Below are positions 1 to 61,252 of a stretch of DNA of 61,252 bases, one piece after another. Numbering within the stretch: position 1 is the first letter of the stretch; each line of letters opens with the position of its first letter. Under the pieces are notes generated by a model that saw nothing but the letters and a program-made list of their open reading frames with translations, was not told the DNA's origin and made no database searches. This DNA is from Verrucomicrobiota bacterium (GTDB taxonomy: Bacteria; Verrucomicrobiota; Verrucomicrobiia; Verrucomicrobiales; Akkermansiaceae): NCBI GenBank assembly GCA_004294095.1, contig RDZR01000035.1, positions 1 to 61,252 on the forward strand, written 5' to 3'. The translations under genes were made by a program, and so were the position numbers.

Positions 1-225
1 ATCGCGGGGCTTTTTTTTCTGCCGTTCGGATTGCTGTTAGGCCCGCTGATTGGTGCTTTTGCCTTTGAGAAACTTTTTTCCAAACAAGAATTGCGGCCGG
101 CGGTTGTTTCCGGAGTCGGATCAGTCGTAGGCATCTTGGCGGGCATGGGCTTCAAAGTGATCATCGGCATGACGATGATTGGGTGGTTTTTTGCGGATGT
201 GTTTTTGATTGGTAAAACGAATTAA
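1..225 (+). CDS. DUF456 family membrane protein, C-terminal part
   Basis: The reading frame is open from base 1 and stops with TAA at 223-225, so only the last 74 residues are in the window. The fragment is very hydrophobic with Gly-rich helices: FFLPFGLLLGPLIGAF, a short charged stretch EKLFSKQELR, then VVSGVGSVVGILAGMGFKV and MTMIGWFF. This alternation of Gly-rich membrane helices around an LRPAVVSG-like segment, with a closing IGWFF, is typical of DUF456 proteins. These are small inner-membrane proteins of unknown function. It ends about 20 bases before rnpB. Confidence 0.6.
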   Translation: MAGLFFLPFGLLLGPLIGAFAFEKLFSKQELRPAVVSGVGSVVGILAGMGFKVIIGMTMIGWFFADVFLIGKTN

Positions 226-239
226 GTCGTGCATGCTGG

Positions 240-640
240 CCGAGCCGCTCCCCGGACGGTCGCTGCTTCTGCATCCGCAGGGGTTGAGGAAAGTCCGGAC
301 ACCATAAGGCAACGCGCCTCACGAAAGTGAGGGACAGGAACCGCGAGGAACCTGGACGGAAAGTGCAACAGAAAGATACCGCTGGTGATTCGCAAGAGCC
401 ATCGGTAAGGGTGAAATGGTGGAGTAAAAGCCCACCGCGAATCCGGGTAACCGGACGGCATGGCAAACCCCGCGTGGTGCAAGACAGAACAGGGGAAGAG
501 TTGCCCGCTCGCCAAATCCCCGGGTAATAGTCGCATCTCACGCAAGTGAGGCGCTCCGCTCCGGCGGGGTGAGAGAAATGGCCGTCCAATCCAGCATCGG
601 CTGGAGGGACAAAATCCGGCTTACAGGGGAGCGGCCGCTT
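240..640 (+). ncRNA. rnpB: RNase P RNA, bacterial class A (rnpB)
   Basis: RNA component of RNase P, which removes 5' leaders from pre-tRNAs. The conserved core is present: GAGGAAAGTCCGGACACCA near 285-303, ACAGAAAGATACCG at 368-381, GGTAAGGGTGAAATGGTG at 405-422 and GGACAAAATCCGGCTTAC near 607-624. Helix P1 is a perfect 10-bp pair, GCCGCTCCCC at 244-253 with GGGGAGCGGC at 626-635. A T-run follows P1 directly and may serve as terminator. The layout matches the ancestral type A RNA. The exact 5' and 3' ends are estimated. Confidence 0.96.
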
Positions 641-708
641 TTTTCTAAAAAACCAATCATCGATTGACTTGTCCGCCACACGCTTAGCTTATTGGAGGCT
701 CTCATCGC

Positions 709-2991
709 ATGAACCATCTGCAAATCATTGCTCAGCAAACAGGCTGCTCGCTGGCCTCTGTCACCACCACGGCCAAGCTCATCGCCGAGGGCGCGACGGT
801 GCCCTTCATCGCCCGATATCGCAAAGAACAAACTGGCTCTCTCGATGAGGTGCAAATTGCCACCATCCGCGATCGCATGCAGCAGTTGGCGGAGCTCGAT
901 GCCCGCCGCAGCGCGGTGATTCGCTCGTTGGAGGAGCGCCAGTTGCTCACGCCGGAGTTGCAGAAAAAATTGCACGCGGCGCTCACCGTCACGGAGGTGG
1001 AAGATATTTTTGCCCCCTACCGGCCAAAGCGCCAAACTCGCGCGACCATCGCGATCGAGCGCGGGCTCGAGCCGCTGGCAGACTGGCTTCTCGCAAATCC
1101 AAAAGGCGATCCAGCAGAACAAGCCGCTCTCTTGATCGATGCCGCGAAACAAGTGGCGAGCGCGGACGATGCGCTGGCTGGCGCGCGCGACATCATCGCC
1201 GAGCGAGTCGCCGACGATGCGGCTCTGCGCGGGCTGGTGCGCACGCTCTATCAGGAAAACGCCATCGTTTCTTCAAAGATTTTATTCGGCAAAGAAGAGC
1301 TGGAAGACGCTCAAAAATATCGTGATTATTTTCAATGGAGCGAGCCGCTGTCCTCCATCCCATCGCACCGCATGCTTGCCATCCGGCGCGGCGAGAAGGA
1401 AGGATTTCTGCTGATGCGCATCGAGGTGCCGCTCGAGCGCGTGACGATGCTGGGGCGAAATGCGTGGCTCGGGCCGGACGGTCCTGCGAGCCGGCACGTT
1501 GCACTGGCAATCGATGATGGCTGCAAGCGCTTGCTGATGCCATCGATGGAAACGGAGACGCGGCTGTTCGCAAAAAAACGTGCGGACCTCACTGCGATTG
1601 CTGTTTTTGGCCAAAATTGCCGGGAGCTTTTGCTGGCCTCTGCCCTCGGTGAGAAAATGCTGCTCGCGTTGGATCCTGGTTTTCGCACCGGCTGCAAAAC
1701 AGTGGTGCTCGATCGCTCGGGAAAATTGTTAGAGCAGACAGTCTTACACGCCACCGTTGGTTCACCCTCGCAGATCGAAGAAGCGGGCCGCACGTTGCTG
1801 CGCCTAATCGCACGTTACGAGATCGAAGCCATCGCGATTGGCAATGGCACGGCCTCGCGTGAAACGGAGTCTTTTGTGAGAAAATTTGTCAAAGGCAATG
1901 CGTTGCCGATTGTGATCGTCAATGAAAGTGGAGCCTCGATCTACTCGGCCTCCGACGTGGCACGGGAGGAATTTCCTAATGAAGACGTGACCGTTCGCGG
2001 CGCAGTGAGCATTGGCCGCCGTCTGATGGACCCACTCGCTGAGTTGGTAAAGTTGGACCCCAAAGTGATCGGAGTGGGCCAATATCAACACGATGTGGAC
2101 CAGCGTGCGCTCAAGACGAATTTGGACGACACCGTGATTTCCTGTGTAAATGCGGTGGGCGTTGAGGTCAACACAGCATCCAAGCAACTGCTGGCCTACG
2201 TCTCGGGACTCAATGCTCAGTTGGCAGAAAACATCATCGCTTGGCGCAATGAACACGGGCCATTTCGCTCGCGTGAAGCTCTCAAGCAAGTGCCACGGCT
2301 CGGGCCGAAAGCGTTCGAGCAAGCAGCCGGATTTCTCCGCATCCGCGGCGCGGAAAACCCGCTCGATGCCTCTGGCGTGCATCCAGAACGCTACGCCCTC
2401 GTCCAACAAATGGCTGCGGATTTGAACTGCCGTGTGAAGGACCTGATCGCCCATGAAGCGCAACGTAACCGCATCCATCTGGAAAATTATACGAAATCAG
2501 ACGAAATCGGGTTGCCGACTTTGCGCGATATTTTGGCCGAGCTGGCGAAGCCGGGACGCGATCCGCGGCGCGAGTTCGAGCACTTTTCTTTCCAGCAAGG
2601 AGTTGAAAAGTTAGAAGATTTGCAAGTGGGAATGAAGCTGCCCGGTGTGGTGACGAATGCCACTGCCTTTGGCGCCTTCATCGACGTGGGCGTGCATCAA
2701 GACGGGCTGGTGCACGTTTCGCAACTCGCAGATCATTTTGTCAAAGACGCGTCCGAAGTCGTCAAAGTCGGCCAGAAAGTCATGGTCACCGTGGTGGAAG
2801 TGGACTTGAAGCGCCGCCGGATTGCGCTATCGATGAAGAGTCGCGTCGATTTCGAGAATCGTCGTGGCCCAGCAAGTGGAGCAACATCGGGGAGTGAGCG
2901 AGATCGCAAACCACAAACGCCCCGCGGCAATGCTCCAGCGGCCAATCACGATTGGTTTTCACAAGCCATGCAACAAGCGAAGAAAAAATAA
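709..2991 (+). CDS. tex: Tex-type S1 RNA-binding transcription accessory protein
   Basis: 760 residues, the usual length for Tex/YhgF. The domain order is right: a helical N-terminal region, a YqgF/RuvX-like fold starting at LALDPGFRTGCKT (Asp about 322), helix-hairpin-helix segments (QLLAYVSGLNAQLAENI, VPRLGPKAFEQAAGFLRIRG), and an S1 domain at about 642-710 (VGMKLPGVVTNATAFGAFID). The tail is basic and low in complexity. Tex is a cytoplasmic nucleic-acid-binding protein that affects transcription and stress tolerance; its mechanism is not fully settled. The start has a GGAGG 10 bases upstream (694-698), one of the clearer ribosome binding sites in the window. Confidence 0.95.
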   Translation: MNHLQIIAQQTGCSLASVTTTAKLIAEGATVPFIARYRKEQTGSLDEVQIATIRDRMQQLAELDARRSAVIRSLEERQLLTPELQKKLHAALTVTEVEDIFAPYRPKRQTRATIAIERGLEPLADWLLANPKGDPAEQAALLIDAAKQVASADDALAGARDIIAERVADDAALRGLVRTLYQENAIVSSKILFGKEELEDAQKYRDYFQWSEPLSSIPSHRMLAIRRGEKEGFLLMRIEVPLERVTMLGRNAWLGPDGPASRHVALAIDDGCKRLLMPSMETETRLFAKKRADLTAIAVFGQNCRELLLASALGEKMLLALDPGFRTGCKTVVLDRSGKLLEQTVLHATVGSPSQIEEAGRTLLRLIARYEIEAIAIGNGTASRETESFVRKFVKGNALPIVIVNESGASIYSASDVAREEFPNEDVTVRGAVSIGRRLMDPLAELVKLDPKVIGVGQYQHDVDQRALKTNLDDTVISCVNAVGVEVNTASKQLLAYVSGLNAQLAENIIAWRNEHGPFRSREALKQVPRLGPKAFEQAAGFLRIRGAENPLDASGVHPERYALVQQMAADLNCRVKDLIAHEAQRNRIHLENYTKSDEIGLPTLRDILAELAKPGRDPRREFEHFSFQQGVEKLEDLQVGMKLPGVVTNATAFGAFIDVGVHQDGLVHVSQLADHFVKDASEVVKVGQKVMVTVVEVDLKRRRIALSMKSRVDFENRRGPASGATSGSERDRKPQTPRGNAPAANHDWFSQAMQQAKKK

Positions 2992-3020
2992 TCTGCTAGA
3001 ATCTAACATTTTCTAACAAA

Positions 3021-4139
3021 ATGGAACTTACTCAAACAGCATACGGCACTTGGAGCGGCGGACGCTTCATGCACTTTGGCGAAACATTAAGCGAAGAGCA
3101 ATTCATCGGCTGCATCGAGACGGCCTATCAATCCGGCGTGCGCACCTTCGTCACCTCAGACGTTTATGGCAATGGCAAGGCGGATGAATTGTTAGGCAAA
3201 GCACTTGGCGGCATCGAGCGCTCAAGTTATGCCTTGGTGGGCATGGTAGGCCATGACTTCTATCATGGCCAGCGCCAAGGCAGCCGCGGATATCCGCGCT
3301 TCACGGACCCCGAGCTGCGCAAAGAGGATGGCTATCTGGATTTTATCCGGATGGCGACAAGTCGCTCGCTCGAACGCTGCGGCGCGAGTGAGTTTGATCT
3401 GTTGATGCTGCACAATCCCGACGAGATTGGATACACCAGCGAGCCGCTGTGGTCGGCTTTTTCACAAATTAAAGCAGAAGGACTCACGCGGCAGTTAGGA
3501 ATCGCACCCGGCCCCGCCAATGGCTTCACGCTGGACCTCATTTACATGTTAGAAAATTTTCCGGAGATGTTAGATTGGGCGATGCTTATTCTCAATCCGT
3601 TAGAGCCGTGGCCCGTCGGCTTGTGTTTGCCAGCCTGCGAGAAACACGGCGTGAAAGTGATGACGCGCGTGGTCGATCATGGCGGGATTTTTCACGATGA
3701 CATCGGCGGTCCTGAGCACACGTTCAAGCCCGGAGACCACCGCAGCTACCGCCCAGAAGGCTGGGTCCAGCATGGCATGGCCAAGGCCAATCAGATGCGC
3801 CCACTCGCCAATGATTACGGGCTGACGATGCTGCAATTTGCCTGCATTTGGAATTTAAGCCATCCGGCAGTGGAGTGCGTCGTGCCGACTTTTATCCAAG
3901 AAGCCGGACAACAAGCGCGCCCGATCGCGGACAAAATTCGCGAATTTGGCAATCTGCCTAACGTGCGATTCACCGCCGAGGAAGTAGTCGCGATTCGCAA
4001 TCTCGGCGACAACACCGGCTGCATGACGCTCAAAGGCGCAAGCAAGCGCCACGCATCAAGCGAGCGCCCCGACGAATGGCCGATGCGCGAGAATCTGTTA
4101 GAAGTCGCGACTCGTCACAGTTTAGGCGATGGATGGTGA
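3021..4139 (+). CDS. Aldo/keto reductase family protein
   Basis: 372 residues with the TIM-barrel pattern of NAD(P)H aldo/keto reductases. There is VRTFVTSDVYGNGKADELLGKAL near the N-terminus (Asp and Tyr of the tetrad), DLLMLHNPDEIG carrying the catalytic His, and a RQLGIAPGP segment. The strand that normally carries the catalytic Lys reads ALVGMVGHD and has no Lys, so the tetrad looks incomplete. The C-terminus is longer than in the basic family. Two TCTAACA words lie directly upstream (3003-3020), and no Shine-Dalgarno is visible. The substrate cannot be inferred. It stands alone, with 264 bases before the next gene, which is on the opposite strand. Confidence 0.85.
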   Translation: MELTQTAYGTWSGGRFMHFGETLSEEQFIGCIETAYQSGVRTFVTSDVYGNGKADELLGKALGGIERSSYALVGMVGHDFYHGQRQGSRGYPRFTDPELRKEDGYLDFIRMATSRSLERCGASEFDLLMLHNPDEIGYTSEPLWSAFSQIKAEGLTRQLGIAPGPANGFTLDLIYMLENFPEMLDWAMLILNPLEPWPVGLCLPACEKHGVKVMTRVVDHGGIFHDDIGGPEHTFKPGDHRSYRPEGWVQHGMAKANQMRPLANDYGLTMLQFACIWNLSHPAVECVVPTFIQEAGQQARPIADKIREFGNLPNVRFTAEEVVAIRNLGDNTGCMTLKGASKRHASSERPDEWPMRENLLEVATRHSLGDGW

Positions 4140-4403
4140 AGCATGGCTTTCCCTGTGAGGAAAGTGATCCCAAACATTGAATCTCGCGAGTCACAGCAAG
4201 TTCCACGCCGCACCCAGCTGTGTGGGTGAATTGGATCGTGTGCTGGTGAAAATCTCATGACGAATCACTCAGTTGCACACTTCCAGCCACAGTGCACGCA
4301 AGCTCCACAGGCTGCCAGCGCTGCTTTGGCATTGCCTCTTCTCGGACGCGCGCCGTTTTTTTGTTTTCGCTAAATCTCCCGTGTGGGTAGCATGCGGACC
4401 TGT

Positions 4404-5522
4404 TTAATCTTCGAAGTTCCAGACCTTCTTGCCGTTCTCGGAGAGATCCTTGCGGCGGATTGTTTTCCCTTCGTGGTTGATTAGGGCGATGCGCTTTACT
4501 TCGCATTTTTGGGATATCAATTCTGAAAGCTCCGTTGAGTGGGTGACGATCAAGATCTGAGAGTTCTCCGAGGCACGAGCAATCAGTTGCGCGAGCGGAT
4601 CTAACAGATCATGGTGAAGACTGGATTCAGGCTCATTGAACACCATCAGTAGGGCGGGTTTCAGTGACAGGAGTGCTGCGGCGAGACAGAAGAAACGCAG
4701 AGTTCCCTCGGAGAGCTCGGAGGCATCCAGCCAGCGCTTCAGGCCTGGGCGTAGCAGCTTCAACTGGAACAGCCCCATTTCATCTGCCGCCGCCCAGCGA
4801 CAATCAGGAAACGCGCGCTCGAAAATCTCGTCCAGAGCATCCGATCTCCGGCTTTCGATCAAAGTCTGAAGATTGGCAGCAAGGTTGCCGCCGTCGGAGT
4901 CCAGCTCGGGTGACCAGAATCCCACTGAAGGTTGCCTGATCGCGGCACCCGGATGGGTGGGAAAATGATCGAAGAAACGCCAAGCAAGAATGGTTTCTCT
5001 CGCGGCTGAAATTGACGGGTAGGCCGCCGAGTCTCGGACCTCGCTCAGAAGGGATTCGGTCGCGTGGACTGGCAAGGGCAATGGCGACATCCTGCCATCG
5101 GATTGCCTTAGCTCGATGGCTGGTCCTTTGCGCGTCGCCATGGCTTTGCCATTTTCTCCACCATGGCGGAGCACTTCGGATTTGATGTCAGGGTCTGTTT
5201 TGAAGAGAGATGGATCGGCGGGGGCGGCAGGAGTCATTCCGCACTCCAGCGATAGATGAAAATCTTCATGAGCCACGGTCCAAACCGCGCGGTGTTTTTC
5301 ATTCTTCTTCAGTTCGCCGGCCCAGAGCATACTGGGCAGGCCTCCCTCGCGTGCCACCGCAGCGGCGAAGCGACCTTGGACCATGCGTTGCACCATTTCC
5401 AGAGCACGATAGACGTTGGACTTTCCAACACCATTTTCCCCGGTGACCAAGGTGACTCTGCCGAGATTCATGCGGAAATCACGCAGCGAGCGATAGCCTT
5501 GGAATTGGACAGACTTCAGCAT
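4404..5522 (-). CDS. AAA family ATPase, RecF/SMC-like (AAA_21 type)
   Basis: 372 residues with an ABC-type ATPase head. Walker A is GENGVGKSN at about residues 28-36, directly after an N-terminal FQGYRSLRDFRMNLGRV strand pair typical of RecF-like ATPases. Signature-like ELSEGTLRFFCLAAALLS, Walker B ALLMVFNEPESSLHHDLL and an H-loop ILIVTHSTEL follow in order near the C-terminus. There is no TOPRIM or nuclease domain, so it is not an OLD nuclease. Free-standing members occur in defence and DNA-repair settings, but no partner gene is adjacent here and the role is unknown. Confidence 0.85.
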   Translation of the reverse strand: MLKSVQFQGYRSLRDFRMNLGRVTLVTGENGVGKSNVYRALEMVQRMVQGRFAAAVAREGGLPSMLWAGELKKNEKHRAVWTVAHEDFHLSLECGMTPAAPADPSLFKTDPDIKSEVLRHGGENGKAMATRKGPAIELRQSDGRMSPLPLPVHATESLLSEVRDSAAYPSISAARETILAWRFFDHFPTHPGAAIRQPSVGFWSPELDSDGGNLAANLQTLIESRRSDALDEIFERAFPDCRWAAADEMGLFQLKLLRPGLKRWLDASELSEGTLRFFCLAAALLSLKPALLMVFNEPESSLHHDLLDPLAQLIARASENSQILIVTHSTELSELISQKCEVKRIALINHEGKTIRRKDLSENGKKVWNFED

Positions 5523-5924
5523 GGCTGATGAATTGAAAAATCAGGTGCCATGCCAAGTGCAAAACCAAATGGGTGAAAGAAACCAAGTGAACCCTGCCGT
5601 CTAACACATTATAAATAGGCTCGCATGAGGGGGCGGAGTTGATCGACAGCAGAACGCCGGTTTGCGAAGCGTTTCCAGAGACCATTCGCCGAAGATTGGG
5701 GTAATAAAATCGTCCAACTTTTCGACCGCGTCGGAGCATGCGGCGTCACCAAGATTGCAAGAATTCTGCACGAGAGAAATTCCATGCCTGCTCTGGCCAC
5801 CCACCACCGCTCCATCGATGATGAGAACTCTCGATCAGGGCGAGCACATCACAATCTAAAGCTGGCCATTTCGATTTTTGCGTGAAAGAGTTCAGGTAGC
5901 TCTGGGAAAAATGAAATCTGATTG
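5523..5924. other. Gene-free gap with one arm of an inverted repeat
   Basis: About 400 bases between the ATPase start and the DUF1800 gene. The short ORFs here have no recognisable domain and look degenerate. The one notable element is the 47-base segment at 5600-5646, which recurs inverted at 10465-10511. Frames across the segment are broken by stops, so if it derives from a gene it is only a remnant. Confidence 0.5.
5600..5646 (+). repeat. 47-bp imperfect inverted repeat, left copy
   Basis: Starts TCTAACACATTATAAATAGG and contains GCATGAGGGGGCGGAG. Aligned by eye with the reverse complement of 10465-10511 it matches at 39 of 47 positions, including an uninterrupted 16-base GCATGAGGGGGCGGAG. 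The two copies enclose the DUF1800 and DUF1501 genes. Confidence 0.7.
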
Positions 5925-8525
5925 ATGAAACGCTATCTTTACGCATGGCTCATTCTGTTGGGAGTGACGGCTCCGGGAGTCGCCCTCGATTCTAGCAATA
6001 ACCAACAAAGCGATGTATGGGAGCAGTTTTACCAAGCCCTATCGCTCCCGCAGAACGGCGATGCGGATGGCGATGGTTGGACGAATGCTGCGGAAAGCAC
6101 GGCGGGCACAAATCCGCTCAATGGCCTATCATTTCCCAATACAGACTTCCGCTTCGAGGCGGGCTTGCCGGTGATCTCATGGCAGGGAAAGTTAGGTAAA
6201 AACTACCGGCTGCTTGCCAGTGATGATTTGTCCACCTTCACGCCTTTGGGCGATGCGATGGCTGGGGCAAGCGCAATCATGGAACTCACGCTGCCGGAAG
6301 CAAATGGTAGTGAGTTCTTTCGCATCCAGATCAGCGACGTGGACTCCGATGGAGATGGCCTTAATGATTGGGAGGAGAACACGTTGGGCTTGGACCCGAA
6401 AAAAGTGCGAACGGAACGTTACTCACAGACGGATTCTCAAAATGTAGCCACCGCTCTATCAGCTGTTAGCTCCATCACCGCATCGGTCTATGACGATAGC
6501 TGTAGCGAGCGCTGGCCAGACCCCGCTGTGCTGGTGCTGCGGCGCAGTGGCGGCATCAAGGCGCTGACCGTGAATTTCTCACTCACTGGGTCAGCGGTTA
6601 GAAATATGGATTACCAAGCTTCCTTGGCAGGAAATACCGCTAGCTTCGCACTCGGCCAGCGTGAGGTGACCATTGATGTCGTTCCTATTGCAGATTCAGA
6701 CCATGGCGAGGCTGCGGAAGCTGTTACTCTAACAGCGCTGGCGGGCGCGGGTTACACGCTAGGCTCGGTGACCACGGCCAGTGCGATGATCCTCAATGAG
6801 ACACCCACCAGCGGTCCCTCGGCCAAGGCGGCGGCGCGGTTTTTACTTCAGGCGGCTTTTGGGCCGGATCAAGATTCCGCAGCGGATATAGATCAGATTC
6901 CTGAGAATATTGAAGAGTTGATGGCGATGGGTTACGAAGCATGGATTGATGATCAGCTCACCCGTCCTGTGGGGACCTTGCGTCCCATGGTGCAGTGGCA
7001 AAACGCCCAGCCGAGCAGCGCTCAAATTTACAACGACCGCAAACAAAATGCTTGGTGGGGCCGCGCGATGGGCCTGCCGAAATTGCGGCCCGATGCTGCA
7101 ACCAGCCAGCTTCCCGATCCGCTGCGGCAGCGGGTGGCTTTCGCGCTGAGTCAAATTTTTGTAATTTCAGACCGGATGGAAGACCTCGCCGTGGATCCGG
7201 AAGGAATGGCGGCGTATTATGACATGCTGTTAGGCCACTCGTTTGGGAATTTTGAAAACTTGCTGCGCGATGTTTCCGTTCATCCGTGCATGGGCATTTA
7301 TCTGAGCCATCTGGGAAATCGCAAGGCAGACGTGGTAGCTCGCACCTTCCCGGATGAAAACTATGCGCGGGAGGTGATGCAGCTTTTCAGTATCGGCCTG
7401 TGGATGCTGCAGCCGGATGGCACACGCGTTTTATCAAATGGCACAAACCTCGGCCCAAGTGGTGAAACTATCCCGTTGAATCAGCCGATTCCCACTTACG
7501 ATAACTCCACCATCACCCAGTTTGCCCGCGTCTTCACTGGCCTTGCCTTCGGTGGAACGAACGTGAACTTCGGCCTGTATCCACGGGACTTCACCGTGCC
7601 GATGAAAGGTTGGGATGCAGAGCATGATCTCGCGCCGAAGACTCTGCTGCTCGGCACCACCACTCCACAGCGGGTGGCCAGTCCCGGAAATACTGGAACT
7701 GCTACCATGGCCGATGTGAATGCGGCGATTTCCAACCTTTTTAATCACCCCAATGTCGGCCCATTCCTCGGGCGACAGCTAATCCAGCGTCTAGTTACCT
7801 CAAATCCCTCGCCAGCCTATGTCGCGCGGGTGACCGCAGCCTTTAATGCAGCACCACGCGGGGATCTGGGCCGCACGGTAAAAGCGATTTTGTTAGATCC
7901 CGAGGCGCGCGATCCTGTGATGATTGCAGACCCGACATTTGGGAAGCTGCGTGAACCATTTTTGAAAACGGTCAACCTCGCCCGTGCCTTTAATGCTAGC
8001 GCGCCGAATGGTTGGTATTACCTTGATGCCTTCACGCTCGATCATGTGGAAGAGCCGCTCAAGGCACCGAGTGTGTTCAATTTCTACCTGCCCAGCTACT
8101 CGCCGCCCGGCCCGATCGCCGCTGCGGGGTTGGTGGCACCCGAGTTCCAGATTATCAATGCCTCTTCTGGGGTGATGGCGGCAAATTACTATTGGAATCA
8201 GATCACCGCTGGGCTGCATCGCTGGGGCGTGGGCTTGGCCTCACAGAACGTCACGCTCAATCTCGATCAGGAAATGCTGCTGAACGTGCCGGCATCCGCT
8301 GTGAATGATCCGTATCCATCCACCCCCGCGCTGGATCCAGACCCACTCATCCGGCGGTTGGATCTAGTGCTCACTGGCGGCACTCTCACACCGCGCAGTT
8401 TCCAAATCATTCGAGAGGCGCTCATCCGCATCGGCCCGAATAGCCAGTGGGACTGGCCGCGAAGTCGGCTGAAGTTGGCGATCTATCTGATCGTGAATAG
8501 CCCCGAATTTGCCGTGCAACGATGA
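5925..8525 (+). CDS. DUF1800 family secreted protein with Asp-repeat and Calx-beta-like N-terminus
   Basis: 866 residues. The start is set at ATG 5925 (MKRYLYAWLILLGVTAPGVA, a good signal peptide); a TTG one codon upstream is less likely. After the signal come thrombospondin-3-like Asp stretches (DADGDGWTNAAE, DVDSDGDGLNDWEEN), probable calcium sites. A Calx-beta-like segment follows (NMDYQASLAGNTASFALGQ). The DUF1800 domain starts near residue 305 (AARFLLQAAFGPDQDS) and runs to the end. DUF1800 proteins are common in Verrucomicrobiota and Planctomycetota, almost always next to a DUF1501 gene as here; the function is unknown but is assumed to be at the cell surface or periplasm. Confidence 0.9.
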   Translation: MKRYLYAWLILLGVTAPGVALDSSNNQQSDVWEQFYQALSLPQNGDADGDGWTNAAESTAGTNPLNGLSFPNTDFRFEAGLPVISWQGKLGKNYRLLASDDLSTFTPLGDAMAGASAIMELTLPEANGSEFFRIQISDVDSDGDGLNDWEENTLGLDPKKVRTERYSQTDSQNVATALSAVSSITASVYDDSCSERWPDPAVLVLRRSGGIKALTVNFSLTGSAVRNMDYQASLAGNTASFALGQREVTIDVVPIADSDHGEAAEAVTLTALAGAGYTLGSVTTASAMILNETPTSGPSAKAAARFLLQAAFGPDQDSAADIDQIPENIEELMAMGYEAWIDDQLTRPVGTLRPMVQWQNAQPSSAQIYNDRKQNAWWGRAMGLPKLRPDAATSQLPDPLRQRVAFALSQIFVISDRMEDLAVDPEGMAAYYDMLLGHSFGNFENLLRDVSVHPCMGIYLSHLGNRKADVVARTFPDENYAREVMQLFSIGLWMLQPDGTRVLSNGTNLGPSGETIPLNQPIPTYDNSTITQFARVFTGLAFGGTNVNFGLYPRDFTVPMKGWDAEHDLAPKTLLLGTTTPQRVASPGNTGTATMADVNAAISNLFNHPNVGPFLGRQLIQRLVTSNPSPAYVARVTAAFNAAPRGDLGRTVKAILLDPEARDPVMIADPTFGKLREPFLKTVNLARAFNASAPNGWYYLDAFTLDHVEEPLKAPSVFNFYLPSYSPPGPIAAAGLVAPEFQIINASSGVMAANYYWNQITAGLHRWGVGLASQNVTLNLDQEMLLNVPASAVNDPYPSTPALDPDPLIRRLDLVLTGGTLTPRSFQIIREALIRIGPNSQWDWPRSRLKLAIYLIVNSPEFAVQR

Positions 8526-8530
8526 ACTCG

Positions 8531-8677
8531 CTAGTGGAAAATTTCCCGAAGCAGCGCCGCGAGGCCGGGCTTGTCCAGCTCATGGGTCGCGATGGCGATC
8601 ATGGCGTTGTAGAGTTGTTTCTCGATGTCTGGAGTTCCGCGTGCAGCAACTTCGTTCAGTTTCAAAAAATCAAACAT
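8531..8677 (-). CDS. Possible 48-residue antisense small protein
   Basis: A small ORF lying opposite the DUF1800-DUF1501 gap. It runs from ATG at 8677 to TAG at 8531-8533. The translation begins MFDFLKLNEVAARGTPDIEK and ends LAALLREIFH; it is a plausible amphipathic helical protein with balanced charge. It starts 10 bases after the stop of another small ORF on the same strand, so the two could be co-transcribed. No family is recognised. It could equally be chance or a decayed toxin-antitoxin remnant. Confidence 0.3.
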   Translation of the reverse strand: MFDFLKLNEVAARGTPDIEKQLYNAMIAIATHELDKPGLAALLREIFH

Positions 8678-8686
8678 GGTAACTGG

Positions 8687-8884
8687 CTACTTTGCGAGTT
8701 CGCTAAGCAAGGAATCATACTCAGTGAATATTTCCCCCTTCGTCTTTGCGATGCGCGCTTCGCGGCTCGGTCCAGAATTCCTTTAGTCCAGCAGTGCACA
8801 CAATTCGTCCACGGACTTTTTCACTTCGAAAAGCTCAGTCGGAGCAAGAGTCTCCAGCGATGCATTTATTTCTCGAACGGTCAT
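8687..8884 (-). pseudogene. Small ORF broken by one in-frame TAA
   Basis: From ATG 8884 the frame reads MTVREINASLETLAPTELFE... for 33 codons, meets TAA at 8783-8785, then continues in frame for 31 codons ending EYDSLLSELAK before TAG at 8687-8689. The overall character (short, charged, helical) resembles antitoxin-type small proteins, but no family is assigned. It lies upstream of the 48-residue ORF and antisense to the DUF1501 leader region. It is treated as a probable decayed gene. Confidence 0.3.
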
Positions 8885-8949
8885 CAGACTATTTTAGCGA
8901 ACTCCTCTCACTTAGCAAGCAGCTTTTCCAACCCGATCATTTCTATCCC

Positions 8950-10401
8950 ATGAACCGTCGTAAATTCCTAGGCCAAGCCAGTTGTGCCGGGGTGAGCTCC
9001 ATTCCGCTGCTCAATACCTTGCTCAATCTCCAACTCGCCAGCTCCATCGCGAATGCGGCACCGCCCGCCGTCGGCGAGTATCGTGCGATCGTCTGCCTTT
9101 TTCTCAGTGGCGGAAATGATAGTTATAACATGCTTGCACCCTACAGTGGTGCATCGAGCACGAATGCGAATTCCTACAACGAGTATCAAACCAGCCGAGG
9201 AAATCTCGCCCTCGCGCAAGCGAGTTTGTTGCAAATTTCCCCGATCAATACGCCAGGGCGGACCTTCGGTGTGCATCCGTCCATGCCAAATCTCGCCGCA
9301 CGTTTTCAAGCTGGAGACGCGGCCTTCATTGCCAATGTGGGCACCCTGATCGAGCCCGTGCAAAATCGTGCCCAAGTGGCTGCCGCCTCCAAGTTTCTGC
9401 CCTTGGGCCTCTACTCGCACTCGGATCAGATCGAGCAATGGCAGACCAGCGTGCCGCACAGCCGCAGCGGAATCGGCTGGGCAGGACGGATGATGGATTT
9501 GCTCAAGGACATCAATCCCGGCCAAGCGGTATCGATGAATATTTCCATGGATGGTAGTAACGTATTTCAAAGCGGCCTAACCGGTGCCGAGTATGCCGTG
9601 AGTGCCGGGAATTCCCAACAAGAAGGCGGCGCAGTGGCCCTCGCGGGTTACGCGGAAAACTATAACTCGAACAACGGCTTCACCAACGCTGCCAGCACCG
9701 CCATGGATGGCATGCTCGCCCAGCAATACTCCCATTTGCTACAAGAGACGTGGCAGAAAAAACGCCGTGATGCCCAGGAAGCCTATGCAGTTTACTCGGC
9801 TGCCACAGCACCGAATCTACCGGGAAATGTTGTATTTCCTAACACTTCTCTGGGCCGCCAGCTCAAGCAAGTGGCCAAGGCGATCATGGGGCGGACTGCG
9901 CTCGGAGCACTGCGGCAGACCTTTTTTGTAAACCGCGGCGGTTGGGATCACCATAGCGATACACTTACCCTGCAACAAGGCATGCTCGGCGAGGTGGATG
10001 GTGCCATTGCCGCGTTCTGGGCGCAGCTCGTGGCGCTGGGCATGGAAGACCAAGTTACCCTTTTCTCTGGCTCGGACTTCGGGAGAACTCTCACCAGCAA
10101 TGACCGTGGTTCAGACCATGCATGGGGTGGCAATCATTTTGTGTTAGGCGGCAAGGTGGTGGGACAAAAAATTTACGGCAGCTACCCGAGCCTCGCGGTG
10201 AATCCGGAATCCGGTGCGGAGATCAATCCGTTAGACACGGGCCGTGGTCGGCTGATTCCCACGACGAGTTGCGATCAATACTTCGCAGAAATGGCGCTTT
10301 GGCTGGGTGTGCCACCGTCGAGTTTATCGCTTATTTTACCGAATATCGGCAATTTCTATGCAGCCAATAGCAGTAGCCCGCCGCTGGGATTCCTAGAGTG
10401 A
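8950..10401 (+). CDS. DUF1501 family protein with Tat-like signal
   Basis: 483 residues from ATG 8950. A longer frame exists upstream, but MNRRKFLGQASCAG is a twin-arginine-like export signal and marks the natural start. The DUF1501 body follows: YRAIVCLFLSGGNDSYNML near the N-terminus, FFVNRGGWDHHSD in the second half, then TLFSGSDFGRT and GSDHAWGGNHFVLGG. The family is sulfatase/alkaline-phosphatase-like and contains conserved Asp and His residues. It pairs with the DUF1800 gene, with which it is normally linked. Substrate and reaction are unknown. Confidence 0.92.
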   Translation: MNRRKFLGQASCAGVSSIPLLNTLLNLQLASSIANAAPPAVGEYRAIVCLFLSGGNDSYNMLAPYSGASSTNANSYNEYQTSRGNLALAQASLLQISPINTPGRTFGVHPSMPNLAARFQAGDAAFIANVGTLIEPVQNRAQVAAASKFLPLGLYSHSDQIEQWQTSVPHSRSGIGWAGRMMDLLKDINPGQAVSMNISMDGSNVFQSGLTGAEYAVSAGNSQQEGGAVALAGYAENYNSNNGFTNAASTAMDGMLAQQYSHLLQETWQKKRRDAQEAYAVYSAATAPNLPGNVVFPNTSLGRQLKQVAKAIMGRTALGALRQTFFVNRGGWDHHSDTLTLQQGMLGEVDGAIAAFWAQLVALGMEDQVTLFSGSDFGRTLTSNDRGSDHAWGGNHFVLGGKVVGQKIYGSYPSLAVNPESGAEINPLDTGRGRLIPTTSCDQYFAEMALWLGVPPSSLSLILPNIGNFYAANSSSPPLGFLE

Positions 10402-10464
10402 TTTTCCCGCATGTCAGCATCGCTGGGACTGAGCTTGCGGATTTCGCGAACCCAGTCGCCTAAC

Positions 10465-10511
10465 TCGACCAGCTCCGCCCCCTCATGCAGGCCTATATCT
10501 GATTTGTTAGA
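10465..10511 (-). repeat. 47-bp imperfect inverted repeat, right copy
   Basis: The reverse complement begins TCTAACAAATCAGATATAGG and contains GCATGAGGGGGCGGAG. In this copy the minus strand is open and reads SDIGLHEGAELVELGDWV, followed by REIRKLSPSDADMR. This suggests the repeat may be a piece of a formerly coding sequence rather than a transposon end. Its partner is at 5600-5646. Confidence 0.65.
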
Positions 10512-10607
10512 CGACAGGGTGCGCACGAGAAGACATGATTGGCACGAGCTTGCTAGTCCCGAACGTCCAGTCATTTAGAGGCATGTTGTAGGTTCAAAAA
10601 AAACCGC

Positions 10608-12134
10608 TCACATTAAGTGGGCACCCGCTTCCGCGAGTTCTGAGCGTTCTCCGCGGTTGAGGGCGACGTGGGCGACGAATGGCTGGCCCTTGAGGCGGTT
10701 GCGGGTGTAAACGAGGCCATTGCTGCGGCTATCCACGTAGGGATTATCAATTTGCGCAGGATCGCCAACGAGCACGAGCTTGGAATCTCGCGACATGCGG
10801 GTTACGATTGTTTTTGCTTCTTGGGGCGTGAGTTGCTGCGCTTCATCGAGGATAAAAAAGCGGTTAGGAATCGAGCGCCCGCGGATGTAGCAGAGTGCCT
10901 CGATTTCTAGAATGCCTTGCTCCATGAGCAGTTCATACGGTTTTTTGATGACTGCCGGAGTGCCGGAATTCGCTTTTTGTTGTTTGCGACGCGGGCCTAG
11001 CGGGACAGTCGGGCGCATGAGGAGATCCAAGGCATCGTGGATTGGCTGGAGCCATGGCCTCATTTTTTCATCCAGAGAGCCGGGTAAAAATCCAAGTTGC
11101 TCACCCATCGCGACCACCGGGCGGCTGACGGTGATGCCGTTGTATTTTCGGTTGAACATTTCGTGAAGACCGGCTGCCACTGCGAGCAACGTTTTTCCGG
11201 TGCCGGCGTGTCCATAACAGGTGACTAGAGAAATTTCCGGATTGAGCAACGCATCGATGAGGCAGCGTTGGCCTAGATTGAGTGGTTTGACGGATTGGCC
11301 ATCGGGAATTTTGAGTGCATCAGGGATGTCCAAGCGGACCAAGCGTTGATCGGCGTGGAGGCGAGCCGGGATGGTCTGTTTATCACTCGCTCCTAACAGA
11401 ACGTATTCATTGGTGCTGACGCCCTCAATCCGCGAAGGATGCAGCGTGAGCTCACCGCAACTGGCGAATCGTTGGAGTTCGTTTAAATCCACTTCAATAC
11501 GGCGAACATCGTAGTTGGAAACCTCGCGAGCATCGACTTTATCATTGAGGTAATCTTGGCATTGGATGCCGACGGATCGCGCCTTCAGTTGCATGTTGAT
11601 GTCTTTGGTCACGAGCACCACAGGGGCCGTGTTATACTGCATGAGTAGTAAGCACGCGGCTAGAATCCGGTGATCAACGCGCTCCCGGTCAGGGAAAATT
11701 CGGTAGAAGCGTTTTAGTTGCTCCGAATTTTTCGGGCAGCTATCGGGATCATAAATCACCATCCGCACAGTGCCGCCGGCATCGTTGATGACACCGGTGG
11801 TGATGGTTTCATCTTTCGTGAACATTTCTGTTAGGCGACGATGAACGCGGCGGGCGTTGGCACCTCGCTCAGTTTGTTCTGATTTAAAGCGATCCAATTC
11901 GGATAGAACATCGACGAGCACGCAAAGATGATTTTCCTTAAATCGATCTAAGGATGCCGGATCATGCAAAAGCACGTTGGTATCGAGCACGTAATTTTTG
12001 ACTCCTTGAGATGGAGCGGTGAGGCCGAAATCTGCGAGCCGCTTGTTTGCGCCCCGTTTTCTATTTGGGCCCGAGTTGGGGTTTGAATGCTCTAACACGA
12101 GTGGCGAGGTGGATTCCAAAGAACGATGGATCAT
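10608..12134 (-). CDS. PhoH family ATPase with N-terminal PIN domain
   Basis: 508 residues. A PIN nuclease domain occupies about 45-180 (YVLDTNVLLHDP with Asp51; VDHRILAACLLL; VLVTKDINMQLKA). A PhoH ATPase domain fills the C-terminal half: Walker A GHAGTGKT at about 308-315, Walker B RFFILDEAQQLTPQE, and SKLVLVGDPAQID. This is the PhoH2/YlaK architecture, in which the PIN part cleaves RNA and the PhoH part is a helicase-like ATPase. It stands alone, divergent from uvrB. The N-terminal 40 residues are poorly conserved in type. Confidence 0.92.
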   Translation of the reverse strand: MIHRSLESTSPLVLEHSNPNSGPNRKRGANKRLADFGLTAPSQGVKNYVLDTNVLLHDPASLDRFKENHLCVLVDVLSELDRFKSEQTERGANARRVHRRLTEMFTKDETITTGVINDAGGTVRMVIYDPDSCPKNSEQLKRFYRIFPDRERVDHRILAACLLLMQYNTAPVVLVTKDINMQLKARSVGIQCQDYLNDKVDAREVSNYDVRRIEVDLNELQRFASCGELTLHPSRIEGVSTNEYVLLGASDKQTIPARLHADQRLVRLDIPDALKIPDGQSVKPLNLGQRCLIDALLNPEISLVTCYGHAGTGKTLLAVAAGLHEMFNRKYNGITVSRPVVAMGEQLGFLPGSLDEKMRPWLQPIHDALDLLMRPTVPLGPRRKQQKANSGTPAVIKKPYELLMEQGILEIEALCYIRGRSIPNRFFILDEAQQLTPQEAKTIVTRMSRDSKLVLVGDPAQIDNPYVDSRSNGLVYTRNRLKGQPFVAHVALNRGERSELAEAGAHLM

Positions 12135-12373
12135 CAGTCTGGAGTAGGTTGGTAACGTTGTGGTTGGCGGATAGGGTGATTGCCTCCCGCCTGCCCGCCG
12201 CCAGGTGATGCATGGCCTGATGAAGGCCGCATTCGTCTAAAACTAGTCAAGATAACTTTACTATTGCCTAATTTTCTTAAATGACAACTCAAAAGCAAGG
12301 TTGCTAGATTTTTTCTTCAACGGGCGGGGCTGTCGTAAAATAGGATTCGCACAATAAGAAAACTGATTTACCA

Positions 12374-14575
12374 ATGGGGGCGATGGCATTTCGACTGAGC
12401 AGTGAGTTCCAGCCACAAGGTGATCAAGGGCAAGCGATCGAAAAGCTCGCGCGTTCTTTAGCCGCGGGAAACCGCCATCAAACGCTGTTAGGTGTCACGG
12501 GATCGGGAAAAACATTCACGATGGCCAACGTGATCGAGCGTCACAGCAAGCCGACTTTGATCATGAGTCACAACAAGACGCTCGCTGCGCAACTTTACTC
12601 TGAGTTTAAAAGTTTTTTCCCCCAGAATGCGGTTGAGTATTTCGTTTCCTATTTCGATTACTATCAGCCAGAGGCGTATATTCCGAGGACGGACACTTAC
12701 ATTGAGAAAGATTCCTCAATCAATGATGAGATTGAGCGGCTCAGGCTAAGCACGATGGGATCGCTATTGACTCGTAAAGACACGATTGTGATTGCCTCGG
12801 TTTCGTGCATCTATGGCTTAGGCTCGCCGGAGGATTACGAGCACATGATGTTGCCGATTTGGCGCGGCCAAACGATGAATCGTGAAGAGTTTCTCAACGC
12901 CTTGGTCGCCATGCTTTTTGAGAGAAATGACATTGCTTTTGGCCGTGGAAAATTCCGCGTGCGGGGAGATGTGGTGGAAATTCATCCGGCGTATTTGGAG
13001 GAAACTGCAATTCGGGTTGAATTTTTTGATGATGAAATCGAGCGTATTTCCCGAGTGCACACGCTCACCGGCCATGTTGCTGAACGGTTAGAGAATCACA
13101 CATTTTTTCCAGCCAAGCAATTCGTGACGCCGGGCGATAAAATGACGAAAGCTCGGCGAGCGATTCGAGAGGAAGCGGACCAGCAAGTTGCCGCATTTGA
13201 GAAGACTGGGAAATTGATCGAAGCGCAGCGCCTGCGGATGCGCACGGATTATGACTTGGAAATGATGGCAGAGATGGGATTTTGCCAAGGCATCGAAAAT
13301 TACTCACGCCATCTAACAGGCCGCGAGCCCGGCGCTCGCCCGCATACGCTGTTAGACTTTTTCCCAAAAGATTTTTTGCTGATCATAGATGAAAGTCACG
13401 CGACGATTCCGCAGATCAGCGGCATGTATGAGGGAGATAAAAGCAGAAAAACGGTGCTGGTGGATCATGGCTTCCGATTGCCAAGCGCGATGGACAATCG
13501 GCCGCTAAAATTTGCGGAGTTCATGCAAATGACCCATCAGCGCGTGTATGTTTCCGCGACGCCTGGGCCATTTGAAATCGTCAATTCTCGGCCTGAAAAC
13601 CGCGGTTTTATTCCAGTGAAATCTATCGGCCCGGATGGCAAGAGCGTGTTGTTATTCGATTTAAAAAAGACGCCGATCAAGGTCAGTGGCAATCAGCAAG
13701 CAGTCGATGATTTTGACCCAGAGAAAGCCGGCACTCCGCTGGTGATCGAACAAATCATTCGGCCAACAGGCTTGTTAGATCCGCATTTGATTCTGCGTCC
13801 ACTTGCAGGCCAAATTGATGAAACCATCGAGCTATGCAGGCAGCGTGTCGAGCGGCAGGAACGAGTATTGGTCACGACTCTTACCAAAAAAACAGCGGAA
13901 GATCTAACAGACTATTTGAACGACATCGGGCTGAAAGTTCGCTATTTGCATTCGGACATCGATACGATCGAGCGAGTTGAAATTTTACGCCTGCTGCGCG
14001 CCGGTTCTTTTGATATTTTGGTAGGCATCAATCTCCTGCGTGAAGGGTTAGATCTGCCAGAAGTTTCGCTCGTGTGCATCCTGGATGCCGACAAGGAGGG
14101 ATTTTTAAGAAATGAAACATCCATGATCCAAACTGCTGGGCGAGCGGCGCGCCATATTGCTGGAGAATGTGTGTTGTTTTGCGATCGCATCACCGATTCG
14201 ATTCAGGCGTTGTTAGATGTGACGCGTGATCGCCGCGAGCGGCAGCATGCACACAATGAAAAGCATGGCATCGTTCCACAAAGTGTGAAGCGTGGTTTGC
14301 AGACAAGTTTGCAATCTTCAGAAACCAATCGCAAAGAAAGCGGCATGGTCCGCGAAGAGGCTGGCGCAGGAATCAATACCGCGGAATTGATTCTAGAATT
14401 AGAAGGCGAGATGCGCGAAGCATCGTCTCGTCTGGAATTTGAGCGGGCAGGTCACTTGAGAGACCAAATTCGCAAGCTAAAATCGGATGCTACTGGCTCA
14501 GAAAATCAACCGAGCATGAAATACCCAACGGCTAAAGCTGCGAAGAAAAAAGCAGGCGGGCGAGGCAAGCGATGA
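12374..14575 (+). CDS. uvrB: Excinuclease ABC subunit B
   Basis: DNA-damage recognition and loading helicase of UvrABC nucleotide excision repair. It has 733 residues. Walker A is GVTGSGKTFT near residue 40, followed by the beta-hairpin YFDYYQPEAYIP, then IIDESHATIPQI, RVYVSATPGPFE, and the second helicase half VGINLLREGLDLPEVSLV with MIQTAGRAARH. The C-terminal UVR motif is ELILELEGEMREASSRLEFE. An alternative ATG at 12383 (MAFRLSSEF) has GGGGG just upstream and may be the real start. It contains several TGTTAGA words. The partner uvrA begins beyond the right edge of the window. Confidence 0.97.
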   Translation: MGAMAFRLSSEFQPQGDQGQAIEKLARSLAAGNRHQTLLGVTGSGKTFTMANVIERHSKPTLIMSHNKTLAAQLYSEFKSFFPQNAVEYFVSYFDYYQPEAYIPRTDTYIEKDSSINDEIERLRLSTMGSLLTRKDTIVIASVSCIYGLGSPEDYEHMMLPIWRGQTMNREEFLNALVAMLFERNDIAFGRGKFRVRGDVVEIHPAYLEETAIRVEFFDDEIERISRVHTLTGHVAERLENHTFFPAKQFVTPGDKMTKARRAIREEADQQVAAFEKTGKLIEAQRLRMRTDYDLEMMAEMGFCQGIENYSRHLTGREPGARPHTLLDFFPKDFLLIIDESHATIPQISGMYEGDKSRKTVLVDHGFRLPSAMDNRPLKFAEFMQMTHQRVYVSATPGPFEIVNSRPENRGFIPVKSIGPDGKSVLLFDLKKTPIKVSGNQQAVDDFDPEKAGTPLVIEQIIRPTGLLDPHLILRPLAGQIDETIELCRQRVERQERVLVTTLTKKTAEDLTDYLNDIGLKVRYLHSDIDTIERVEILRLLRAGSFDILVGINLLREGLDLPEVSLVCILDADKEGFLRNETSMIQTAGRAARHIAGECVLFCDRITDSIQALLDVTRDRRERQHAHNEKHGIVPQSVKRGLQTSLQSSETNRKESGMVREEAGAGINTAELILELEGEMREASSRLEFERAGHLRDQIRKLKSDATGSENQPSMKYPTAKAAKKKAGGRGKR

Positions 14576-14618
14576 TCACACTCTTGACCTTTTTCTAAGA
14601 ATCTAGCAGGCATGGCCC

Positions 14619-14894
14619 GTGCGGATCGGTAAGCCCAAACGTCCCTATTTTGATCACTGGTTGAAACGCAGCAGAAAGCAACTCGCGATCAGCGGCAAAT
14701 TGATGCAAGTGGCGGTGCAACTATCTCAACAAAGCGGGGAGGATGTGGATTTTTGGCAACGCCAATTACGTGATTTGTTAGATGGAAGGATGGACCCGAG
14801 TCTCGATTTACTGACGCGTGTGGATGCGGTGCTCACCGGCAGCGCACAACCTAGCAAGTTAGAAAATGGAGATGAGCAAGCTGAGTTGTTTTGA
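14619..14894 (+). CDS. Small hypothetical protein, basic and helical
   Basis: 91 residues starting at GTG 14619; no in-frame ATG is available upstream. The N-terminus is strongly basic (MRIGKPKRPYFDHWLKRSRK). A helical stretch follows (FWQRQLRDLLDGRMDPSLDLLTRVDAVL), and the tail is acidic (ENGDEQAELF). It follows uvrB by about 45 bases and may be co-transcribed. The pattern of basic head plus amphipathic helices suggests nucleic-acid binding, but no domain is recognised. Confidence 0.6.
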   Translation: MRIGKPKRPYFDHWLKRSRKQLAISGKLMQVAVQLSQQSGEDVDFWQRQLRDLLDGRMDPSLDLLTRVDAVLTGSAQPSKLENGDEQAELF

Positions 14895-15045
14895 CTGAGG
14901 GCTGCCGTCTTTAAAGATCGGTGAAAACGCAGCGTTATCTGTTTTTGAGTTGCTTTGATCGAATTTCTCAGTTACATTGTATGAACTTTTTTTACACTTG
15001 ATCCAGGTTAAGAAATCCTAGCGGCCTCGCTCATCCGTTCAACCC

Positions 15046-15444
15046 ATGCACAAATTACAAAGCCATACGACCATTATACGCTACCGGTTGATCTCCTGTT
15101 TTTTTCTCATCCGTGTATTTTTATCGTTGGTGGCATTACCGCTGGCTGCATATGGATTGTTTACGGATCATAGGCCATTGGTGTTCGCTGGGCTGGCTGC
15201 CGTTTTTTTTGCAGTGGTCGTCCGCGTGCTGGAATGGAGCATTGCGGGCAAAGTGAGGTGCCCGCTTTGCATGACGCCAGTGATGCGGAATATGGGATGC
15301 AGCAGACACCGAAGAGCGCGGCGGCTGTTAGGCAGCTACCGCCTGCGGGTCGCCATCGGCGTGCTGTTTCGCGATCGCTTTACCTGCCCTTATTGCAATG
15401 AGCCTACGGCGATCCAAGTCCGCCAGAAGTGCGCCACAAGCTGA
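15046..15444 (+). CDS. Small membrane protein with zinc-ribbon-like cysteines
   Basis: 132 residues. Two hydrophobic segments lie in the N-terminal half (LISCFFLIRVFLSLVALPLAAY and PLVFAGLAAVFFAVVVRVL). The soluble C-terminal half has two Cys pairs, VRCPLCMTPVM and FTCPYCNEP, plus an extra C-x-x-H (GCSRHRR). The paired CPxC knuckles resemble a zinc ribbon. No family is identified. It sits between uvrB and the FKBP gene with about 50 bases to the next start. Confidence 0.6.
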   Translation: MHKLQSHTTIIRYRLISCFFLIRVFLSLVALPLAAYGLFTDHRPLVFAGLAAVFFAVVVRVLEWSIAGKVRCPLCMTPVMRNMGCSRHRRARRLLGSYRLRVAIGVLFRDRFTCPYCNEPTAIQVRQKCATS

Positions 15445-15493
15445 TCACTTTTTTCTCAAGCATTGAGCAGCGACGGGTTGACAAAGGGGCGGC

Positions 15494-16360
15494 ATGCTTC
15501 ATTTTCCAGCCATGCATTTCACCAAGAAATCTTGTCAGTTACTCTCGCTTCTCGCGGTAAGCTTCGTATTGGCTCATACCATCACCCGCGCTGAAGAACC
15601 GACCATGCCAGAGACCCCATCCGATGTGAAAGCCGCTCCTGCGGATGCCGAAACCACTGCCTCAGGACTCGCCTCTAAAATGCTTCAAAAGGGCACCGGA
15701 GAAAGTCATCCCAAAGCCGAAGACACCGTCAAAGTCCACTACTCGGGCTGGACGACCGATGGCAAATTGTTCGACAGTTCGGTGCAACGTGGCCAGCCGA
15801 CGAGTTTCCCTCTCAATGGTGTGATCGCCGGGTGGACGGAAGGATTGCAGTTGATGGTCGTCGGCGAAAAGCGTCGTTTTTGGATTCCGGGGAAATTGGC
15901 CTACGGAGAAAATCCCGGTGGTGGCCGCCCGGGCGGCACGCTCGTATTTGATGTGGAATTACTCGAAATCAAGGCCGCCCCGAAGCCGCCGGATGTGCCG
16001 GAAGATGTGGCAGCAGCTCCTGAAAGTGCAGAGAAAACCGAGAGCGGCATCGCCTCGCGAGTATTGCAAAAAGGAACCGGCACAGAGCACCCGAAGGCGA
16101 GCGATTCCGTGGAAGTGCACTACTCGGGTTGGACCACAGATGGAAAACTTTTTGATTCCTCCGTCACGCGTGGTGAGCCGGTTAGTTTTCCGCTCAATCG
16201 AGTGATTCCGGGTTGGACTGAGGGCGTGCAACTCATGGTCGTGGGTGAAAAACGCCGGCTATGGATTCCTGCCAAACTCGCTTATGGAGATAGTCCGCCG
16301 CCGGGTGCGCCAGCTGGCACGCTCGTGTTTGACGTAGAGCTTTTAAAAATAGGTCAATGA
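15494..16360 (+). CDS. Exported peptidyl-prolyl isomerase with two tandem FKBP domains
   Basis: 288 residues with an N-terminal signal segment (CQLLSLLAVSFVLAHTITRA). Two near-identical FKBP domains lie at about 58-155 and 185-288. Each has VKVHYSGWTTDGKLFDSS or VEVHYSGWTTDGKLFDSS, a G-WTEG-QLMVVGEKRR segment and a GTLVFDVELL end. They catalyse prolyl cis-trans isomerisation of folding proteins outside the cytoplasm. The start at 15494 has AAAGGGG about 6 bases upstream; a second ATG at 15512 lacks this. The duplication looks recent. The stop overlaps the next start by four bases (ATGA), indicating a shared transcript with the rhodanese lipoprotein. Confidence 0.93.
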   Translation: MLHFPAMHFTKKSCQLLSLLAVSFVLAHTITRAEEPTMPETPSDVKAAPADAETTASGLASKMLQKGTGESHPKAEDTVKVHYSGWTTDGKLFDSSVQRGQPTSFPLNGVIAGWTEGLQLMVVGEKRRFWIPGKLAYGENPGGGRPGGTLVFDVELLEIKAAPKPPDVPEDVAAAPESAEKTESGIASRVLQKGTGTEHPKASDSVEVHYSGWTTDGKLFDSSVTRGEPVSFPLNRVIPGWTEGVQLMVVGEKRRLWIPAKLAYGDSPPPGAPAGTLVFDVELLKIGQ

Positions 16361-16857
16361 TCCGAAGTGCTTCGATGGTTGCAATTCTGGGGGTGATGCT
16401 CGCGTCATGTGAAACATCGCCTACCGAGCCACGCATTGCGCCATTGGTGAAGCCCAATCCAGCTCCATCCGTAGTGTTAGAAACGCCCCAGCCGAGTGCC
16501 AAACCAACAACGCCTCTCGGCCAAGTCACGCGCATCGCGATAGGTGATTTGTTTGCAAAGCAGCAATCGGGCGAAGTGCTCATTTACGATGTGCGTCCGG
16601 CGTTCTACTATAAATTTGGTAGAATCCAAGGTGCGATCAATTGGCCGAAGTCTCAATTCTCACCGCAACTCGCAGCCCGGGAAATTGAAATCCAAAATGC
16701 GAAAGCCAGCGGCAAGTCCATCGTGCTCTATTGCACCGATCTTGCGTGTCCAGACGCACGAGAAGTCGCCAGCCGCCTCGCAAAAGTGGGCCACTCAACT
16801 CAAGTCCTCGAAGGCGGTTGGGAAGCATGGAAAGCGGGCGGCCTGCCCACTGAATAA
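16357..16857 (+). CDS. Rhodanese-like domain lipoprotein
   Basis: 166 residues. The N-terminus MIRSASMVAILGVMLASC has a lipobox (LASC), so the protein is probably anchored to a membrane. The rhodanese fold follows a Pro-rich linker: IYDVRPAFYYKFGRIQGAIN, then the active-site loop IVLYCTDLACPDA with a candidate catalytic Cys, and QVLEGGWEAWKAGGLP at the end. Such domains move sulfane sulfur or act as redox sensors. It is translationally coupled to the FKBP gene. The substrate is unknown. Confidence 0.88.
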   Translation: MIRSASMVAILGVMLASCETSPTEPRIAPLVKPNPAPSVVLETPQPSAKPTTPLGQVTRIAIGDLFAKQQSGEVLIYDVRPAFYYKFGRIQGAINWPKSQFSPQLAAREIEIQNAKASGKSIVLYCTDLACPDAREVASRLAKVGHSTQVLEGGWEAWKAGGLPTE

Positions 16858-16886
16858 TTTAATCTAACAAATCCTAACAAAAATTT

Positions 16887-17213
16887 ATGACTCAAGTTTC
16901 ATTTGATCAAGTATCCGTAGATGCCAAAGCCAACGTTTATTTCGGCGGCAAAGTCGTTTCTCACACCGTGCATTTTGCAGATGGCTCAAAAAAAACCATC
17001 GGCATCATTTATCCGGGCAGTTACCACTTTGGCACGGCAGCTCCGGAGCGAATGGAAATCATCGCTGGCGCTTGTGATGTGACGCTAGATGAAAGCGACG
17101 TAACCACCACTTATGAAGCCGGTTCTTTCTTCGATGTGGCCGGCAAGCATGGATTCACCATCGCTGTGAATGATGAAATTTGTGAGTATGTGTGCTCATT
17201 TCTCGATGCATGA
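16887..17213 (+). CDS. ppnP: Pyrimidine/purine nucleoside phosphorylase
   Basis: 108 residues, close to the usual length of the PpnP/YaiE cupin family. Recognisable segments are ANVYFGGKVVSHTVHFADGS, KKTIGIIYPGSYHFGT, PERMEIIAGACDVTLD and the closing FDVAGKHGFTIAV...CEYVCSF. The enzyme splits several nucleosides with phosphate to the base and ribose-1-phosphate in the cytoplasm. A TCTAACA word and a related CCTAACA lie just upstream (16863-16880). The stop overlaps the next gene by four bases. Confidence 0.93.
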   Translation: MTQVSFDQVSVDAKANVYFGGKVVSHTVHFADGSKKTIGIIYPGSYHFGTAAPERMEIIAGACDVTLDESDVTTTYEAGSFFDVAGKHGFTIAVNDEICEYVCSFLDA

Positions 17214-17962
17214 AAAAGGCTGAGCCTTGGTGCAAAGTAGCGAGGCGGCTTTATCAATTGATTGCCTGCCTCATGCTGTGCGGCTTGGCCAGTTGCGGCA
17301 TTCGTTTGCCCGATGCGCCGGTGCCAGTTGCCCGCCCGCCGGTGGAGCACCCAAGCGTGACGGATCCACATCGGCTGCCGGATGTGATCGTGTGGTTGAT
17401 TTCAGATCCCATTCACACCGGCATGGTATTTCCATATGACTGGCTGTTAGAAAGTGGATTTATCCCACCGAAAAATTTTGGCAAGCCGCGTCACGTCACG
17501 CTGAGTTGGGGCGATCGCACGGCCTACATGGAGAAAGGATTGCATGATCCGTGGAAATTTTTCCGCGCGTTGTTCACGCCAACGCCCTCGGTGATGGAAT
17601 TGATTCCCGCGGACTGGGATGTGGTAGAAATGTGCCCGCACCAACGCATCTGGCGCAAGCTGGTCCCGCGTGAGCGCGGCAAAGACCTTGCTGCGTTTTT
17701 GAATGATTGCAGCCGGCTTGGTGTGGATGGGCGGCCGCAAGTCGTCGGCACTTCGAGTTGGGGTTCTGGTGTTTTATTAGAGTCCCGCCATCAGTATTTT
17801 ATCCCTCGCATGTGTAACGTCTGGACCGCTCATGCGATTGAAGCACTCGGTGGAAAAATCAACCCTTGGCTCGGAATCACGGCCAATGGCTTGATCCGCC
17901 AAGCGGAAAAACCACCCAATGATTTTGAGCAAATTTGGTGGGGCCATCGTCCCGGAGAATGA
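17210..17962 (+). CDS. DUF2459 family lipoprotein
   Basis: 250 residues from ATG 17210, which overlaps the ppnP stop (ATGA); a longer frame starts six codons earlier. The signal segment YQLIACLMLCGLASC has a lipobox. The body has DVIVWLISDPIHTGMVFPYDW near the N-terminus (a His typical of DUF2459), VTLSWGDRTAYME, and SSWGSGVLLESRHQYFIPRMCNVWTA. DUF2459 proteins are envelope proteins of unknown function. Coupling to ppnP suggests co-expression only. Confidence 0.8.
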   Translation: MKKAEPWCKVARRLYQLIACLMLCGLASCGIRLPDAPVPVARPPVEHPSVTDPHRLPDVIVWLISDPIHTGMVFPYDWLLESGFIPPKNFGKPRHVTLSWGDRTAYMEKGLHDPWKFFRALFTPTPSVMELIPADWDVVEMCPHQRIWRKLVPRERGKDLAAFLNDCSRLGVDGRPQVVGTSSWGSGVLLESRHQYFIPRMCNVWTAHAIEALGGKINPWLGITANGLIRQAEKPPNDFEQIWWGHRPGE

Positions 17963-18037
17963 TCCCGCTCAGCCATGGGTTGACATTTTGCCAGCACTTC
18001 GCATCTTCGCACATCACTTTTAAGTGAATTTTTTCTA

Positions 18038-19399
18038 ATGTTTTTCAAAAGTCTCTGTCGTCACGCCGGAATTGGCGCTAATTCATATCTGCTAGAAACG
18101 TCCGCTTCACGCATCGTGCTGGATGCTGGAATGCACCCAAAGCATGAGGGGAAAGAGGCGATTCCTCATTACGAGTTTCTGCAAGCAGGTGCCGTGGATT
18201 CGATCATCATTTCTCACTCGCATTTGGATCACGTGGGCACTTTGCCGGTCTTTTTACAAGGACAGCCCCAATCGCGGGTTTTCCTCTCGCCCGAGACGGC
18301 GGAGTTGGCCAAAGCGATGCTTCATAACTCGGTGAATGTGATGCAAGCAAAACGCACCGAGCACGGCATCTCTGAGTATCCGCTCTTTGAACATCGCGAA
18401 CTCGATCGCATCGAACATTGCTTTGAAACGCGGAATATCGAAAAGCCATTTGCGGTGGATCAGCAGGGCAACGTAAGGGCGACTTTTCATGATGCAGGCC
18501 ATATTTTAGGCTCGGTGGGTGTGACGTTAGAGGCCGATGGCAAAAAAGTTTTCTACACTGGGGATGTAAATTTTGAGGACAGCACGGTGCAGAAGGCCGC
18601 CCTTTTTCCGCATGATGTGGTGGATGCATTGATCGTCGAAACCACGCGCGGTGAGCAAAGCCGCGCGGCAGATTACACCCGCAAGGATGAGGAAAATGCC
18701 CTCGCGGATGGGATCAAGGAAGTGATTGATCGCAAGGGCTCGGTGCTCATTCCGGTCTTTGCGATGGGCAAAACTCAAGAAGTGCTCGGCATGCTGATGC
18801 GCTTCAAAAAAGAGCAACGCATCTCTCGTAAAACCCCAATCTACATCGGCGGCCTTAGCACGAAGATGACGCATGTGTATGATCGATTTAGCGAATCATC
18901 GCGCCGTCAGTTATCCGGTTTTCGCTTTCTCAAAGACATGCAGTTAGAAGGGGCAAGCGGCAAACGCATCGGACCCATTCCATTTCTACCCGGCTGCATC
19001 TACGCTCTCTCCAGCGGCATGATGTCTGAAAAAACCGTCTCTAACAATTTTGCGCGGCTTGGGTTGTTAGAAAATCCCAAACATGGCCTATTCTTTGTGG
19101 GCTACGCAGATCCAGAGACACCCGGCGGCCGCATTCGTGCATCAAAAACGGGCGATTCTGTTTTGTTAGATCCGGCGCATCCTCCTGTAAAACTCCGCTG
19201 TGATACGCGAGTGTTCGACTTTAGTGGACATTCGACGCGGGAAGCCATCCTTCAATACATTCTAAAAGTTTCCCCAAAAAAAACATTTCTTGTGCATGGC
19301 GACGATGGAGCTGTCGAGTGGTTCCGCCAACAACTTGCCACACTCTTGCCGCAGTGCGAGACGATCATTCCTGAACCAGGCATCGCTTATTCCATCTAA
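18038..19399 (+). CDS. Metallo-beta-lactamase/beta-CASP nuclease
   Basis: 453 residues. The metal-binding motif is HSHLDH at residues 60-65. Other ligands lie in the loops around ATFHDAGHILGS and FYTGDV. A beta-CASP insert follows (VLIPVFAMGKTQEVLGML, YALSSGMMSE), and the C-terminal His regions are DFSGHSTRE and TFLVHGDDG. This is the YSH1/RNase J-like architecture, expected to be an RNA endonuclease or exonuclease in the cytoplasm. It has TGTTAGA or TCTAACA words in two different coding frames. It begins a three-gene same-strand run with 11-base gaps. Confidence 0.88.
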   Translation: MFFKSLCRHAGIGANSYLLETSASRIVLDAGMHPKHEGKEAIPHYEFLQAGAVDSIIISHSHLDHVGTLPVFLQGQPQSRVFLSPETAELAKAMLHNSVNVMQAKRTEHGISEYPLFEHRELDRIEHCFETRNIEKPFAVDQQGNVRATFHDAGHILGSVGVTLEADGKKVFYTGDVNFEDSTVQKAALFPHDVVDALIVETTRGEQSRAADYTRKDEENALADGIKEVIDRKGSVLIPVFAMGKTQEVLGMLMRFKKEQRISRKTPIYIGGLSTKMTHVYDRFSESSRRQLSGFRFLKDMQLEGASGKRIGPIPFLPGCIYALSSGMMSEKTVSNNFARLGLLENPKHGLFFVGYADPETPGGRIRASKTGDSVLLDPAHPPVKLRCDTRVFDFSGHSTREAILQYILKVSPKKTFLVHGDDGAVEWFRQQLATLLPQCETIIPEPGIAYSI

Positions 19400-19410
19400 C
19401 AATTATTTCC

Positions 19411-20202
19411 ATGATTCTATCCGCCGCATCCAATTCCGTGTTTTCTGAATCGCTCCCAGAAGTGGTGGGCATCGCAGTAGGTGCCATGATCGTTGGCTGG
19501 TTCATTCACGCGTGGTTGCGCAAACCAAAAGTCGTTGCCGCAAATCCGAGCCAAGCACCAGCCAAGAGCGACCGCAGCGCTACATTGCAAAGTCAGTTAG
19601 ATGCGAGTAAACTTTCTAACAAATCACTCAAAGCAGAGTTGGAATTACTCAAGCAAAACACGATTGCCTCTGATCAGCATCAAGCCATGAGCGAGCACCT
19701 TCAACAAGCGCGTGCGGAGCTGGTGCAATCGACACAACGCTACCAGGCGCTTGAAGCGGATTTAAAAAAATCGCAAACGGCCGTAAAGCAACTCAATGCG
19801 CGTTTGCAAGATGCCGATAAGGCGAACCAAGAACGTCGGTTTTCTCTAGAAAATGAGCTTTCAAAAGTCCGCCAGCAGCTTGCTGAAGCAGGTGCCCAGC
19901 CGGAACAAGTCGGACAGCTCGAAGCGGAGATCATTCGCCTTCGCGAGTCTCTTGCCACCGCCAATCGTGCCGCAGGTGAGCATCGTAAGCGTGAGACTCT
20001 TGCACAAGAAGCACTGGAGCGTGCGCGTTCTTCCGCTGAGAACAAGCCATTTTCTGAACCACCGCCAAGAGTCGGAGATTCGGATCGCGTAGCGGCTGCC
20101 AAGGCCGAAGTGATTCGGCTGTTAGAAATGAATCGCCAAGCGAAAGTAGTGGAATCTAACAGTGAGCAACCACTTGAAACATCAACTGGTTCAAGCACGT
20201 AA
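19411..20202 (+). CDS. Membrane-anchored coiled-coil protein
   Basis: 263 residues. A single N-terminal transmembrane segment (VVGIAVGAMIVGWFIHAWL) is followed by a short Ala/Pro linker. From about residue 55 to 215 there is a long heptad-rich coiled coil with many Leu, Ala, Gln and Glu (SKLSNKSLKAELELLK, LEAEIIRLRESLATAN). The tail is disordered. No enzymatic domain is visible; a scaffold role is possible. It sits 11 bases after the beta-CASP gene and 9 bases before the dehydrogenase gene. Confidence 0.7.
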   Translation: MILSAASNSVFSESLPEVVGIAVGAMIVGWFIHAWLRKPKVVAANPSQAPAKSDRSATLQSQLDASKLSNKSLKAELELLKQNTIASDQHQAMSEHLQQARAELVQSTQRYQALEADLKKSQTAVKQLNARLQDADKANQERRFSLENELSKVRQQLAEAGAQPEQVGQLEAEIIRLRESLATANRAAGEHRKRETLAQEALERARSSAENKPFSEPPPRVGDSDRVAAAKAEVIRLLEMNRQAKVVESNSEQPLETSTGSST

Positions 20203-20211
20203 TGGTTTCAC

Positions 20212-22407
20212 ATGAAATGGGTGTTTCTCAAAAATGTCACCGTTGGGCTATGCATGATGGCAGCTGTTGCCACTGGTCAGGGGTTTGACAAAGAGATTGT
20301 GGTGCAGGGTTTGAAAGACCCAATGTCCATCGCGCACGCGCCGGATGGGTCCGTTTACATCGTCGAACGAGAAGGGCGTATTCTGCGGGTTGATGCGAAG
20401 ACAGGAGCCTGCTTTGAAGCAGGAAAAATCGACGTCTATGCACTCAGAAAAGAAGATCCGGACAGCCCGAGTGGCCGAGAAGATGCGTTGCACGACATCG
20501 CATTTGACCCACAATTTTTAGACAATCATTTCGTTTATTTATACTACAGCCATCCGCAAGAAGCGCTGAATCGGCTCTCGCGATTTACGTTGGAAAATGG
20601 GCTTCTCGTTCCCTCATCAGAAAAAGTGATTCTCGATGTTCCCACGCTTCGTCACGATCGAGTTTGTCACCATGGTGGATCGCTCAAATTTGGCCCAGAT
20701 GGATTGCTTTATCTGAGCATTGGCGACAATACCAATCCTTTTGAAAGTGATGGTTACAATCCGGTGGATCAGCGGCCGGATCGTGAGCCATGGGATACCT
20801 CGCTACGAGCCAGCAACACGGCAGACTTGCGTGGGAAAATCATCCGCATTCGTCTAACAGATGATGGATATTCGATACCGGATGGGAATTTATTCGCTTC
20901 GTCTAACAATCCAAGCCAAGCTCGGCCTGAAATTTACATCATGGGCTGCCGCAATCCATTTCGCACATCCATTGATCCGAAAACGGGCACTTTGTATTGG
21001 GGGGAAATTGGACCTGATGCAGGCGAAGATGGGCCACGAGGCCCGCGAGGATATGATGAAATCAACCAAGCGAAATCGGCTGGAAACTACGGTTGGCCAT
21101 GGTTCATTGCCGATAATCAAGCGTATGCTCGATATGATTTCCAGACTCAAGAAATCGGCCCAAAGCAACATTCTAACAGCCCACAGAATCTCAACCCGCA
21201 GGCCGCTGGCATCAAAGATTTACCGCCCGCACAGCCAGCGATGATTTGGTATCCCTATGCAACATCTGAGCGATATCCAGTGCTTGGCTCGGGAGGACGC
21301 AATGCCATGGCTGGCCCAGTTTTTTATTACGACGCAAATCGTCCCATCAATATGTTAGATGCCGCAGAAGATGGCACACTCATCACTTATGATTGGATGC
21401 GCGGCAGCATTTTTAAGGTCAAGCTCGACTCGTCAGAAAACATGCAATCGCTTTCACTGTTAGATGAAGGACATCAATACCCAATCGATTTAGAAATGGC
21501 TGATGACGGATCTCTTTGGCTGTTAGAATACGGCACGGAGTGGTGGTTTAATGGCAATGGCAACCTTTCCCGTTTAACGCCAAAATCAGACAATCGTGCG
21601 CCAAAAGTGAACATCGTGCGTTCGGATAATGGCAAAGAATTCAAAGCGGAGGCGAGCGATGAAGACGGCGATTCGTTGACCATCGATTGGTGGGTGACTG
21701 ATGGTGTGAAAGATCAATCCATCGGCCAAGGAGCCTCGATCAAAATGACGAATTCCATGCGCGGCGATGAGATCCGGGCCGTGGTCAAAGACAGCAAAGG
21801 AGCGCGCGCGATCGCTCGTCTATCGTTGTTAGAAAAACCGATCGAACCCGCGCTAAAATTGGCACTTCAGCCTGCACCGAAATCAATTACGGATGGTGAG
21901 CTGATCCATTTCCGCGTGATGACAAATGCTCCACTGGATGCGAGTAAAGTCGTCGTGCGTATCCGCCATATTCCGGCAACTGGACATGATGCAGGCGGTC
22001 CTCAGTTATCGTCCGAAGAGCAGACGTTCATGACCTCGAAGCAGTGCCTCGCGTGCCATCAAGTGGAGCACACATCACTCGGCCCGCCCTTGCTAAATAT
22101 TGCGCTAAAATATCGCCATCAAGAAGACGCCGTAACTTATCTATCAGATAAAATTCACAAAGGAGGTGGCGGAGTGTGGGGTGCGATTCCGATGCCTGCG
22201 CAGCCAAGCCTTAGTCCCGAAGAAACAGCACGCTTGGTGAAAATCGTTTTAGGTTTAGGCAATGGAATGGCTCAAATATCGGGCCAAATCGAAGGCAAAC
22301 TTGCCGCCAATTCTTCAGCACCCAAGTCAGACGAACGCGGAGCATGGGAAATCAGTGCGATGGCACCGGGCTTCACCACCGTAAAGATGCGTTTACCAGA
22401 ACATTGA
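20212..22407 (+). CDS. Secreted sugar dehydrogenase (GSDH fold) fused to cytochrome c
   Basis: 731 residues with a signal peptide (VTVGLCMMAAVATG). A six-bladed GSDH/sorbosone dehydrogenase-like propeller covers about 25-440: LKDPMSIAHAPDGSVYIVER, HDIAFDPQFLDNHFVYLYYS, CHHGGSLKFGPDGLLYLSIG, YIMGCRNPFRTSIDP. An Ig/PKD-like segment follows (VRSDNGKEFKAEASDEDGDS). A class I cytochrome c near the C-terminus has heme motif CLACH and a likely Met ligand in IPMPAQ. Family members oxidise sugars using PQQ; electrons would pass to the fused heme. This layout is common in Verrucomicrobiota and Planctomycetota. The exact substrate is not visible. Confidence 0.88.
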   Translation: MKWVFLKNVTVGLCMMAAVATGQGFDKEIVVQGLKDPMSIAHAPDGSVYIVEREGRILRVDAKTGACFEAGKIDVYALRKEDPDSPSGREDALHDIAFDPQFLDNHFVYLYYSHPQEALNRLSRFTLENGLLVPSSEKVILDVPTLRHDRVCHHGGSLKFGPDGLLYLSIGDNTNPFESDGYNPVDQRPDREPWDTSLRASNTADLRGKIIRIRLTDDGYSIPDGNLFASSNNPSQARPEIYIMGCRNPFRTSIDPKTGTLYWGEIGPDAGEDGPRGPRGYDEINQAKSAGNYGWPWFIADNQAYARYDFQTQEIGPKQHSNSPQNLNPQAAGIKDLPPAQPAMIWYPYATSERYPVLGSGGRNAMAGPVFYYDANRPINMLDAAEDGTLITYDWMRGSIFKVKLDSSENMQSLSLLDEGHQYPIDLEMADDGSLWLLEYGTEWWFNGNGNLSRLTPKSDNRAPKVNIVRSDNGKEFKAEASDEDGDSLTIDWWVTDGVKDQSIGQGASIKMTNSMRGDEIRAVVKDSKGARAIARLSLLEKPIEPALKLALQPAPKSITDGELIHFRVMTNAPLDASKVVVRIRHIPATGHDAGGPQLSSEEQTFMTSKQCLACHQVEHTSLGPPLLNIALKYRHQEDAVTYLSDKIHKGGGGVWGAIPMPAQPSLSPEETARLVKIVLGLGNGMAQISGQIEGKLAANSSAPKSDERGAWEISAMAPGFTTVKMRLPEH

Positions 22408-22416
22408 CCATCGCAA

Positions 22417-23451
22417 TCAACTGCGGGCGACTCTTGCTCTCAAGCGGATGTCATCTCCAATTTGTTGGTAGCTCGAATCTAACAATTTAATCGAATCTGG
22501 CAAAGCATCTCCTGCGAGCGCTAGCACTGGGCCGCCGCACAAAAGTGGCGCGTAGTAACAAACCACTTCATCCACTAAACCGGCGGCAAAGAGTGATCCC
22601 GCAAGTTTCCCTCCAGCTTCTACTAAGACGCAATTGACAGCATGCTTCTTTGCCAAGTGGGCAAGTAGTTCACGCAAATCATCGCCGGCATGAACTGAAG
22701 TGCGCTCGCTCCATGCATCGCAAAAAAGTGGGGCATCACGCGGCAATGATTCTGGATGATTGCTGATCACCCAGCGCCATGGCTGCGAACGGCCTTCTAA
22801 CCATTCTGGGTTGCGAATGGTCAATGCCGGGCGGTCACTCCTCACCGTGGCTCCACTTGTTAGAATGGCATCTACCGTGGCTCGCAGCCGTTGCACATCC
22901 TCGCGTGAAGCTTCACCACTTAGCCATTGGCCTTCTCCAGCAGGCCGAGTGATGCGCCCGTCCAAGCTCATCGCCACTTTCCAAATGATCCATGGCAGAC
23001 CGGTTGTTTGTATTTTGTAAAATGGCCGGAGCAAATCCAGCGCTGCGCTTTCTAACACGCCTAATGTGACTGAAATTTCCGCTTCGTCTAACAATTTTTT
23101 CGCGTTGCCAGCATGATGAGGATTCGGATCATCGCAGGCATAGACGACTCGTTTGATGCCTGCGTGGATGATGCCATCCGTGCATGGAGGCGTTCTGCCG
23201 AAGGTGGAACATGGCTCAAGCGTGATGTAAATCGTCGCGCCGTGGAGTGATTCCGCACCATGGCGGGAGATGGCATCGGCGATTGCTTCACGCTCGGCAT
23301 GCGGCATGCCAGCCGCGCGGTGCCAACCGGATCCGAGGCATTGGTTGTCTTTCACAATCACCGCGCCAACGGGTGGATTGGGCGATGTTTTACCAACTCC
23401 AAGCCGCGCTTGGTCCAGAGCGAGCTGCATCCACTCGGCATCTTGCGTCAT
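22417..23451 (-). CDS. ribD: Bifunctional riboflavin deaminase-reductase
   Basis: 344 residues, normal for RibD. The N-terminal deaminase domain has the zinc ligands HAE (about residue 51) and PCSTFGRTPPC (about 79-89), with SPNPPVGAVIV at the start. The C-terminal reductase domain has KVAMSLDGRI, GATVRSDRPALTIR and VLVEAGGKLAGSLF. It carries out deamination and side-chain reduction of the pyrimidine intermediate in riboflavin synthesis. It overlaps rsgA upstream by four bases, so both are probably one operon. No FMN riboswitch is recognised upstream of rsgA. Confidence 0.96.
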   Translation of the reverse strand: MTQDAEWMQLALDQARLGVGKTSPNPPVGAVIVKDNQCLGSGWHRAAGMPHAEREAIADAISRHGAESLHGATIYITLEPCSTFGRTPPCTDGIIHAGIKRVVYACDDPNPHHAGNAKKLLDEAEISVTLGVLESAALDLLRPFYKIQTTGLPWIIWKVAMSLDGRITRPAGEGQWLSGEASREDVQRLRATVDAILTSGATVRSDRPALTIRNPEWLEGRSQPWRWVISNHPESLPRDAPLFCDAWSERTSVHAGDDLRELLAHLAKKHAVNCVLVEAGGKLAGSLFAAGLVDEVVCYYAPLLCGGPVLALAGDALPDSIKLLDSSYQQIGDDIRLRARVARS

Positions 23452-24551
23452 GAAATATCTCCTCGTTCATCGCGCTCCAGTTGGATGCGATCTGCTAGAT
23501 TGCGTGCCTTCACACTATTGCGCTTGGCCCATCGCTCAACGGCCATTTGGCGTTTTTCTGCGCGCTTTTTGAGGGCGGCAATTTCGTTTTCAAGATTGAG
23601 GAAATTTTCATAACGCCCGCGCTCTAACTCGCCAGCTTCCACGGCCGCACGGATCGCACAGCCATCGTCCATGCGGTGGTTGCAATTTGCATATTTGCAA
23701 TTGGTGGCCAAGGCCGCGATGTCCGCAAAGCTCCCACGCAGCGTCTCCTCATCCGTCCACATTTGGATTTCGCGCATGCCGGGATTATCGATGAGCATGC
23801 CGCCTTGATCTAACAGAACTAGCTCGCGGCTCGTCGTTGTGTGGCGTCCTCGGCCGGTGGTTTCATTGACTTCGCCAGTCCACTGCCAGTCATCTCCGTA
23901 GAGTTGATTGACCAATGTGGATTTGCCAACACCGCTGGAGCCGACGATGCAAAGCGTTTCGCCTTTGCGCAGAAATTTTTTCAACACCTTGAGTCCTTCC
24001 CCGCGAGTGGCGCTGGTGACATGGACCTTTGCATCCGCCCAAAGTGCCGAAATTTCCGCGGCGGCTTGTTGGGATTGCTCTAACGGATAGAGATCTGATT
24101 TATTGACTAAGACGAGTGCTTTGGCCTTGCTGCGGCTGATCAGCATGAAGTAGCGCTCCATGCGCCTGAGATTAAAATCAGTGCCGGCATCAGTCACCAC
24201 GGCGACGCAATCGATATTGGCACCGATCACTTGCGCTTGGCTGCTATTGCCCGGCATTTTCCGCAAAAAACACGTCCGCCGGGGCAAGAGTGCGCGAATC
24301 ACGTGGGGACGATTTTCCCCGCCAAGGTCCACGGCCACCCAATCGCCAACGGCTGGGAGATCAGCATCGCAGGCTGCATCGTGCCAGAGTTTGCCGCATA
24401 AAATGGCATCGATTTCCTCGTCCTCAGCGATCATGGCGCCGTAGTTAATCGGGGATTCCCGAATCAAGCGTGCAGGCACCCAACCTTTTGCACGATAAGG
24501 CTTAAATGCAGATTGCCATTGTTTGTCCCAACCAAGCTCACTCAAGCTCAT
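23448..24551 (-). CDS. rsgA: Ribosome small-subunit-dependent GTPase A
   Basis: 367 residues with the circularly permuted GTPase order expected for RsgA. An N-terminal OB-fold is followed by G4 NKSD at 150-153, G1 GSSGVGKST at 204-212 and G3 DNPG at 255-258. A C-terminal zinc finger has Cys285, Cys290, His292 and Cys298. The protein checks late 30S maturation. It is the first gene of a two-gene unit with ribD. The divergent 317-base region to cvfB holds a long hairpin. Confidence 0.97.
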   Translation of the reverse strand: MSLSELGWDKQWQSAFKPYRAKGWVPARLIRESPINYGAMIAEDEEIDAILCGKLWHDAACDADLPAVGDWVAVDLGGENRPHVIRALLPRRTCFLRKMPGNSSQAQVIGANIDCVAVVTDAGTDFNLRRMERYFMLISRSKAKALVLVNKSDLYPLEQSQQAAAEISALWADAKVHVTSATRGEGLKVLKKFLRKGETLCIVGSSGVGKSTLVNQLYGDDWQWTGEVNETTGRGRHTTTSRELVLLDQGGMLIDNPGMREIQMWTDEETLRGSFADIAALATNCKYANCNHRMDDGCAIRAAVEAGELERGRYENFLNLENEIAALKKRAEKRQMAVERWAKRNSVKARNLADRIQLERDERGDIS

Positions 24552-24637
24552 GATAAAATCATCCTACGTTGAAGCGGAGTGCTGTCGATAGCGGATTGGG
24601 GAAGCTCGCCTATCAGCATGGGTGCGATAATGAGAAT

Positions 24638-24740
24638 GTGTCGAAAGTAAAAAAAGAAGCAGCCCGACCGATCATCCCCCTCTAGGAAAAACCCATTAAC
24701 CTGGGAGGCATTTCAGTCGGACTGCCTTGTCTTTCGACAC
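24638..24740. repeat. 103-base long imperfect hairpin (structured RNA or small mobile element)
   Basis: Outer arms are perfect: GTGTCGAAAG at 24638-24647 with CTTTCGACAC at 24731-24740. Inside, AAGCAGCCCGACCGA (from 24656) pairs with TCAGTCGGACTGCCTT (to about 24728) with a bulge and two mismatches. CCTCTAGG then pairs with CCTGGGAGG around an A-rich loop. The whole folds as one rod. It lies between divergent rsgA and cvfB. It lacks the SRP RNA hallmark and has no T-run, so it is neither SRP RNA nor a simple terminator. Confidence 0.6.
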
Positions 24741-24868
24741 GCAAAACATGGCCGATCGCGTAGGCAATGCAAGCATTATTTTAAAAAAAATAAAATTTTT
24801 CAGCAGTGGGCGCATCATTCATGAAAATCGCCATCGACGAGCGGCCTTGATTCAAGCAGGGTCTGGCC

Positions 24869-25705
24869 ATGGCCATGATTGGAAAACGTGAGACGTTACA
24901 GATTGTTCGCGAGACGCGTTTTGGGCTTTTTTTGGCAGCAGGAGAATTAGGAGAAGTCTTGCTGCCGAGAAAAGAAGTTCCGGTAAGTTGGGCGGTTGGA
25001 AATTTTCTAAACGTATTTTTATATCACGATTCTGAAGATCGTCCGGTGGCGACGTTGCTGACTCCCAAAGTCATGCCCGGGCATTTTGCGAAGTTGCGCT
25101 GCGTGGCAGTCACCGGTGTGGGTGCGTTCCTTGATTGGGGTTTGGCGAAAGATCTGTTAGTTCCATTTCGCGAGCAAAAAGTGCGCATGGAATTGAAGAA
25201 ATTTTACGTGGTGTATGTGCAGATCGATGAGCATACAGACAGAATTGTTGCGACGACACGGCTTTCGCGTCATTTGGACCAAACACCTGTTAGCTATCAG
25301 ATAGGCCAGTTGGTGGATTTGATTATTTTTGGGAAAACGGCGCTCGGTTATAAAGCGATTATCAATGGCGCGCATAGTGGCTTGTTGTTTGCAGATGGAG
25401 TTTACCAGCCGTTACAGCTTGGCGAAAGTGTGCAAGGCTACATCTCCGCACTGCGTGAGGATGGGAAAGTTGACCTCACATTGCATCCTCCTGGCCGGGC
25501 GCGAGTGGAAAATTTGGAATCGCGTATTCTAGCAGAATTAGAAGCGCGTGGCGGATTTTGGGCGATAGGAGATCATAGCTCAGCTGAGCAAATTCACGAT
25601 GAGCTCGGCGTGAGCAAGCGCACCTTTAAGCAAACGTTGGGAGCCATGCTCAAAAAACGCAGCGTGAGCCAAACGGCCAAGGGCATTCGTTTGCTAAATG
25701 AGTGA
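24869..25705 (+). CDS. cvfB: CvfB/YitL-type S1 RNA-binding protein
   Basis: 278 residues with the CvfB layout of several S1-like OB folds followed by a winged helix. Segments seen are RFGLFLAAGELGEVLLPRKE, VAVTGVGAFLDWGLAKDLLV (second S1), FGKTALGYKAIINGAHSGLL (third), and the C-terminal DELGVSKRTFKQTLGAMLKK winged helix. CvfB is an RNA-binding regulator linked to virulence control in Staphylococcus; here the targets are unknown. An AGGG about 8 bases upstream supports the ATG at 24869. Confidence 0.88.
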   Translation: MAMIGKRETLQIVRETRFGLFLAAGELGEVLLPRKEVPVSWAVGNFLNVFLYHDSEDRPVATLLTPKVMPGHFAKLRCVAVTGVGAFLDWGLAKDLLVPFREQKVRMELKKFYVVYVQIDEHTDRIVATTRLSRHLDQTPVSYQIGQLVDLIIFGKTALGYKAIINGAHSGLLFADGVYQPLQLGESVQGYISALREDGKVDLTLHPPGRARVENLESRILAELEARGGFWAIGDHSSAEQIHDELGVSKRTFKQTLGAMLKKRSVSQTAKGIRLLNE

Positions 25706-25807
25706 GGTTGCGGATTTCAAGAGATGAGTGCTTTGTCGCTTTTCTCGATTTTCCCCCACCGGCAGGCTTTACAGCAGCCATCATTAAATCCCATCTTTCC
25801 CGCGCCC

Positions 25808-28800
25808 ATGACCGCTGCCGAAGTCCGCCATAGTTTTCTCGAATTTTTCCGCGAAAAACAACACACCATCGTGCCCTCCGCGTCGTTGCTGCCGCAATCG
25901 CCCGGGCTGCTATTTACCAATGCCGGCATGAATCCATTTGTGCCGTATTTTTTAGGAGTGGAAAAAGCGCCCTACGATCCACCACGCGCGGCGGATACCC
26001 AGAAATGCATTCGAGCCGGTGGTAAGCATAACGATCTGGAGGACGTCGGCTACGATACCTATCACCATACATTTTTTGAAATGTTAGGGAATTGGTCGTT
26101 TGGCAATTATTTCAAAAAAGAAGCCATCCAGTGGGCATGGGAACTCGTCGTCGAACGCTGGGGCCTGCCCGCCCACCGCCTCTACGCCTCGGTCTATGCG
26201 CCGAAAGAGGGCGATCCCGGAAATTTCGATCAAGAAGCCTACGACATCTGGGCCGAACTTTTTATTTCCAAAGGCTGCGATCCCGCCGTCCAAATCGTCC
26301 ACGGCAACGTCAAAGACAACTTCTGGATGATGGGCGAGACTGGTCCCTGCGGCCCATGCTCCGAACTTCACGTCGATCTGACACCGGAAGGCAATCCCGT
26401 CACCGGCCGCAATCTCGTCAATAACGACTCCGACCTTTGCATCGAGATCTGGAACCTCGTCTTCATTCAATACAACGCCGAGGCCGACGGCACTTTCCGC
26501 GAACTCCCCGCCAAACACGTCGATACCGGCATGGGTTTCGAGCGTGCCTGCTCGATCATCCAAGGCACCAAAGGCTTCACGGATTTTTCTAACAAGCCAT
26601 CCAACTACGCAACGGATGTCTTTATGCCGATTTTCTATCAGTTAGAAAAACTCAGCGGAAAAACTTACTCCAATATTTACCCGGCCCTTGGCGCCGACCG
26701 CTCCCTCTTCGATGAGGAAATGAAAACTGCGATCGCATTTCGTGTCATCGCTGATCACCTGCGGACCCTTAGTTTCTCGATTGCCGATGGCATCATGCCG
26801 GGCAACACCGGCCGCAACTACGTTCTCCGCCGTATTTTGCGACGCGCTGTTAGATACGGCCGCCAATTAGGTTTTTCCGGCGAAAAACCATTCTTCGGCG
26901 CGTTGGTGGAAACGCTCGTCAGCGAAATGGGCGAGGTATTTCCAGAGTTAAAAAACCGCCAAGACGTCGTCCGCCAAACGCTCGAGCAAGAGGAGGCGAG
27001 CTTTAATCAGACTCTTGATCGTGGGTTAAAGCGCTTCGAAGAAGCCCTGGGGAGGGCCGCCATCTTGGCGGTTGATTCCGGTGTCTCACCGGAATCTCTT
27101 CAGAACCTTGGGCAAGATGCCCAAGGCAGCCGCCGAGACGGCGGCGCTCCCCTCGCAGAAGGTGCGCGCTATTCAAAATCCCACAAGCTTCCCCACTTTG
27201 AGCGCCCTTGGGGAAAATACCTTCTCACAGTCACCACCCAAGACCGCAAGACTCTTTCTCCAGAAGCCCGCCAAATCACACTAGATGCGATCCAGCATTT
27301 CCATGGCTCCCGCTACATCTTATTCGCGGCCGTGGTCATGCCGGACCACTTCCACCTTCTGATAGAACCCCAGCCAAAAGAATATGATCCACTGGCAAAC
27401 CCAATTTTTTGGGAGCTCGCGGAACTCATGCATTCCATCAAATCTTTCACTGCGAAGGAAATCAACAAGCTCACCGGCACCACTGGAACAGTCTGGCAAA
27501 AGGATTATCATGATCGCCTCATCCGCAGCGATTCAGACCTTTGGGAAAAATTCGAATACATCATCACCAACCCCCAGCGAAAAGAACTCACCCAGAATGG
27601 TCCCTATCCCTACCTTTTCGCAAAAGGCTGGGAATCAGCAAATCTCGAAGATTTTCGCAAGGGGAGGGCCGCCATCTTGGCGGCTGATTCCGGTGTCTCG
27701 CCGGAATCTCTTCAGAACCTTGGGCAAGATGCCCAAGGTAGCCGCCGAGACGGCGGTGCTCCCCTTTCGGGAGACATCGCCTTCGAGCTCTATGATACCT
27801 TCGGCTTCCCCATCGACCTCACCGAACTCCTCTGCGCTGAGCGCGGCCTAACGGTGGATATTCCCCGCTTTGAAGCCCTCATGGAGCAACAACAACAACG
27901 CTCCCGCGCCGCCCAAAAAACCAACATCGTCCGCGCCCTCGACATTTCCACCGCTGCCGTCACCGAATTCCTCGGCTTCGACAACGACACCATCGATGCC
28001 ACCGTATTAGAAATCCACCCTCAAGAAGACACCCTCTTCATCATCACCGACAAGACCGTCTTTTACGCCGAAATGGGCGGCCAAGCCGGCGACATCGGCG
28101 CACTCAACGGCATCCCCGTCACCGGCGTCCAGCAAATCGGCAAAGCCCGCGCCCTCATCGTTTCTCAATCTGAAATTTCAAATTTCAAATCTCCAATCAC
28201 CGTCGGCGACAAAGTCACCCTCAGCATCGACGAAAAACGCCGCCGCCCCATCGAAGCCCACCACACCGCCACCCACCTCCTCCACTGGGCCCTTCACGAA
28301 GTCGTCTCCAAAGACGCCTCCCAACAAGGCTCTTCCGTCGATGAAAACCGCCTGCGCTTCGACTTCAACAGCGCCCCTCTCACCCTCGAGCAGCTCGCCG
28401 AGATGGAAGAAATGGTCAACGGTGCGATCAAACAAGGCCTCACCGTTTCATGGACCGAGGTCAAACACGCCGAAATCAAAGGCCGCGCCGACATCATGCA
28501 ATTCTTCGGCGATAAATACGGCGAGATCGTCCGCGTCGTGCAAATTGGTGGCCAAGCCAACCAACTCAACGGCCCGTCCCAAGAACTCTGCGGCGGCACG
28601 CACGTCCGCAACACCAGCGAGATCGGCCTGTTCAAAATCAAGTCCGAAGCTGCCATCGCCTCGGGAGTCCGCCGCATCGAAGCCGTCTGTGGCGATGCCG
28701 CATGGCTGCACTTGCGCGAAAATGTTGAAAAATGGGATCATGAACTCAAAGCCGCCAGCGCCAAACTTAAAGCCGCGAACGAAAAATTATCCGCGCTCGG

Positions 28801-29332
28801 CGAGGCCCCCATCATCGTCAACGAATTCCCACACATCATGGGTGCCATGCTCGTTGAACGCGCAGATATCTCCCAAATCAACGCCACCTTTGCCCACGGC
28901 GCAAAAACGCTTGAAGAAACCCAACAAGCCGCCATCGAGGCCGAGAAACGCATCAAAAAAATCCAGTCCGCCCAAGCCGCCTGCCTCGCAGACGAATCCC
29001 TCGCCGAACTGATTGCCCAAGGCAAACCCATCATCGTGAGTTTCGAGTCCGACGCCTCGCTCCTCCAAGAACTCCAAAACGGCCTGAAGAAAAAACAATT
29101 CGCCGGCCCCGCCCTCCTCATCGTGGACGACGGCGAAAAACTCCACCTCGCCACCCACTGCGGCCCAGACGCGCTCGCAGCCGGCCTCAAAGCCGGCGAC
29201 CTCCTCCGCGACCTCGCCGCCCTCGCCGGCGGCAAAGGCGGCGGCAAGCCAGATCAAGCAAGAGGTGCCGCGCCGGACCGAAGCAAGCTGGAGGAGTTGA
29301 AGACTTTGGCGGCGGAAAAGTTGCGAGCCTGA
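25808..29332 (+). CDS. alaS: Alanyl-tRNA synthetase with an in-frame RAYT/REP insertion
   Basis: 1174 residues from ATG 25808 (MTAAEVRHSFLEFF, the family N-terminus; a frame 28 codons longer exists but is not AlaRS-like). Family members are near 880-950 residues. The aminoacylation core is intact (LFTNAGMNPFVPYFLG, YHHTFFEMLGNWSFG, GPCGPCSELH, KHVDTGMGFERA, RRILRRAVRYG). The editing domain keeps its zinc ligands: HHTATH at 818-823 and CGGTH at 928-932. Residues about 415-653 are foreign: repeat, HUH transposase, repeat, all in the AlaRS frame. Removing 717 bases (27050-27766) joins ...RFEEAL to SGDIAFELYDTFGFP, the normal family sequence. The insertion lies in the helical tRNA-recognition region, outside the active sites. 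Confidence 0.95.
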   Translation: MTAAEVRHSFLEFFREKQHTIVPSASLLPQSPGLLFTNAGMNPFVPYFLGVEKAPYDPPRAADTQKCIRAGGKHNDLEDVGYDTYHHTFFEMLGNWSFGNYFKKEAIQWAWELVVERWGLPAHRLYASVYAPKEGDPGNFDQEAYDIWAELFISKGCDPAVQIVHGNVKDNFWMMGETGPCGPCSELHVDLTPEGNPVTGRNLVNNDSDLCIEIWNLVFIQYNAEADGTFRELPAKHVDTGMGFERACSIIQGTKGFTDFSNKPSNYATDVFMPIFYQLEKLSGKTYSNIYPALGADRSLFDEEMKTAIAFRVIADHLRTLSFSIADGIMPGNTGRNYVLRRILRRAVRYGRQLGFSGEKPFFGALVETLVSEMGEVFPELKNRQDVVRQTLEQEEASFNQTLDRGLKRFEEALGRAAILAVDSGVSPESLQNLGQDAQGSRRDGGAPLAEGARYSKSHKLPHFERPWGKYLLTVTTQDRKTLSPEARQITLDAIQHFHGSRYILFAAVVMPDHFHLLIEPQPKEYDPLANPIFWELAELMHSIKSFTAKEINKLTGTTGTVWQKDYHDRLIRSDSDLWEKFEYIITNPQRKELTQNGPYPYLFAKGWESANLEDFRKGRAAILAADSGVSPESLQNLGQDAQGSRRDGGAPLSGDIAFELYDTFGFPIDLTELLCAERGLTVDIPRFEALMEQQQQRSRAAQKTNIVRALDISTAAVTEFLGFDNDTIDATVLEIHPQEDTLFIITDKTVFYAEMGGQAGDIGALNGIPVTGVQQIGKARALIVSQSEISNFKSPITVGDKVTLSIDEKRRRPIEAHHTATHLLHWALHEVVSKDASQQGSSVDENRLRFDFNSAPLTLEQLAEMEEMVNGAIKQGLTVSWTEVKHAEIKGRADIMQFFGDKYGEIVRVVQIGGQANQLNGPSQELCGGTHVRNTSEIGLFKIKSEAAIASGVRRIEAVCGDAAWLHLRENVEKWDHELKAASAKLKAANEKLSALGEAPIIVNEFPHIMGAMLVERADISQINATFAHGAKTLEETQQAAIEAEKRIKKIQSAQAACLADESLAELIAQGKPIIVSFESDASLLQELQNGLKKKQFAGPALLIVDDGEKLHLATHCGPDALAAGLKAGDLLRDLAALAGGKGGGKPDQARGAAPDRSKLEELKTLAAEKLRA
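27049..27152 (+). repeat. 104-bp multi-hairpin REP-like repeat, left copy
   Basis: Bounded by GGGGAG...CTCCCC. Inside are four short palindromes: CCGCC-ATCTT-GGCGG, CCGGT-GTCTC-ACCGG, TTGGGC-AAGAT-GCCCAA and GCCGCC-GAGAC-GGCGGC. Loops 3 and 4 are the reverse complements of loops 1 and 2, while the stems differ. It encodes GRAAILAVDSGVSPESLQ and onward in the alaS frame. It differs from the right copy at four positions by eye. Confidence 0.92.
27661..27764 (+). repeat. 104-bp multi-hairpin REP-like repeat, right copy
   Basis: Same direction, same reading frame and about 96 percent identical to 27049-27152. The distance between copies is 612 bases, a multiple of three. One difference (CACCGG to CGCCGG) lies inside a stem and leaves a mismatch opposite G; the others lie between palindromes or at a stem edge. 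It is followed directly by TCGGGAGACATCGCC, where normal AlaRS sequence resumes. Confidence 0.92.
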
Positions 29333-29410
29333 TTCGCAGCTAGGGAGCAAAAACGAAAAAACGTAAGTGTTACTCTGGCCGGAGTGATCCGTGTCGGGGC
29401 TGACCGGATG

Positions 29411-29444
29411 AAAGCCGATCCTGTTCGCACAGGGTCGGCTTTTT
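29411..29444 (+). terminator. Intrinsic terminator downstream of alaS
   Basis: AAAGCCGATCCTGT then TCGC then ACAGGGTCGGCTTTTT, a stem of about 13 pairs with one mismatch ending in a T-run. It separates alaS from the XRE-ImmA gene. Confidence 0.85.
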
Positions 29445-29570
29445 CGCTGGGTTCGCATGAAGATGGCGGAAGCAAGTTACGATCTGGTATCAAATTTCTA
29501 CTTAAATGTATTGGGACTTGATATTTTTGAGGCTGAATGTGAATAATTTGTGGACAAAATGGCATTCATT

Positions 29571-29585
29571 TGACATTTAAAGTCA
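29571..29585. promoter_or_regulatory. Candidate autoregulatory operator
   Basis: TGACATTTAAAGTCA is a 15-base near-palindrome (one symmetric mismatch pair) ending one base before the ATG at 29587 of an XRE-type regulator. Binding there would block translation initiation or transcription, as expected for antitoxin autoregulation. This is inferred from symmetry and position only. Confidence 0.45.
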
Positions 29586-29586
29586 G

Positions 29587-30735
29587 ATGAACTCTTTTCC
29601 AGATAATCTGACACGAGTCCGCGAGCGTCTCGGCATGAGCCAGAAGGCGGCTGCGGAGCGCATGGGGATTTCATCCTCATTGGTCTCAAAATGGGAAAAA
29701 GGCGAACGAATTCCGGATGAAGCGCAGCTATGGGAACTGTCCCGAATTTACGGAGTGGACCCGGCATTTCTGCGGGAGGGTGCGCGGGCCGTGGCCTTCC
29801 AGCCTCGCAGTATGGCGGCAAAGAAAAGTCAGGAAAAACAAGGGCTTGGAAGCGCCCTCAACGACGCAGCAGCCCAGGTTCACTCGTTATATAGGGTTTG
29901 GGAACTGGCAGGCGAAATGCCTCAGCGTTTGTCGCTTTCTCTGGAATACTCAGAGCCTCGGCTTGAAGAATTGGCTGACATGGTGCGGCGGTTTCTACGG
30001 CTGAATGATCGCGTGACCTACACCGAGCTTTGCCAGGCGCTGGCGGAGAATCGCGTGCAGGTTTTCGAATGGAAACTGCCACCCAAGCTTTCCGGGTTAT
30101 CGCACCAACGTGACTTCAGCGTGATCTTCGTGAACCGGAACATGCCTGAGAAGGTGAAGCTGTTCACGCTTTGTCACGAGTTGGCGCATTTGCTTTTTCA
30201 CCTGCGCGGGGTTGAAGATACGGCGGTTTCCCTGATGGCGACGCGCAACGATCCGCAGGAGAAGGAAGCGAACCGCTTCGCCGCCGAACTTCTGATGCCG
30301 ATGTCCAAAGTGGAGGATCTTTTGCGACGGCAAGGTGCCAATTTGCGCACGAAGTCGGGTTTTTTCGCTGCAGTGGATCACTTCGGCGTTTCGCATGGGG
30401 CGATGTTTTACCGTCTGGTGCAGCGCAACGTCGTAAGCTATACGGAGAAGTCGCGGTTTTTCACAGAAGTGCAGCGTGAGGAGACGGAGTCCGAGGGAGC
30501 GCGGGTGAGCGAGGGGGATGATCACCCTTTCGGGGATCAAGTGCCTCCCCGGTTATTGGAGTTGACCACTGAACTCTGGTTAGCAGGTAAGGTGAGCATC
30601 GGCAAGGTAGCTGGCTGGTGCTCAGCCGGGCGTTCGACCGTGGAAAAATATCTATCGTCCGCGGCGGAAGATGGTGATGAGGCGGTGAATGATATCGATT
30701 TGGGCTATGCGGAAGTGGAGGGTCTGGCTCCTTGA
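29587..30735 (+). CDS. XRE-family regulator with ImmA/IrrE-type zinc peptidase domain
   Basis: 382 residues. An N-terminal helix-turn-helix (about 8-60, MSQKAAAERMGISSSLVSKW) is followed by a linker and a COG2856 peptidase domain with zinc motif HELAH at 197-201. EKEANRFAAELLMP supplies the downstream Glu. The C-terminal 100 residues include a second helical segment (GKVAGWCSAGRSTVEKYLSS). Such fusions are self-regulating repressors or antitoxins cleaved on stress. The next gene overlaps by four bases and encodes a PIN protein, so the pair resembles a type II toxin-antitoxin module. The surrounding 9 kb lacks the TGTTAGA word, which fits acquisition by transfer. Confidence 0.9.
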   Translation: MNSFPDNLTRVRERLGMSQKAAAERMGISSSLVSKWEKGERIPDEAQLWELSRIYGVDPAFLREGARAVAFQPRSMAAKKSQEKQGLGSALNDAAAQVHSLYRVWELAGEMPQRLSLSLEYSEPRLEELADMVRRFLRLNDRVTYTELCQALAENRVQVFEWKLPPKLSGLSHQRDFSVIFVNRNMPEKVKLFTLCHELAHLLFHLRGVEDTAVSLMATRNDPQEKEANRFAAELLMPMSKVEDLLRRQGANLRTKSGFFAAVDHFGVSHGAMFYRLVQRNVVSYTEKSRFFTEVQREETESEGARVSEGDDHPFGDQVPPRLLELTTELWLAGKVSIGKVAGWCSAGRSTVEKYLSSAAEDGDEAVNDIDLGYAEVEGLAP

Positions 30736-31250
30736 AAGTATCAAGTTCTCCTCTCGTTTGCGATGCTTCGGTCATCTTGAATTTTGGCCATCGCGGAGAA
30801 TTGTCAGCTCTGGTGATGGAGCTAGTGGGCGAGCGTGAACTGACGGTGACTCCGGAAGTGGTAAGAGAAGTTTCTCAAGATGATCCCGCCTATTACCGGG
30901 AGATTCTGAAAGATCATTTCAAGCTACACGAAAGACCTTTGGCGGCGATGAGTAAAATTCCTATGGAAGCTCGTGACAGCTTGGACCCTGGCGAGCTGAG
31001 CGTGCTAGCCGTGTGTCTCGAAACGGGCTGGACTGCTTGTATTGACGAGACGCTGGCGAGGAAAGTGGCATTGTCGATGAACATTCCACTCATCGGCACA
31101 CTTGGATTGCTAGGTCATGCAGTGAAGCAGAAATGGATGACAAATGACGACTGCTTGGCAGCTGTCCGTAGGTTAAAGCAGAACGGATTTTATTGTCCAA
31201 AGGTGCATCCTAACGACGACTTTTTCGAATATCTGGCGCGGATGAGATAG
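30732..31250 (+). CDS. PIN-domain protein, candidate toxin
   Basis: 172 residues starting at TTG 30732, overlapping the upstream stop (TTGA). PIN acidic residues are visible: LVCDASVILNFGHRG at the N-terminus, LDPGELSVLAVCLETG in the middle and ACIDETLARKVA, followed by IPLIGTLGLLGHAVK, the pattern of DUF3368-like PIN proteins. PIN toxins are Mg-dependent RNases. Tight coupling to the XRE-ImmA gene suggests this is the toxin and the upstream protein its antitoxin or repressor. The activity is inferred. Confidence 0.82.
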   Translation: MKVSSSPLVCDASVILNFGHRGELSALVMELVGERELTVTPEVVREVSQDDPAYYREILKDHFKLHERPLAAMSKIPMEARDSLDPGELSVLAVCLETGWTACIDETLARKVALSMNIPLIGTLGLLGHAVKQKWMTNDDCLAAVRRLKQNGFYCPKVHPNDDFFEYLARMR

Positions 31251-31264
31251 TCGCCTCGGCAACT

Positions 31265-32185
31265 TTATACCACTAGATATCCCTTTCGCTCCGCGAGTGA
31301 GATGGTTGCTTTTGTGCCGGAGTTGAATTCTAAGAAATCGTGCTCGATTCCGTCGCTGAAAATCACGCCGTTTTCTCCCATTTGTGATTCGAGCAGGAGA
31401 GGTTGTTTTTTGGTGACTTTTCCAAAAACGAGTGAGGTGCCTGTGGTATTGCTAGGAAATGGTTCGCGGACGGTGAAGTAGAGAAACTCGGACTCCCATG
31501 GGAAACGGGTATCTGGAGAAATCGTTCCCATCGCCTTTCCGGCCGTGCCTGTCATCAGGCTTTTGAACCATCCGGTCGAGCCCATGCCGGTCGAGACGAT
31601 GACTCCACTGGATGAGTGGTTTTCCGCTTGGTCTCCTGTGGAAATGCGATACCGCGCGGAGCCATGGGATTTGAGGCCGATGAAAAGATCGTTCACCGCG
31701 CACAAGCTGAGTCCGGTGTTCAACTTGGCCTCGGCCATGGTGACTTCATGAGTTTTCCGACTGCCGCGTAGGATTTCGCGCATGACTTGATTGAGACCTT
31801 TCACCTGAAACGGCAGAAGCTGGCCGTCCCAGCGTTTTGGGTCGGGGTTCACGCCGACGAGCGGCTGGCCGGATAGATACTTCAAGGTGTTTGCCACGAG
31901 TCCGTCTTGGCCAAGGGCAACGACGATGTCCTCGGGCCCGAAAACAAAATTGGGCAGGAACGAGCGCTGGACAAGCTGCACGCGACCAAGCTCACCGAGC
32001 AATTGTTGGACTTTGGAAATCGCGGCCTGATAGGAAGTGTCTTCGTTTTCGTAATCGCCGAAGTCTGCGCCAAGACTGTTGATATAGAAACGAGCCTGCG
32101 ACTTGGTGGCGAACTTGGCTTTCAAGTCCGCCAGCCGGGTCGCGCGAACGACGAGGACAATCTTCGTTTCTGTTAGTCGCGTCAT
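31265..32185 (-). CDS. NAD kinase-like protein
   Basis: 306 residues with the ATP-NAD kinase fold pattern. The nucleotide motif reads VVALGQDGLV instead of the usual GGDG. The NE/ND motif is VNDLFIG, and the Ser/Thr-Gly motif is VIVSTGMGSTGW. The N-terminus (IVLVVRATRLADLKAKF) and the all-beta C-terminus (LESQMGENGVIFSDG) fit the two-domain family. The altered first glycine means NAD phosphorylation should not be assumed. It overlaps the upstream SPFH gene by four bases, so the two proteins are probably made together. Confidence 0.75.
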   Translation of the reverse strand: MTRLTETKIVLVVRATRLADLKAKFATKSQARFYINSLGADFGDYENEDTSYQAAISKVQQLLGELGRVQLVQRSFLPNFVFGPEDIVVALGQDGLVANTLKYLSGQPLVGVNPDPKRWDGQLLPFQVKGLNQVMREILRGSRKTHEVTMAEAKLNTGLSLCAVNDLFIGLKSHGSARYRISTGDQAENHSSSGVIVSTGMGSTGWFKSLMTGTAGKAMGTISPDTRFPWESEFLYFTVREPFPSNTTGTSLVFGKVTKKQPLLLESQMGENGVIFSDGIEHDFLEFNSGTKATISLAERKGYLVV

Positions 32186-33228
32186 TGCCTTGATTCAGGC
32201 TTGTCGAGCAACTCGCGCAGAAGATCCGGCGAGATGTTGAGTTGGCCGATTTTGTCAGCTTTGCTGGCGAGCTCTTGGAAGGCGAAAGCGATGAGTTGTT
32301 CCGGCTTCATGCCCGAGGTGGTGAGAGCCTGCAAGACGGCGGCATCGGCGCTGCCAAGTGCTTGCATGATACTAGAGATACCGTAGGCACGTGCATCGGA
32401 CTCGGCCTTGGCATTTTCGGTCGTGAGGGCGACGAGTTTTTTACGCTCGTCTTCAAGGCTGATGCTGGTGTCTAACTGGGCGCGTTGGAGTTGAGCTTTT
32501 TTCTCCTGCACCGCGCGTTCTGCATCCATTTGGGTTTCTCGGATTTGGCGTTTTTTGATTTCTACTGCGATCTCGGTGTTGAGTTCGTTTTCCTTGATAC
32601 TGCGCTCCTGCTCAACGGCGGCATTGCGCCTGGTGTAGATGGCTTCGTCCGCGCCACGCAAAAGCTGCTCGCGGGTCTCGGCTTCCAGAGCTCTCGCGGT
32701 CTCGGGAGTCGGTTTGATGGCCAATATGGAAAGCCCGAGAACCTCTAGTCCCAAAGCCGCGATCTCGGGCGATGTGCCAAGTTGCTCGCGAATCGCAGTT
32801 ACCAAAAATTCTGAAGCGCGCAATGCCTGCTTGAGCGGTAGTTGATCGATTTCTGCGCGGGCAAGGACGTGGACAAGATTGATCACTCGCTGGGGCAGAT
32901 TTTCTGGATCATCCGAGGCGAATCCTCGGCCGTTGGGTGCGAGCGTAAAATCCATCAGACCGGCGAGTTTCTTCGGCTCTGCGATGCGGTAAGTGATCTG
33001 GCCTTGGAGGCTAACGGTCTGATAGTCGCCGGTTTGTTCTTCGAAAATGAATGGCACATCGGTGCTGCCTACCGGGACTGATACTAGAGAAGTGGTGGGT
33101 GAGTAGTAGAAAAAGGAAAGGCCCGTCCCTTCGCGCACCACATTGCCGCCCGAGTATTGAATGACATGGGTGGTTGGAGGAATTTTGATGAATCGAAGTC
33201 CGAACATAGTTATTTGGTTGATTGACAT
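32182..33228 (-). CDS. SPFH/Band 7 domain protein
   Basis: 348 residues. The N-terminal half is a Band 7/SPFH domain (PTTHVIQYSGGNVVREG, VSLQGQITYRIAEPKKL, SPEIAALGLEVLGLSILAIK). A long coiled coil (about 210-285, REQLLRGADEAIYTRRN, IAVEIKKRQIRETQ) and a Gln/Leu-rich tail follow. There is no obvious N-terminal transmembrane helix, so membrane attachment would be peripheral. SPFH proteins form ring or cage oligomers and organise membrane microdomains. It is the first gene of the unit with the NAD-kinase-like gene. Confidence 0.88.
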   Translation of the reverse strand: MSINQITMFGLRFIKIPPTTHVIQYSGGNVVREGTGLSFFYYSPTTSLVSVPVGSTDVPFIFEEQTGDYQTVSLQGQITYRIAEPKKLAGLMDFTLAPNGRGFASDDPENLPQRVINLVHVLARAEIDQLPLKQALRASEFLVTAIREQLGTSPEIAALGLEVLGLSILAIKPTPETARALEAETREQLLRGADEAIYTRRNAAVEQERSIKENELNTEIAVEIKKRQIRETQMDAERAVQEKKAQLQRAQLDTSISLEDERKKLVALTTENAKAESDARAYGISSIMQALGSADAAVLQALTTSGMKPEQLIAFAFQELASKADKIGQLNISPDLLRELLDKPESRQ

Positions 33229-33577
33229 AGGGTATGTGGCATCAAGGCCGACTCAAGTAAACGTTGGATTTTTCCAACGCTTCGCCATGAACGATTTGGA
33301 TGAAAAACCGTTGGTAATTGAATCCTTACGTTGGAACGGTCTAGAAGTTTTTAGCGTTTCTATTCTTCTATTTAGCACTGAGCTCAACTCCGTCGCAAAA
33401 CTCTTGGATGCCGTTAAGCATGCCATTTCGAATCGAGCTTTTTCGAAGCAGCAAAGAACTAGAGTCTGCTCTGAAAAATGGTCAAAATCCTGTTTTTTCT
33501 GTGAGTCTGAGTTCGCCGCGGAGGGAAGCGGGGTGATTTAGGGTTTTCCAAAAGGAAAAATACGCCATCTTCCGCCC
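33229..33577. other. 349-base gap, no confident gene
   Basis: Separates the divergent SPFH gene and the DUF457 gene. An open frame from ATG 33287 to 33541 could encode 84 residues (MNDLDEKPLVIESLRWNGLE...), but it has no ribosome binding site, no domain and irregular composition. It may hold the SPFH promoter. Nothing else is evident. Confidence 0.4.
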
Positions 33578-34684
33578 ATGGATTCACTGACACAGGCAAC
33601 GCTGGGCGCAGCGATCGGAGAATGGGTGCTGGGCAAGCGGCTCGGCAATCGCGCGCTGCTTTGGGGGGCCTTGTTTGGAACGTTGCCGGACTTGGATGTG
33701 ATGATTGCTCCTTTGCTCGGAAATGCCACCAATCTCTGGTGGCATCGCGGGCCAAGCCACTCGCTGCTGGTCATGATTGCAGCGTCGTGTGCTCTTGCTC
33801 CTTGCTTGGCGAAGCTTTGGAAACGCGAGAAAATCTCCAAATCGCACGCTGGATGGTTCGTTTTCGCGGTTTGGAGCACCCATGTGCTCATCGATTGTTT
33901 CACGGTTTACGGAACTTCGGTTCTGTGGCCATTTTCGTCTCATCGAGTCGGTTTCAATCACCTTTTCATCATCGATTTTTTCTTCACTCTGCCGATGTTG
34001 GTGGCGCTGATTTGGCTGGCATTTCTGAAGTCCAAAAACCAATTAGCGATGCGCCGCAAACTCAATGCGTGGGGGCTCGGCCTAGCAAGTGCGTATGCTC
34101 TTTTAAGCGTCGGTATGAAATTTGTCGCATCCGCTGGATTTGAGGCGGATCTCGCCCGCCGCGGGGTGAAATTCGAGCGCAGAATGGAAGCTCCGACACC
34201 TTTCAATATCATTCTGTGGCGTTCGGTGGTGGACCGTGGCGATGAGTTCTGGGTCGGCTATCGCAGCATTTTTGAAAGCCACGAAACGCCCGTCCGCTGG
34301 ACCATTTACCCCAAAGACGCTGCAGCACTCGATGGGATGGCTGATTTGAAGGAAACGCGTATCGTCAAGTGGTTTGCCGACGGCTGGTGGATCGCTCGCG
34401 CCCACGATCAAGGAGCTTGGATCGGCGATTTGCGCTTCGGTGAAGGACGCCGCTGGACAGACGATCAAGGCATTGTGGATCATCGCATGATTTTCGCTTG
34501 GGATCTACATCCTGAGGCACGCGGAGAGCGCCTCCAACCACTTTCCTCTGGCCGCGATGGTGCTGGAGAAACATTGCAACGCCTCTTCCAGCGCATCTCC
34601 GGCAACCCCAAAACGTGGGAGGCAAATCCGCGCCTCGATGGTGTGACTGGAAGATCACCTGAGCTCCTCAATGTGATGGAATGA
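33578..34684 (+). CDS. DUF457 (YdjM-like) membrane-bound metal-dependent hydrolase
   Basis: 368 residues. The N-terminus MDSLTQATLGAAIGEWVLG and LFGTLPDLDVM are hallmark YdjM/DUF457 segments. Conserved His residues follow in WWHRGPSHSLLV and FAVWSTHVLIDCFTVYGT. At least four transmembrane helices fill the first 200 residues. The C-terminal 170 residues are soluble and probably extracytoplasmic. In E. coli the family is LexA-regulated; no LexA box is recognised here. The substrate is unknown. Confidence 0.87.
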   Translation: MDSLTQATLGAAIGEWVLGKRLGNRALLWGALFGTLPDLDVMIAPLLGNATNLWWHRGPSHSLLVMIAASCALAPCLAKLWKREKISKSHAGWFVFAVWSTHVLIDCFTVYGTSVLWPFSSHRVGFNHLFIIDFFFTLPMLVALIWLAFLKSKNQLAMRRKLNAWGLGLASAYALLSVGMKFVASAGFEADLARRGVKFERRMEAPTPFNIILWRSVVDRGDEFWVGYRSIFESHETPVRWTIYPKDAAALDGMADLKETRIVKWFADGWWIARAHDQGAWIGDLRFGEGRRWTDDQGIVDHRMIFAWDLHPEARGERLQPLSSGRDGAGETLQRLFQRISGNPKTWEANPRLDGVTGRSPELLNVME

Positions 34685-34756
34685 AACAAGACGAATCCTA
34701 AAAAATTTTGCATTTTCTGCATTTGAAACTTCCTGAAAATAACTCAACCTGCCGTC

Positions 34757-35278
34757 ATGTCTGATACTTTGCGTGCTGCCATCCGCGATGTCGTTGATTT
34801 CCCGAAAAAGGGCATCGTCTTCAAAGACATCACTCCGATCCTCGCCGACGGAAAATTATTTTCAGAAACCATCGATCGCCTAGCAGAAATCGCGCGGGCT
34901 TCTGAGGCGAAAAAAGTCATCGGGATCGATGCTCGGGGGTTTATTTTTGCCGCAGCCGTGGCGGATCGCCTGGGGATTGGCATGGTGCCGGTGCGAAAAA
35001 AGGGGAAATTACCGTGGAAAACTCGGCAAGTGGCCTACGCGCTCGAGTATGGCGAGGCAATCGTCGAGGTGCATGAAGATGCGGTGCATGCGGGCGAGCG
35101 CGTGATTTTGATCGACGATCTGTTAGCCACTGGCGGCACTGCGGCAGCGGCGGTGACTTTGCTCAGAGAGCTCGGAGCAGATGTTGCTGGCTTAGCGGTA
35201 GTGATTGAGTTGGACTTTTTAGACGGCAGAAAAAAGTTAGATTCGCTGCCAGTGACAGCATTGATCAACTATCCATGA
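34757..35278 (+). CDS. apt: Adenine phosphoribosyltransferase
   Basis: 173 residues, the standard length. DFPKKGIVFKDITPILAD at the N-terminus, GIDARGFIFAAAVADRLG, and the PRPP-binding loop RVILIDDLLATGGTAAA identify it. It converts adenine and PRPP to AMP for purine salvage in the cytoplasm. It stands alone with about 70 bases upstream and 86 bases before pgi on the same strand. Confidence 0.97.
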   Translation: MSDTLRAAIRDVVDFPKKGIVFKDITPILADGKLFSETIDRLAEIARASEAKKVIGIDARGFIFAAAVADRLGIGMVPVRKKGKLPWKTRQVAYALEYGEAIVEVHEDAVHAGERVILIDDLLATGGTAAAAVTLLRELGADVAGLAVVIELDFLDGRKKLDSLPVTALINYP

Positions 35279-35364
35279 TTGCGGTGAATGGTTTCGAGGA
35301 GTGATTTTCATCGGCTTTTTACTTTCCGCCGCGGGATTCTCATTTCACATTCAAGGCACATCCC

Positions 35365-36918
35365 ATGTCTTGGCAATCTTACAATCATCGCACTCTCCGC
35401 TATCCTCAATTTGGTTTTTCACTCGATCTTTCTCTGATGGAAATCGAGCCGGCTTATGAAGAGCAGCTCACGCCGAAAATTACCCATGCATTTTCCGCGC
35501 TGGCCGCGCTGGAGGACGGCGCGATCGCCAATCCGGACGAAGGACGCATGGTCGGCCATTATTGGTTGCGCAATCCCCAGCTTGCCCCAACTGCGGAACT
35601 CCGCGGTGCCATCACTCAGCCGTTAGAGGCTTTGAAATCATTTGCGGCACAAATTCACTCCGGCGCGATCTCCGCTCCGAGTGGGGGAAAATTTTCGCAA
35701 CTCCTACTGATCGGCATCGGCGGCTCAGCACTTGGCCCGCAGTTGGTAAATGATGCGCTGGGAGGCGATGCGAAGTTGCCCATTTCATTTTTCGACAATA
35801 CGGATCCCGAGGGCATGGAGCGCGTTCTCGCTCAGCTTTCAAAAAACGGGCTTGGCAAAACTTTGGTCATGGTGATCTCGAAATCCGGCGGCACTGCGGA
35901 AACCCGCAACGGGATGTTAGAAGCAAAACATGCTTTTGAAAAAGCCGGCCTCGATTTTGGCCGCCATGCCGTGGCTGTGACTGGTGTTGGCTCCAAACTC
36001 GATGCCTACGCCACACAGCATCAATTTCTTGCTCGCTTTCCGATGGAAGATTGGGTCGGTGGACGAACATCCGTGCTATCGACTGTGGGCCTCGTGCCTG
36101 CCGCGCTGCAAGGATTCGACGTGGATGCTTTGCTAGCCGGTGCAGCCGCAATGGACGTAGAAACCAGAAAGCCGGAGCTGAAATCCAATGCTGCGATGCA
36201 ATTGGCCGTGGCATGGCATCACGCCTGCAATGGCCGTGGTGAAAAGGACATGGTCGTCTTGCCTTATAAAGATTCGCTGGTGCTTTTTTCAAAATATCTG
36301 CAACAACTCGTGATGGAATCATTAGGCAAGCGCCTTGATCTGGATGGTCAAATCGTGCACCAAGGAATCGCGGTTTATGGCAATAAGGGATCGACCGATC
36401 AACACGCCTACGTGCAGCAACTCCGCGATGGGGTGAACAACTTTTTCGCCACGTTTATCGAGGTAAGGAAAGGCCGTCGCGGATCGGCGATCGAAGTGGA
36501 TCTGGGCACCACCTCGGCAGACTACCTGCAAGGATTTCTGCGGGGCACGCGCAAAGCACTCAGCGAAGCGGGACGCAAATCAATCACCATTTCAATCCCG
36601 GAAGTCACCCCATTTTACCTTGGCCTGCTGATCGCCTTGTTCGAGCGCGCCGTGACGTTCTACGCATCAATCGTCAATATCAACGCCTACCACCAACCAG
36701 GCGTGGAAGCTGGAAAACTCGCCGCAGGTGCCTTTCTCGAAACACTCAACAAAGTGCGCGGTAACCTCACCGCTTGGGAAAAAACTGCGGAAGAAGTGGC
36801 GACCGCGATTGGTGCCGATCCTGAGGATGTCTATCACTGCCTCACCCACTTAGCCGCGAATGGCGATGTGCAAATCGCGCTCGGGAAAACCCCAGCGGAA
36901 GATTCCTTCATGCTTTGA
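35365..36918 (+). CDS. pgi: Glucose-6-phosphate isomerase
   Basis: 517 residues. The sugar isomerase domains are clear: [79 protein letters not shown], and the C-terminal [19 protein letters not shown]. It interconverts glucose-6-phosphate and fructose-6-phosphate in glycolysis. The length and segment order fit the shorter bacterial type. A bidirectional terminator follows at 37030. Confidence 0.97.
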
Positions 36919-37029
36919 CAAATATCCTCAGTGCCCTCCCCAGCTGCCTGTATCCAGCTTGTTTCCTTCGTCCTCTTTTGATATTGGGGATTTTAGGAAT
37001 ACCTATGCTTAGCGGCGCCCAAGAAAACA

Positions 37030-37063
37030 AATGGCCTAATTTAGTGAGCTAAACTAGGCCATT
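37030..37063. terminator. Bidirectional intrinsic terminator
   Basis: AATGGCCTAATTTAG, loop TGAG, CTAAACTAGGCCATT: 15-base arms with one mismatch. On the minus strand it runs into TTTGTTTTCTT, fitting the end of the large secreted-protein gene; on the plus strand it closes pgi. Confidence 0.85.
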
Positions 37064-37088
37064 GAATCATGTTTTTAATCCTCGCTAT

Positions 37089-39770
37089 TCAGTCGCGGAT
37101 GATTTTGACCCGTGCAAACCTGGCGCTTGGAGATAGAACATCCGTTTGAACAACTCTCTCAAAAATAGCATCAATCGATTCGATTGATTCGGTAGCCGAG
37201 GCATTTGGAATCCATGTCCCGCTTTCAAGCGTATTGCTATATTCCACAACGTAGCTTATCTCGGAATTGCTGTTTGCTTTACGACGAATATACGTTGTTT
37301 CCAAATGGCCTGAAGCTGTGACTTTGGTGAGGGGCATGCCAGCATTTCCTGTTGCGGTAACAAGTTGGGCATTTGGAACTGCGATCGAGGCAGCTTGTCC
37401 AAGACCAGATCCGATCATGTTAAATGCGTATTTCTCCAGATTTTCTACTCCGTCCGAAGCAGGTGTCTCCATGTCTTGAGAGCCATCACTCGCTAAACCT
37501 TCCTGGCTTCTGAAAGTTTGGAGGGCCGTGGGCGCTGGGCTGATGTTGATTGAGACGGATTGAGCAATGGATGTTCCGCCAGCGTTGGTGGCGGTGAAGC
37601 TCGGGCTAAAAGTTCCGCTCGCTGCAGGGATTCCTGAAATTTCACCGGTGGCGCTGTTTAAGTTGAGACCTGAAGGCATGCCGCTGACCAATGTCCAAGA
37701 GCTTGGGCTGTTCGTAGCCACGATCGAGTAGCTTAACGATTGGCCAACCGTGCCAGCAACTGATTGTGATGCCGCGATGACTGGCACCGGCGGAGTGATT
37801 GGAGCCACATCAGAGAATGAGTTGCCGATGCGAATTTCATCGATCTCTAAAAATTGGCCTGATCCTAAGCCGTGAGCGATGCGAATACGATTGAATGTGA
37901 AGTCTGCTGTGCCAAGCATTTGAACTGCTGAACCATCCGCAGGGGTGCTGGCAAGACTTGGATTGACCCACAGGAAAACATCATCTGAGCCCGCTTTAAG
38001 AACTGCTTTCACCACGAGGAATGAGGCGGTGCCGGATGATGCAGATGAGACTGCATTCGATCCACCACTTCGCTCGAGGCCCCACACGGCACTGCCAAAT
38101 CGTTGGCCAATAAAAAGTCGCTCGTTACCACCGTCAAACAGTGAGAGCCCTCCCCATGCATTGCCTGGATTGGTGCTGCGAGCGATGAGACTGATCCAAT
38201 ATGTGCCATTGGCTAATGCAGATGCTGATATGGACCTGAAACTAGAAGCGCCGTCTGCAAAAGCACCTTTGGCACCGATTGTGACGAGATTTCCGCCAGA
38301 AGAATAGCTAAATCCTGGAGTAGTCACATTGTTAGCCGTTGCATCCCAAGACGAGTTCCAATTCGCTCCGCCGCTTTGATTGGCGAGCACACCAGCTCCT
38401 GGGGTGTAATTAAACCCCTCATAGGTTGTGGGGTTTAGCGCAGCAGTGAAGTTTTGGTTGGTTAAGTTTGCCGCAATAGTTCCCGTGCGATTTGTCGGGG
38501 TAAATGTGTGACCTGCAAGCGTGGGAGTGATGGTGTAAGATCCTTGAGGAATATTGCTGATGGAATAAAAACCACTGGGATTTGTAGTCGATGAGCGCGT
38601 TCCATCCGAGACTAAAACACCCGCAAGCGGACTTCCACTCAGGGTGATCGTTCCGCTCATGCTATAGGTCGGCAGCGCGGTTGCAGTGAAGTTTTGGCCT
38701 GATAAGGCTGCGCCCGCCACGGTGACGGATCTGGAAGCAGGAGAATAGGTAAAACCCGCGAGGCTTGGAGTGATGGTATAGTTACCGTTTGGCAGGTTTA
38801 GGGTGAAATTGCCGCTGGCATCCGTAGTCGTGTTGCTGCTTCCCGCGGAGATGGAGACGCCGCTTTGACCGCTGCCTCCAAGATTGACTGTTCCGGTTAG
38901 CGAGTAAGTTGGGGCACTAAAACTAAGGATGGCATTGTAGAAAACTTGTGCTGCCTCTGCCCAAATTCCAGCATCGCTGCGCGGGTGCACCCAATCTCCT
39001 TCTTGCTGGGCTTCGGTGCCGAAGTCAAATGTGGGGGCGTTGCCATATTCGCGATTTGCCAGCGCATTGGGATCGATGATTCTTACTCTCGCCTTGAGCG
39101 CAGGTGACAAACTATCGAATTTTGCTTGATAAGCACTATTGAGGCGATTGATTCTATCGATACAAGCTGCGAAATTAGGTGCCAAGCTGTTGCGACCACG
39201 GCCAATGGGTAGAATTTTAGCAATCACCAATTTACAATCAGAAGGGTGCGCCAAGATCGTATCGACTAACTGATTGACATGGCCCGTGATCCAAGCGTCG
39301 TGGCCGGGATTATCATTTATTTTGGGGCCATCGGCCCAACCATCGCTAGTGACGTCTGGGAATCCCGAAGAGCCACCGCCTGGGAGACCTAAGCCATGAT
39401 CCATGTTATTAACCCCTAATTTTAGGGTGACCACATTCACTGTGCCAGCGGCTGGCGGAGTGACGCCAAACTGGGAATTCATGTAATCCCGCATGCTTGT
39501 GCTTCCGCCTGCTGTTGGCCAGTTGAAGTGGTCGAGGCCTTTACCGGGCCAACCTTCATGGCGGTTCGGCGCGGAGCCTTGTGTTCCAAGCCATGTGGTG
39601 GAGTAGCCGCCAGCTGAAAATAGAGTCCTCATTTCTGCTTGGTAACGATTGAAGGCCGTTATCGAATCTCCGGCCGTCATGATTTGGAACGTTTGCGCTG
39701 AAAGATTGGGTAAATAGCCCAAAAATGTAGAGGCGAGGAATGTTAGTATTAAGGTTTTTGATATTTTCAT
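37089..39770 (-). CDS. Large modular secreted protein with SGNH hydrolase domain
   Basis: 893 residues from ATG 39770 (MKISKTLILTFLASTFLGYL, signal peptide); a frame ten codons longer lacks this. An SGNH/GDSL-type esterase domain covers about 25-290: MTAGDSITAFN carries the Ser, VVTLKLGVNNMDHG the Asn block and DWVHPRSDAGIW the Asp-x-x-His. Two carboxypeptidase-regulatory/CnaB-like repeats follow (TYSLTGTVNLGGSGQSGV, TYSMSGTITLSGSPLAGV). Then come a jelly-roll, lectin-like segment (ANWNSSWDATANNVTTPGF), a putative Ig domain (GMPSGLNLNSATGEISGIP) and a C-terminal beta domain. It probably deacetylates or binds polysaccharide outside the cell. It contains no TGTTAGA word. Confidence 0.82.
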   Translation of the reverse strand: MKISKTLILTFLASTFLGYLPNLSAQTFQIMTAGDSITAFNRYQAEMRTLFSAGGYSTTWLGTQGSAPNRHEGWPGKGLDHFNWPTAGGSTSMRDYMNSQFGVTPPAAGTVNVVTLKLGVNNMDHGLGLPGGGSSGFPDVTSDGWADGPKINDNPGHDAWITGHVNQLVDTILAHPSDCKLVIAKILPIGRGRNSLAPNFAACIDRINRLNSAYQAKFDSLSPALKARVRIIDPNALANREYGNAPTFDFGTEAQQEGDWVHPRSDAGIWAEAAQVFYNAILSFSAPTYSLTGTVNLGGSGQSGVSISAGSSNTTTDASGNFTLNLPNGNYTITPSLAGFTYSPASRSVTVAGAALSGQNFTATALPTYSMSGTITLSGSPLAGVLVSDGTRSSTTNPSGFYSISNIPQGSYTITPTLAGHTFTPTNRTGTIAANLTNQNFTAALNPTTYEGFNYTPGAGVLANQSGGANWNSSWDATANNVTTPGFSYSSGGNLVTIGAKGAFADGASSFRSISASALANGTYWISLIARSTNPGNAWGGLSLFDGGNERLFIGQRFGSAVWGLERSGGSNAVSSASSGTASFLVVKAVLKAGSDDVFLWVNPSLASTPADGSAVQMLGTADFTFNRIRIAHGLGSGQFLEIDEIRIGNSFSDVAPITPPVPVIAASQSVAGTVGQSLSYSIVATNSPSSWTLVSGMPSGLNLNSATGEISGIPAASGTFSPSFTATNAGGTSIAQSVSINISPAPTALQTFRSQEGLASDGSQDMETPASDGVENLEKYAFNMIGSGLGQAASIAVPNAQLVTATGNAGMPLTKVTASGHLETTYIRRKANSNSEISYVVEYSNTLESGTWIPNASATESIESIDAIFERVVQTDVLSPSARFARVKIIRD

Positions 39771-40135
39771 CGATTTTTTAGAAATAAAGACAATCATCAT
39801 TAAAGTATGACCCGTTAATTTAAGCCGTTATGATATTATCGCAACACAATAGGTTCATTTTTTTAGACTGTTCTTTAAAAAGTGAATACATCGTGCACTG
39901 AAAATTTTATCCCACATTACTCACTCCGCAGGGACGTGAAAAATCGTCCAAGCAGATTTTAGAATGATCCGCTGTTCAAATGATGAAATGATTGCAAAAC
40001 GCTGAGATTGCAGATCTTTGTAGATGAATAAATGTAAGGGTAGGCCGCACCTAGCGGTGCAAGAAAAGCCCCACAAACTGGCCGCCGCGGTAAACGAAGG
40101 CTGCCTATTGGAAGTGCAGGATTGAAAAATGGTCC
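39771..40135. other. AT-rich gap, probable promoter region of the SGNH gene
   Basis: 365 bases upstream of the large secreted-protein gene on the minus strand. The half next to that gene is AT-rich (ATAATATCATAACG on the minus strand) and could hold its promoter; no box pair fits well enough to place. No convincing ORF is seen. Confidence 0.4.
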
Positions 40136-40570
40136 TCAGCCGCAGCTTCCGCCACCACCGCAGCCGCCGCCACAACAGCCACCTTGATTGGCCTCGGCGA
40201 TGTCTTCTGGGGTTGGGACGCGGCCTAATTGGAAGGTCGCGCGGATGTGTTGAGAAATTTCTTTTTGCAGTGCTTCAAGTTGCTGTTGGGCAGTGAGAAA
40301 ATTGTGGGCCACGGGATTGGCGAGCAGCGCTTCGCGGGCGGCTTCAAATTCGCGGATTTCGATGGCGCTGAGCTCGACTCCGGCGTGTTGTTTGTGGTGG
40401 AGATGCTCGCCTTGATCTTGCACGCGCTGATATTGCAGGCGGGCTTGATCGTCATTCATGAATGCTTCGACTTTGGCTTGAAGATCGATGAAGGCGGAAT
40501 CGTTGGCGATGTGGTGGCAAAGCTCGAGAGTGGAATCGAGGAGAGGCGGATTTTCAGCAATGGCGGACAT
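40136..40570 (-). CDS. YlbF-family protein with Cys/Gly-rich tail
   Basis: 144 residues. The helical YlbF/DUF964 body runs to about residue 125 (LDSTLELCHHIANDSAFIDL, FMNDDQARLQYQRVQDQGE, LEALQKEISQHIRATFQLG). The last 16 residues, GGCCGGGCGGGGSCG after NQ, contain four Cys. YlbF and its partners YmcA and YaaT in Bacillus form a complex that binds Fe-S clusters and affects RNase Y. A Cys-rich tail here could likewise bind metal. No partner gene is adjacent. No Shine-Dalgarno is visible. Confidence 0.82.
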   Translation of the reverse strand: MSAIAENPPLLDSTLELCHHIANDSAFIDLQAKVEAFMNDDQARLQYQRVQDQGEHLHHKQHAGVELSAIEIREFEAAREALLANPVAHNFLTAQQQLEALQKEISQHIRATFQLGRVPTPEDIAEANQGGCCGGGCGGGGSCG

Positions 40571-40638
40571 GGAAGTTATTTATAATGGTAATGAACGGCA
40601 GGCAACGGGCAATTTTTCTTAAAAAATGATGGGACATC

Positions 40639-41271
40639 TTAATCCCAGAGCGGATCTTGCCACTCATCGGGCGATTGGCCGATGGATTTGATGATTTCCG
40701 TGGGCACGAAAATGAACTCGTTGTGTTTTTTTTGTGATGGCTCCATGCGGAATTTGATCCAGCCGCGCTGTGGGCCGCTGCGTTGCTGGATGGTGACCAA
40801 TGCGGTGACTTCGAGGCCGCCGTCTTGCTTGGGCATCACGCGCAGCTTGCCCGGAATCGGATAGGTGGCGATGGCTACGCCCGGGCGATCTTTGGCGGGT
40901 TTAAAATCGGCGCGCTTGCCGAGGTGCTGGCTGGGATACCATTCATCGCGTTTGCTCAGCGAGGTGCGGGTGCGGATGCGGTGCACCACCATCGATTGAT
41001 GTTGGCCGTCGATGCCGGTTGCTTGAAAACGCCAACTAAACGGCCCATCGAGCGTTGCCACTGCGGCGGAGACGACCATTGCGCTGAGTGCGTAGCTGCC
41101 GCCTGCGGTGCCCTCGGGCTTGACTTGCATCTGCACGCTGGCCCCGGCCAATTTCGCGGGAGGCAAGCTGGCGTAGGTATTTTTATCGGCAATCAGGCCG
41201 ACGCAGGAGCTGAGCGAAAGAAGACATGCGGCACTCATCACCGCGCTTGCCGGCTGGGCGCACTTGTGCAT
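40639..41271 (-). CDS. Hypothetical lipoprotein
   Basis: 210 residues from ATG 41271 (MHKCAQPASAVMSAACLLSL then SSC, a lipobox-like signal). A start at 41283 (MKRTMHKCAQP) is also possible but would overlap the divergent M48 start at 41282. The body is beta-rich, with GTAGGSYALSAMVVSAAVAT, MVVHRIRTRTSLSKRDEWYP and WIKFRMEPSQKKHNEFIFVP. No family is recognised. It is presumably anchored in the envelope. Confidence 0.65.
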   Translation of the reverse strand: MHKCAQPASAVMSAACLLSLSSCVGLIADKNTYASLPPAKLAGASVQMQVKPEGTAGGSYALSAMVVSAAVATLDGPFSWRFQATGIDGQHQSMVVHRIRTRTSLSKRDEWYPSQHLGKRADFKPAKDRPGVAIATYPIPGKLRVMPKQDGGLEVTALVTIQQRSGPQRGWIKFRMEPSQKKHNEFIFVPTEIIKSIGQSPDEWQDPLWD

Positions 41272-41281
41272 AGTGCGTTTC

Positions 41282-42538
41282 ATGAACGATTGGAATTGGG
41301 TCAGCGTCATCGTGGTGCTGGGTGTGTTTTTGTTATGGAAAATTGAATTGGCAGCGACGTTGCTGAACATCCGCGCATTTCCCAGCCGCGTTCCAGCGCC
41401 GCTGGCTGGATTGATGTCTGAGGAAAAATTAGCGCAAGCAAAACAATATTTGCAAGATAACAGCAAATTTCACATCGTCCAAGACGCATTTGGCATTGCG
41501 GTGTTGCTGAGTTTTTGGGCAATGGATGGCTTTGATATGTTAGATCAATATTTGCGCTCATTTGAGCTGCCACCGATTGCCACTGGCATCTTGTTTTTAG
41601 CCACTCTTGGCTTGGCGCAGGCGGTGCTTGGCTGGGGATTCAGCTACTTTGCGACGTTTGTGATTGAGGAAAAATACGGCTTCAATCGCTCGACCAAAAA
41701 GACCTTCGTGATTGATCAATGCAAAGGGCTTGTGCTGAGCGCAGTGATCGGCCTGCCACTGGCTGCGGCGGTGCTTTGGATTTTCCAAAACGTGCCTAAC
41801 GCGTGGCTGTGGGCGTGGATCGTCGTCACCCTTTTTCAACTTTTGCTCACCTACTTGGCACCGACGTGGATCATGCCGTTGTTCAACCGCTTCAGCCCGA
41901 TGCCGGATGGCGAGTTGAAAAAAGCGATCAATGCCTTAGGCGATCAATGCGGATTTCCGTTAGAAAATGTGTTGGTGATGGATGGCTCCAAACGCTCGAC
42001 GAAGGCAAATGCGTTTTTCACCGGCTTCGGGAAACATAAAAAAATCGCGCTGTATGACACGCTGATGGAAAAAAGCAGCCAAGCTGAATTGTTGGCGATT
42101 TTGGCTCATGAGATCGGGCACTTTCGCTGTGGGCATATTCGCCAGCGATTGTGCGTGGGCATTGTGCAGACGGCGGTGCTTTTTTTCCTGATTGGGATGA
42201 TCGTCAATCCGCAGGGAGCAATTGCACGGGCGGTGTTCGATGCGTTTGGCGTGAGTCAAATTTCCGCGCACGTGGGCTTGGTATTGTTCATGGTGCTGTT
42301 TGAGCCGATCGGGAAATTGTTAGGAATTGCGAGTCACGCGTGGTCCCGCAAGCACGAATACGAGGCAGATGCGTATGCGGCGAAGGTTACGGGAAATGCG
42401 AGCGCGCTGGTAGAGGCGCTGAAAAAATTATCGAGCGATACGTTATCTCACCCGAGCCCGGCGTCCTTGAGAGTTTGGTTAGATTATTCGCATCCGCCGT
42501 TGTTGTATCGCCTGAATTCCCTAGAAAAGGCGGATTGA
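41282..42538 (+). CDS. M48 family metallopeptidase (Ste24/CAAX protease-like)
   Basis: 418 residues from ATG 41282 (MNDWNWVSVIVVLGVFLLW). Several transmembrane helices surround the zinc motif HEIGH at residues 276-280 (LLAILAHEIGHFRCGH). A third ligand lies in SRKHEYEADAYAA. VMDGSKRSTKANAFFTGFGK just before the motif is a strong Ste24 signature. The enzyme cleaves membrane or exported proteins at the inner membrane; the bacterial substrates are unknown. It starts 10 bases from the divergent lipoprotein start. A REP-type palindrome follows directly. Confidence 0.93.
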   Translation: MNDWNWVSVIVVLGVFLLWKIELAATLLNIRAFPSRVPAPLAGLMSEEKLAQAKQYLQDNSKFHIVQDAFGIAVLLSFWAMDGFDMLDQYLRSFELPPIATGILFLATLGLAQAVLGWGFSYFATFVIEEKYGFNRSTKKTFVIDQCKGLVLSAVIGLPLAAAVLWIFQNVPNAWLWAWIVVTLFQLLLTYLAPTWIMPLFNRFSPMPDGELKKAINALGDQCGFPLENVLVMDGSKRSTKANAFFTGFGKHKKIALYDTLMEKSSQAELLAILAHEIGHFRCGHIRQRLCVGIVQTAVLFFLIGMIVNPQGAIARAVFDAFGVSQISAHVGLVLFMVLFEPIGKLLGIASHAWSRKHEYEADAYAAKVTGNASALVEALKKLSSDTLSHPSPASLRVWLDYSHPPLLYRLNSLEKAD

Positions 42539-42555
42539 TTCGGCTTGCAGTCTTA

Positions 42556-42624
42556 TCAAGGGGCGTGGGCATCTTGCCCACAATCGCCCAGCTAAGATGT
42601 GGGCAAGATGCCCACGCTCCTTGA
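42556..42624. repeat. REPIN-like inverted pair of REP hairpins
   Basis: Arms of 27 bases with one mismatch: TCAAGGGGCGTGGGCATCTT... at 42556-42582 and its complement at 42598-42624. Each arm folds on itself as GTGGGC-ATCTT-GCCCAC or GTGGGC-AAGAT-GCCCAC. The core TGGGCAAGATGCCCA also occurs in both repeats inside alaS. It could also terminate the M48 transcript. Confidence 0.85.
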
Positions 42625-42645
42625 ATGCGAAATCCTTGGGCAACA

Positions 42646-42680
42646 AAAAAACTGCTGACTTGCGCCAACAGCTTTTTCAA
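42646..42680 (-). terminator. Terminator of the tandem-repeat protein gene
   Basis: On the minus strand, AAGCTGTTG, GCGCAAGT, CAGCAGTTTTTT: about nine pairs including G-T, ending in a T-run, 24 bases beyond the stop at 42704. Confidence 0.7.
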
Positions 42681-42703
42681 AATTGGGTCGTTAAAAAATC
42701 AGA

Positions 42704-42955
42704 TTAGGCGAGTGTGCCTTCTTCTTTTTTCTCCTCCTTATCGCAATCACCGTCTTTGCCGCAGCTACCTGCTAGGAAAGTGCCTTCTTCTTTTTTCTCT
42801 TCTTTATCGCAATCACCATCTTTGCCACAGCTACCTGCTAGGAAAGTGCCTTCTTCTTTTTTCTTATCCTTATCGCAACCGGAGTCACAATCTTCCGCGA
42901 ATGCGATTGGGATGAAGAGCATGGATGCCATGAGGGCGTTGAGTAATAATTTCAT
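42704..42955 (-). CDS. Small secreted tandem-repeat Cys/Lys/Glu protein
   Basis: 83 residues. The signal peptide MKLLLNALMASMLFIPIAFA is followed by EDCDSGCDKDKKKEEGTF and near-identical 22-residue repeats, KKEEGTFLAGSCGKDGDCDK. The DNA repeat unit is 66 bp, with unit starts at 42714, 42780 and 42846 (the last partial). Regular CGKDGDC pairs alternate with highly charged KEEKKEEG, suggesting metal binding or a modified peptide. No maturase gene is adjacent. It has its own terminator and stands alone between convergent genes. No family is recognised. Confidence 0.75.
   Translation of the reverse strand: MKLLLNALMASMLFIPIAFAEDCDSGCDKDKKKEEGTFLAGSCGKDGDCDKEEKKEEGTFLAGSCGKDGDCDKEEKKEEGTLA
42714..42890. 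repeat. 66-bp tandem repeat, about 2.7 units
   Basis: Units begin at 42714, 42780 and 42846 with GTGCCTTCTTCTTTTTTCT. Units 1 and 2 differ at a few third-codon positions, indicating selection on the protein. The unit length keeps the reading frame. Confidence 0.9.
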
Positions 42956-43140
42956 TTGATTTGATATTGAGTTGTTTGATGAGTCGTCTCGAACAAATAG
43001 ACGATGCTTAGAACCGCGCTAGTCTAATTTATTCATTTTTTTCACCAAAAAAATTTTGGCCCACATCGAGCGTGTTTAGAGAAAATTGCAGGTGCTGAAA
43101 CGATGATTGACGTTCGCAGATCGGCCACGAATGGTAACGC

Positions 43141-43908
43141 ATGATGAAAAGCACCATCGGCCTCCGCCAAGCTCACCAAAGTCACTCAGCGATGATCATG
43201 GCCATGTTGTGCGGCATGTTTTTTTGCAGTTGTGTAAATGCTGTGCGCGGGCCTGAGCATGGGCAGACGGAATTTTTGCGCAGCACGGGCGTGGACGCGC
43301 GATCGAAGCTCGCACGTTTGCCATTTGCCCATTCATGGCGCGAGCCGTCATTGCAGCCGATGCAGTATGAAAATTTGATCATCCGTCCAGTCACGACGCG
43401 CTATCTGGATTCCAGCCAGTGGGAATTGAGCAAAAGCAGCGCGATTCCGGATGCGCGCAGCTATCAAAGGCAGGTGAAGTCATTGGCGGCGTATTGGGAC
43501 CGCTCGTTGAAAAAAGCATTCCGCTCGCCGATCAGTGCCTTTTACCTCGTGCAAAATCGTAACAAGCCCAAAACGCTCATCATGGAAGTGGCGATGACAG
43601 AAGTCGTCTTCGGCAGTCCATACGGCCCACTTGGCATCGCAACCTCGCCCGATGGCATCGCCGCCGAGCCATCGCTGCACTTACCGATGGTCGCCTTCGA
43701 GATTCGTGTGCGTGATGCGGCGACGGGGCGGCTCATCGCCACCTCAGCAGATCGCCGCGCCAATCCGATCGATGGCATCAAGGCATCGGAAAAAAATGTG
43801 CCCCTCGCCAATCAGAAAATTTGCGATACATGGTCTGAGCAACTCATGCAGGCGAGCAATCGGGAATTATTTCCCAAAGTGCAAGGCTCGTTGCTAGCGC
43901 CCTATTGA
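43141..43908 (+). CDS. DUF3313-like lipoprotein
   Basis: 255 residues. The signal segment ends in [10 protein letters not shown], a lipobox. Segments typical of DUF3313 envelope proteins are [56 protein letters not shown] and [20 protein letters not shown]. The function is unknown. The last 15 bases overlap the convergent hisF 3' end. An alternative start at 43144 is equally likely. Confidence 0.65.
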
Positions 43909-44691
43909 GGAGGTGAACGCCGCTGGATCGATCCACGGCCGCACCGGCACTCCTTTGCTTGCGAAAAATGCTTTGGTCTCAGCCACCGTGTGCATGCCAA
44001 AGTGGAAAATGCTGGCTGCGAGCACGGCATCTGCCTTGCCGGCTTCTAACACATCCACCATGTGTTGCAAATTTCCAGCGCCCCCGCTGGCGATCACCGG
44101 AATATCCACTGCGGCGGAAATGGCGGCGGTGAGTTCCAAATCGTAGCCCGCTCGCGTGCCATCGGCATCCATGCTGGTGAGCAGCAACTCGCCCGCGCCG
44201 CGGCGCCAGACTTCTTTGGCCCACTCGATCGCATCCAGCCCTACTGGCTTGCGGCCACCGTGGGTGTAAATTCCCCAGCGCCCGGGCCCTTCGCGCTTGG
44301 CATCCATCGCCACCACAATGCATTGGCTGCCGAAGGCTTTGGCTCCAGCATCCACCAACGACGGCTGCCCCACCGCGGCGGTATTGATGCCCACTTTATC
44401 CGCTCCAGCGCCGAGCATCTCGCGCATGTTTTCCACCGTGCGGATCCCGCCCCCGACCGTCAGCGGAATGAAACATTTCTCTGCCGTGCGGCGGACGACG
44501 TCCACCATCGTCTCGCGCTGATCCGATGAGGCGGTGATATCCAGAAAAACCAACTCATCCGCCTGTTGTGCATTGTAGGCCACGGCGCATTCCACTGGAT
44601 CGCCTGCATCGATGAGATCCACAAAATTCACGCCCTTGACCACGCGGCCTCCGGTGACATCCAAGCAGGGAATGATACGCTTCGCAAACAT
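43894..44691 (-). CDS. hisF: Imidazole glycerol phosphate synthase subunit HisF
   Basis: 265 residues from ATG 44691 ([20 protein letters not shown], the canonical start); a frame nine codons longer is not supported. Both phosphate-binding halves are present: [20 protein letters not shown] and [20 protein letters not shown]. The catalytic Asp residues are in CLDVTGG and [13 protein letters not shown]. It is the cyclase of histidine synthesis, using ammonia supplied by HisH. No other his genes are next to it. It ends overlapping the DUF3313 gene. Confidence 0.97.
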
Positions 44692-44750
44692 CGCTTCCAG
44701 CAAAGACCAGCCTGCCACTCAGGCCAAGTAAAACCATGGCGAGCCAATAA

Positions 44751-44783
44751 AAAACCACGCAGCCTTGATGACTGCGTGGTTTT
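44751..44783 (-). terminator. Terminator of the PEP-CTERM gene
   Basis: AAAACCACGCAG and CTGCGTGGTTTT, perfect 12-base arms around a 9-base loop. On the minus strand it ends in a T-run just after the PEP-CTERM stop. Confidence 0.9.
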
Positions 44784-44806
44784 AAAACCCATAATATATG
44801 AAAAAA

Positions 44807-45583
44807 TTAAGCGCGGCGTCTGCGCAAGAAACCTAACGCAGCAAGACCAACGAGGCCTAGACTCGATGGCTCAGGAATCGCTGTGATGCTGAAAATGCCC
44901 TGGTTGGTTCCATCGCCGCCGCTGAGAGCTCTGAATGGATTTGTATCGAGGCCCGCGACAACGAAATCCGTTAGCGGTCCTACCGTTCTATCAGCTGAAT
45001 AGCTCTGGCCGGTAACATTATTGATGATGCTCCAGCCATTGCCACGATCCAATCCTGAAAGATTGTCCCCCGCCGGGTCATTCGAGCCTGCCTCAAAGAC
45101 GACGAGCGTGCCCAGAGCCATGTTCACTTGGCTGATTTCGGCTTGGCTATTTATTGCGCGGCCAGCTCCTCCCACGCTCAATTGAGATCCAGTTCCTAAA
45201 TTCGCGATGATCCCTGTGGAGATGGATTGCGTGCGCAACACAGAATTATTCAAGTTGATGCTATTTTGCGTTCCGCCTGCCACTCCTTGCACGAGCTTGG
45301 GGGCTGCACCGATGAAATCGAGGTTGGTATTGGTCACCGTCATGGAGAATCCCTCGCCGAGTGTTAGAATGCTGAAATCGGCGATGATATTAGTGACCGT
45401 AGCGTGGCTGATGAAGATGTTATCATTGGTAACTCCACCAGCGACTGGCGCACCGCCACTCCAGTTTGCAGGATTCCAAAAAACCGGCCCACCGCCACCG
45501 ATCCAGGTGATCGCGGCTTGGCTAACAGATGACATCGCGGCAACGGATGCCGCGACGAGAAGTAAATTACGTGTTGATTTCAT
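44807..45583 (-). CDS. PEP-CTERM sorted exported protein
   Basis: 258 residues. The signal peptide MKSTRNLLLVAASVAAMSSV is followed by a beta-rich body that starts ITWIGGGGPVFWNPANWSGG, the autotransporter-like repeat start often seen in Verrucomicrobiota. The C-terminus is the sorting signal: IPEPSSLGLVGLAALGFLRR then RRA. PEP-CTERM proteins are processed by exosortase and carried to the cell surface. No exosortase gene lies in the window. It has its own terminator. Confidence 0.9.
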   Translation of the reverse strand: MKSTRNLLLVAASVAAMSSVSQAAITWIGGGGPVFWNPANWSGGAPVAGGVTNDNIFISHATVTNIIADFSILTLGEGFSMTVTNTNLDFIGAAPKLVQGVAGGTQNSINLNNSVLRTQSISTGIIANLGTGSQLSVGGAGRAINSQAEISQVNMALGTLVVFEAGSNDPAGDNLSGLDRGNGWSIINNVTGQSYSADRTVGPLTDFVVAGLDTNPFRALSGGDGTNQGIFSITAIPEPSSLGLVGLAALGFLRRRRA

Positions 45584-45792
45584 AACTAAAATAAATTTAG
45601 GAGTTTAATTTTCGGTCAGGGAAAGAAACGAGGTAAGTTTTGAAGCAACGTTTCTTAATATGAATGGTTTCTTAGACCAAATTTACAGCCAGTAAAGAAA
45701 AAATTTCAAAAAACTTTTTTCTCCTCAAGTAATGGATTTTTTCTCTGGTAGTTGACCCAGCGGCGATCGGTTGCTAGCGTCCGCGCCCCGAC

Positions 45793-48513
45793 ATGAGCGA
45801 AGCTTCCATCAATTACAAAGACACGCTGAATCTGCCACAGACCACCTTCCCGATGCGTGGGGACTTGGTGCAGAACGAGCCCGGGCGCTTGGCGCAGTGG
45901 GAGGAGCAAGGACTGTATCAACAAATTTTAGAAAAACGGCGCGCACAAGGAGCACCGGAGTTTATATTGCACGATGGGCCGCCATTCGCGAATGGCGATG
46001 TGCACATGGGCACGGCTTTGAATAAGCTGCTCAAAGATTTAGTGGTTAAATCCAAGACGATGGCCGGCTACACGGTGCCATTTGTGCCGGGCTGGGATTG
46101 CCACGGGCTGCCGATCGAATTCAAGGTGGTCAAACAAACCGCCGGGCTCGAGCCAGCGGAGATCCGCCGCCGCTGTGCCGAATTTGCCCGCTCCTACATC
46201 GAGATCCAGCGCACCTCATTCCGCCGCTTAGGGATTTTTGGCGATTGGGAAAATCCATACCTGACGATGAATCCGGGCTACGAAGCGGATATCTTGCGGG
46301 TTTTTGCGAAGCTGATGGAAACTGGCTGTGTTTATCAATCCAAGAAGCCGGTGCAGTGGTCCTACGGCGCACAGACGGCACTTGCCGAGGCCGAGGTCGA
46401 GTATCAGGACAAGGAAAGCCCGGCGATCTTTGTGCCCTTCACGCTGACGAGCGGCCCGCACGCCGGAGTGGCGTCGATGGTGATTTGGACGACCACGCCG
46501 TGGACGCTGCCGGCCAACCTCGGGTTGGCGGTGCATCCGGAATTTCACTACGTCTGTGCCCGCTTTGTGCGCGAGGATGAGGCACACACGCTGATGATGG
46601 TGCGCGAGCTCGTCGCCGCATTTGAGCAAAAAACCGGCTTCTCGATGGTGGAAATGTTAGCCGAGCACAGCGGCCGCGAGCTGGAAGGGCTCGAAGCGCA
46701 GCATCCATTTTTACCACGGCAATCCAAGGTGATTCTCGCCAATTTCGTCACTCAAGAAACGGGCACCGGCATCGTGCACATCGCGCCCGGCCATGGTGCA
46801 GACGATTATGTGGCTGGCCAGCAGAACGGCCTCGCCGTGCTCTCGCCGGTGGACGATCATGGGTTATTTACCGAAGAAGCCGGGCTGCCGGAATTAGTCG
46901 GGCGGCATGTATTTCAAAGCAATGAGCCGATCATCGAGTTGCTCGCGGCTGGCGGGAAATTGTTAGGGCGCGAGGGCTACCGCCACTCATACCCGCATTG
47001 CTGGCGCTCCAAAACGCCGATCATTTTCCGCGCAGTGGAGCAATTTTTCATTTCGTTAGAAACGCTGCGTGGCAAGGCGCTTGAGCAGATTGATCAAGTC
47101 GAGTGGTTGCCGGCGTGGGGGCGCAATCGCATCTACGGCACCGTCGAATCTCGGCCGGATTGGTGCATCTCGCGCCAACGCACATGGGGCGTGCCACTGC
47201 CGATCTTTTTTGATGAACATCACCACGCCATGCTCTCGCCCGAGCTCGCCCTCAAAGTGGCAGACATCGTAGAAACCGAGGGCACCAATTTCTGGTTCGA
47301 GCAATCTGATGAGGAAATCGCCGCTCGCCTCGGCCTGCCTCGCGGCGTGAAAAAATGCCGCGATACGCTCGATGTGTGGATCGATTCCGGCTGCTCGCAC
47401 GCCGCGGTGCTGGATCGTCACCCGCAGCTTCACGCGCCGTGTGATCTTTATTTGGAAGCCACCGATCAACACCGCGGGTGGTTCCAAAGTTCACTCATGC
47501 TGAGCACCGCTTACCGTGGGCACGCGCCTTACAAGGCGGTGATGACCCACGGATTTGTCGTCGATAAGGATAAGAAAAAACTTTCCAAATCGGAGGCGGA
47601 GAAGGCAGGAAAGCCGATCGATGCCGCTCATTTCTATCAGAAATATGGAGCGGATATCGTGCGCCTTTGGGTATCTTCCGTCGATTGGCAGAATGAGGTT
47701 CCATTTGGTGAAGAACTCTTCAAGCAAGTGGGCGAGCCATACCGCCGCCTGCGCAACACCTTGCGGATTCTGTTAGGAAATTTGGATGGCTTCGATCCTC
47801 TAACAGCTCCTGATCAACCGGCTTACACTTTGTTAGATCGTTGGATACTCGAGCGCTTGCACGAAGTGACGCATGAGTGCCGCAAGGCATATGAGAGCTA
47901 TGAATTCCGCAAGGTGTTCAACGCACTCAATCATTTTTGCACGCATGATTTATCGGCCATTTACATCGATGCGATGAAGGACCGGATGTATTGCGATGCG
48001 ACGGATTCACCCCGCCGCGTGGCCAGCCAAGTGGCGATGCACATGATTTTCAGCAGCATCACTCGCTTGTTAGCGCCGATCTTGGCCTTCACTGCGGACG
48101 AGGCATGGCAGCACGCGCCATTCGCGCAGGGCTCGATTCACGAACAGGATTTCCCCGAGGCAGATCCCGCCTTCGCACCGGGCACTGCGAGCCGCCAAGC
48201 GAAGCGTTTGTTTGAAATCAAATACGCCATCCAAACGGCGATTGAGACCCGCATTCAAGCCAAAGAATTTACGCGTAACAATGAGGCCGATGTGAGCCTG
48301 ACGATTCCGCAGGAAGATGCTGAGCTGTTAGATTTATTGAATGATCGCGACTTTGCTACCGAGTTTTTCATCATCGCCGGCCTGCGTGCCAGCATCGGTG
48401 ATGTATTGAGCGCTGAGGCACGCAAGACCGATCTGCCGCTTTGCCCGAGATGCCGCAAGCACGAGCCACTGTTAGAAAGCGGGCTGTGCGCGCGATGCGA
48501 TGAGGTTTGTTAG
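45793..48513 (+). CDS. ileS: Isoleucyl-tRNA synthetase
   Basis: 906 residues. The HIGH-like motif is HMGT at 71-74, the KMSKS-like motif KLSKS at 596-600, and the tRNA editing (CP1) domain has VIWTTTPWTLPANLGLAV and GTGIVHIAPGHGADDY. ESRPDWCISRQRTWGVPLPI is the class signature. The C-terminal zinc site is LCPRCRKHEPL...GLCARC. It charges tRNA-Ile in the cytoplasm. No T-box leader is seen upstream. The usual downstream lspA is missing. Confidence 0.98.
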   Translation: MSEASINYKDTLNLPQTTFPMRGDLVQNEPGRLAQWEEQGLYQQILEKRRAQGAPEFILHDGPPFANGDVHMGTALNKLLKDLVVKSKTMAGYTVPFVPGWDCHGLPIEFKVVKQTAGLEPAEIRRRCAEFARSYIEIQRTSFRRLGIFGDWENPYLTMNPGYEADILRVFAKLMETGCVYQSKKPVQWSYGAQTALAEAEVEYQDKESPAIFVPFTLTSGPHAGVASMVIWTTTPWTLPANLGLAVHPEFHYVCARFVREDEAHTLMMVRELVAAFEQKTGFSMVEMLAEHSGRELEGLEAQHPFLPRQSKVILANFVTQETGTGIVHIAPGHGADDYVAGQQNGLAVLSPVDDHGLFTEEAGLPELVGRHVFQSNEPIIELLAAGGKLLGREGYRHSYPHCWRSKTPIIFRAVEQFFISLETLRGKALEQIDQVEWLPAWGRNRIYGTVESRPDWCISRQRTWGVPLPIFFDEHHHAMLSPELALKVADIVETEGTNFWFEQSDEEIAARLGLPRGVKKCRDTLDVWIDSGCSHAAVLDRHPQLHAPCDLYLEATDQHRGWFQSSLMLSTAYRGHAPYKAVMTHGFVVDKDKKKLSKSEAEKAGKPIDAAHFYQKYGADIVRLWVSSVDWQNEVPFGEELFKQVGEPYRRLRNTLRILLGNLDGFDPLTAPDQPAYTLLDRWILERLHEVTHECRKAYESYEFRKVFNALNHFCTHDLSAIYIDAMKDRMYCDATDSPRRVASQVAMHMIFSSITRLLAPILAFTADEAWQHAPFAQGSIHEQDFPEADPAFAPGTASRQAKRLFEIKYAIQTAIETRIQAKEFTRNNEADVSLTIPQEDAELLDLLNDRDFATEFFIIAGLRASIGDVLSAEARKTDLPLCPRCRKHEPLLESGLCARCDEVC

Positions 48514-48840
48514 CTAGTTTTTTCCTAACAGACCTATTTTCTATCAGGCAAACGTGATCTTATGCGATCCCGTTATATCATGATGGCCGTTTTTGGCTAT
48601 GGTGTGCACATCGGAAGCGCCCCCCTACTCTGCCATCCCACCCACCCCTGTTGGATACCAAAGTCTCCAATATCCCACGTGCTCTCGCACTTCTATGCTT
48701 GCCAATGGCAATCGATTCGGTTCCCCATGCTCAACAATCCATCACCGCAGTGGACATCGCCGGCGTGCTTATCAAAACCACCGACCTTGTTCGCTCAGGC
48801 TGTTTTTTAATGTGGCGGCGGATTGCATCCGCCGCCACTT
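48514..48840. other. Gap with partial inverted pair and degraded coding traces
   Basis: Just past the ileS stop, TGTTAG and CTAACA sit as a 6-base inverted pair around a T-rich spacer (about 48507-48529). Between 48562 and 48810, frames such as LLDTKVSNIPRALALLCLP resemble a decayed gene, but no family is recognised. A perfect palindrome closes the gap. Confidence 0.4.
48812..48838. repeat. REP-like palindrome
   Basis: GTGGCGGCGGAT, loop TGC, ATCCGCCGCCAC: perfect 12-base arms. It lies at the 3' end of araB and may act as its terminator or be a REP copy of another family than those in alaS. Confidence 0.75.
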
Positions 48841-50493
48841 CTAGCAGCTTGATTTAATCTCTAACAATTCTTTCATCACACCGCCGAGGTCCGCTTTGGA
48901 GTCGAGGCCGCCGAAGCTATCGTGGAGCTTGCGATAGATCTGATAGATTTTTTCGTAAGTCTCTTGATTTGCGCGTTTCGGTTTGTAGGAAATTTTTTTC
49001 AAGCGCGTCATTTTTTTCTGAGCGGTTGGGAAATCAGGATGGGCTCCAGCGAGCACCGCCGCGGAGATGGCACCGCCGAGCGCGCACGCTTGCGAGGAGC
49101 CGGCGAGAAGCATCGTGCAGCCGGTGACGTCGGCGTAAATTTGCATGAGCAGCGGGTTTTTCTCAGCAATGCCGCCGGCACAGACGATGCGCTCGATGGG
49201 CACGCCGTATTCTTTGAGCCGCTCGATGATCACGCGCGCGCCGAATGCGGTGGCCTCGATCAGGGCGCGATACATTTCCGCTTGGGTGGTGTAAAGCGTG
49301 GTGCCTAACATGAGGCCAGTGAGTTGTGGGTCCACCAGCACGGTGCGGTTGCCATTGTTCCAATCTAGCGCGAGCAGTCCGGATTGGCCGGGCTTGAGTT
49401 TGGCGGCTTCTGCGGTGAGCGAGGCGTGTTTTTTCACATCGCCCAAGATGCCCTCGACAAACCATTTGAAAATATCCCCCACTGCGGATTGGCCAGCTTC
49501 GATGCCATAAAATCCGGGTAAAATTGCGCCGCGCACAATGCCGCAAATGCCCGGAATATCGCGCACTTTTTTCTTGGCGGAGACCACACCACAATCACAC
49601 GTCGAGGTGCCGATGACTTTGACGATCGTGCCTTCGCAGACCCCGGAGCCGATTGCGCCGTAGTGCACATCCATCTCGCCAATCGCGATTGGAATGCCGG
49701 CTGGCAGGCCGAGCTTTTTCGCCCATGCTGGGCAAAGTGCCCCTGCGGCAGTCGTCGCATCGTAGGCTTTCTGATAGAGTCGCTCGCGCAAATCTGCTAG
49801 AGCCGGATCGAGCGCGGAGAGAAATTCCACATCGGGCAAGCCACCCCAATCGTCAGCATAGAGTGCTTTGTGGCCAGCGCAGCAAACGCCGCGCACGACG
49901 TCCTTGGGATCCTCAACTCCCGCTAGCAACGATGGAATCCAATCCGCCAGCTCGACCCATGAGTATGCCGCCTTGAACACGCTGGGCGCGGTGCGCTTGC
50001 AATGCAGAATTTTCGACCAAAACCACTCGGAAGAATACGTGTTGCCACATTTCGCGATGTAGGCTGGGCGCATTTTGGCCGCGAGGGCAGTGATCTCCGC
50101 AGCCTCGCGAATGGCGGTGTGGTCTTTCCATAACCAGCACAGCGCGGCGGGTTGTTTGGCAAACTTGGCTTGAAAGGCGATCGGCACATTTTTCGCATCC
50201 ACCGGAATCGGACTTGAGCCGGTGGTATCGACGCCGATGCCGACAACTTTCGCCGCATCAAAGCCGGGCGTTTTTTTTGCCGCCGCGAGTGCTTGCTTGA
50301 CTGATTTTTCCAAGCCATAGACGTGATCCGCCGGATTTTGGCGGGCTAACAGATGGTTGCGCGGATCGAGGATGACACCTTGATTTCCACTTGGATAATC
50401 CACCACTGCGGTGCCGAGTTCTGCTCCGTCTGCGCAGCGCACAACGAGCGCGCGCACCGAATTCGTTCCGTAATCAATTCCCAATGTAAACAT
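48841..50493 (-). CDS. araB: Ribulokinase (FGGY family)
   Basis: 550 residues from ATG 50493 (MFTLGIDYGTNSVRALVV); a frame 17 codons longer is not family-like. FGGY features are VGIGVDTTGSSPIPVD, ALCWLWKDHTA, GNTYSSEWFWSK, GTSTCDCGVV, GLLALDWNNGNRT and IVCAGGIAEKNPLLMQIYAD. It phosphorylates L-ribulose in arabinose use. No araA or araD is adjacent, so the operon context is missing here; another pentulose substrate is possible. Confidence 0.92.
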   Translation of the reverse strand: MFTLGIDYGTNSVRALVVRCADGAELGTAVVDYPSGNQGVILDPRNHLLARQNPADHVYGLEKSVKQALAAAKKTPGFDAAKVVGIGVDTTGSSPIPVDAKNVPIAFQAKFAKQPAALCWLWKDHTAIREAAEITALAAKMRPAYIAKCGNTYSSEWFWSKILHCKRTAPSVFKAAYSWVELADWIPSLLAGVEDPKDVVRGVCCAGHKALYADDWGGLPDVEFLSALDPALADLRERLYQKAYDATTAAGALCPAWAKKLGLPAGIPIAIGEMDVHYGAIGSGVCEGTIVKVIGTSTCDCGVVSAKKKVRDIPGICGIVRGAILPGFYGIEAGQSAVGDIFKWFVEGILGDVKKHASLTAEAAKLKPGQSGLLALDWNNGNRTVLVDPQLTGLMLGTTLYTTQAEMYRALIEATAFGARVIIERLKEYGVPIERIVCAGGIAEKNPLLMQIYADVTGCTMLLAGSSQACALGGAISAAVLAGAHPDFPTAQKKMTRLKKISYKPKRANQETYEKIYQIYRKLHDSFGGLDSKADLGGVMKELLEIKSSC

Positions 50494-50591
50494 GTGACGA
50501 GTGAGTTTGAGGTGATCTAACAAAAAAGTTGCGTGCCCTTTCACACGCTAAAAGTGAAGTTGATTGAGCCGCTTAGTGAATCAAGCACAAT

Positions 50592-51326
50592 TCAAATTCC
50601 GGCGATGATGCAACGCACCGCGGCTTGCAGTGCGGCGCTGCGATCGTCTAACAACCCACGGCTTGGCGATTCCAGAGTGAACGAGCGCGGGCAGCCCATT
50701 TTGGCGAGATAGATCGCTTCCGGCCAGCCCTCGGGAACATCCGGCTCAGCGGGATGATAGATCCAACCCGGCTCGCGCACGTTGTGGCCATCAATTTCTG
50801 GGCCCGGCTCTGGCTCGAACCATGGCGCGACGGCGGCCAGCAATGTGTGAGCAAGCTGCGGACGATCTTCACCTTGATTGATTTCATAAAAATAAAACCC
50901 ATGGCCTTCCCAATCTTCATGCAGGGAAATAAATAAATCCGGCACCGGTTGCTGCGCCAACCATGCGACGTGCGCTTGCGTTTCTTTGCTACGATGAATC
51001 AAGTAGTCGCGATTCAAGTCCATACCATCCGCATTTTCACGAGTATTCGATGCGAGGCCGCTTGGATTGAGAAGGGGGCAAATCCGCCAATCGATGTTCG
51101 TTTGGAAAAAGCCATTACGCATCAATTCTAACAGCGCGAGCGGGCCTGCTGGCTCATCGCCATGAATGCCGCTGGATAGATAAATCCTCGGGCCGTCCGC
51201 ACGCCTGATCCAAGCCGTGGTCTGCAACATTGGATCGCTCAGCATGGGCTGCGCGGAAAATCCCTGAGCCTGCGCCAAGTGGGCAAACTCGCTGTGCACT
51301 TGATGCCAATCGATCGATCCATTCAT
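50592..51326 (-). CDS. M14 family zinc metallopeptidase
   Basis: 244 residues. Zinc ligands are in IYLSSGIHGDEPAGP (His and Glu) and LFISLHEDWEGHGF (His). NPSGLASNTRENADGMDLNR is the substrate-binding block, and SFTLESPSRGL holds a likely catalytic Glu. The short length resembles MpaA- or succinylglutamate-type M14 proteins that trim peptidoglycan peptides or amidated amino acids. The start overlaps the holB stop by four bases, so it is co-transcribed downstream of holB. Confidence 0.88.
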   Translation of the reverse strand: MNGSIDWHQVHSEFAHLAQAQGFSAQPMLSDPMLQTTAWIRRADGPRIYLSSGIHGDEPAGPLALLELMRNGFFQTNIDWRICPLLNPSGLASNTRENADGMDLNRDYLIHRSKETQAHVAWLAQQPVPDLFISLHEDWEGHGFYFYEINQGEDRPQLAHTLLAAVAPWFEPEPGPEIDGHNVREPGWIYHPAEPDVPEGWPEAIYLAKMGCPRSFTLESPSRGLLDDRSAALQAAVRCIIAGI

Positions 51327-52336
51327 GGCCCAAATGATTCGAGGAAGCCGACTTCCAGCGCGAGTGTCTCAAAGGCATTCGTCTCTAAGGTCCGGCGCAG
51401 CGATTCTAACGCATCCATACGGCGCAACAATCGGGCTTCACTTTCTTTTTCTGCTAGATCGCGCAACAAATTTGCCGAGTCCGGGAAATCCAACCCACCA
51501 GCGCGCACTTTGAGCCTCAAGAGATCCGCCAGCCATGCGCTGAGCACATCGAACAAGCGCGCGCGCCCATCGAGATATTCTGCCTCAGCGGCGGCTTCGT
51601 GAAAAATTTTCCGCTCCTTGAGCCAACTGCCATCGGTGGCATCGCGATAGGCTGCGATTTCTTCTTTTTCCGCCTCTTTAGCGGCAGCTTCCGCATGTGC
51701 GCGGATTTCTGCTAGAAATTGAGTGAACACCGCCTTGAGTTGCAGCGCGGCTAGCGGCGTGCCAAAGCCACGTTTGGCCACTGCATTGAGAGCTGCCACC
51801 AAGCGATCTCCGCCCGCAGACTGCATCGTCGAGCCGCCGGTGAGCTTGATCGATACGCAGCGCGAGAGAATCGTCGGCAAGAGGCGTTGTGGCTGGGAGG
51901 TGACTAACAGAAGCAGCGTTTGATTTGGCGGCTCTTCGAGAGTTTTCAAAAATGCGTTAGAAGCCTGCTCGTTCATGCGATCTGCATCGAGGATGACGCC
52001 GATTTTATAACCACCGCCTGGCACTGAGAGATGCATCGTATGCTCCAACTCACGGATGCCATCCACAGTGATGCGGCGGCTTTTGCTATGCGGGCGGAGC
52101 AATTTCACGGCACCGCTTTCCAGCTCATCCAATGCCGGAGTGGCAACGACGATTGGCTCACCGAAGAGATCCATTCCGCCAGAATTGTTTGGCGGCTTGA
52201 CGGCTTGGATGATGCGAGCGGCGAGATTTTCTTTACCAGAGCCCACCGCGCCGCTGATGAGAAATGCGTGTGCGAGCCGCCCGCGTTGGTGGGCAGAGGA
52301 AATGAGATCAAAAGCACGTTCCGCAGTCGTCGCCAT
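51323..52336 (-). CDS. holB: DNA polymerase III delta-prime subunit
   Basis: 337 residues from ATG 52336 (MATTAERAFDLISSAHQRGR). The clamp-loader ATPase-like domain has LAHAFLISGAVGSGKENLAA (degenerate P-loop). YKIGVILDADRMNEQASNAF and LLLVTSQPQRLLPTILSRC contain the sensor and SRC motifs. The C-terminal half is helical. It belongs to the clamp loader that places the beta clamp on DNA. A frame 20 codons longer overlaps toward the tRNA and is less likely. The M14 gene follows with a four-base overlap. Confidence 0.88.
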   Translation of the reverse strand: MATTAERAFDLISSAHQRGRLAHAFLISGAVGSGKENLAARIIQAVKPPNNSGGMDLFGEPIVVATPALDELESGAVKLLRPHSKSRRITVDGIRELEHTMHLSVPGGGYKIGVILDADRMNEQASNAFLKTLEEPPNQTLLLLVTSQPQRLLPTILSRCVSIKLTGGSTMQSAGGDRLVAALNAVAKRGFGTPLAALQLKAVFTQFLAEIRAHAEAAAKEAEKEEIAAYRDATDGSWLKERKIFHEAAAEAEYLDGRARLFDVLSAWLADLLRLKVRAGGLDFPDSANLLRDLAEKESEARLLRRMDALESLRRTLETNAFETLALEVGFLESFGP

Positions 52337-52410
52337 AGGGCGTGGGGATCTTTTCAGCAACCAAGCGGCATGCAACTTGAAAAAAATCCGGTTCACGAAA
52401 AATGCGTGCT

Positions 52411-52479
52411 AGCCTCACTAGGGCTCGAACCTAGAATAACGGAATCAAAATCCGGTGTGTTACCATTACACTATGAGGC
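52411..52479 (-). tRNA. tRNA-Gln (anticodon TTG)
   Basis: On the minus strand the sequence starts GCCTCATAGTGTAATGGTAA. The acceptor GCCTCAT pairs with GTGAGGC. The anticodon arm is CCGGA-TTTTGAT-TCCGT with anticodon TTG. The T arm is CTAGG-TTCGAGC-CCTAG. CCA is not encoded. It lies between holB and recQ. Confidence 0.96.
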
Positions 52480-52571
52480 TTTGGCAGGCCGCACTCGCGG
52501 TGCAAAGCGCGCTGTTTGATAAACCGCAATTTCTGCATTTGGCAACCCCGAAAATGTAAAAACCACGCTCG

Positions 52572-54764
52572 ATGGATTTCCAGACCCGCATTGACGCGGT
52601 GATCGATCCCATGTTGGGTGGCGATGTCGATCGCGCCATGACAGAAAAAAGAACAACTCCGCTCGAGATGCCAGCGAGCGATGCATTGGCCAAGCACTTT
52701 GGCTTCGATGGATTTCGCGATGGGCAACAGGAAGTCATCGATCAGATTCTTGAAGGGCGCGATGGCTTGGTGGTGATGCCCACCGGCGGCGGAAAATCAC
52801 TTTGTTTTCAAATTCCCGCACTATGCCTGCCCGGAGTGACGTTGGTGATCTCGCCGCTCATCGCGCTGATGAAAGACCAAGTCGATGGGCTCGTTGCACG
52901 CGGCATTCCGGCGACGTTGATCAATTCCTCGCTGAGCTGGCCTGAGCAGCAAAAACGGCTAGATGGCGTGCGGCGCGGCGAGTGGAAGCTGGTTTACATC
53001 GCGCCGGAGCGATTCCGCGCGGAGAGTTTTTTACGGGTGGTGAAAGAGTTAGATGTTGCGCTGTTTGCAGTGGATGAGGCGCATTGCTTGAGCCAATGGG
53101 GGCACGATTTCAGGCCGGATTACATGCGGCTTGGCCAAGCACTGGAAGCTCTCGGCCGCCCGCAGTGCGTGGCCTTCACCGCCACCGCCACGCCGACGGT
53201 GCGCGAAGATATTTTGCAAGTGCTGAAGCTGCGAGAGCCCTTCGAGTGCGTGAGCGGATTTGCCCGGCCCAATTTATCTTTGAATATCCGCCATGTCGAA
53301 ACGCGCGCTCAGAAAGATGCACGAGTCAAAGCCATCATCGAGCAACACAAAACCGGCATCATTTATTGCGCGACTCGTAAGAAAGTCGATCTCGTCGCGG
53401 AGTTGTTAGAAAGCTGGAATGTATCATGCATTTCCTATCACGGCGGCATGAGCGATGCGGAGCGCAATCTAGCTCAAGAAAAATTCATCCAACGCGAGGT
53501 GGACATCGCCATTGCCACCAACGCTTTCGGCATGGGCATCGACCGTGCGGACGTGCGTTTTGTGATTCACTACGAAGTTCCCGGCAGCATCGAGGCCTAT
53601 TACCAAGAAGCGGGCCGCGCGGGCCGCGATGGCCAACCATCCACTTGCGAGCTGCTTTTCAATTACGCCGATACTCGCACGCAGGAATTTTTCATCGATG
53701 GGGCAAATCCAAGCATCGCCGACATTCATGGAATCTATCAGTATTTGCTCAATGAGGCTAATACGGACTACGAGATTCATCGTAGCATTGAAGAGATTGC
53801 GAAAGGTGGAGGAATCAAAAACTCGATGGCCGTGGGCAACGCGCTGTTGCTGTTGGCCCGCGCTGGTTACCTTGAGCGGTTCGATTTACCAAAAAGCCGA
53901 GTGCGTGCCACGCGATTGCTTCAGCCGCAAGTGCTGACCAGCCAACTGCGATTGGATACCAGAGCCCTCGATGAGAAAAATCACCGCGACCGGAAAAAGC
54001 TCAAGGCCATGGTCGCGATGTGCGATGCGCGACAATGCCGACAATCGCATATTCTCGAATACTTTGGCGAGCGCGCAAAAGCACCGTGTGGCAAGTGCGA
54101 TCGTTGCCTGAGCTCTAAACAAGGCCACGCCAAGCTGCCAGAAAAAGAGCAAGCGATGATCATCCGCAAGGCACTCAGCGGAGTGGCTCGCATGTCTTCG
54201 CGCAACACTCATGGATGGGTGGCGCGCTTCGGCAGGGCGCGCATTGCCCAAATGCTTGCAGGCAGTCGCACACAAGAAGTGCTCAGCGCTGGCCTCGATC
54301 AGCTCACCACCCACGGGATTTTGAAAGAGCAAGGCATTGATTTTATCAATCGCTTGCTGCGTGCGATGCTCGATGCCGGCCTGGTGCATACGGAAACGAT
54401 TCGAGATTTCCCACTGCTCACGCTTACCCCACTGGGCGATCAAGTCATGCGCGAGAAGGCCGAGGCGGCGATTGTGTGGCCAAGCAGCGAAGAGCCCCAA
54501 AAATCTGCGAAATCAACACCTGCGGCTGCCATCGACGAAACACTTTTCACGCTCCTGCGCAACGAGCGAAGCCGCCTTGCCAAACGCGATGGCATGCCTG
54601 CCTACGTCATTTTCACCAATCGTGCGCTCGAATCCATGGCAGCTCATTTACCTGATACCAATGCTCAAGCGTGCCAATTGCACGGCATTTCCGAAGCGAA
54701 AATGGAACGCTACGGTGCCGGATTTATCGAAATCATCGGGCTGTGGAAAACTCAGAAGTCCTAA
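52572..54764 (+). CDS. recQ: ATP-dependent DNA helicase RecQ
   Basis: 730 residues. Walker A TGGGKS begins near residue 71, motif II is VDEAHCLSQWGHDFRPDYM, and motif VI is YYQEAGRAGRDGQPSTCELL. The RQC zinc site is CDARQCRQ...APCGKCDRC, and the C-terminal HRDC domain has LFTLLRNERSRLAKRDGMPA. It unwinds DNA 3' to 5' in recombination repair. An internal ATG at 52638 (MTEKRTTPLEM) could be the real start, since the first 22 residues are not family-like. Confidence 0.97.
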   Translation: MDFQTRIDAVIDPMLGGDVDRAMTEKRTTPLEMPASDALAKHFGFDGFRDGQQEVIDQILEGRDGLVVMPTGGGKSLCFQIPALCLPGVTLVISPLIALMKDQVDGLVARGIPATLINSSLSWPEQQKRLDGVRRGEWKLVYIAPERFRAESFLRVVKELDVALFAVDEAHCLSQWGHDFRPDYMRLGQALEALGRPQCVAFTATATPTVREDILQVLKLREPFECVSGFARPNLSLNIRHVETRAQKDARVKAIIEQHKTGIIYCATRKKVDLVAELLESWNVSCISYHGGMSDAERNLAQEKFIQREVDIAIATNAFGMGIDRADVRFVIHYEVPGSIEAYYQEAGRAGRDGQPSTCELLFNYADTRTQEFFIDGANPSIADIHGIYQYLLNEANTDYEIHRSIEEIAKGGGIKNSMAVGNALLLLARAGYLERFDLPKSRVRATRLLQPQVLTSQLRLDTRALDEKNHRDRKKLKAMVAMCDARQCRQSHILEYFGERAKAPCGKCDRCLSSKQGHAKLPEKEQAMIIRKALSGVARMSSRNTHGWVARFGRARIAQMLAGSRTQEVLSAGLDQLTTHGILKEQGIDFINRLLRAMLDAGLVHTETIRDFPLLTLTPLGDQVMREKAEAAIVWPSSEEPQKSAKSTPAAAIDETLFTLLRNERSRLAKRDGMPAYVIFTNRALESMAAHLPDTNAQACQLHGISEAKMERYGAGFIEIIGLWKTQKS

Positions 54765-54791
54765 TGATTGGATAGATCCGGTGGTGACGAT

Positions 54792-55085
54792 TCACTCGGG
54801 CTTGACCAGCTTTTCATCAAGTTTTTTGAGAAAGGCGGCAGGATTTTTATCAAAATCAGGCTTACACTTTTCGCAGCAGAGTTTGATTTCTTGATTTTGA
54901 TAAACAAAGACAAACGGCTCTCCCATTTCACTCAATTTTTCATCTGAAACGATGCAGATTTCGGCGAGGTATGGCTTAATCGGCTGCGCTGGCTCTTCGG
55001 TTTTTTTCTCCTCAGCTGCGAAAAGCGAGGTGCTAAATATGAAACACGCGGAAACCATCAACTTTGACACGGTAAACTTTTTCAT
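54792..55085 (-). CDS. Small exported Cys-pair protein, possible metal binder
   Basis: 97 residues from ATG 55085 (MKKFTVSKLMVSACFIFSTS, signal peptide). The mature part has PYLAEICIVSDEKLSEMGEP, then VYQNQEIKLCCEKCKPDFDK. The layout of an early Cys followed by a CCxxC knuckle and a DFDKNPAAFLKKL end is like YHS/TRASH-type metal domains. It is divergent from the probable zinc-regulated PEP-CTERM gene, sharing the 126-base region that holds a palindrome. A periplasmic metal role is inferred. Confidence 0.65.
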   Translation of the reverse strand: MKKFTVSKLMVSACFIFSTSLFAAEEKKTEEPAQPIKPYLAEICIVSDEKLSEMGEPFVFVYQNQEIKLCCEKCKPDFDKNPAAFLKKLDEKLVKPE

Positions 55086-55176
55086 AGTCTTCAACTTCGT
55101 TTAAAATGCTTCGGGAGCAATGTTTTTTTGAGTCTGCAACATAAAAAATTTTGCCGAATTTGCAAATTGCGGGGTT

Positions 55177-55201
55177 GCTAATGCATAAAATTTGCGTTAG
55201 C
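55177..55201. promoter_or_regulatory. Candidate Zur-type operator
   Basis: Arms GCTAATGCA (55177-55185) and TGCGTTAGC (55193-55201) are inverted with one mismatch and a 7-base AT-rich spacer, ending 10 bases before the start of the PEP-CTERM gene at 55212. Homologues of that gene are reported as Zur-repressed in cyanobacteria. A perfect AATTTGCAAATT palindrome lies just upstream (55157-55168). The regulator's identity is inferred. Confidence 0.4.
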
Positions 55202-55211
55202 GTGCCGCGCA

Positions 55212-56093
55212 ATGAATCCACAAACTAACCATCAATCCGTCCTTAGCCGATCATTTCTAAACCGACCAAGCATCGCGCTTGGCGCACTTGCCATGAGCGC
55301 GATAATTGCCACATCCGCCTCGGCGATGGTGAGCTACTACATCGGCGTTGATAATAGAACGACGATTCCATCGGGCACTTACATGGGTCTTGCTAATCCG
55401 AATTTTGGCAATCTCACCTTTCTTTACGCGCACACCTACACCGACACGCCTAACATCAATCATTATCATTCAAAAAGCACGATCGTTTACACCGGCCCCA
55501 ATCTGGGTGCTGGCACAGCGACGGTGAATACGACCAACAATTTTCTTCCGGAAGGATCCGCTCCTCCGCTGCTGTTGCAAGCTGGTGTCGGTGCCTATGC
55601 TGATAAACTCGTCAACATTCCGGATCCAGCCAATCCATTCAGCATGTTAGATGTCGAAGACACTGCAAAACTTTCCTCATTTCCAGCAGGAACACCCGAG
55701 CATTTCCTTTTTACCTCTTCCGCGATGCGTTGGGTAGGCTCGATCGCTGGGGCGGACGTTCACATGAAGCTGGTTTCCGCCACGCCCGGCTTATTTTTCG
55801 GCACGGGAACGGACCCAAACGTGAATCCATTTGAAGATGCAGATGGCTTGCATTTAGAAGATTCATTCCGCTTTTCGCTGTTCCCATGGGTGGCCAACAC
55901 CGCCGCGCCAGGAGATTACAGAGCGGTCTTTGAATTAGAAGATGAAAGGCCAGCGGTCGTGGGCGGCCCTTCACCATTTGGCGATTCAGGAAGATTCGAG
56001 TTCCGCTTTCGTGTGATTCCAGAGCCATCCGGCGCAGCGCTCACCGCAATTGCTGGGGCGTTGATGGCACTCCGCCGCCGCAGAAATCGCTAA
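55212..56093 (+). CDS. PEP-CTERM protein of the all3515 (Zur-repressed) type
   Basis: 293 residues. The N-terminal export signal is ALGALAMSAIIATSASA. The body starts YYIGVDNRTTIPSGTYMGLA and has NINHYHSKSTIVYTGPN, a His cluster suited to zinc binding. It continues with HLEDSFRFSLFPWVANTAAP, and the tail IPEPSGAALTAIAGALMALR then RRRNR is the exosortase sorting signal. I recall this pattern from a family named after cyanobacterial all3515, which is under Zur control. A palindrome sits just upstream and a choice-of-anchor M gene follows, supporting a role in zinc limitation at the surface. Confidence 0.75.
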   Translation: MNPQTNHQSVLSRSFLNRPSIALGALAMSAIIATSASAMVSYYIGVDNRTTIPSGTYMGLANPNFGNLTFLYAHTYTDTPNINHYHSKSTIVYTGPNLGAGTATVNTTNNFLPEGSAPPLLLQAGVGAYADKLVNIPDPANPFSMLDVEDTAKLSSFPAGTPEHFLFTSSAMRWVGSIAGADVHMKLVSATPGLFFGTGTDPNVNPFEDADGLHLEDSFRFSLFPWVANTAAPGDYRAVFELEDERPAVVGGPSPFGDSGRFEFRFRVIPEPSGAALTAIAGALMALRRRRNR

Positions 56094-56214
56094 GCATTTT
56101 TTTTAGGTAACGCAATTGAGTGGATGCCATCATTCTCATTGGGGGAATGGTGGCATTCATTTTTCTGGTGATCCCTTTCACTGAAAAACGACACACACAC
56201 GCCATTTTTACTGC

Positions 56215-57387
56215 ATGAAAAAAAATTGGATTCCATTTCTTAGTTTGGTCACGTTTTCGAGCAACCTGAGTGCGGGGCTACTTCCCGTGGCTGAACACGC
56301 GGACGTGCGCTGCCACTTCGAGGATGGAGCATGGAGCTGTCTTTTGAAAATCGAGAGTGATGATGATCTTTATGATCCCAGAATTGTGTTTTTGCCTCTA
56401 TCAGATAAGCCGTTTCTCGGGAGCAACGCAGCGGATTCAGGAGCGCGAGTGACACAGTCAAGCAGTGCCGCATTTTCCTTCACGGGAGCGGAAGCAGGTG
56501 ATCCATTGTGGGTCGCGATGCAGGCATCGCCCGGAGACGGAGAAGCATGGCCCGGATTTGACAACGTGCAGATTCCTTCCACTTTCGGCTCCTACATCCC
56601 CTCTGATCCGCGCGTGACCCAAACGCTGGCGAGGCCGTGGATTAAAATTTCTTTAGTCAATTACCAAGGGCCGCCAGGAAAAATATCGCATTTTTCAATG
56701 TGGCGAAGTTTCGCCAACCAAGCGCCTGTGGCATGGATGTCCACTTTTCAGGATTCAATCCAGAACGATTATTTCTACGCAGCCGGTGAACACGTGCATC
56801 TCAACTGGGGCTTCACCGCCCAAGGCATTCACCGCGTCACCTTTCAGGCTTCCGCGTTCCTCGGGCCGGGAGCGAGCAATCCGACTGGGCCGAGTGAGCC
56901 ATTCACACTGATCTTTTCGGTTGGCACCATCGCCCGCTGGCAAGCCACATGGTTCGACGCCGCCGAGCTCGCTAATCCGTCGATCTCTGCGCTGAGTGCA
57001 GATCCTGATGGCGATGGACTCAGCAACCTCATTGAGTATGCCTTTGGCCTCAATCCAGATCTCGCTGGCCACGCGCCACTCTCACCGGGCCTTGGTCTGC
57101 CAGTGCATTCTTTGGTTCGGGAAAATGAGATCACGTTCCAAACATTGACCTATGCTCGCCGCAAAGCTGGTGAGCGCATCCAGCCAGATGTTTACCAAGC
57201 GCAATTTTCTAACACTCTCGATGAGCCATGGACATCGGAGGGCGTGACCACCTTGATTCAGGGATTTCCGCCAGCCCAAGCAGCGCTCAATCAAGATTGG
57301 GAGCTGGTGATTTCTCGGCGTGCAATCGATCCCGCCGCGGGCAGAGGATTCGCCCGAGTCGCGGTGACGGGCGGTGATGGGTATTGA
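56215..57387 (+). CDS. Choice-of-anchor M type surface protein
   Basis: 390 residues with a signal peptide (MKKNWIPFLSLVTFSSNLSA). Two blocks match the choice-of-anchor M (TIGR03769-like) pattern: HADVRCHFEDGAWSCLLKIE near the N-terminus and HVHLNWGFTAQGIHRVTFQA in the middle. A thrombospondin-3-like stretch DPDGDGLSNLIEYAFGLNP follows, then a beta C-terminal domain. In Actinobacteria this domain is linked to zinc/manganese ABC transporters. Here it follows the probable Zur-regulated gene by 122 bases. A decayed copy with a large internal deletion lies at 60813-61018. Confidence 0.75.
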   Translation: MKKNWIPFLSLVTFSSNLSAGLLPVAEHADVRCHFEDGAWSCLLKIESDDDLYDPRIVFLPLSDKPFLGSNAADSGARVTQSSSAAFSFTGAEAGDPLWVAMQASPGDGEAWPGFDNVQIPSTFGSYIPSDPRVTQTLARPWIKISLVNYQGPPGKISHFSMWRSFANQAPVAWMSTFQDSIQNDYFYAAGEHVHLNWGFTAQGIHRVTFQASAFLGPGASNPTGPSEPFTLIFSVGTIARWQATWFDAAELANPSISALSADPDGDGLSNLIEYAFGLNPDLAGHAPLSPGLGLPVHSLVRENEITFQTLTYARRKAGERIQPDVYQAQFSNTLDEPWTSEGVTTLIQGFPPAQAALNQDWELVISRRAIDPAAGRGFARVAVTGGDGY

Positions 57388-57427
57388 GGCTTGCAGGCGA
57401 GAAAATTTCAGAGACCACTACTTTCTG

Positions 57428-59022
57428 TTAGGATGAGCAACCCTCTGTTGATCCACATGTCTTGCAGCTTCCACATCCGCTGGCTAGTTTGGTTAACTCT
57501 TCTTCGGTATAGTCTTGCTGTTCGATCGGAACTGCCCAATTCCAATCTTCAATGTGCACTTCCTCTTCATTCTTGAACTTGTCGGGGTTGGAAGCACGCA
57601 ACTCCATCCGCAGCCATAAGGCACGTTCGACGGAATTTCTCCGGCGGTCACATTCTCGGTGGCTTGGATCGTGGATTTTCCCATCTTTATCGGATAACAA
57701 CCAAACACACCCGCCGGCACAATAGTCCCGAATCTAGCACTTGGAGCACTTTTCAACCGCATGGCTATTTACGGCAAAGTAGTAGCCCATGGTCTTCCCA
57801 CGATCTAGGCCGCTGAAAACATCCCCAATGATGAAGTTCTCCATCCCCTCGTAACGATGGCAGGGAAAAATGTTCCCCTTGTTATCGACAATCTGCGTGT
57901 TTCTGCCGATGCCGCAGGTGATGCCCTTGAGCTCGCGCTTCGCCATTTTTGACATCACTTGTGAAAACTTCTTTGCCACAAATGGATCCAGCGGGAGGTT
58001 TGATCTCGTGCGTTCCAGCGCATCGATGAACACCTCCGTGGTTTCCTCGTGTAAAGCATCCAACTGATCATCCGTCATGGCCGAGGGACTAGCAAATCCG
58101 TGTGGGAGAGGCTCAATGGCGCCCACTCCCACCGTTTTAAAACCCAATGATGCCAGATACGCTCCTACCTTCCACATATCAGGAAATTGCTTCGTCAGAT
58201 TGGCCCGCGCCTTGATCGGATGCAGGCCCATTTCGATGTAGCGTCGATTCGCGTAAGTGGCATTCTCGATGATCGTTTCGTAGCAAGCGTCGTCGCGGCC
58301 CATCGCCGGTCGATTATAGTCATGCATTTCCTTCCAGCCATCAATGCTGATAAATAACAGAAACTTGTGTTCGACACAAAACTCAACCACTTCCTTGTCA
58401 AGCAGAGTCCCATTCGTGATCAGCTCGAAGGTGAACACCTTGGTCCCGAGTCTTTCGATTTCCTTACAGTATGCCACGATCCTCTTAATCATTTCGTAGT
58501 TCAAAAGCGGCTCTCCTCCAAAGAAGGTGATTTGCACCTAGGATCTCGTGCCGGACCTCCACACGAGATAATCGACCGCCGTCTTTGCAACACTCCACGG
58601 CATGAGAGTATGTTTCTGGTTAGAGCCATTGCGCCAAGCGTAACAATAGCGGCAGCCGAGATTGCAGCCCTGCGCCATCAGGAGTTGGATTCTTCTCGGC
58701 TTGTGGTTCCATAATTCCTCCATCAGCTCCGCCTGCCTCACCTTGTTGACGTCCTCGTATTTGAAAAAACCATTGCCTCGGAGTGTCTCGACGGCCTCCA
58801 CAAGTCCCTCGAAATCGACTGGTCCATGTTTCGCCTCGATTTCGCGGTGTGCGTCGATGAATGAAGCACCGTGTTCCAACAATCGGAAAAATTCGTAGGT
58901 AAATTCATTAAAGTTGACGTTGTCTCCGTAGCACGGTCAAATAGCAGGTAATCCTCCCTGAATTTGAATGCGTGGAAGGAGAGTTTGTTGGGATTCTCGG
59001 TTGTGTGATTCATTGGTTTCAT
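57428..59022 (-). pseudogene. Radical SAM/SPASM peptide maturase, broken by one frameshift and two TAG codons
   Basis: Starts MKPMNHTTENPNKLSFHAFK. A one-base frameshift near 58923-58930 moves the frame to FNEFTYEFFRLLEHGASF. The radical SAM motif is GCNLGCRYCYAW (CxxxCxxC). The frame stops at TAG 58538-58540 and resumes with no gap as VQITFFGGEPLLN. The SPASM region has ITCGIGRN and VEKCSKC, then TAG 57734-57736, then IRDYCAGGCVW, exactly where one residue (usually Trp) stands in relatives. It ends GCGSCKTCGSTEGCSS. Intact, it would be about 530 residues, the size of known RiPP maturases. It is the last gene of a minus-strand unit after the Asp-x-x-Cys precursor. Confidence 0.85.
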
Positions 59023-59084
59023 AGGTGTAGTTAAGGACTACCAAACTGATGACTCACTGTCCGTGAGGTATTGGGGTTGGCTCC

Positions 59085-59783
59085 TTACTTTGAGAACTCA
59101 TTAAGATTTTCTGCAGCCACACGATATTCATCGAAAAGGCCATCGATCTTTGGGATAAAATAAGCGCTCGCCAACGTTTCCCAAACCAAGTAAGTAGCAT
59201 CTTGTTCAACTCCCATTAGGTGACGTTCAGGAATTGCATTAAACCGAAATACTTTATCGATGTAATCATGCAGTTTTGGAATTCTATTGCGAAATTCACC
59301 GAAAAAATCTGATGAGTTGGTTATTTGTGGTAAAGGTGCATCGTAACCGATTTCCTTGTCAAATATACTAATATCTTCAATTCTTCTTTGTAGTTGTTCT
59401 GATTGAACAAGGGCTTCATAATATGCTTGAGCAAATGGCCTAGTAACCGCATCATCGTAAAGCTCAACAACTAAAATCATCCCGAGAGCTCCTTTGATAC
59501 TTGAATACTCAGAGTGAAGATTGACTTTATTTCCCTTAGCATCGATCTTGCCTCCACGAAAATATTCCTGTGCAATAGTGATTTTTTCGGCTTCAATATG
59601 CTGTAAAACATAAAGCTTTCTAGCTATCGTATTTAACAACTCTAGACCATCTCTACCGATCTTTTTTTCGATTTTTTGTCTTATCTCAAGAAGTTTTTCT
59701 TCGCGCTGATCGGCTAATGCGATTGTTGCCGTGGCTGTTAAAATAATGAAGGCAATGAAGTAGTTGATAGGAGAGATTTTCAC
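59085..59783 (-). CDS. Exported protein of unknown function in the RiPP cassette
   Basis: 232 residues with a signal peptide (INYFIAFIILTATATIALA). The mature part is helical and charged (EEKLLEIRQKIEKKIGRDGL, LHSEYSSIKGALGMILVVEL, ALVQSEQLQRRIEDISIF), without Cys or a known motif. Base composition is clearly more AT-rich than the neighbours, pointing to transfer. It sits 16 bases after the Asp-x-x-Cys precursor and 62 bases before the maturase start, all on the minus strand, so it is likely part of the same system. The function is unknown. Confidence 0.7.
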   Translation of the reverse strand: MKISPINYFIAFIILTATATIALADQREEKLLEIRQKIEKKIGRDGLELLNTIARKLYVLQHIEAEKITIAQEYFRGGKIDAKGNKVNLHSEYSSIKGALGMILVVELYDDAVTRPFAQAYYEALVQSEQLQRRIEDISIFDKEIGYDAPLPQITNSSDFFGEFRNRIPKLHDYIDKVFRFNAIPERHLMGVEQDATYLVWETLASAYFIPKIDGLFDEYRVAAENLNEFSK

Positions 59784-59799
59784 TGGGTGTATGTGCTAA

Positions 59800-60522
59800 T
59801 TAAGGCTTCGTATCATCACTCGAAGTGATCCTTGGGATACCACTGTAGGTAGTGCCGCACTCTTCGTCTCTTTCTCCAGATGTTAGGCCACATGATTCAT
59901 CGTTGTCATACCGTCCGCAGGCTTCGTCATTATCTTTTTTACCCCATTTTTCATCTGGTGATGTTGTGGACGGATTACTCGTTTGATTGCACGTGCTGTC
60001 GGTGGTGTTTGTGTTACAATTAGCGTCGGTATTCGTCGTAGAGCAATTTTCGTCAGCGTCTGGCCAAGTTCCAGAGTAGTCAGCGTGATGGGATCCACAG
60101 CCTTCATCGTTGTGTTTCGAGTTACAAGTAGCGTCCTGTTGACCTCCAATTATGCTTTGATGCCCGCAATCATCATCTGGATCTTTAGCACCAGTCGCAG
60201 AATCTGTGCCTCCACAGTTGTTATCCGAATCATGGTTATCATCACAATCGCCACATGAATTGTCAGCCTCGGACCCCGTTGGTGTCTGCAAACCACAACT
60301 CCCATCAGGGTCCGAGCTATTCTCCACCCCAGGAGTAGCTCTGCACCGTTCGTCGGTGCTTCCTGAGTTACAAGTATTGTCGCTTGCTTCAGCGGCGCAA
60401 TCGCGATGTGCTGGTCGTGTCCCTGCCCTACCTGAGACGGAGTCGCTGAGTGCCAAAAAAAAGATTCCAGCACCCAAATTCTTGGCGATAAATTTCCTGC
60501 GGGGAATGTTTGAATCTTTCAT
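59800..60522 (-). CDS. Tat-exported Asp-x-x-Cys repeat protein, candidate RiPP precursor
   Basis: 240 residues. The N-terminus MKDSNIPRRKFIAKNLGAGI is a twin-arginine signal. The rest is low complexity, rich in Asp, Asn, Gly, Ser and Thr, with 16 Cys. Fourteen of these are in D-x-x-C, usually followed by Gly or Asn (DNTC, DERC, DGSC, DNSC, DNNC, DDDC, DATC, DEGC, DENC, DANC, DSTC, DEAC, DESC, DEEC). One further repeat has Trp instead of Cys (DEKWG). Regular acidic-Cys repeats next to a radical SAM/SPASM gene suggest thioether or other radical modification. Tat export implies folding or modification before secretion. Confidence 0.75.
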   Translation of the reverse strand: MKDSNIPRRKFIAKNLGAGIFFLALSDSVSGRAGTRPAHRDCAAEASDNTCNSGSTDERCRATPGVENSSDPDGSCGLQTPTGSEADNSCGDCDDNHDSDNNCGGTDSATGAKDPDDDCGHQSIIGGQQDATCNSKHNDEGCGSHHADYSGTWPDADENCSTTNTDANCNTNTTDSTCNQTSNPSTTSPDEKWGKKDNDEACGRYDNDESCGLTSGERDEECGTTYSGIPRITSSDDTKP

Positions 60523-60547
60523 AAAAGGGATGTCAGTTGTTTTTCCC

Positions 60548-60664
60548 TTAACGGTTTAAGAGCGGTGAATTTTTTTGGGAATGTTCTTCGTGATAGCTGT
60601 CGAAGGCGAAGACAAGCAGAAGCACGAGGATGACGATGGTTGCAGACATTAACATTTTCATCAT
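60548..60664 (-). CDS. Small single-helix membrane protein, 38 residues
   Basis: From ATG 60664 the frame reads MMKMLMSATIVILVLLLVFA and ends with FDSYHEEHSQKNSPLLNR at TAA 60548-60550. It has one strong transmembrane helix with a short polar C-terminus. It lies 25 bases upstream of the Tat-exported repeat protein on the same strand and would be the first gene of that unit. A second ATG at 60661 is equally possible. Confidence 0.5.
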   Translation of the reverse strand: MMKMLMSATIVILVLLLVFAFDSYHEEHSQKNSPLLNR

Positions 60665-60812
60665 GAAATGTAATCAGTTTGCAAATAGGCTTATCAAGCA
60701 TTACATCGGATGTTCAAGCCAATCTAAGTCATTATTCGCACTAATTGTTCTACGTGATTGAGTAATAGCATTTTAATGCGAGTATGCCTTGGTGGTGGGG
60801 AATCATGGTCTG

Positions 60813-61018
60813 GCTATGATATCGCCCACGGCATTCACCGCGCCACCGTTCGTGCTTCGGAATTCTGTCGGCCCAGAGCAAACACTCCGACTGTGCCGAT
60901 AGAGCCATTCATGTTCTTTTTTTCGGTCAGCACGATAGCCCGCTGACAAGCCTCTTGGTTCGATGCCGCAGGCAAAGGATTTGACCGAGTTGCGGTGATT
61001 TCGGGTGATGGGTATTGA
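60813..61018 (+). pseudogene. Decayed, internally deleted copy of the choice-of-anchor M gene
   Basis: Reads GYDIAHGIHRATVRASEF... and PIEPFMFFFSVSTIAR, then TGA where the intact gene has TGG, then QASWFDAAGKGFDRVAVISG and DGY with TGA at 61016-61018. This aligns with GFTAQGIHRVTFQASAF...WFDAA and GRGFARVAVTGGDGY of 56215-57387, with about 360 bases missing between. The homology continues past the stop (GAGGCTTG; CCACTACTTTCTGTTAG). The start of the copy is lost. Confidence 0.85.
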
Positions 61019-61055
61019 GGCTTGGTGGAAAAAAGGTCCATCCCACTACTTTCTG

Positions 61056-61252
61056 TTAGAGGCGGAGAGCTGATTTCAGAAATGGCGCCGTCATCGAAGA
61101 TTTGCATTGGCTGATCACTTCGGGTGGGCCTTGTGCCACGATCTGGCCGCCGACGTCGCCCGCTTCTGGGCCGAGGTCGATGATCCAATCGGCCTCGGCG
61201 GCAATCGCCATGTGGTGTTCAATAACGATCACGGTATGTCCTTCATCGACGA
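61056..61252 (-). CDS. uvrA: Excinuclease ABC subunit A, C-terminal end (partial)
   Basis: Minus-strand frame open at the right edge, ending at TAA 61056-61058. The visible 64 residues contain VDEGHTVIVIEHHMAIAAEA and DWIIDLGPEAGDVGGQIVAQ then GPPEV, the conserved C-terminus of UvrA (H-loop and Gly-rich end). UvrA finds DNA damage and passes it to UvrB. A TGTTAGA word covers the stop codon. The same 3' sequence is echoed at the end of the radical SAM pseudogene. Confidence 0.95.
   Translation of the reverse strand, partial: VDEGHTVIVIEHHMAIAAEADWIIDLGPEAGDVGGQIVAQGPPEVISQCKSSMTAPFLKSALRL

Follow-up and report, generated by a model that had tools for sequence, protein, structure and literature searches.

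The question raised by this locus is how a whole transposase can be carried inside an essential enzyme. In the window, by which we mean the entire 61,252-nucleotide stretch that we analysed, the alanyl-tRNA synthetase gene (alaS) is read without a break through a REP-associated tyrosine transposase (RAYT) and a REP repeat on either side of it. The window comes from a lake-dwelling Verrucomicrobiota genome (2,997,094 bases in 113 contigs, 96.96% complete). A preliminary description had presented the arrangement as a single unusual insertion. The nested unit is real, but it is not single; it recurs in the phylum, in several housekeeping hosts, and turns over rapidly.

One uninterrupted open reading frame of 1202 aa (25724-29332, + strand) runs through the insert. 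The frame is open from the ATG at 25724, and the probable start of alaS is the ATG at 25808 (M29), where homologues begin, so that we place the gene at 25808-29332 (+). The predicted mass is 129.8 kDa from 25808 or 132.9 kDa from 25724, rather than the 127 kDa or so estimated before. The protein scored 752.8 bits with the NCBIfam alaS model TIGR00344 (cut-off 457.05), it also matched Pfam tRNA_SAD and DHHA1, and all five AlaRS motif stretches were present. Judged by its profiles, with an equivalog-level score and both editing and C-terminal domains, the gene would encode a functional synthetase.

The nested element is 716 bp long, lies at 27049-27764 (+) in the alaS frame and ends in GGGGAG and CTCCCC. 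These ends correct the 717 bases (27050-27766) assigned to it earlier, and excision of those bases, which had been expected to restore AlaRS, leaves a loop somewhat shorter than that of the relatives' empty alleles. The left REP block (27049-27153, +) is palindromic, has a folding energy of -80.4 kcal/mol as RNA and encodes a linker; the right REP block (27661-27765, +) is a direct-repeat copy of it. Each copy is 105 nt, and the two are 96% identical and 612 nt apart. A 23-mer from the REP matched three times in the window at up to three mismatches, compared with 0.00 expected from 100 shuffles. Between the blocks lies the RAYT domain (27194-27610, +), with the codons of its HUH motif (H-F-H) at 27347-27355 (+) and the presumed catalytic tyrosine of Y-I-I-T-N-P at 27557-27559 (+), a motif that we compared with the parts of PMC6006769 consulted. 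NF047646 (REP_Tyr_transpos, cut-off 80) gave 84.5 bits for the whole protein, 88.2 for the insert alone and 89.2 in the genome search, and Pfam Y1_Tnp (cut-off 23) gave 20.5 bits for the whole protein and 24.4 for the insert. The insert thus combines a profile above cut-off, HUH and tyrosine in Y-x-x-x-N-P, and flanking palindromic REPs, and its HUH and tyrosine stand alongside intact AlaRS motifs.

Stop codons are absent from the insert in its own (alaS) frame and number 3-13 in each of the five other frames. The transposase therefore has no stop of its own, as had been noticed. It had also been said to have no start. The stretch that leads from the left end to the RAYT domain indeed lacks an in-frame ATG or GTG. 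It does contain a single in-frame TTG (27065-27067, +), the sole candidate of the three codons, and relatives mostly have GTG or TTG there. We considered whether the REP itself imposes the reading frame and rejected this, because the REP is open in two of the three forward frames.

It had been suggested that a second alaS might back up the interrupted one. The genome has only two PF01411 matches, and these are the two halves of the window gene, so that a back-up is rejected for this genome; no second alaS was found by this search, in which alaS was the one host whose copy number was examined. The insert DNA had just three weak matches elsewhere in the same genome (43-86 nt, 72-84%). An artefact of assembly had likewise been raised. 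Most of the genomes used here are metagenome-assembled, REPs are repetitive, and the identical tract shared by two genomes (see below) could reflect a shared assembly error. However, diverged sequences with an open frame show the same architecture in many assemblies, and a metH-RAYT is present in a single-contig genome (G004). A chimera is therefore rejected, and we give an artefact next to no credence.

The site of insertion is a loop in the tRNA-recognition region of AlaRS; on human AlaRS (4xem) it falls between residues 413 and 425. In an AlphaFold2 model of the 1174-aa chain, the RAYT (residues 471-590) reached 71-92 pLDDT per block, and the REP-encoded linkers (419-465 and 607-650) were below 50. 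With 34 sequences, the whole chain had a pTM of 0.44, and the AlaRS catalytic domain also fell below 50 in parts; the model is thus silent on how the synthetase tolerates the insert. The top Foldseek matches of the whole chain were AlaRS structures. Modelled alone, the RAYT reached a pTM of 0.74 and its top structural match was the RAYT-REP complex 4er8 (E 4.3e-7), with which the sequence profile agreed (E 8.1e-7). In four other AlaRS sequences (L135, L177, L186 and L197), the loop carries other, unrelated-looking inserts and measures 84-111 residues. One AlaRS (L139, BJFP01000274) has a RAYT and, further downstream, apparently a second REP-like peptide as well.

We then compared alaS among relatives. 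The genus comprised 73 genomes, 67 of which had an alaS match, and a RAYT was read in the window's loop in 19 (G000, G001, G005, G006, G008, G010, G011, G013, G328, G333, G334, G337, G338, G344, G353, G356, G362, G363 and G364). In 39 congeners, the two alaS halves lie at most 450 nt apart on one contig, which we score as empty by spacing alone, and nine were unscorable. The insert is therefore variable within the genus. The same loop holds RAYTs in other families, in other orders and in one other class. A RAYT was also read in 10 of 80 named records (the best 80 kept), one of them titled Kiritimatiellaeota; that scan used RAYT peptides among its patterns, and its yield is not a rate. Two types occur in the loop, type A, which is window-like, and type B, which is about 50% identical to the window's RAYT. 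In G005, a second, divergent AlaRS-like gene (G005:C28:8142-10358; 51% identity, N part) occurs in addition to the RAYT-bearing alaS and could be a paralogue or contamination.

The frame is maintained through the insert in 29 of 30 alaS rows. The exception is G010, where a 1-nt frameshift occurs at an A6 run inside the RAYT, close to a contig start; the stops seen in G008, G364 and G337 are upstream of the conserved start. Of the 30 loops, 25 have both the GGGGAG and the CTCCCC end. These data bear on the idea that no full fusion accumulates, either because RNA or protein loses the insert or because translation of the RAYT begins at an internal start of its own. The very stable REP hairpins would suit this idea, as would the in-frame ATG, GTG or TTG that precedes the RAYT in 28 of the 30 rows (26 are without an ATG). 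However, an intact frame would be unneeded if the insert were excised, and no intein, Hint or splicing family was found in the window protein among Pfam and NCBIfam matches to E 1. As the RAYT has no stop, translation from such a start would continue into AlaRS. We consider this alternative highly improbable.

Occupancy of the loop changes quickly. At least 20 changes are required on a tree built from AlaRS exons, in which 28 of the 125 rows have a RAYT, and close kin differ: G334 has type A, G356 has type B and G007 is empty. Between G334 and G356, the alaS exons are 95.8% and 94.4% identical in DNA and the loops 57.8%. The junctions shift by a few codons among species. Similar turnover was found in other hosts. 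In ispG, the N exons of G001 and G011 are 95.8% identical and their RAYTs 64.1%, and those of G001 and G013 are 93.8% identical and their RAYTs 99.3%. In metH, the exons of G015 and G017 are 84.0% and 87.5% identical, yet a 733-nt tract around the RAYT is identical; at above 74% identity, this element was found in no other of the 73 genomes, with at most eight candidates scored in each. RAYT lineages cluster largely by host site, and several lineages occur at each of leuS, ispG and metH. The same-site swaps and the 733-nt tract could reflect homing, but they are also expected from exchange of alleles by general recombination.

This turnover also bears on domestication, in which AlaRS and the other host enzymes would have taken the RAYT into functional use, for example for nucleic-acid binding. 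Purifying selection (see below) and the presence of RAYTs in several families are in keeping with such a role. The loop is empty in at least 39 congeners, however, different RAYTs occupy one site in close kin, the tree requires at least 20 changes and the host enzymes are unrelated to one another. Thus, we regard domestication as very unlikely.

RAYTs are nested in several other enzymes. Among 59 fetched RAYT loci, 43 were classed as nested in host frames; the 59 were selected with a bias to long frames, so that this is not a rate, and the RAYT list is complete for seven genomes. Both flanks matched one host seed at 32 of the 43 (leuS 6, metH 12, carB 3, ispG 10 and hsdR 1), five of these having themselves supplied host seeds, and three more had a single flank at a contig edge. 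The remaining eight were classed by reading or by Pfam: recG, a restriction enzyme, DUF5107 (twice), an adenosine-deaminase-like protein, two glycosyltransferases and a NUDIX-like protein. Profiles confirmed the host identity of LeuRS, HsdR, MetH, CarB, IspG, RecG, DUF5107 and a glycosyltransferase; valS and hypF are further hosts by reading only. The RAYT profile was less decisive in these hosts. NF047646 exceeded its cut-off of 80 in HsdR only (84.0) and gave 52-77 in the LeuRS, MetH, CarB, IspG, RecG and DUF5107 hosts, and Y1_Tnp passed its cut-off in six of eight scanned hosts, the RAYT of RecG being seen by NF047646 only. The RAYT in one glycosyltransferase (L109) was matched by neither profile at the thresholds used and thus rests on a protein match. 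In the window's own genome, four of seven RAYT matches are nested (alaS, leuS, metH and hsdR). We did not count as nested a 583-aa frame without a recognisable host (L092), as a long frame alone is no proof.

MetH has two sites. A query of MetH exons only matched in 66 of the 73 congeners, and 32 of the genes were uninterrupted. At one site, 22 have inserts of 639-816 nt and one has an insert of 210 nt; at a second site, three congeners have inserts of 666-702 nt, two of these being occupied at both. Of the 22 larger inserts, 20 proved on reading to contain RAYT sequence (no frame was found for G337 and G354). MetH of G353 carries two RAYTs, and that of G343 carries a RAYT remnant with an internal deletion in frame. 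Another in-frame insert in the G343 protein (L240, G343:C408:2500-8500) has a P-loop-like stretch and REP-like peptides and by eye resembles a zeta-toxin-type kinase.

The window's own RAYT belongs to a clade found in two hosts. We searched 288 genomes across the phylum with a profile of 11 alaS-type RAYTs, scoring at most 12 candidates per genome. Among the matches listed, seven exceeded 225 bits and the next had 93.5. All seven lie inside host frames, five in alaS (G000, G302, G103, G192 and G117, the last with only the C-terminal half of alaS in the locus) and two at one site in recG (G031, same order, and G203, same class; NCBIfam confirmed RecG for L093). No free-standing RAYT of this type was among the matches listed from these 288 genomes. 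The alaS-RAYT frame of G117 (L211, G117:C18), near the locus edge, starts with a low-complexity Lys/Pro-rich stretch and has no AlaRS N half.

The nested RAYTs are under purifying selection. Their dN/dS (NG86) was 0.058-0.310 in 16 of 20 pairs, and the other four pairs were saturated at synonymous sites. HUH and tyrosine are present at 43 of the 43 nested loci (two misses by regular expression were checked by hand). Among the alaS rows (n=30, 28 distinct), HUH is present in all 30, and the tyrosine is lost in one lineage (L129 and L275); two further rows that had been cut by the match show it when read further.

Type-B RAYTs are associated with REPs of their own kind. We counted type-B REPs at up to two mismatches; two copies are normally the element's own. 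Among the matches listed, genomes with a type-B alaS RAYT have 4-33 copies each. Four or more copies were found in 13 of 13 such genomes but in 3 of 45 others (6 with type A, 39 without a RAYT), which gives a Fisher p of 1.8e-10 when genomes are treated as independent of kinship; eight REP-bearing genomes among the matches listed could not be scored for alaS. REPIN-like arrangements occur in G001, where nine inverted pairs within 185 nt account for 18 of the 26 copies. The three others (G340, G018 and G016) have 4-16 type-B REPs although their alaS halves lie close together, possibly as orphan populations after loss of a nested RAYT or because the RAYT is elsewhere. For the window-type REP, a search of its own genome at up to two mismatches found no dispersed population. 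A looser pattern matched eight times there, three times in alaS and five times outside. A GGGGAG-footed inverted REP pair lies inside a 290-aa open frame of that genome (L041, G000:C36:38329-38413) and could be another in-frame REP.

These results are relevant to passive tolerance, in which RAYTs insert widely, the in-frame survivors in permissive loops are kept as misfolding would harm the host, and recurrence reflects few suitable loops and recombination. Several observations are in line with it: the sites are loops and not active sites (in alaS, human residues 413-425), the alaS loop also takes the unrelated inserts mentioned above, MetH of G343 holds another in-frame insert, and the junctions vary by a few codons. 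However, folding alone would not need HUH and tyrosine, which are retained throughout the 43 nested RAYTs. The grouping of RAYTs largely by host site, an alaS/recG clade found nowhere else among the matches listed, and type-B REPs that track type-B RAYTs also speak against passive tolerance. We therefore regard this explanation as unlikely. A tolerated domain within the protein, as suggested earlier, is possible. Yet the retained catalytic residues, the low dN/dS and the coincidence of type-B RAYTs with cognate REPs make that description seem too passive.

Based on these results, we propose a model in which the RAYT and its REPs form a mobile element that resides in an essential enzyme as an internal domain and is not spliced out, an explanation that we hold to be probably correct. 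Ribosomes would make one chain, consisting of the AlaRS N part, a REP-encoded linker, the RAYT, a second linker and the AlaRS C part, and both the AlaRS and the RAYT parts may be active. The essential host frame would supply expression of the RAYT and purge alleles with stops or frameshifts, and the RAYT would be kept under selection for a DNA-processing function. At least the type-B RAYT probably mobilises its cognate REPs elsewhere in the genome. The RAYT may move the element, and either homing-like transposition or exchange of alleles may bring it to the matching site in other species. A different RAYT could later take the place of a resident element, or the resident could erode, still in frame, to a short remnant like that in MetH of G343. 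Additionally, translation could begin within the insert, at TTG in the window gene and at GTG or TTG in most relatives, and add a shorter product of RAYT and AlaRS C part. Counting against the model are the G010 frameshift, the lost tyrosine, the window REP that is not dispersed, and the three REP-bearing genomes without an alaS RAYT. The possible origin of the same-site swaps in ordinary homologous recombination, the candidate internal starts and the poor model of the AlaRS catalytic domain weigh on the same side.

Inteins with homing endonucleases place a nuclease domain in frame in essential genes, at recurrent sites and with a patchy distribution. Nested RAYTs appear to share the in-frame nuclease domain, the recurrent sites, the patchiness and the occurrence of two sites in one gene (MetH), but they appear to differ in lacking any splicing domain that we could find, in their loop sites and in their REP hairpin ends. 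We rejected an intein identity for the insert, as no splicing family was matched in Pfam or NCBIfam. A bolder reading is that these elements form a spliceless, intein-like class, in which RAYT lineages (one of alaS/recG, plus carB-, leuS-, metH- and ispG-associated ones) live solely inside essential enzymes, are self-moved by HUH chemistry, use the gene as a shield and drive REPs in trans. We offer this joint reading tentatively, as it seems slightly more apt to be wrong than right.

RAYTs and in-frame REPs are already known (PMC8049555, PMC3733652; consulted in part). In the consulted parts of PMC8049555, RAYTs are described as single-copy, vertically inherited and domesticated, and insertion into a gene as destructive. 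The RAYT described here is not a free-standing, vertically inherited gene of that kind, as it is nested and turns over at the same site. Its likeness to the RAYT/TnpA-REP REPtrons and REPINs, as those are portrayed in the parts consulted of PMC8049555, PMC8266576 and PMC6006769, lies in HUH and tyrosine, NF047646, the 4er8 fold and the flanking REPs, and for REPINs in the dispersed inverted REP pairs of type B. Unlike REPtron RAYTs, as far as those sources describe them, the nested RAYT is in frame in a host enzyme, has no stop and is exchanged at the same site between species, and its REP foot is GGGGAG rather than GTAG. TIRYTs and their TIRtrons, which we compared by description only, also have a tyrosine transposase, and their ends share a GGGGWSAS motif close to GGGGAG; location in a host protein is absent from their description in the parts of PMC3733652 consulted. 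The same parts describe intragenic REPs and Rickettsia palindromic elements as palindromes translated in frame in housekeeping proteins, including in Opitutus. Those are 20-82 aa without a transposase, whereas here a whole RAYT domain lies inside.

We found no description of RAYTs nested in frame in host enzymes in the open-access literature searched. According to the parts of PMC6006769 consulted, a large survey took proteins that were longer than expected for fused genes or faulty annotation and dropped them, which suggests why nested RAYTs were overlooked. That transposases persist inside housekeeping proteins and turn over between species is contrary to the description of RAYTs in the consulted parts of PMC8049555. 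If our model is right, mobile DNA has one more way to persist. The nested elements would also mark natural positions at which essential enzymes accept inserts of roughly 210-270 residues, and would make it testable how essential genes can shelter selfish elements.

Last, 3' of alaS in the window (29587-31250), an XRE/metallopeptidase-like open reading frame with HELAHLLFH overlaps a second one, and by eye the two resemble a toxin-antitoxin pair.
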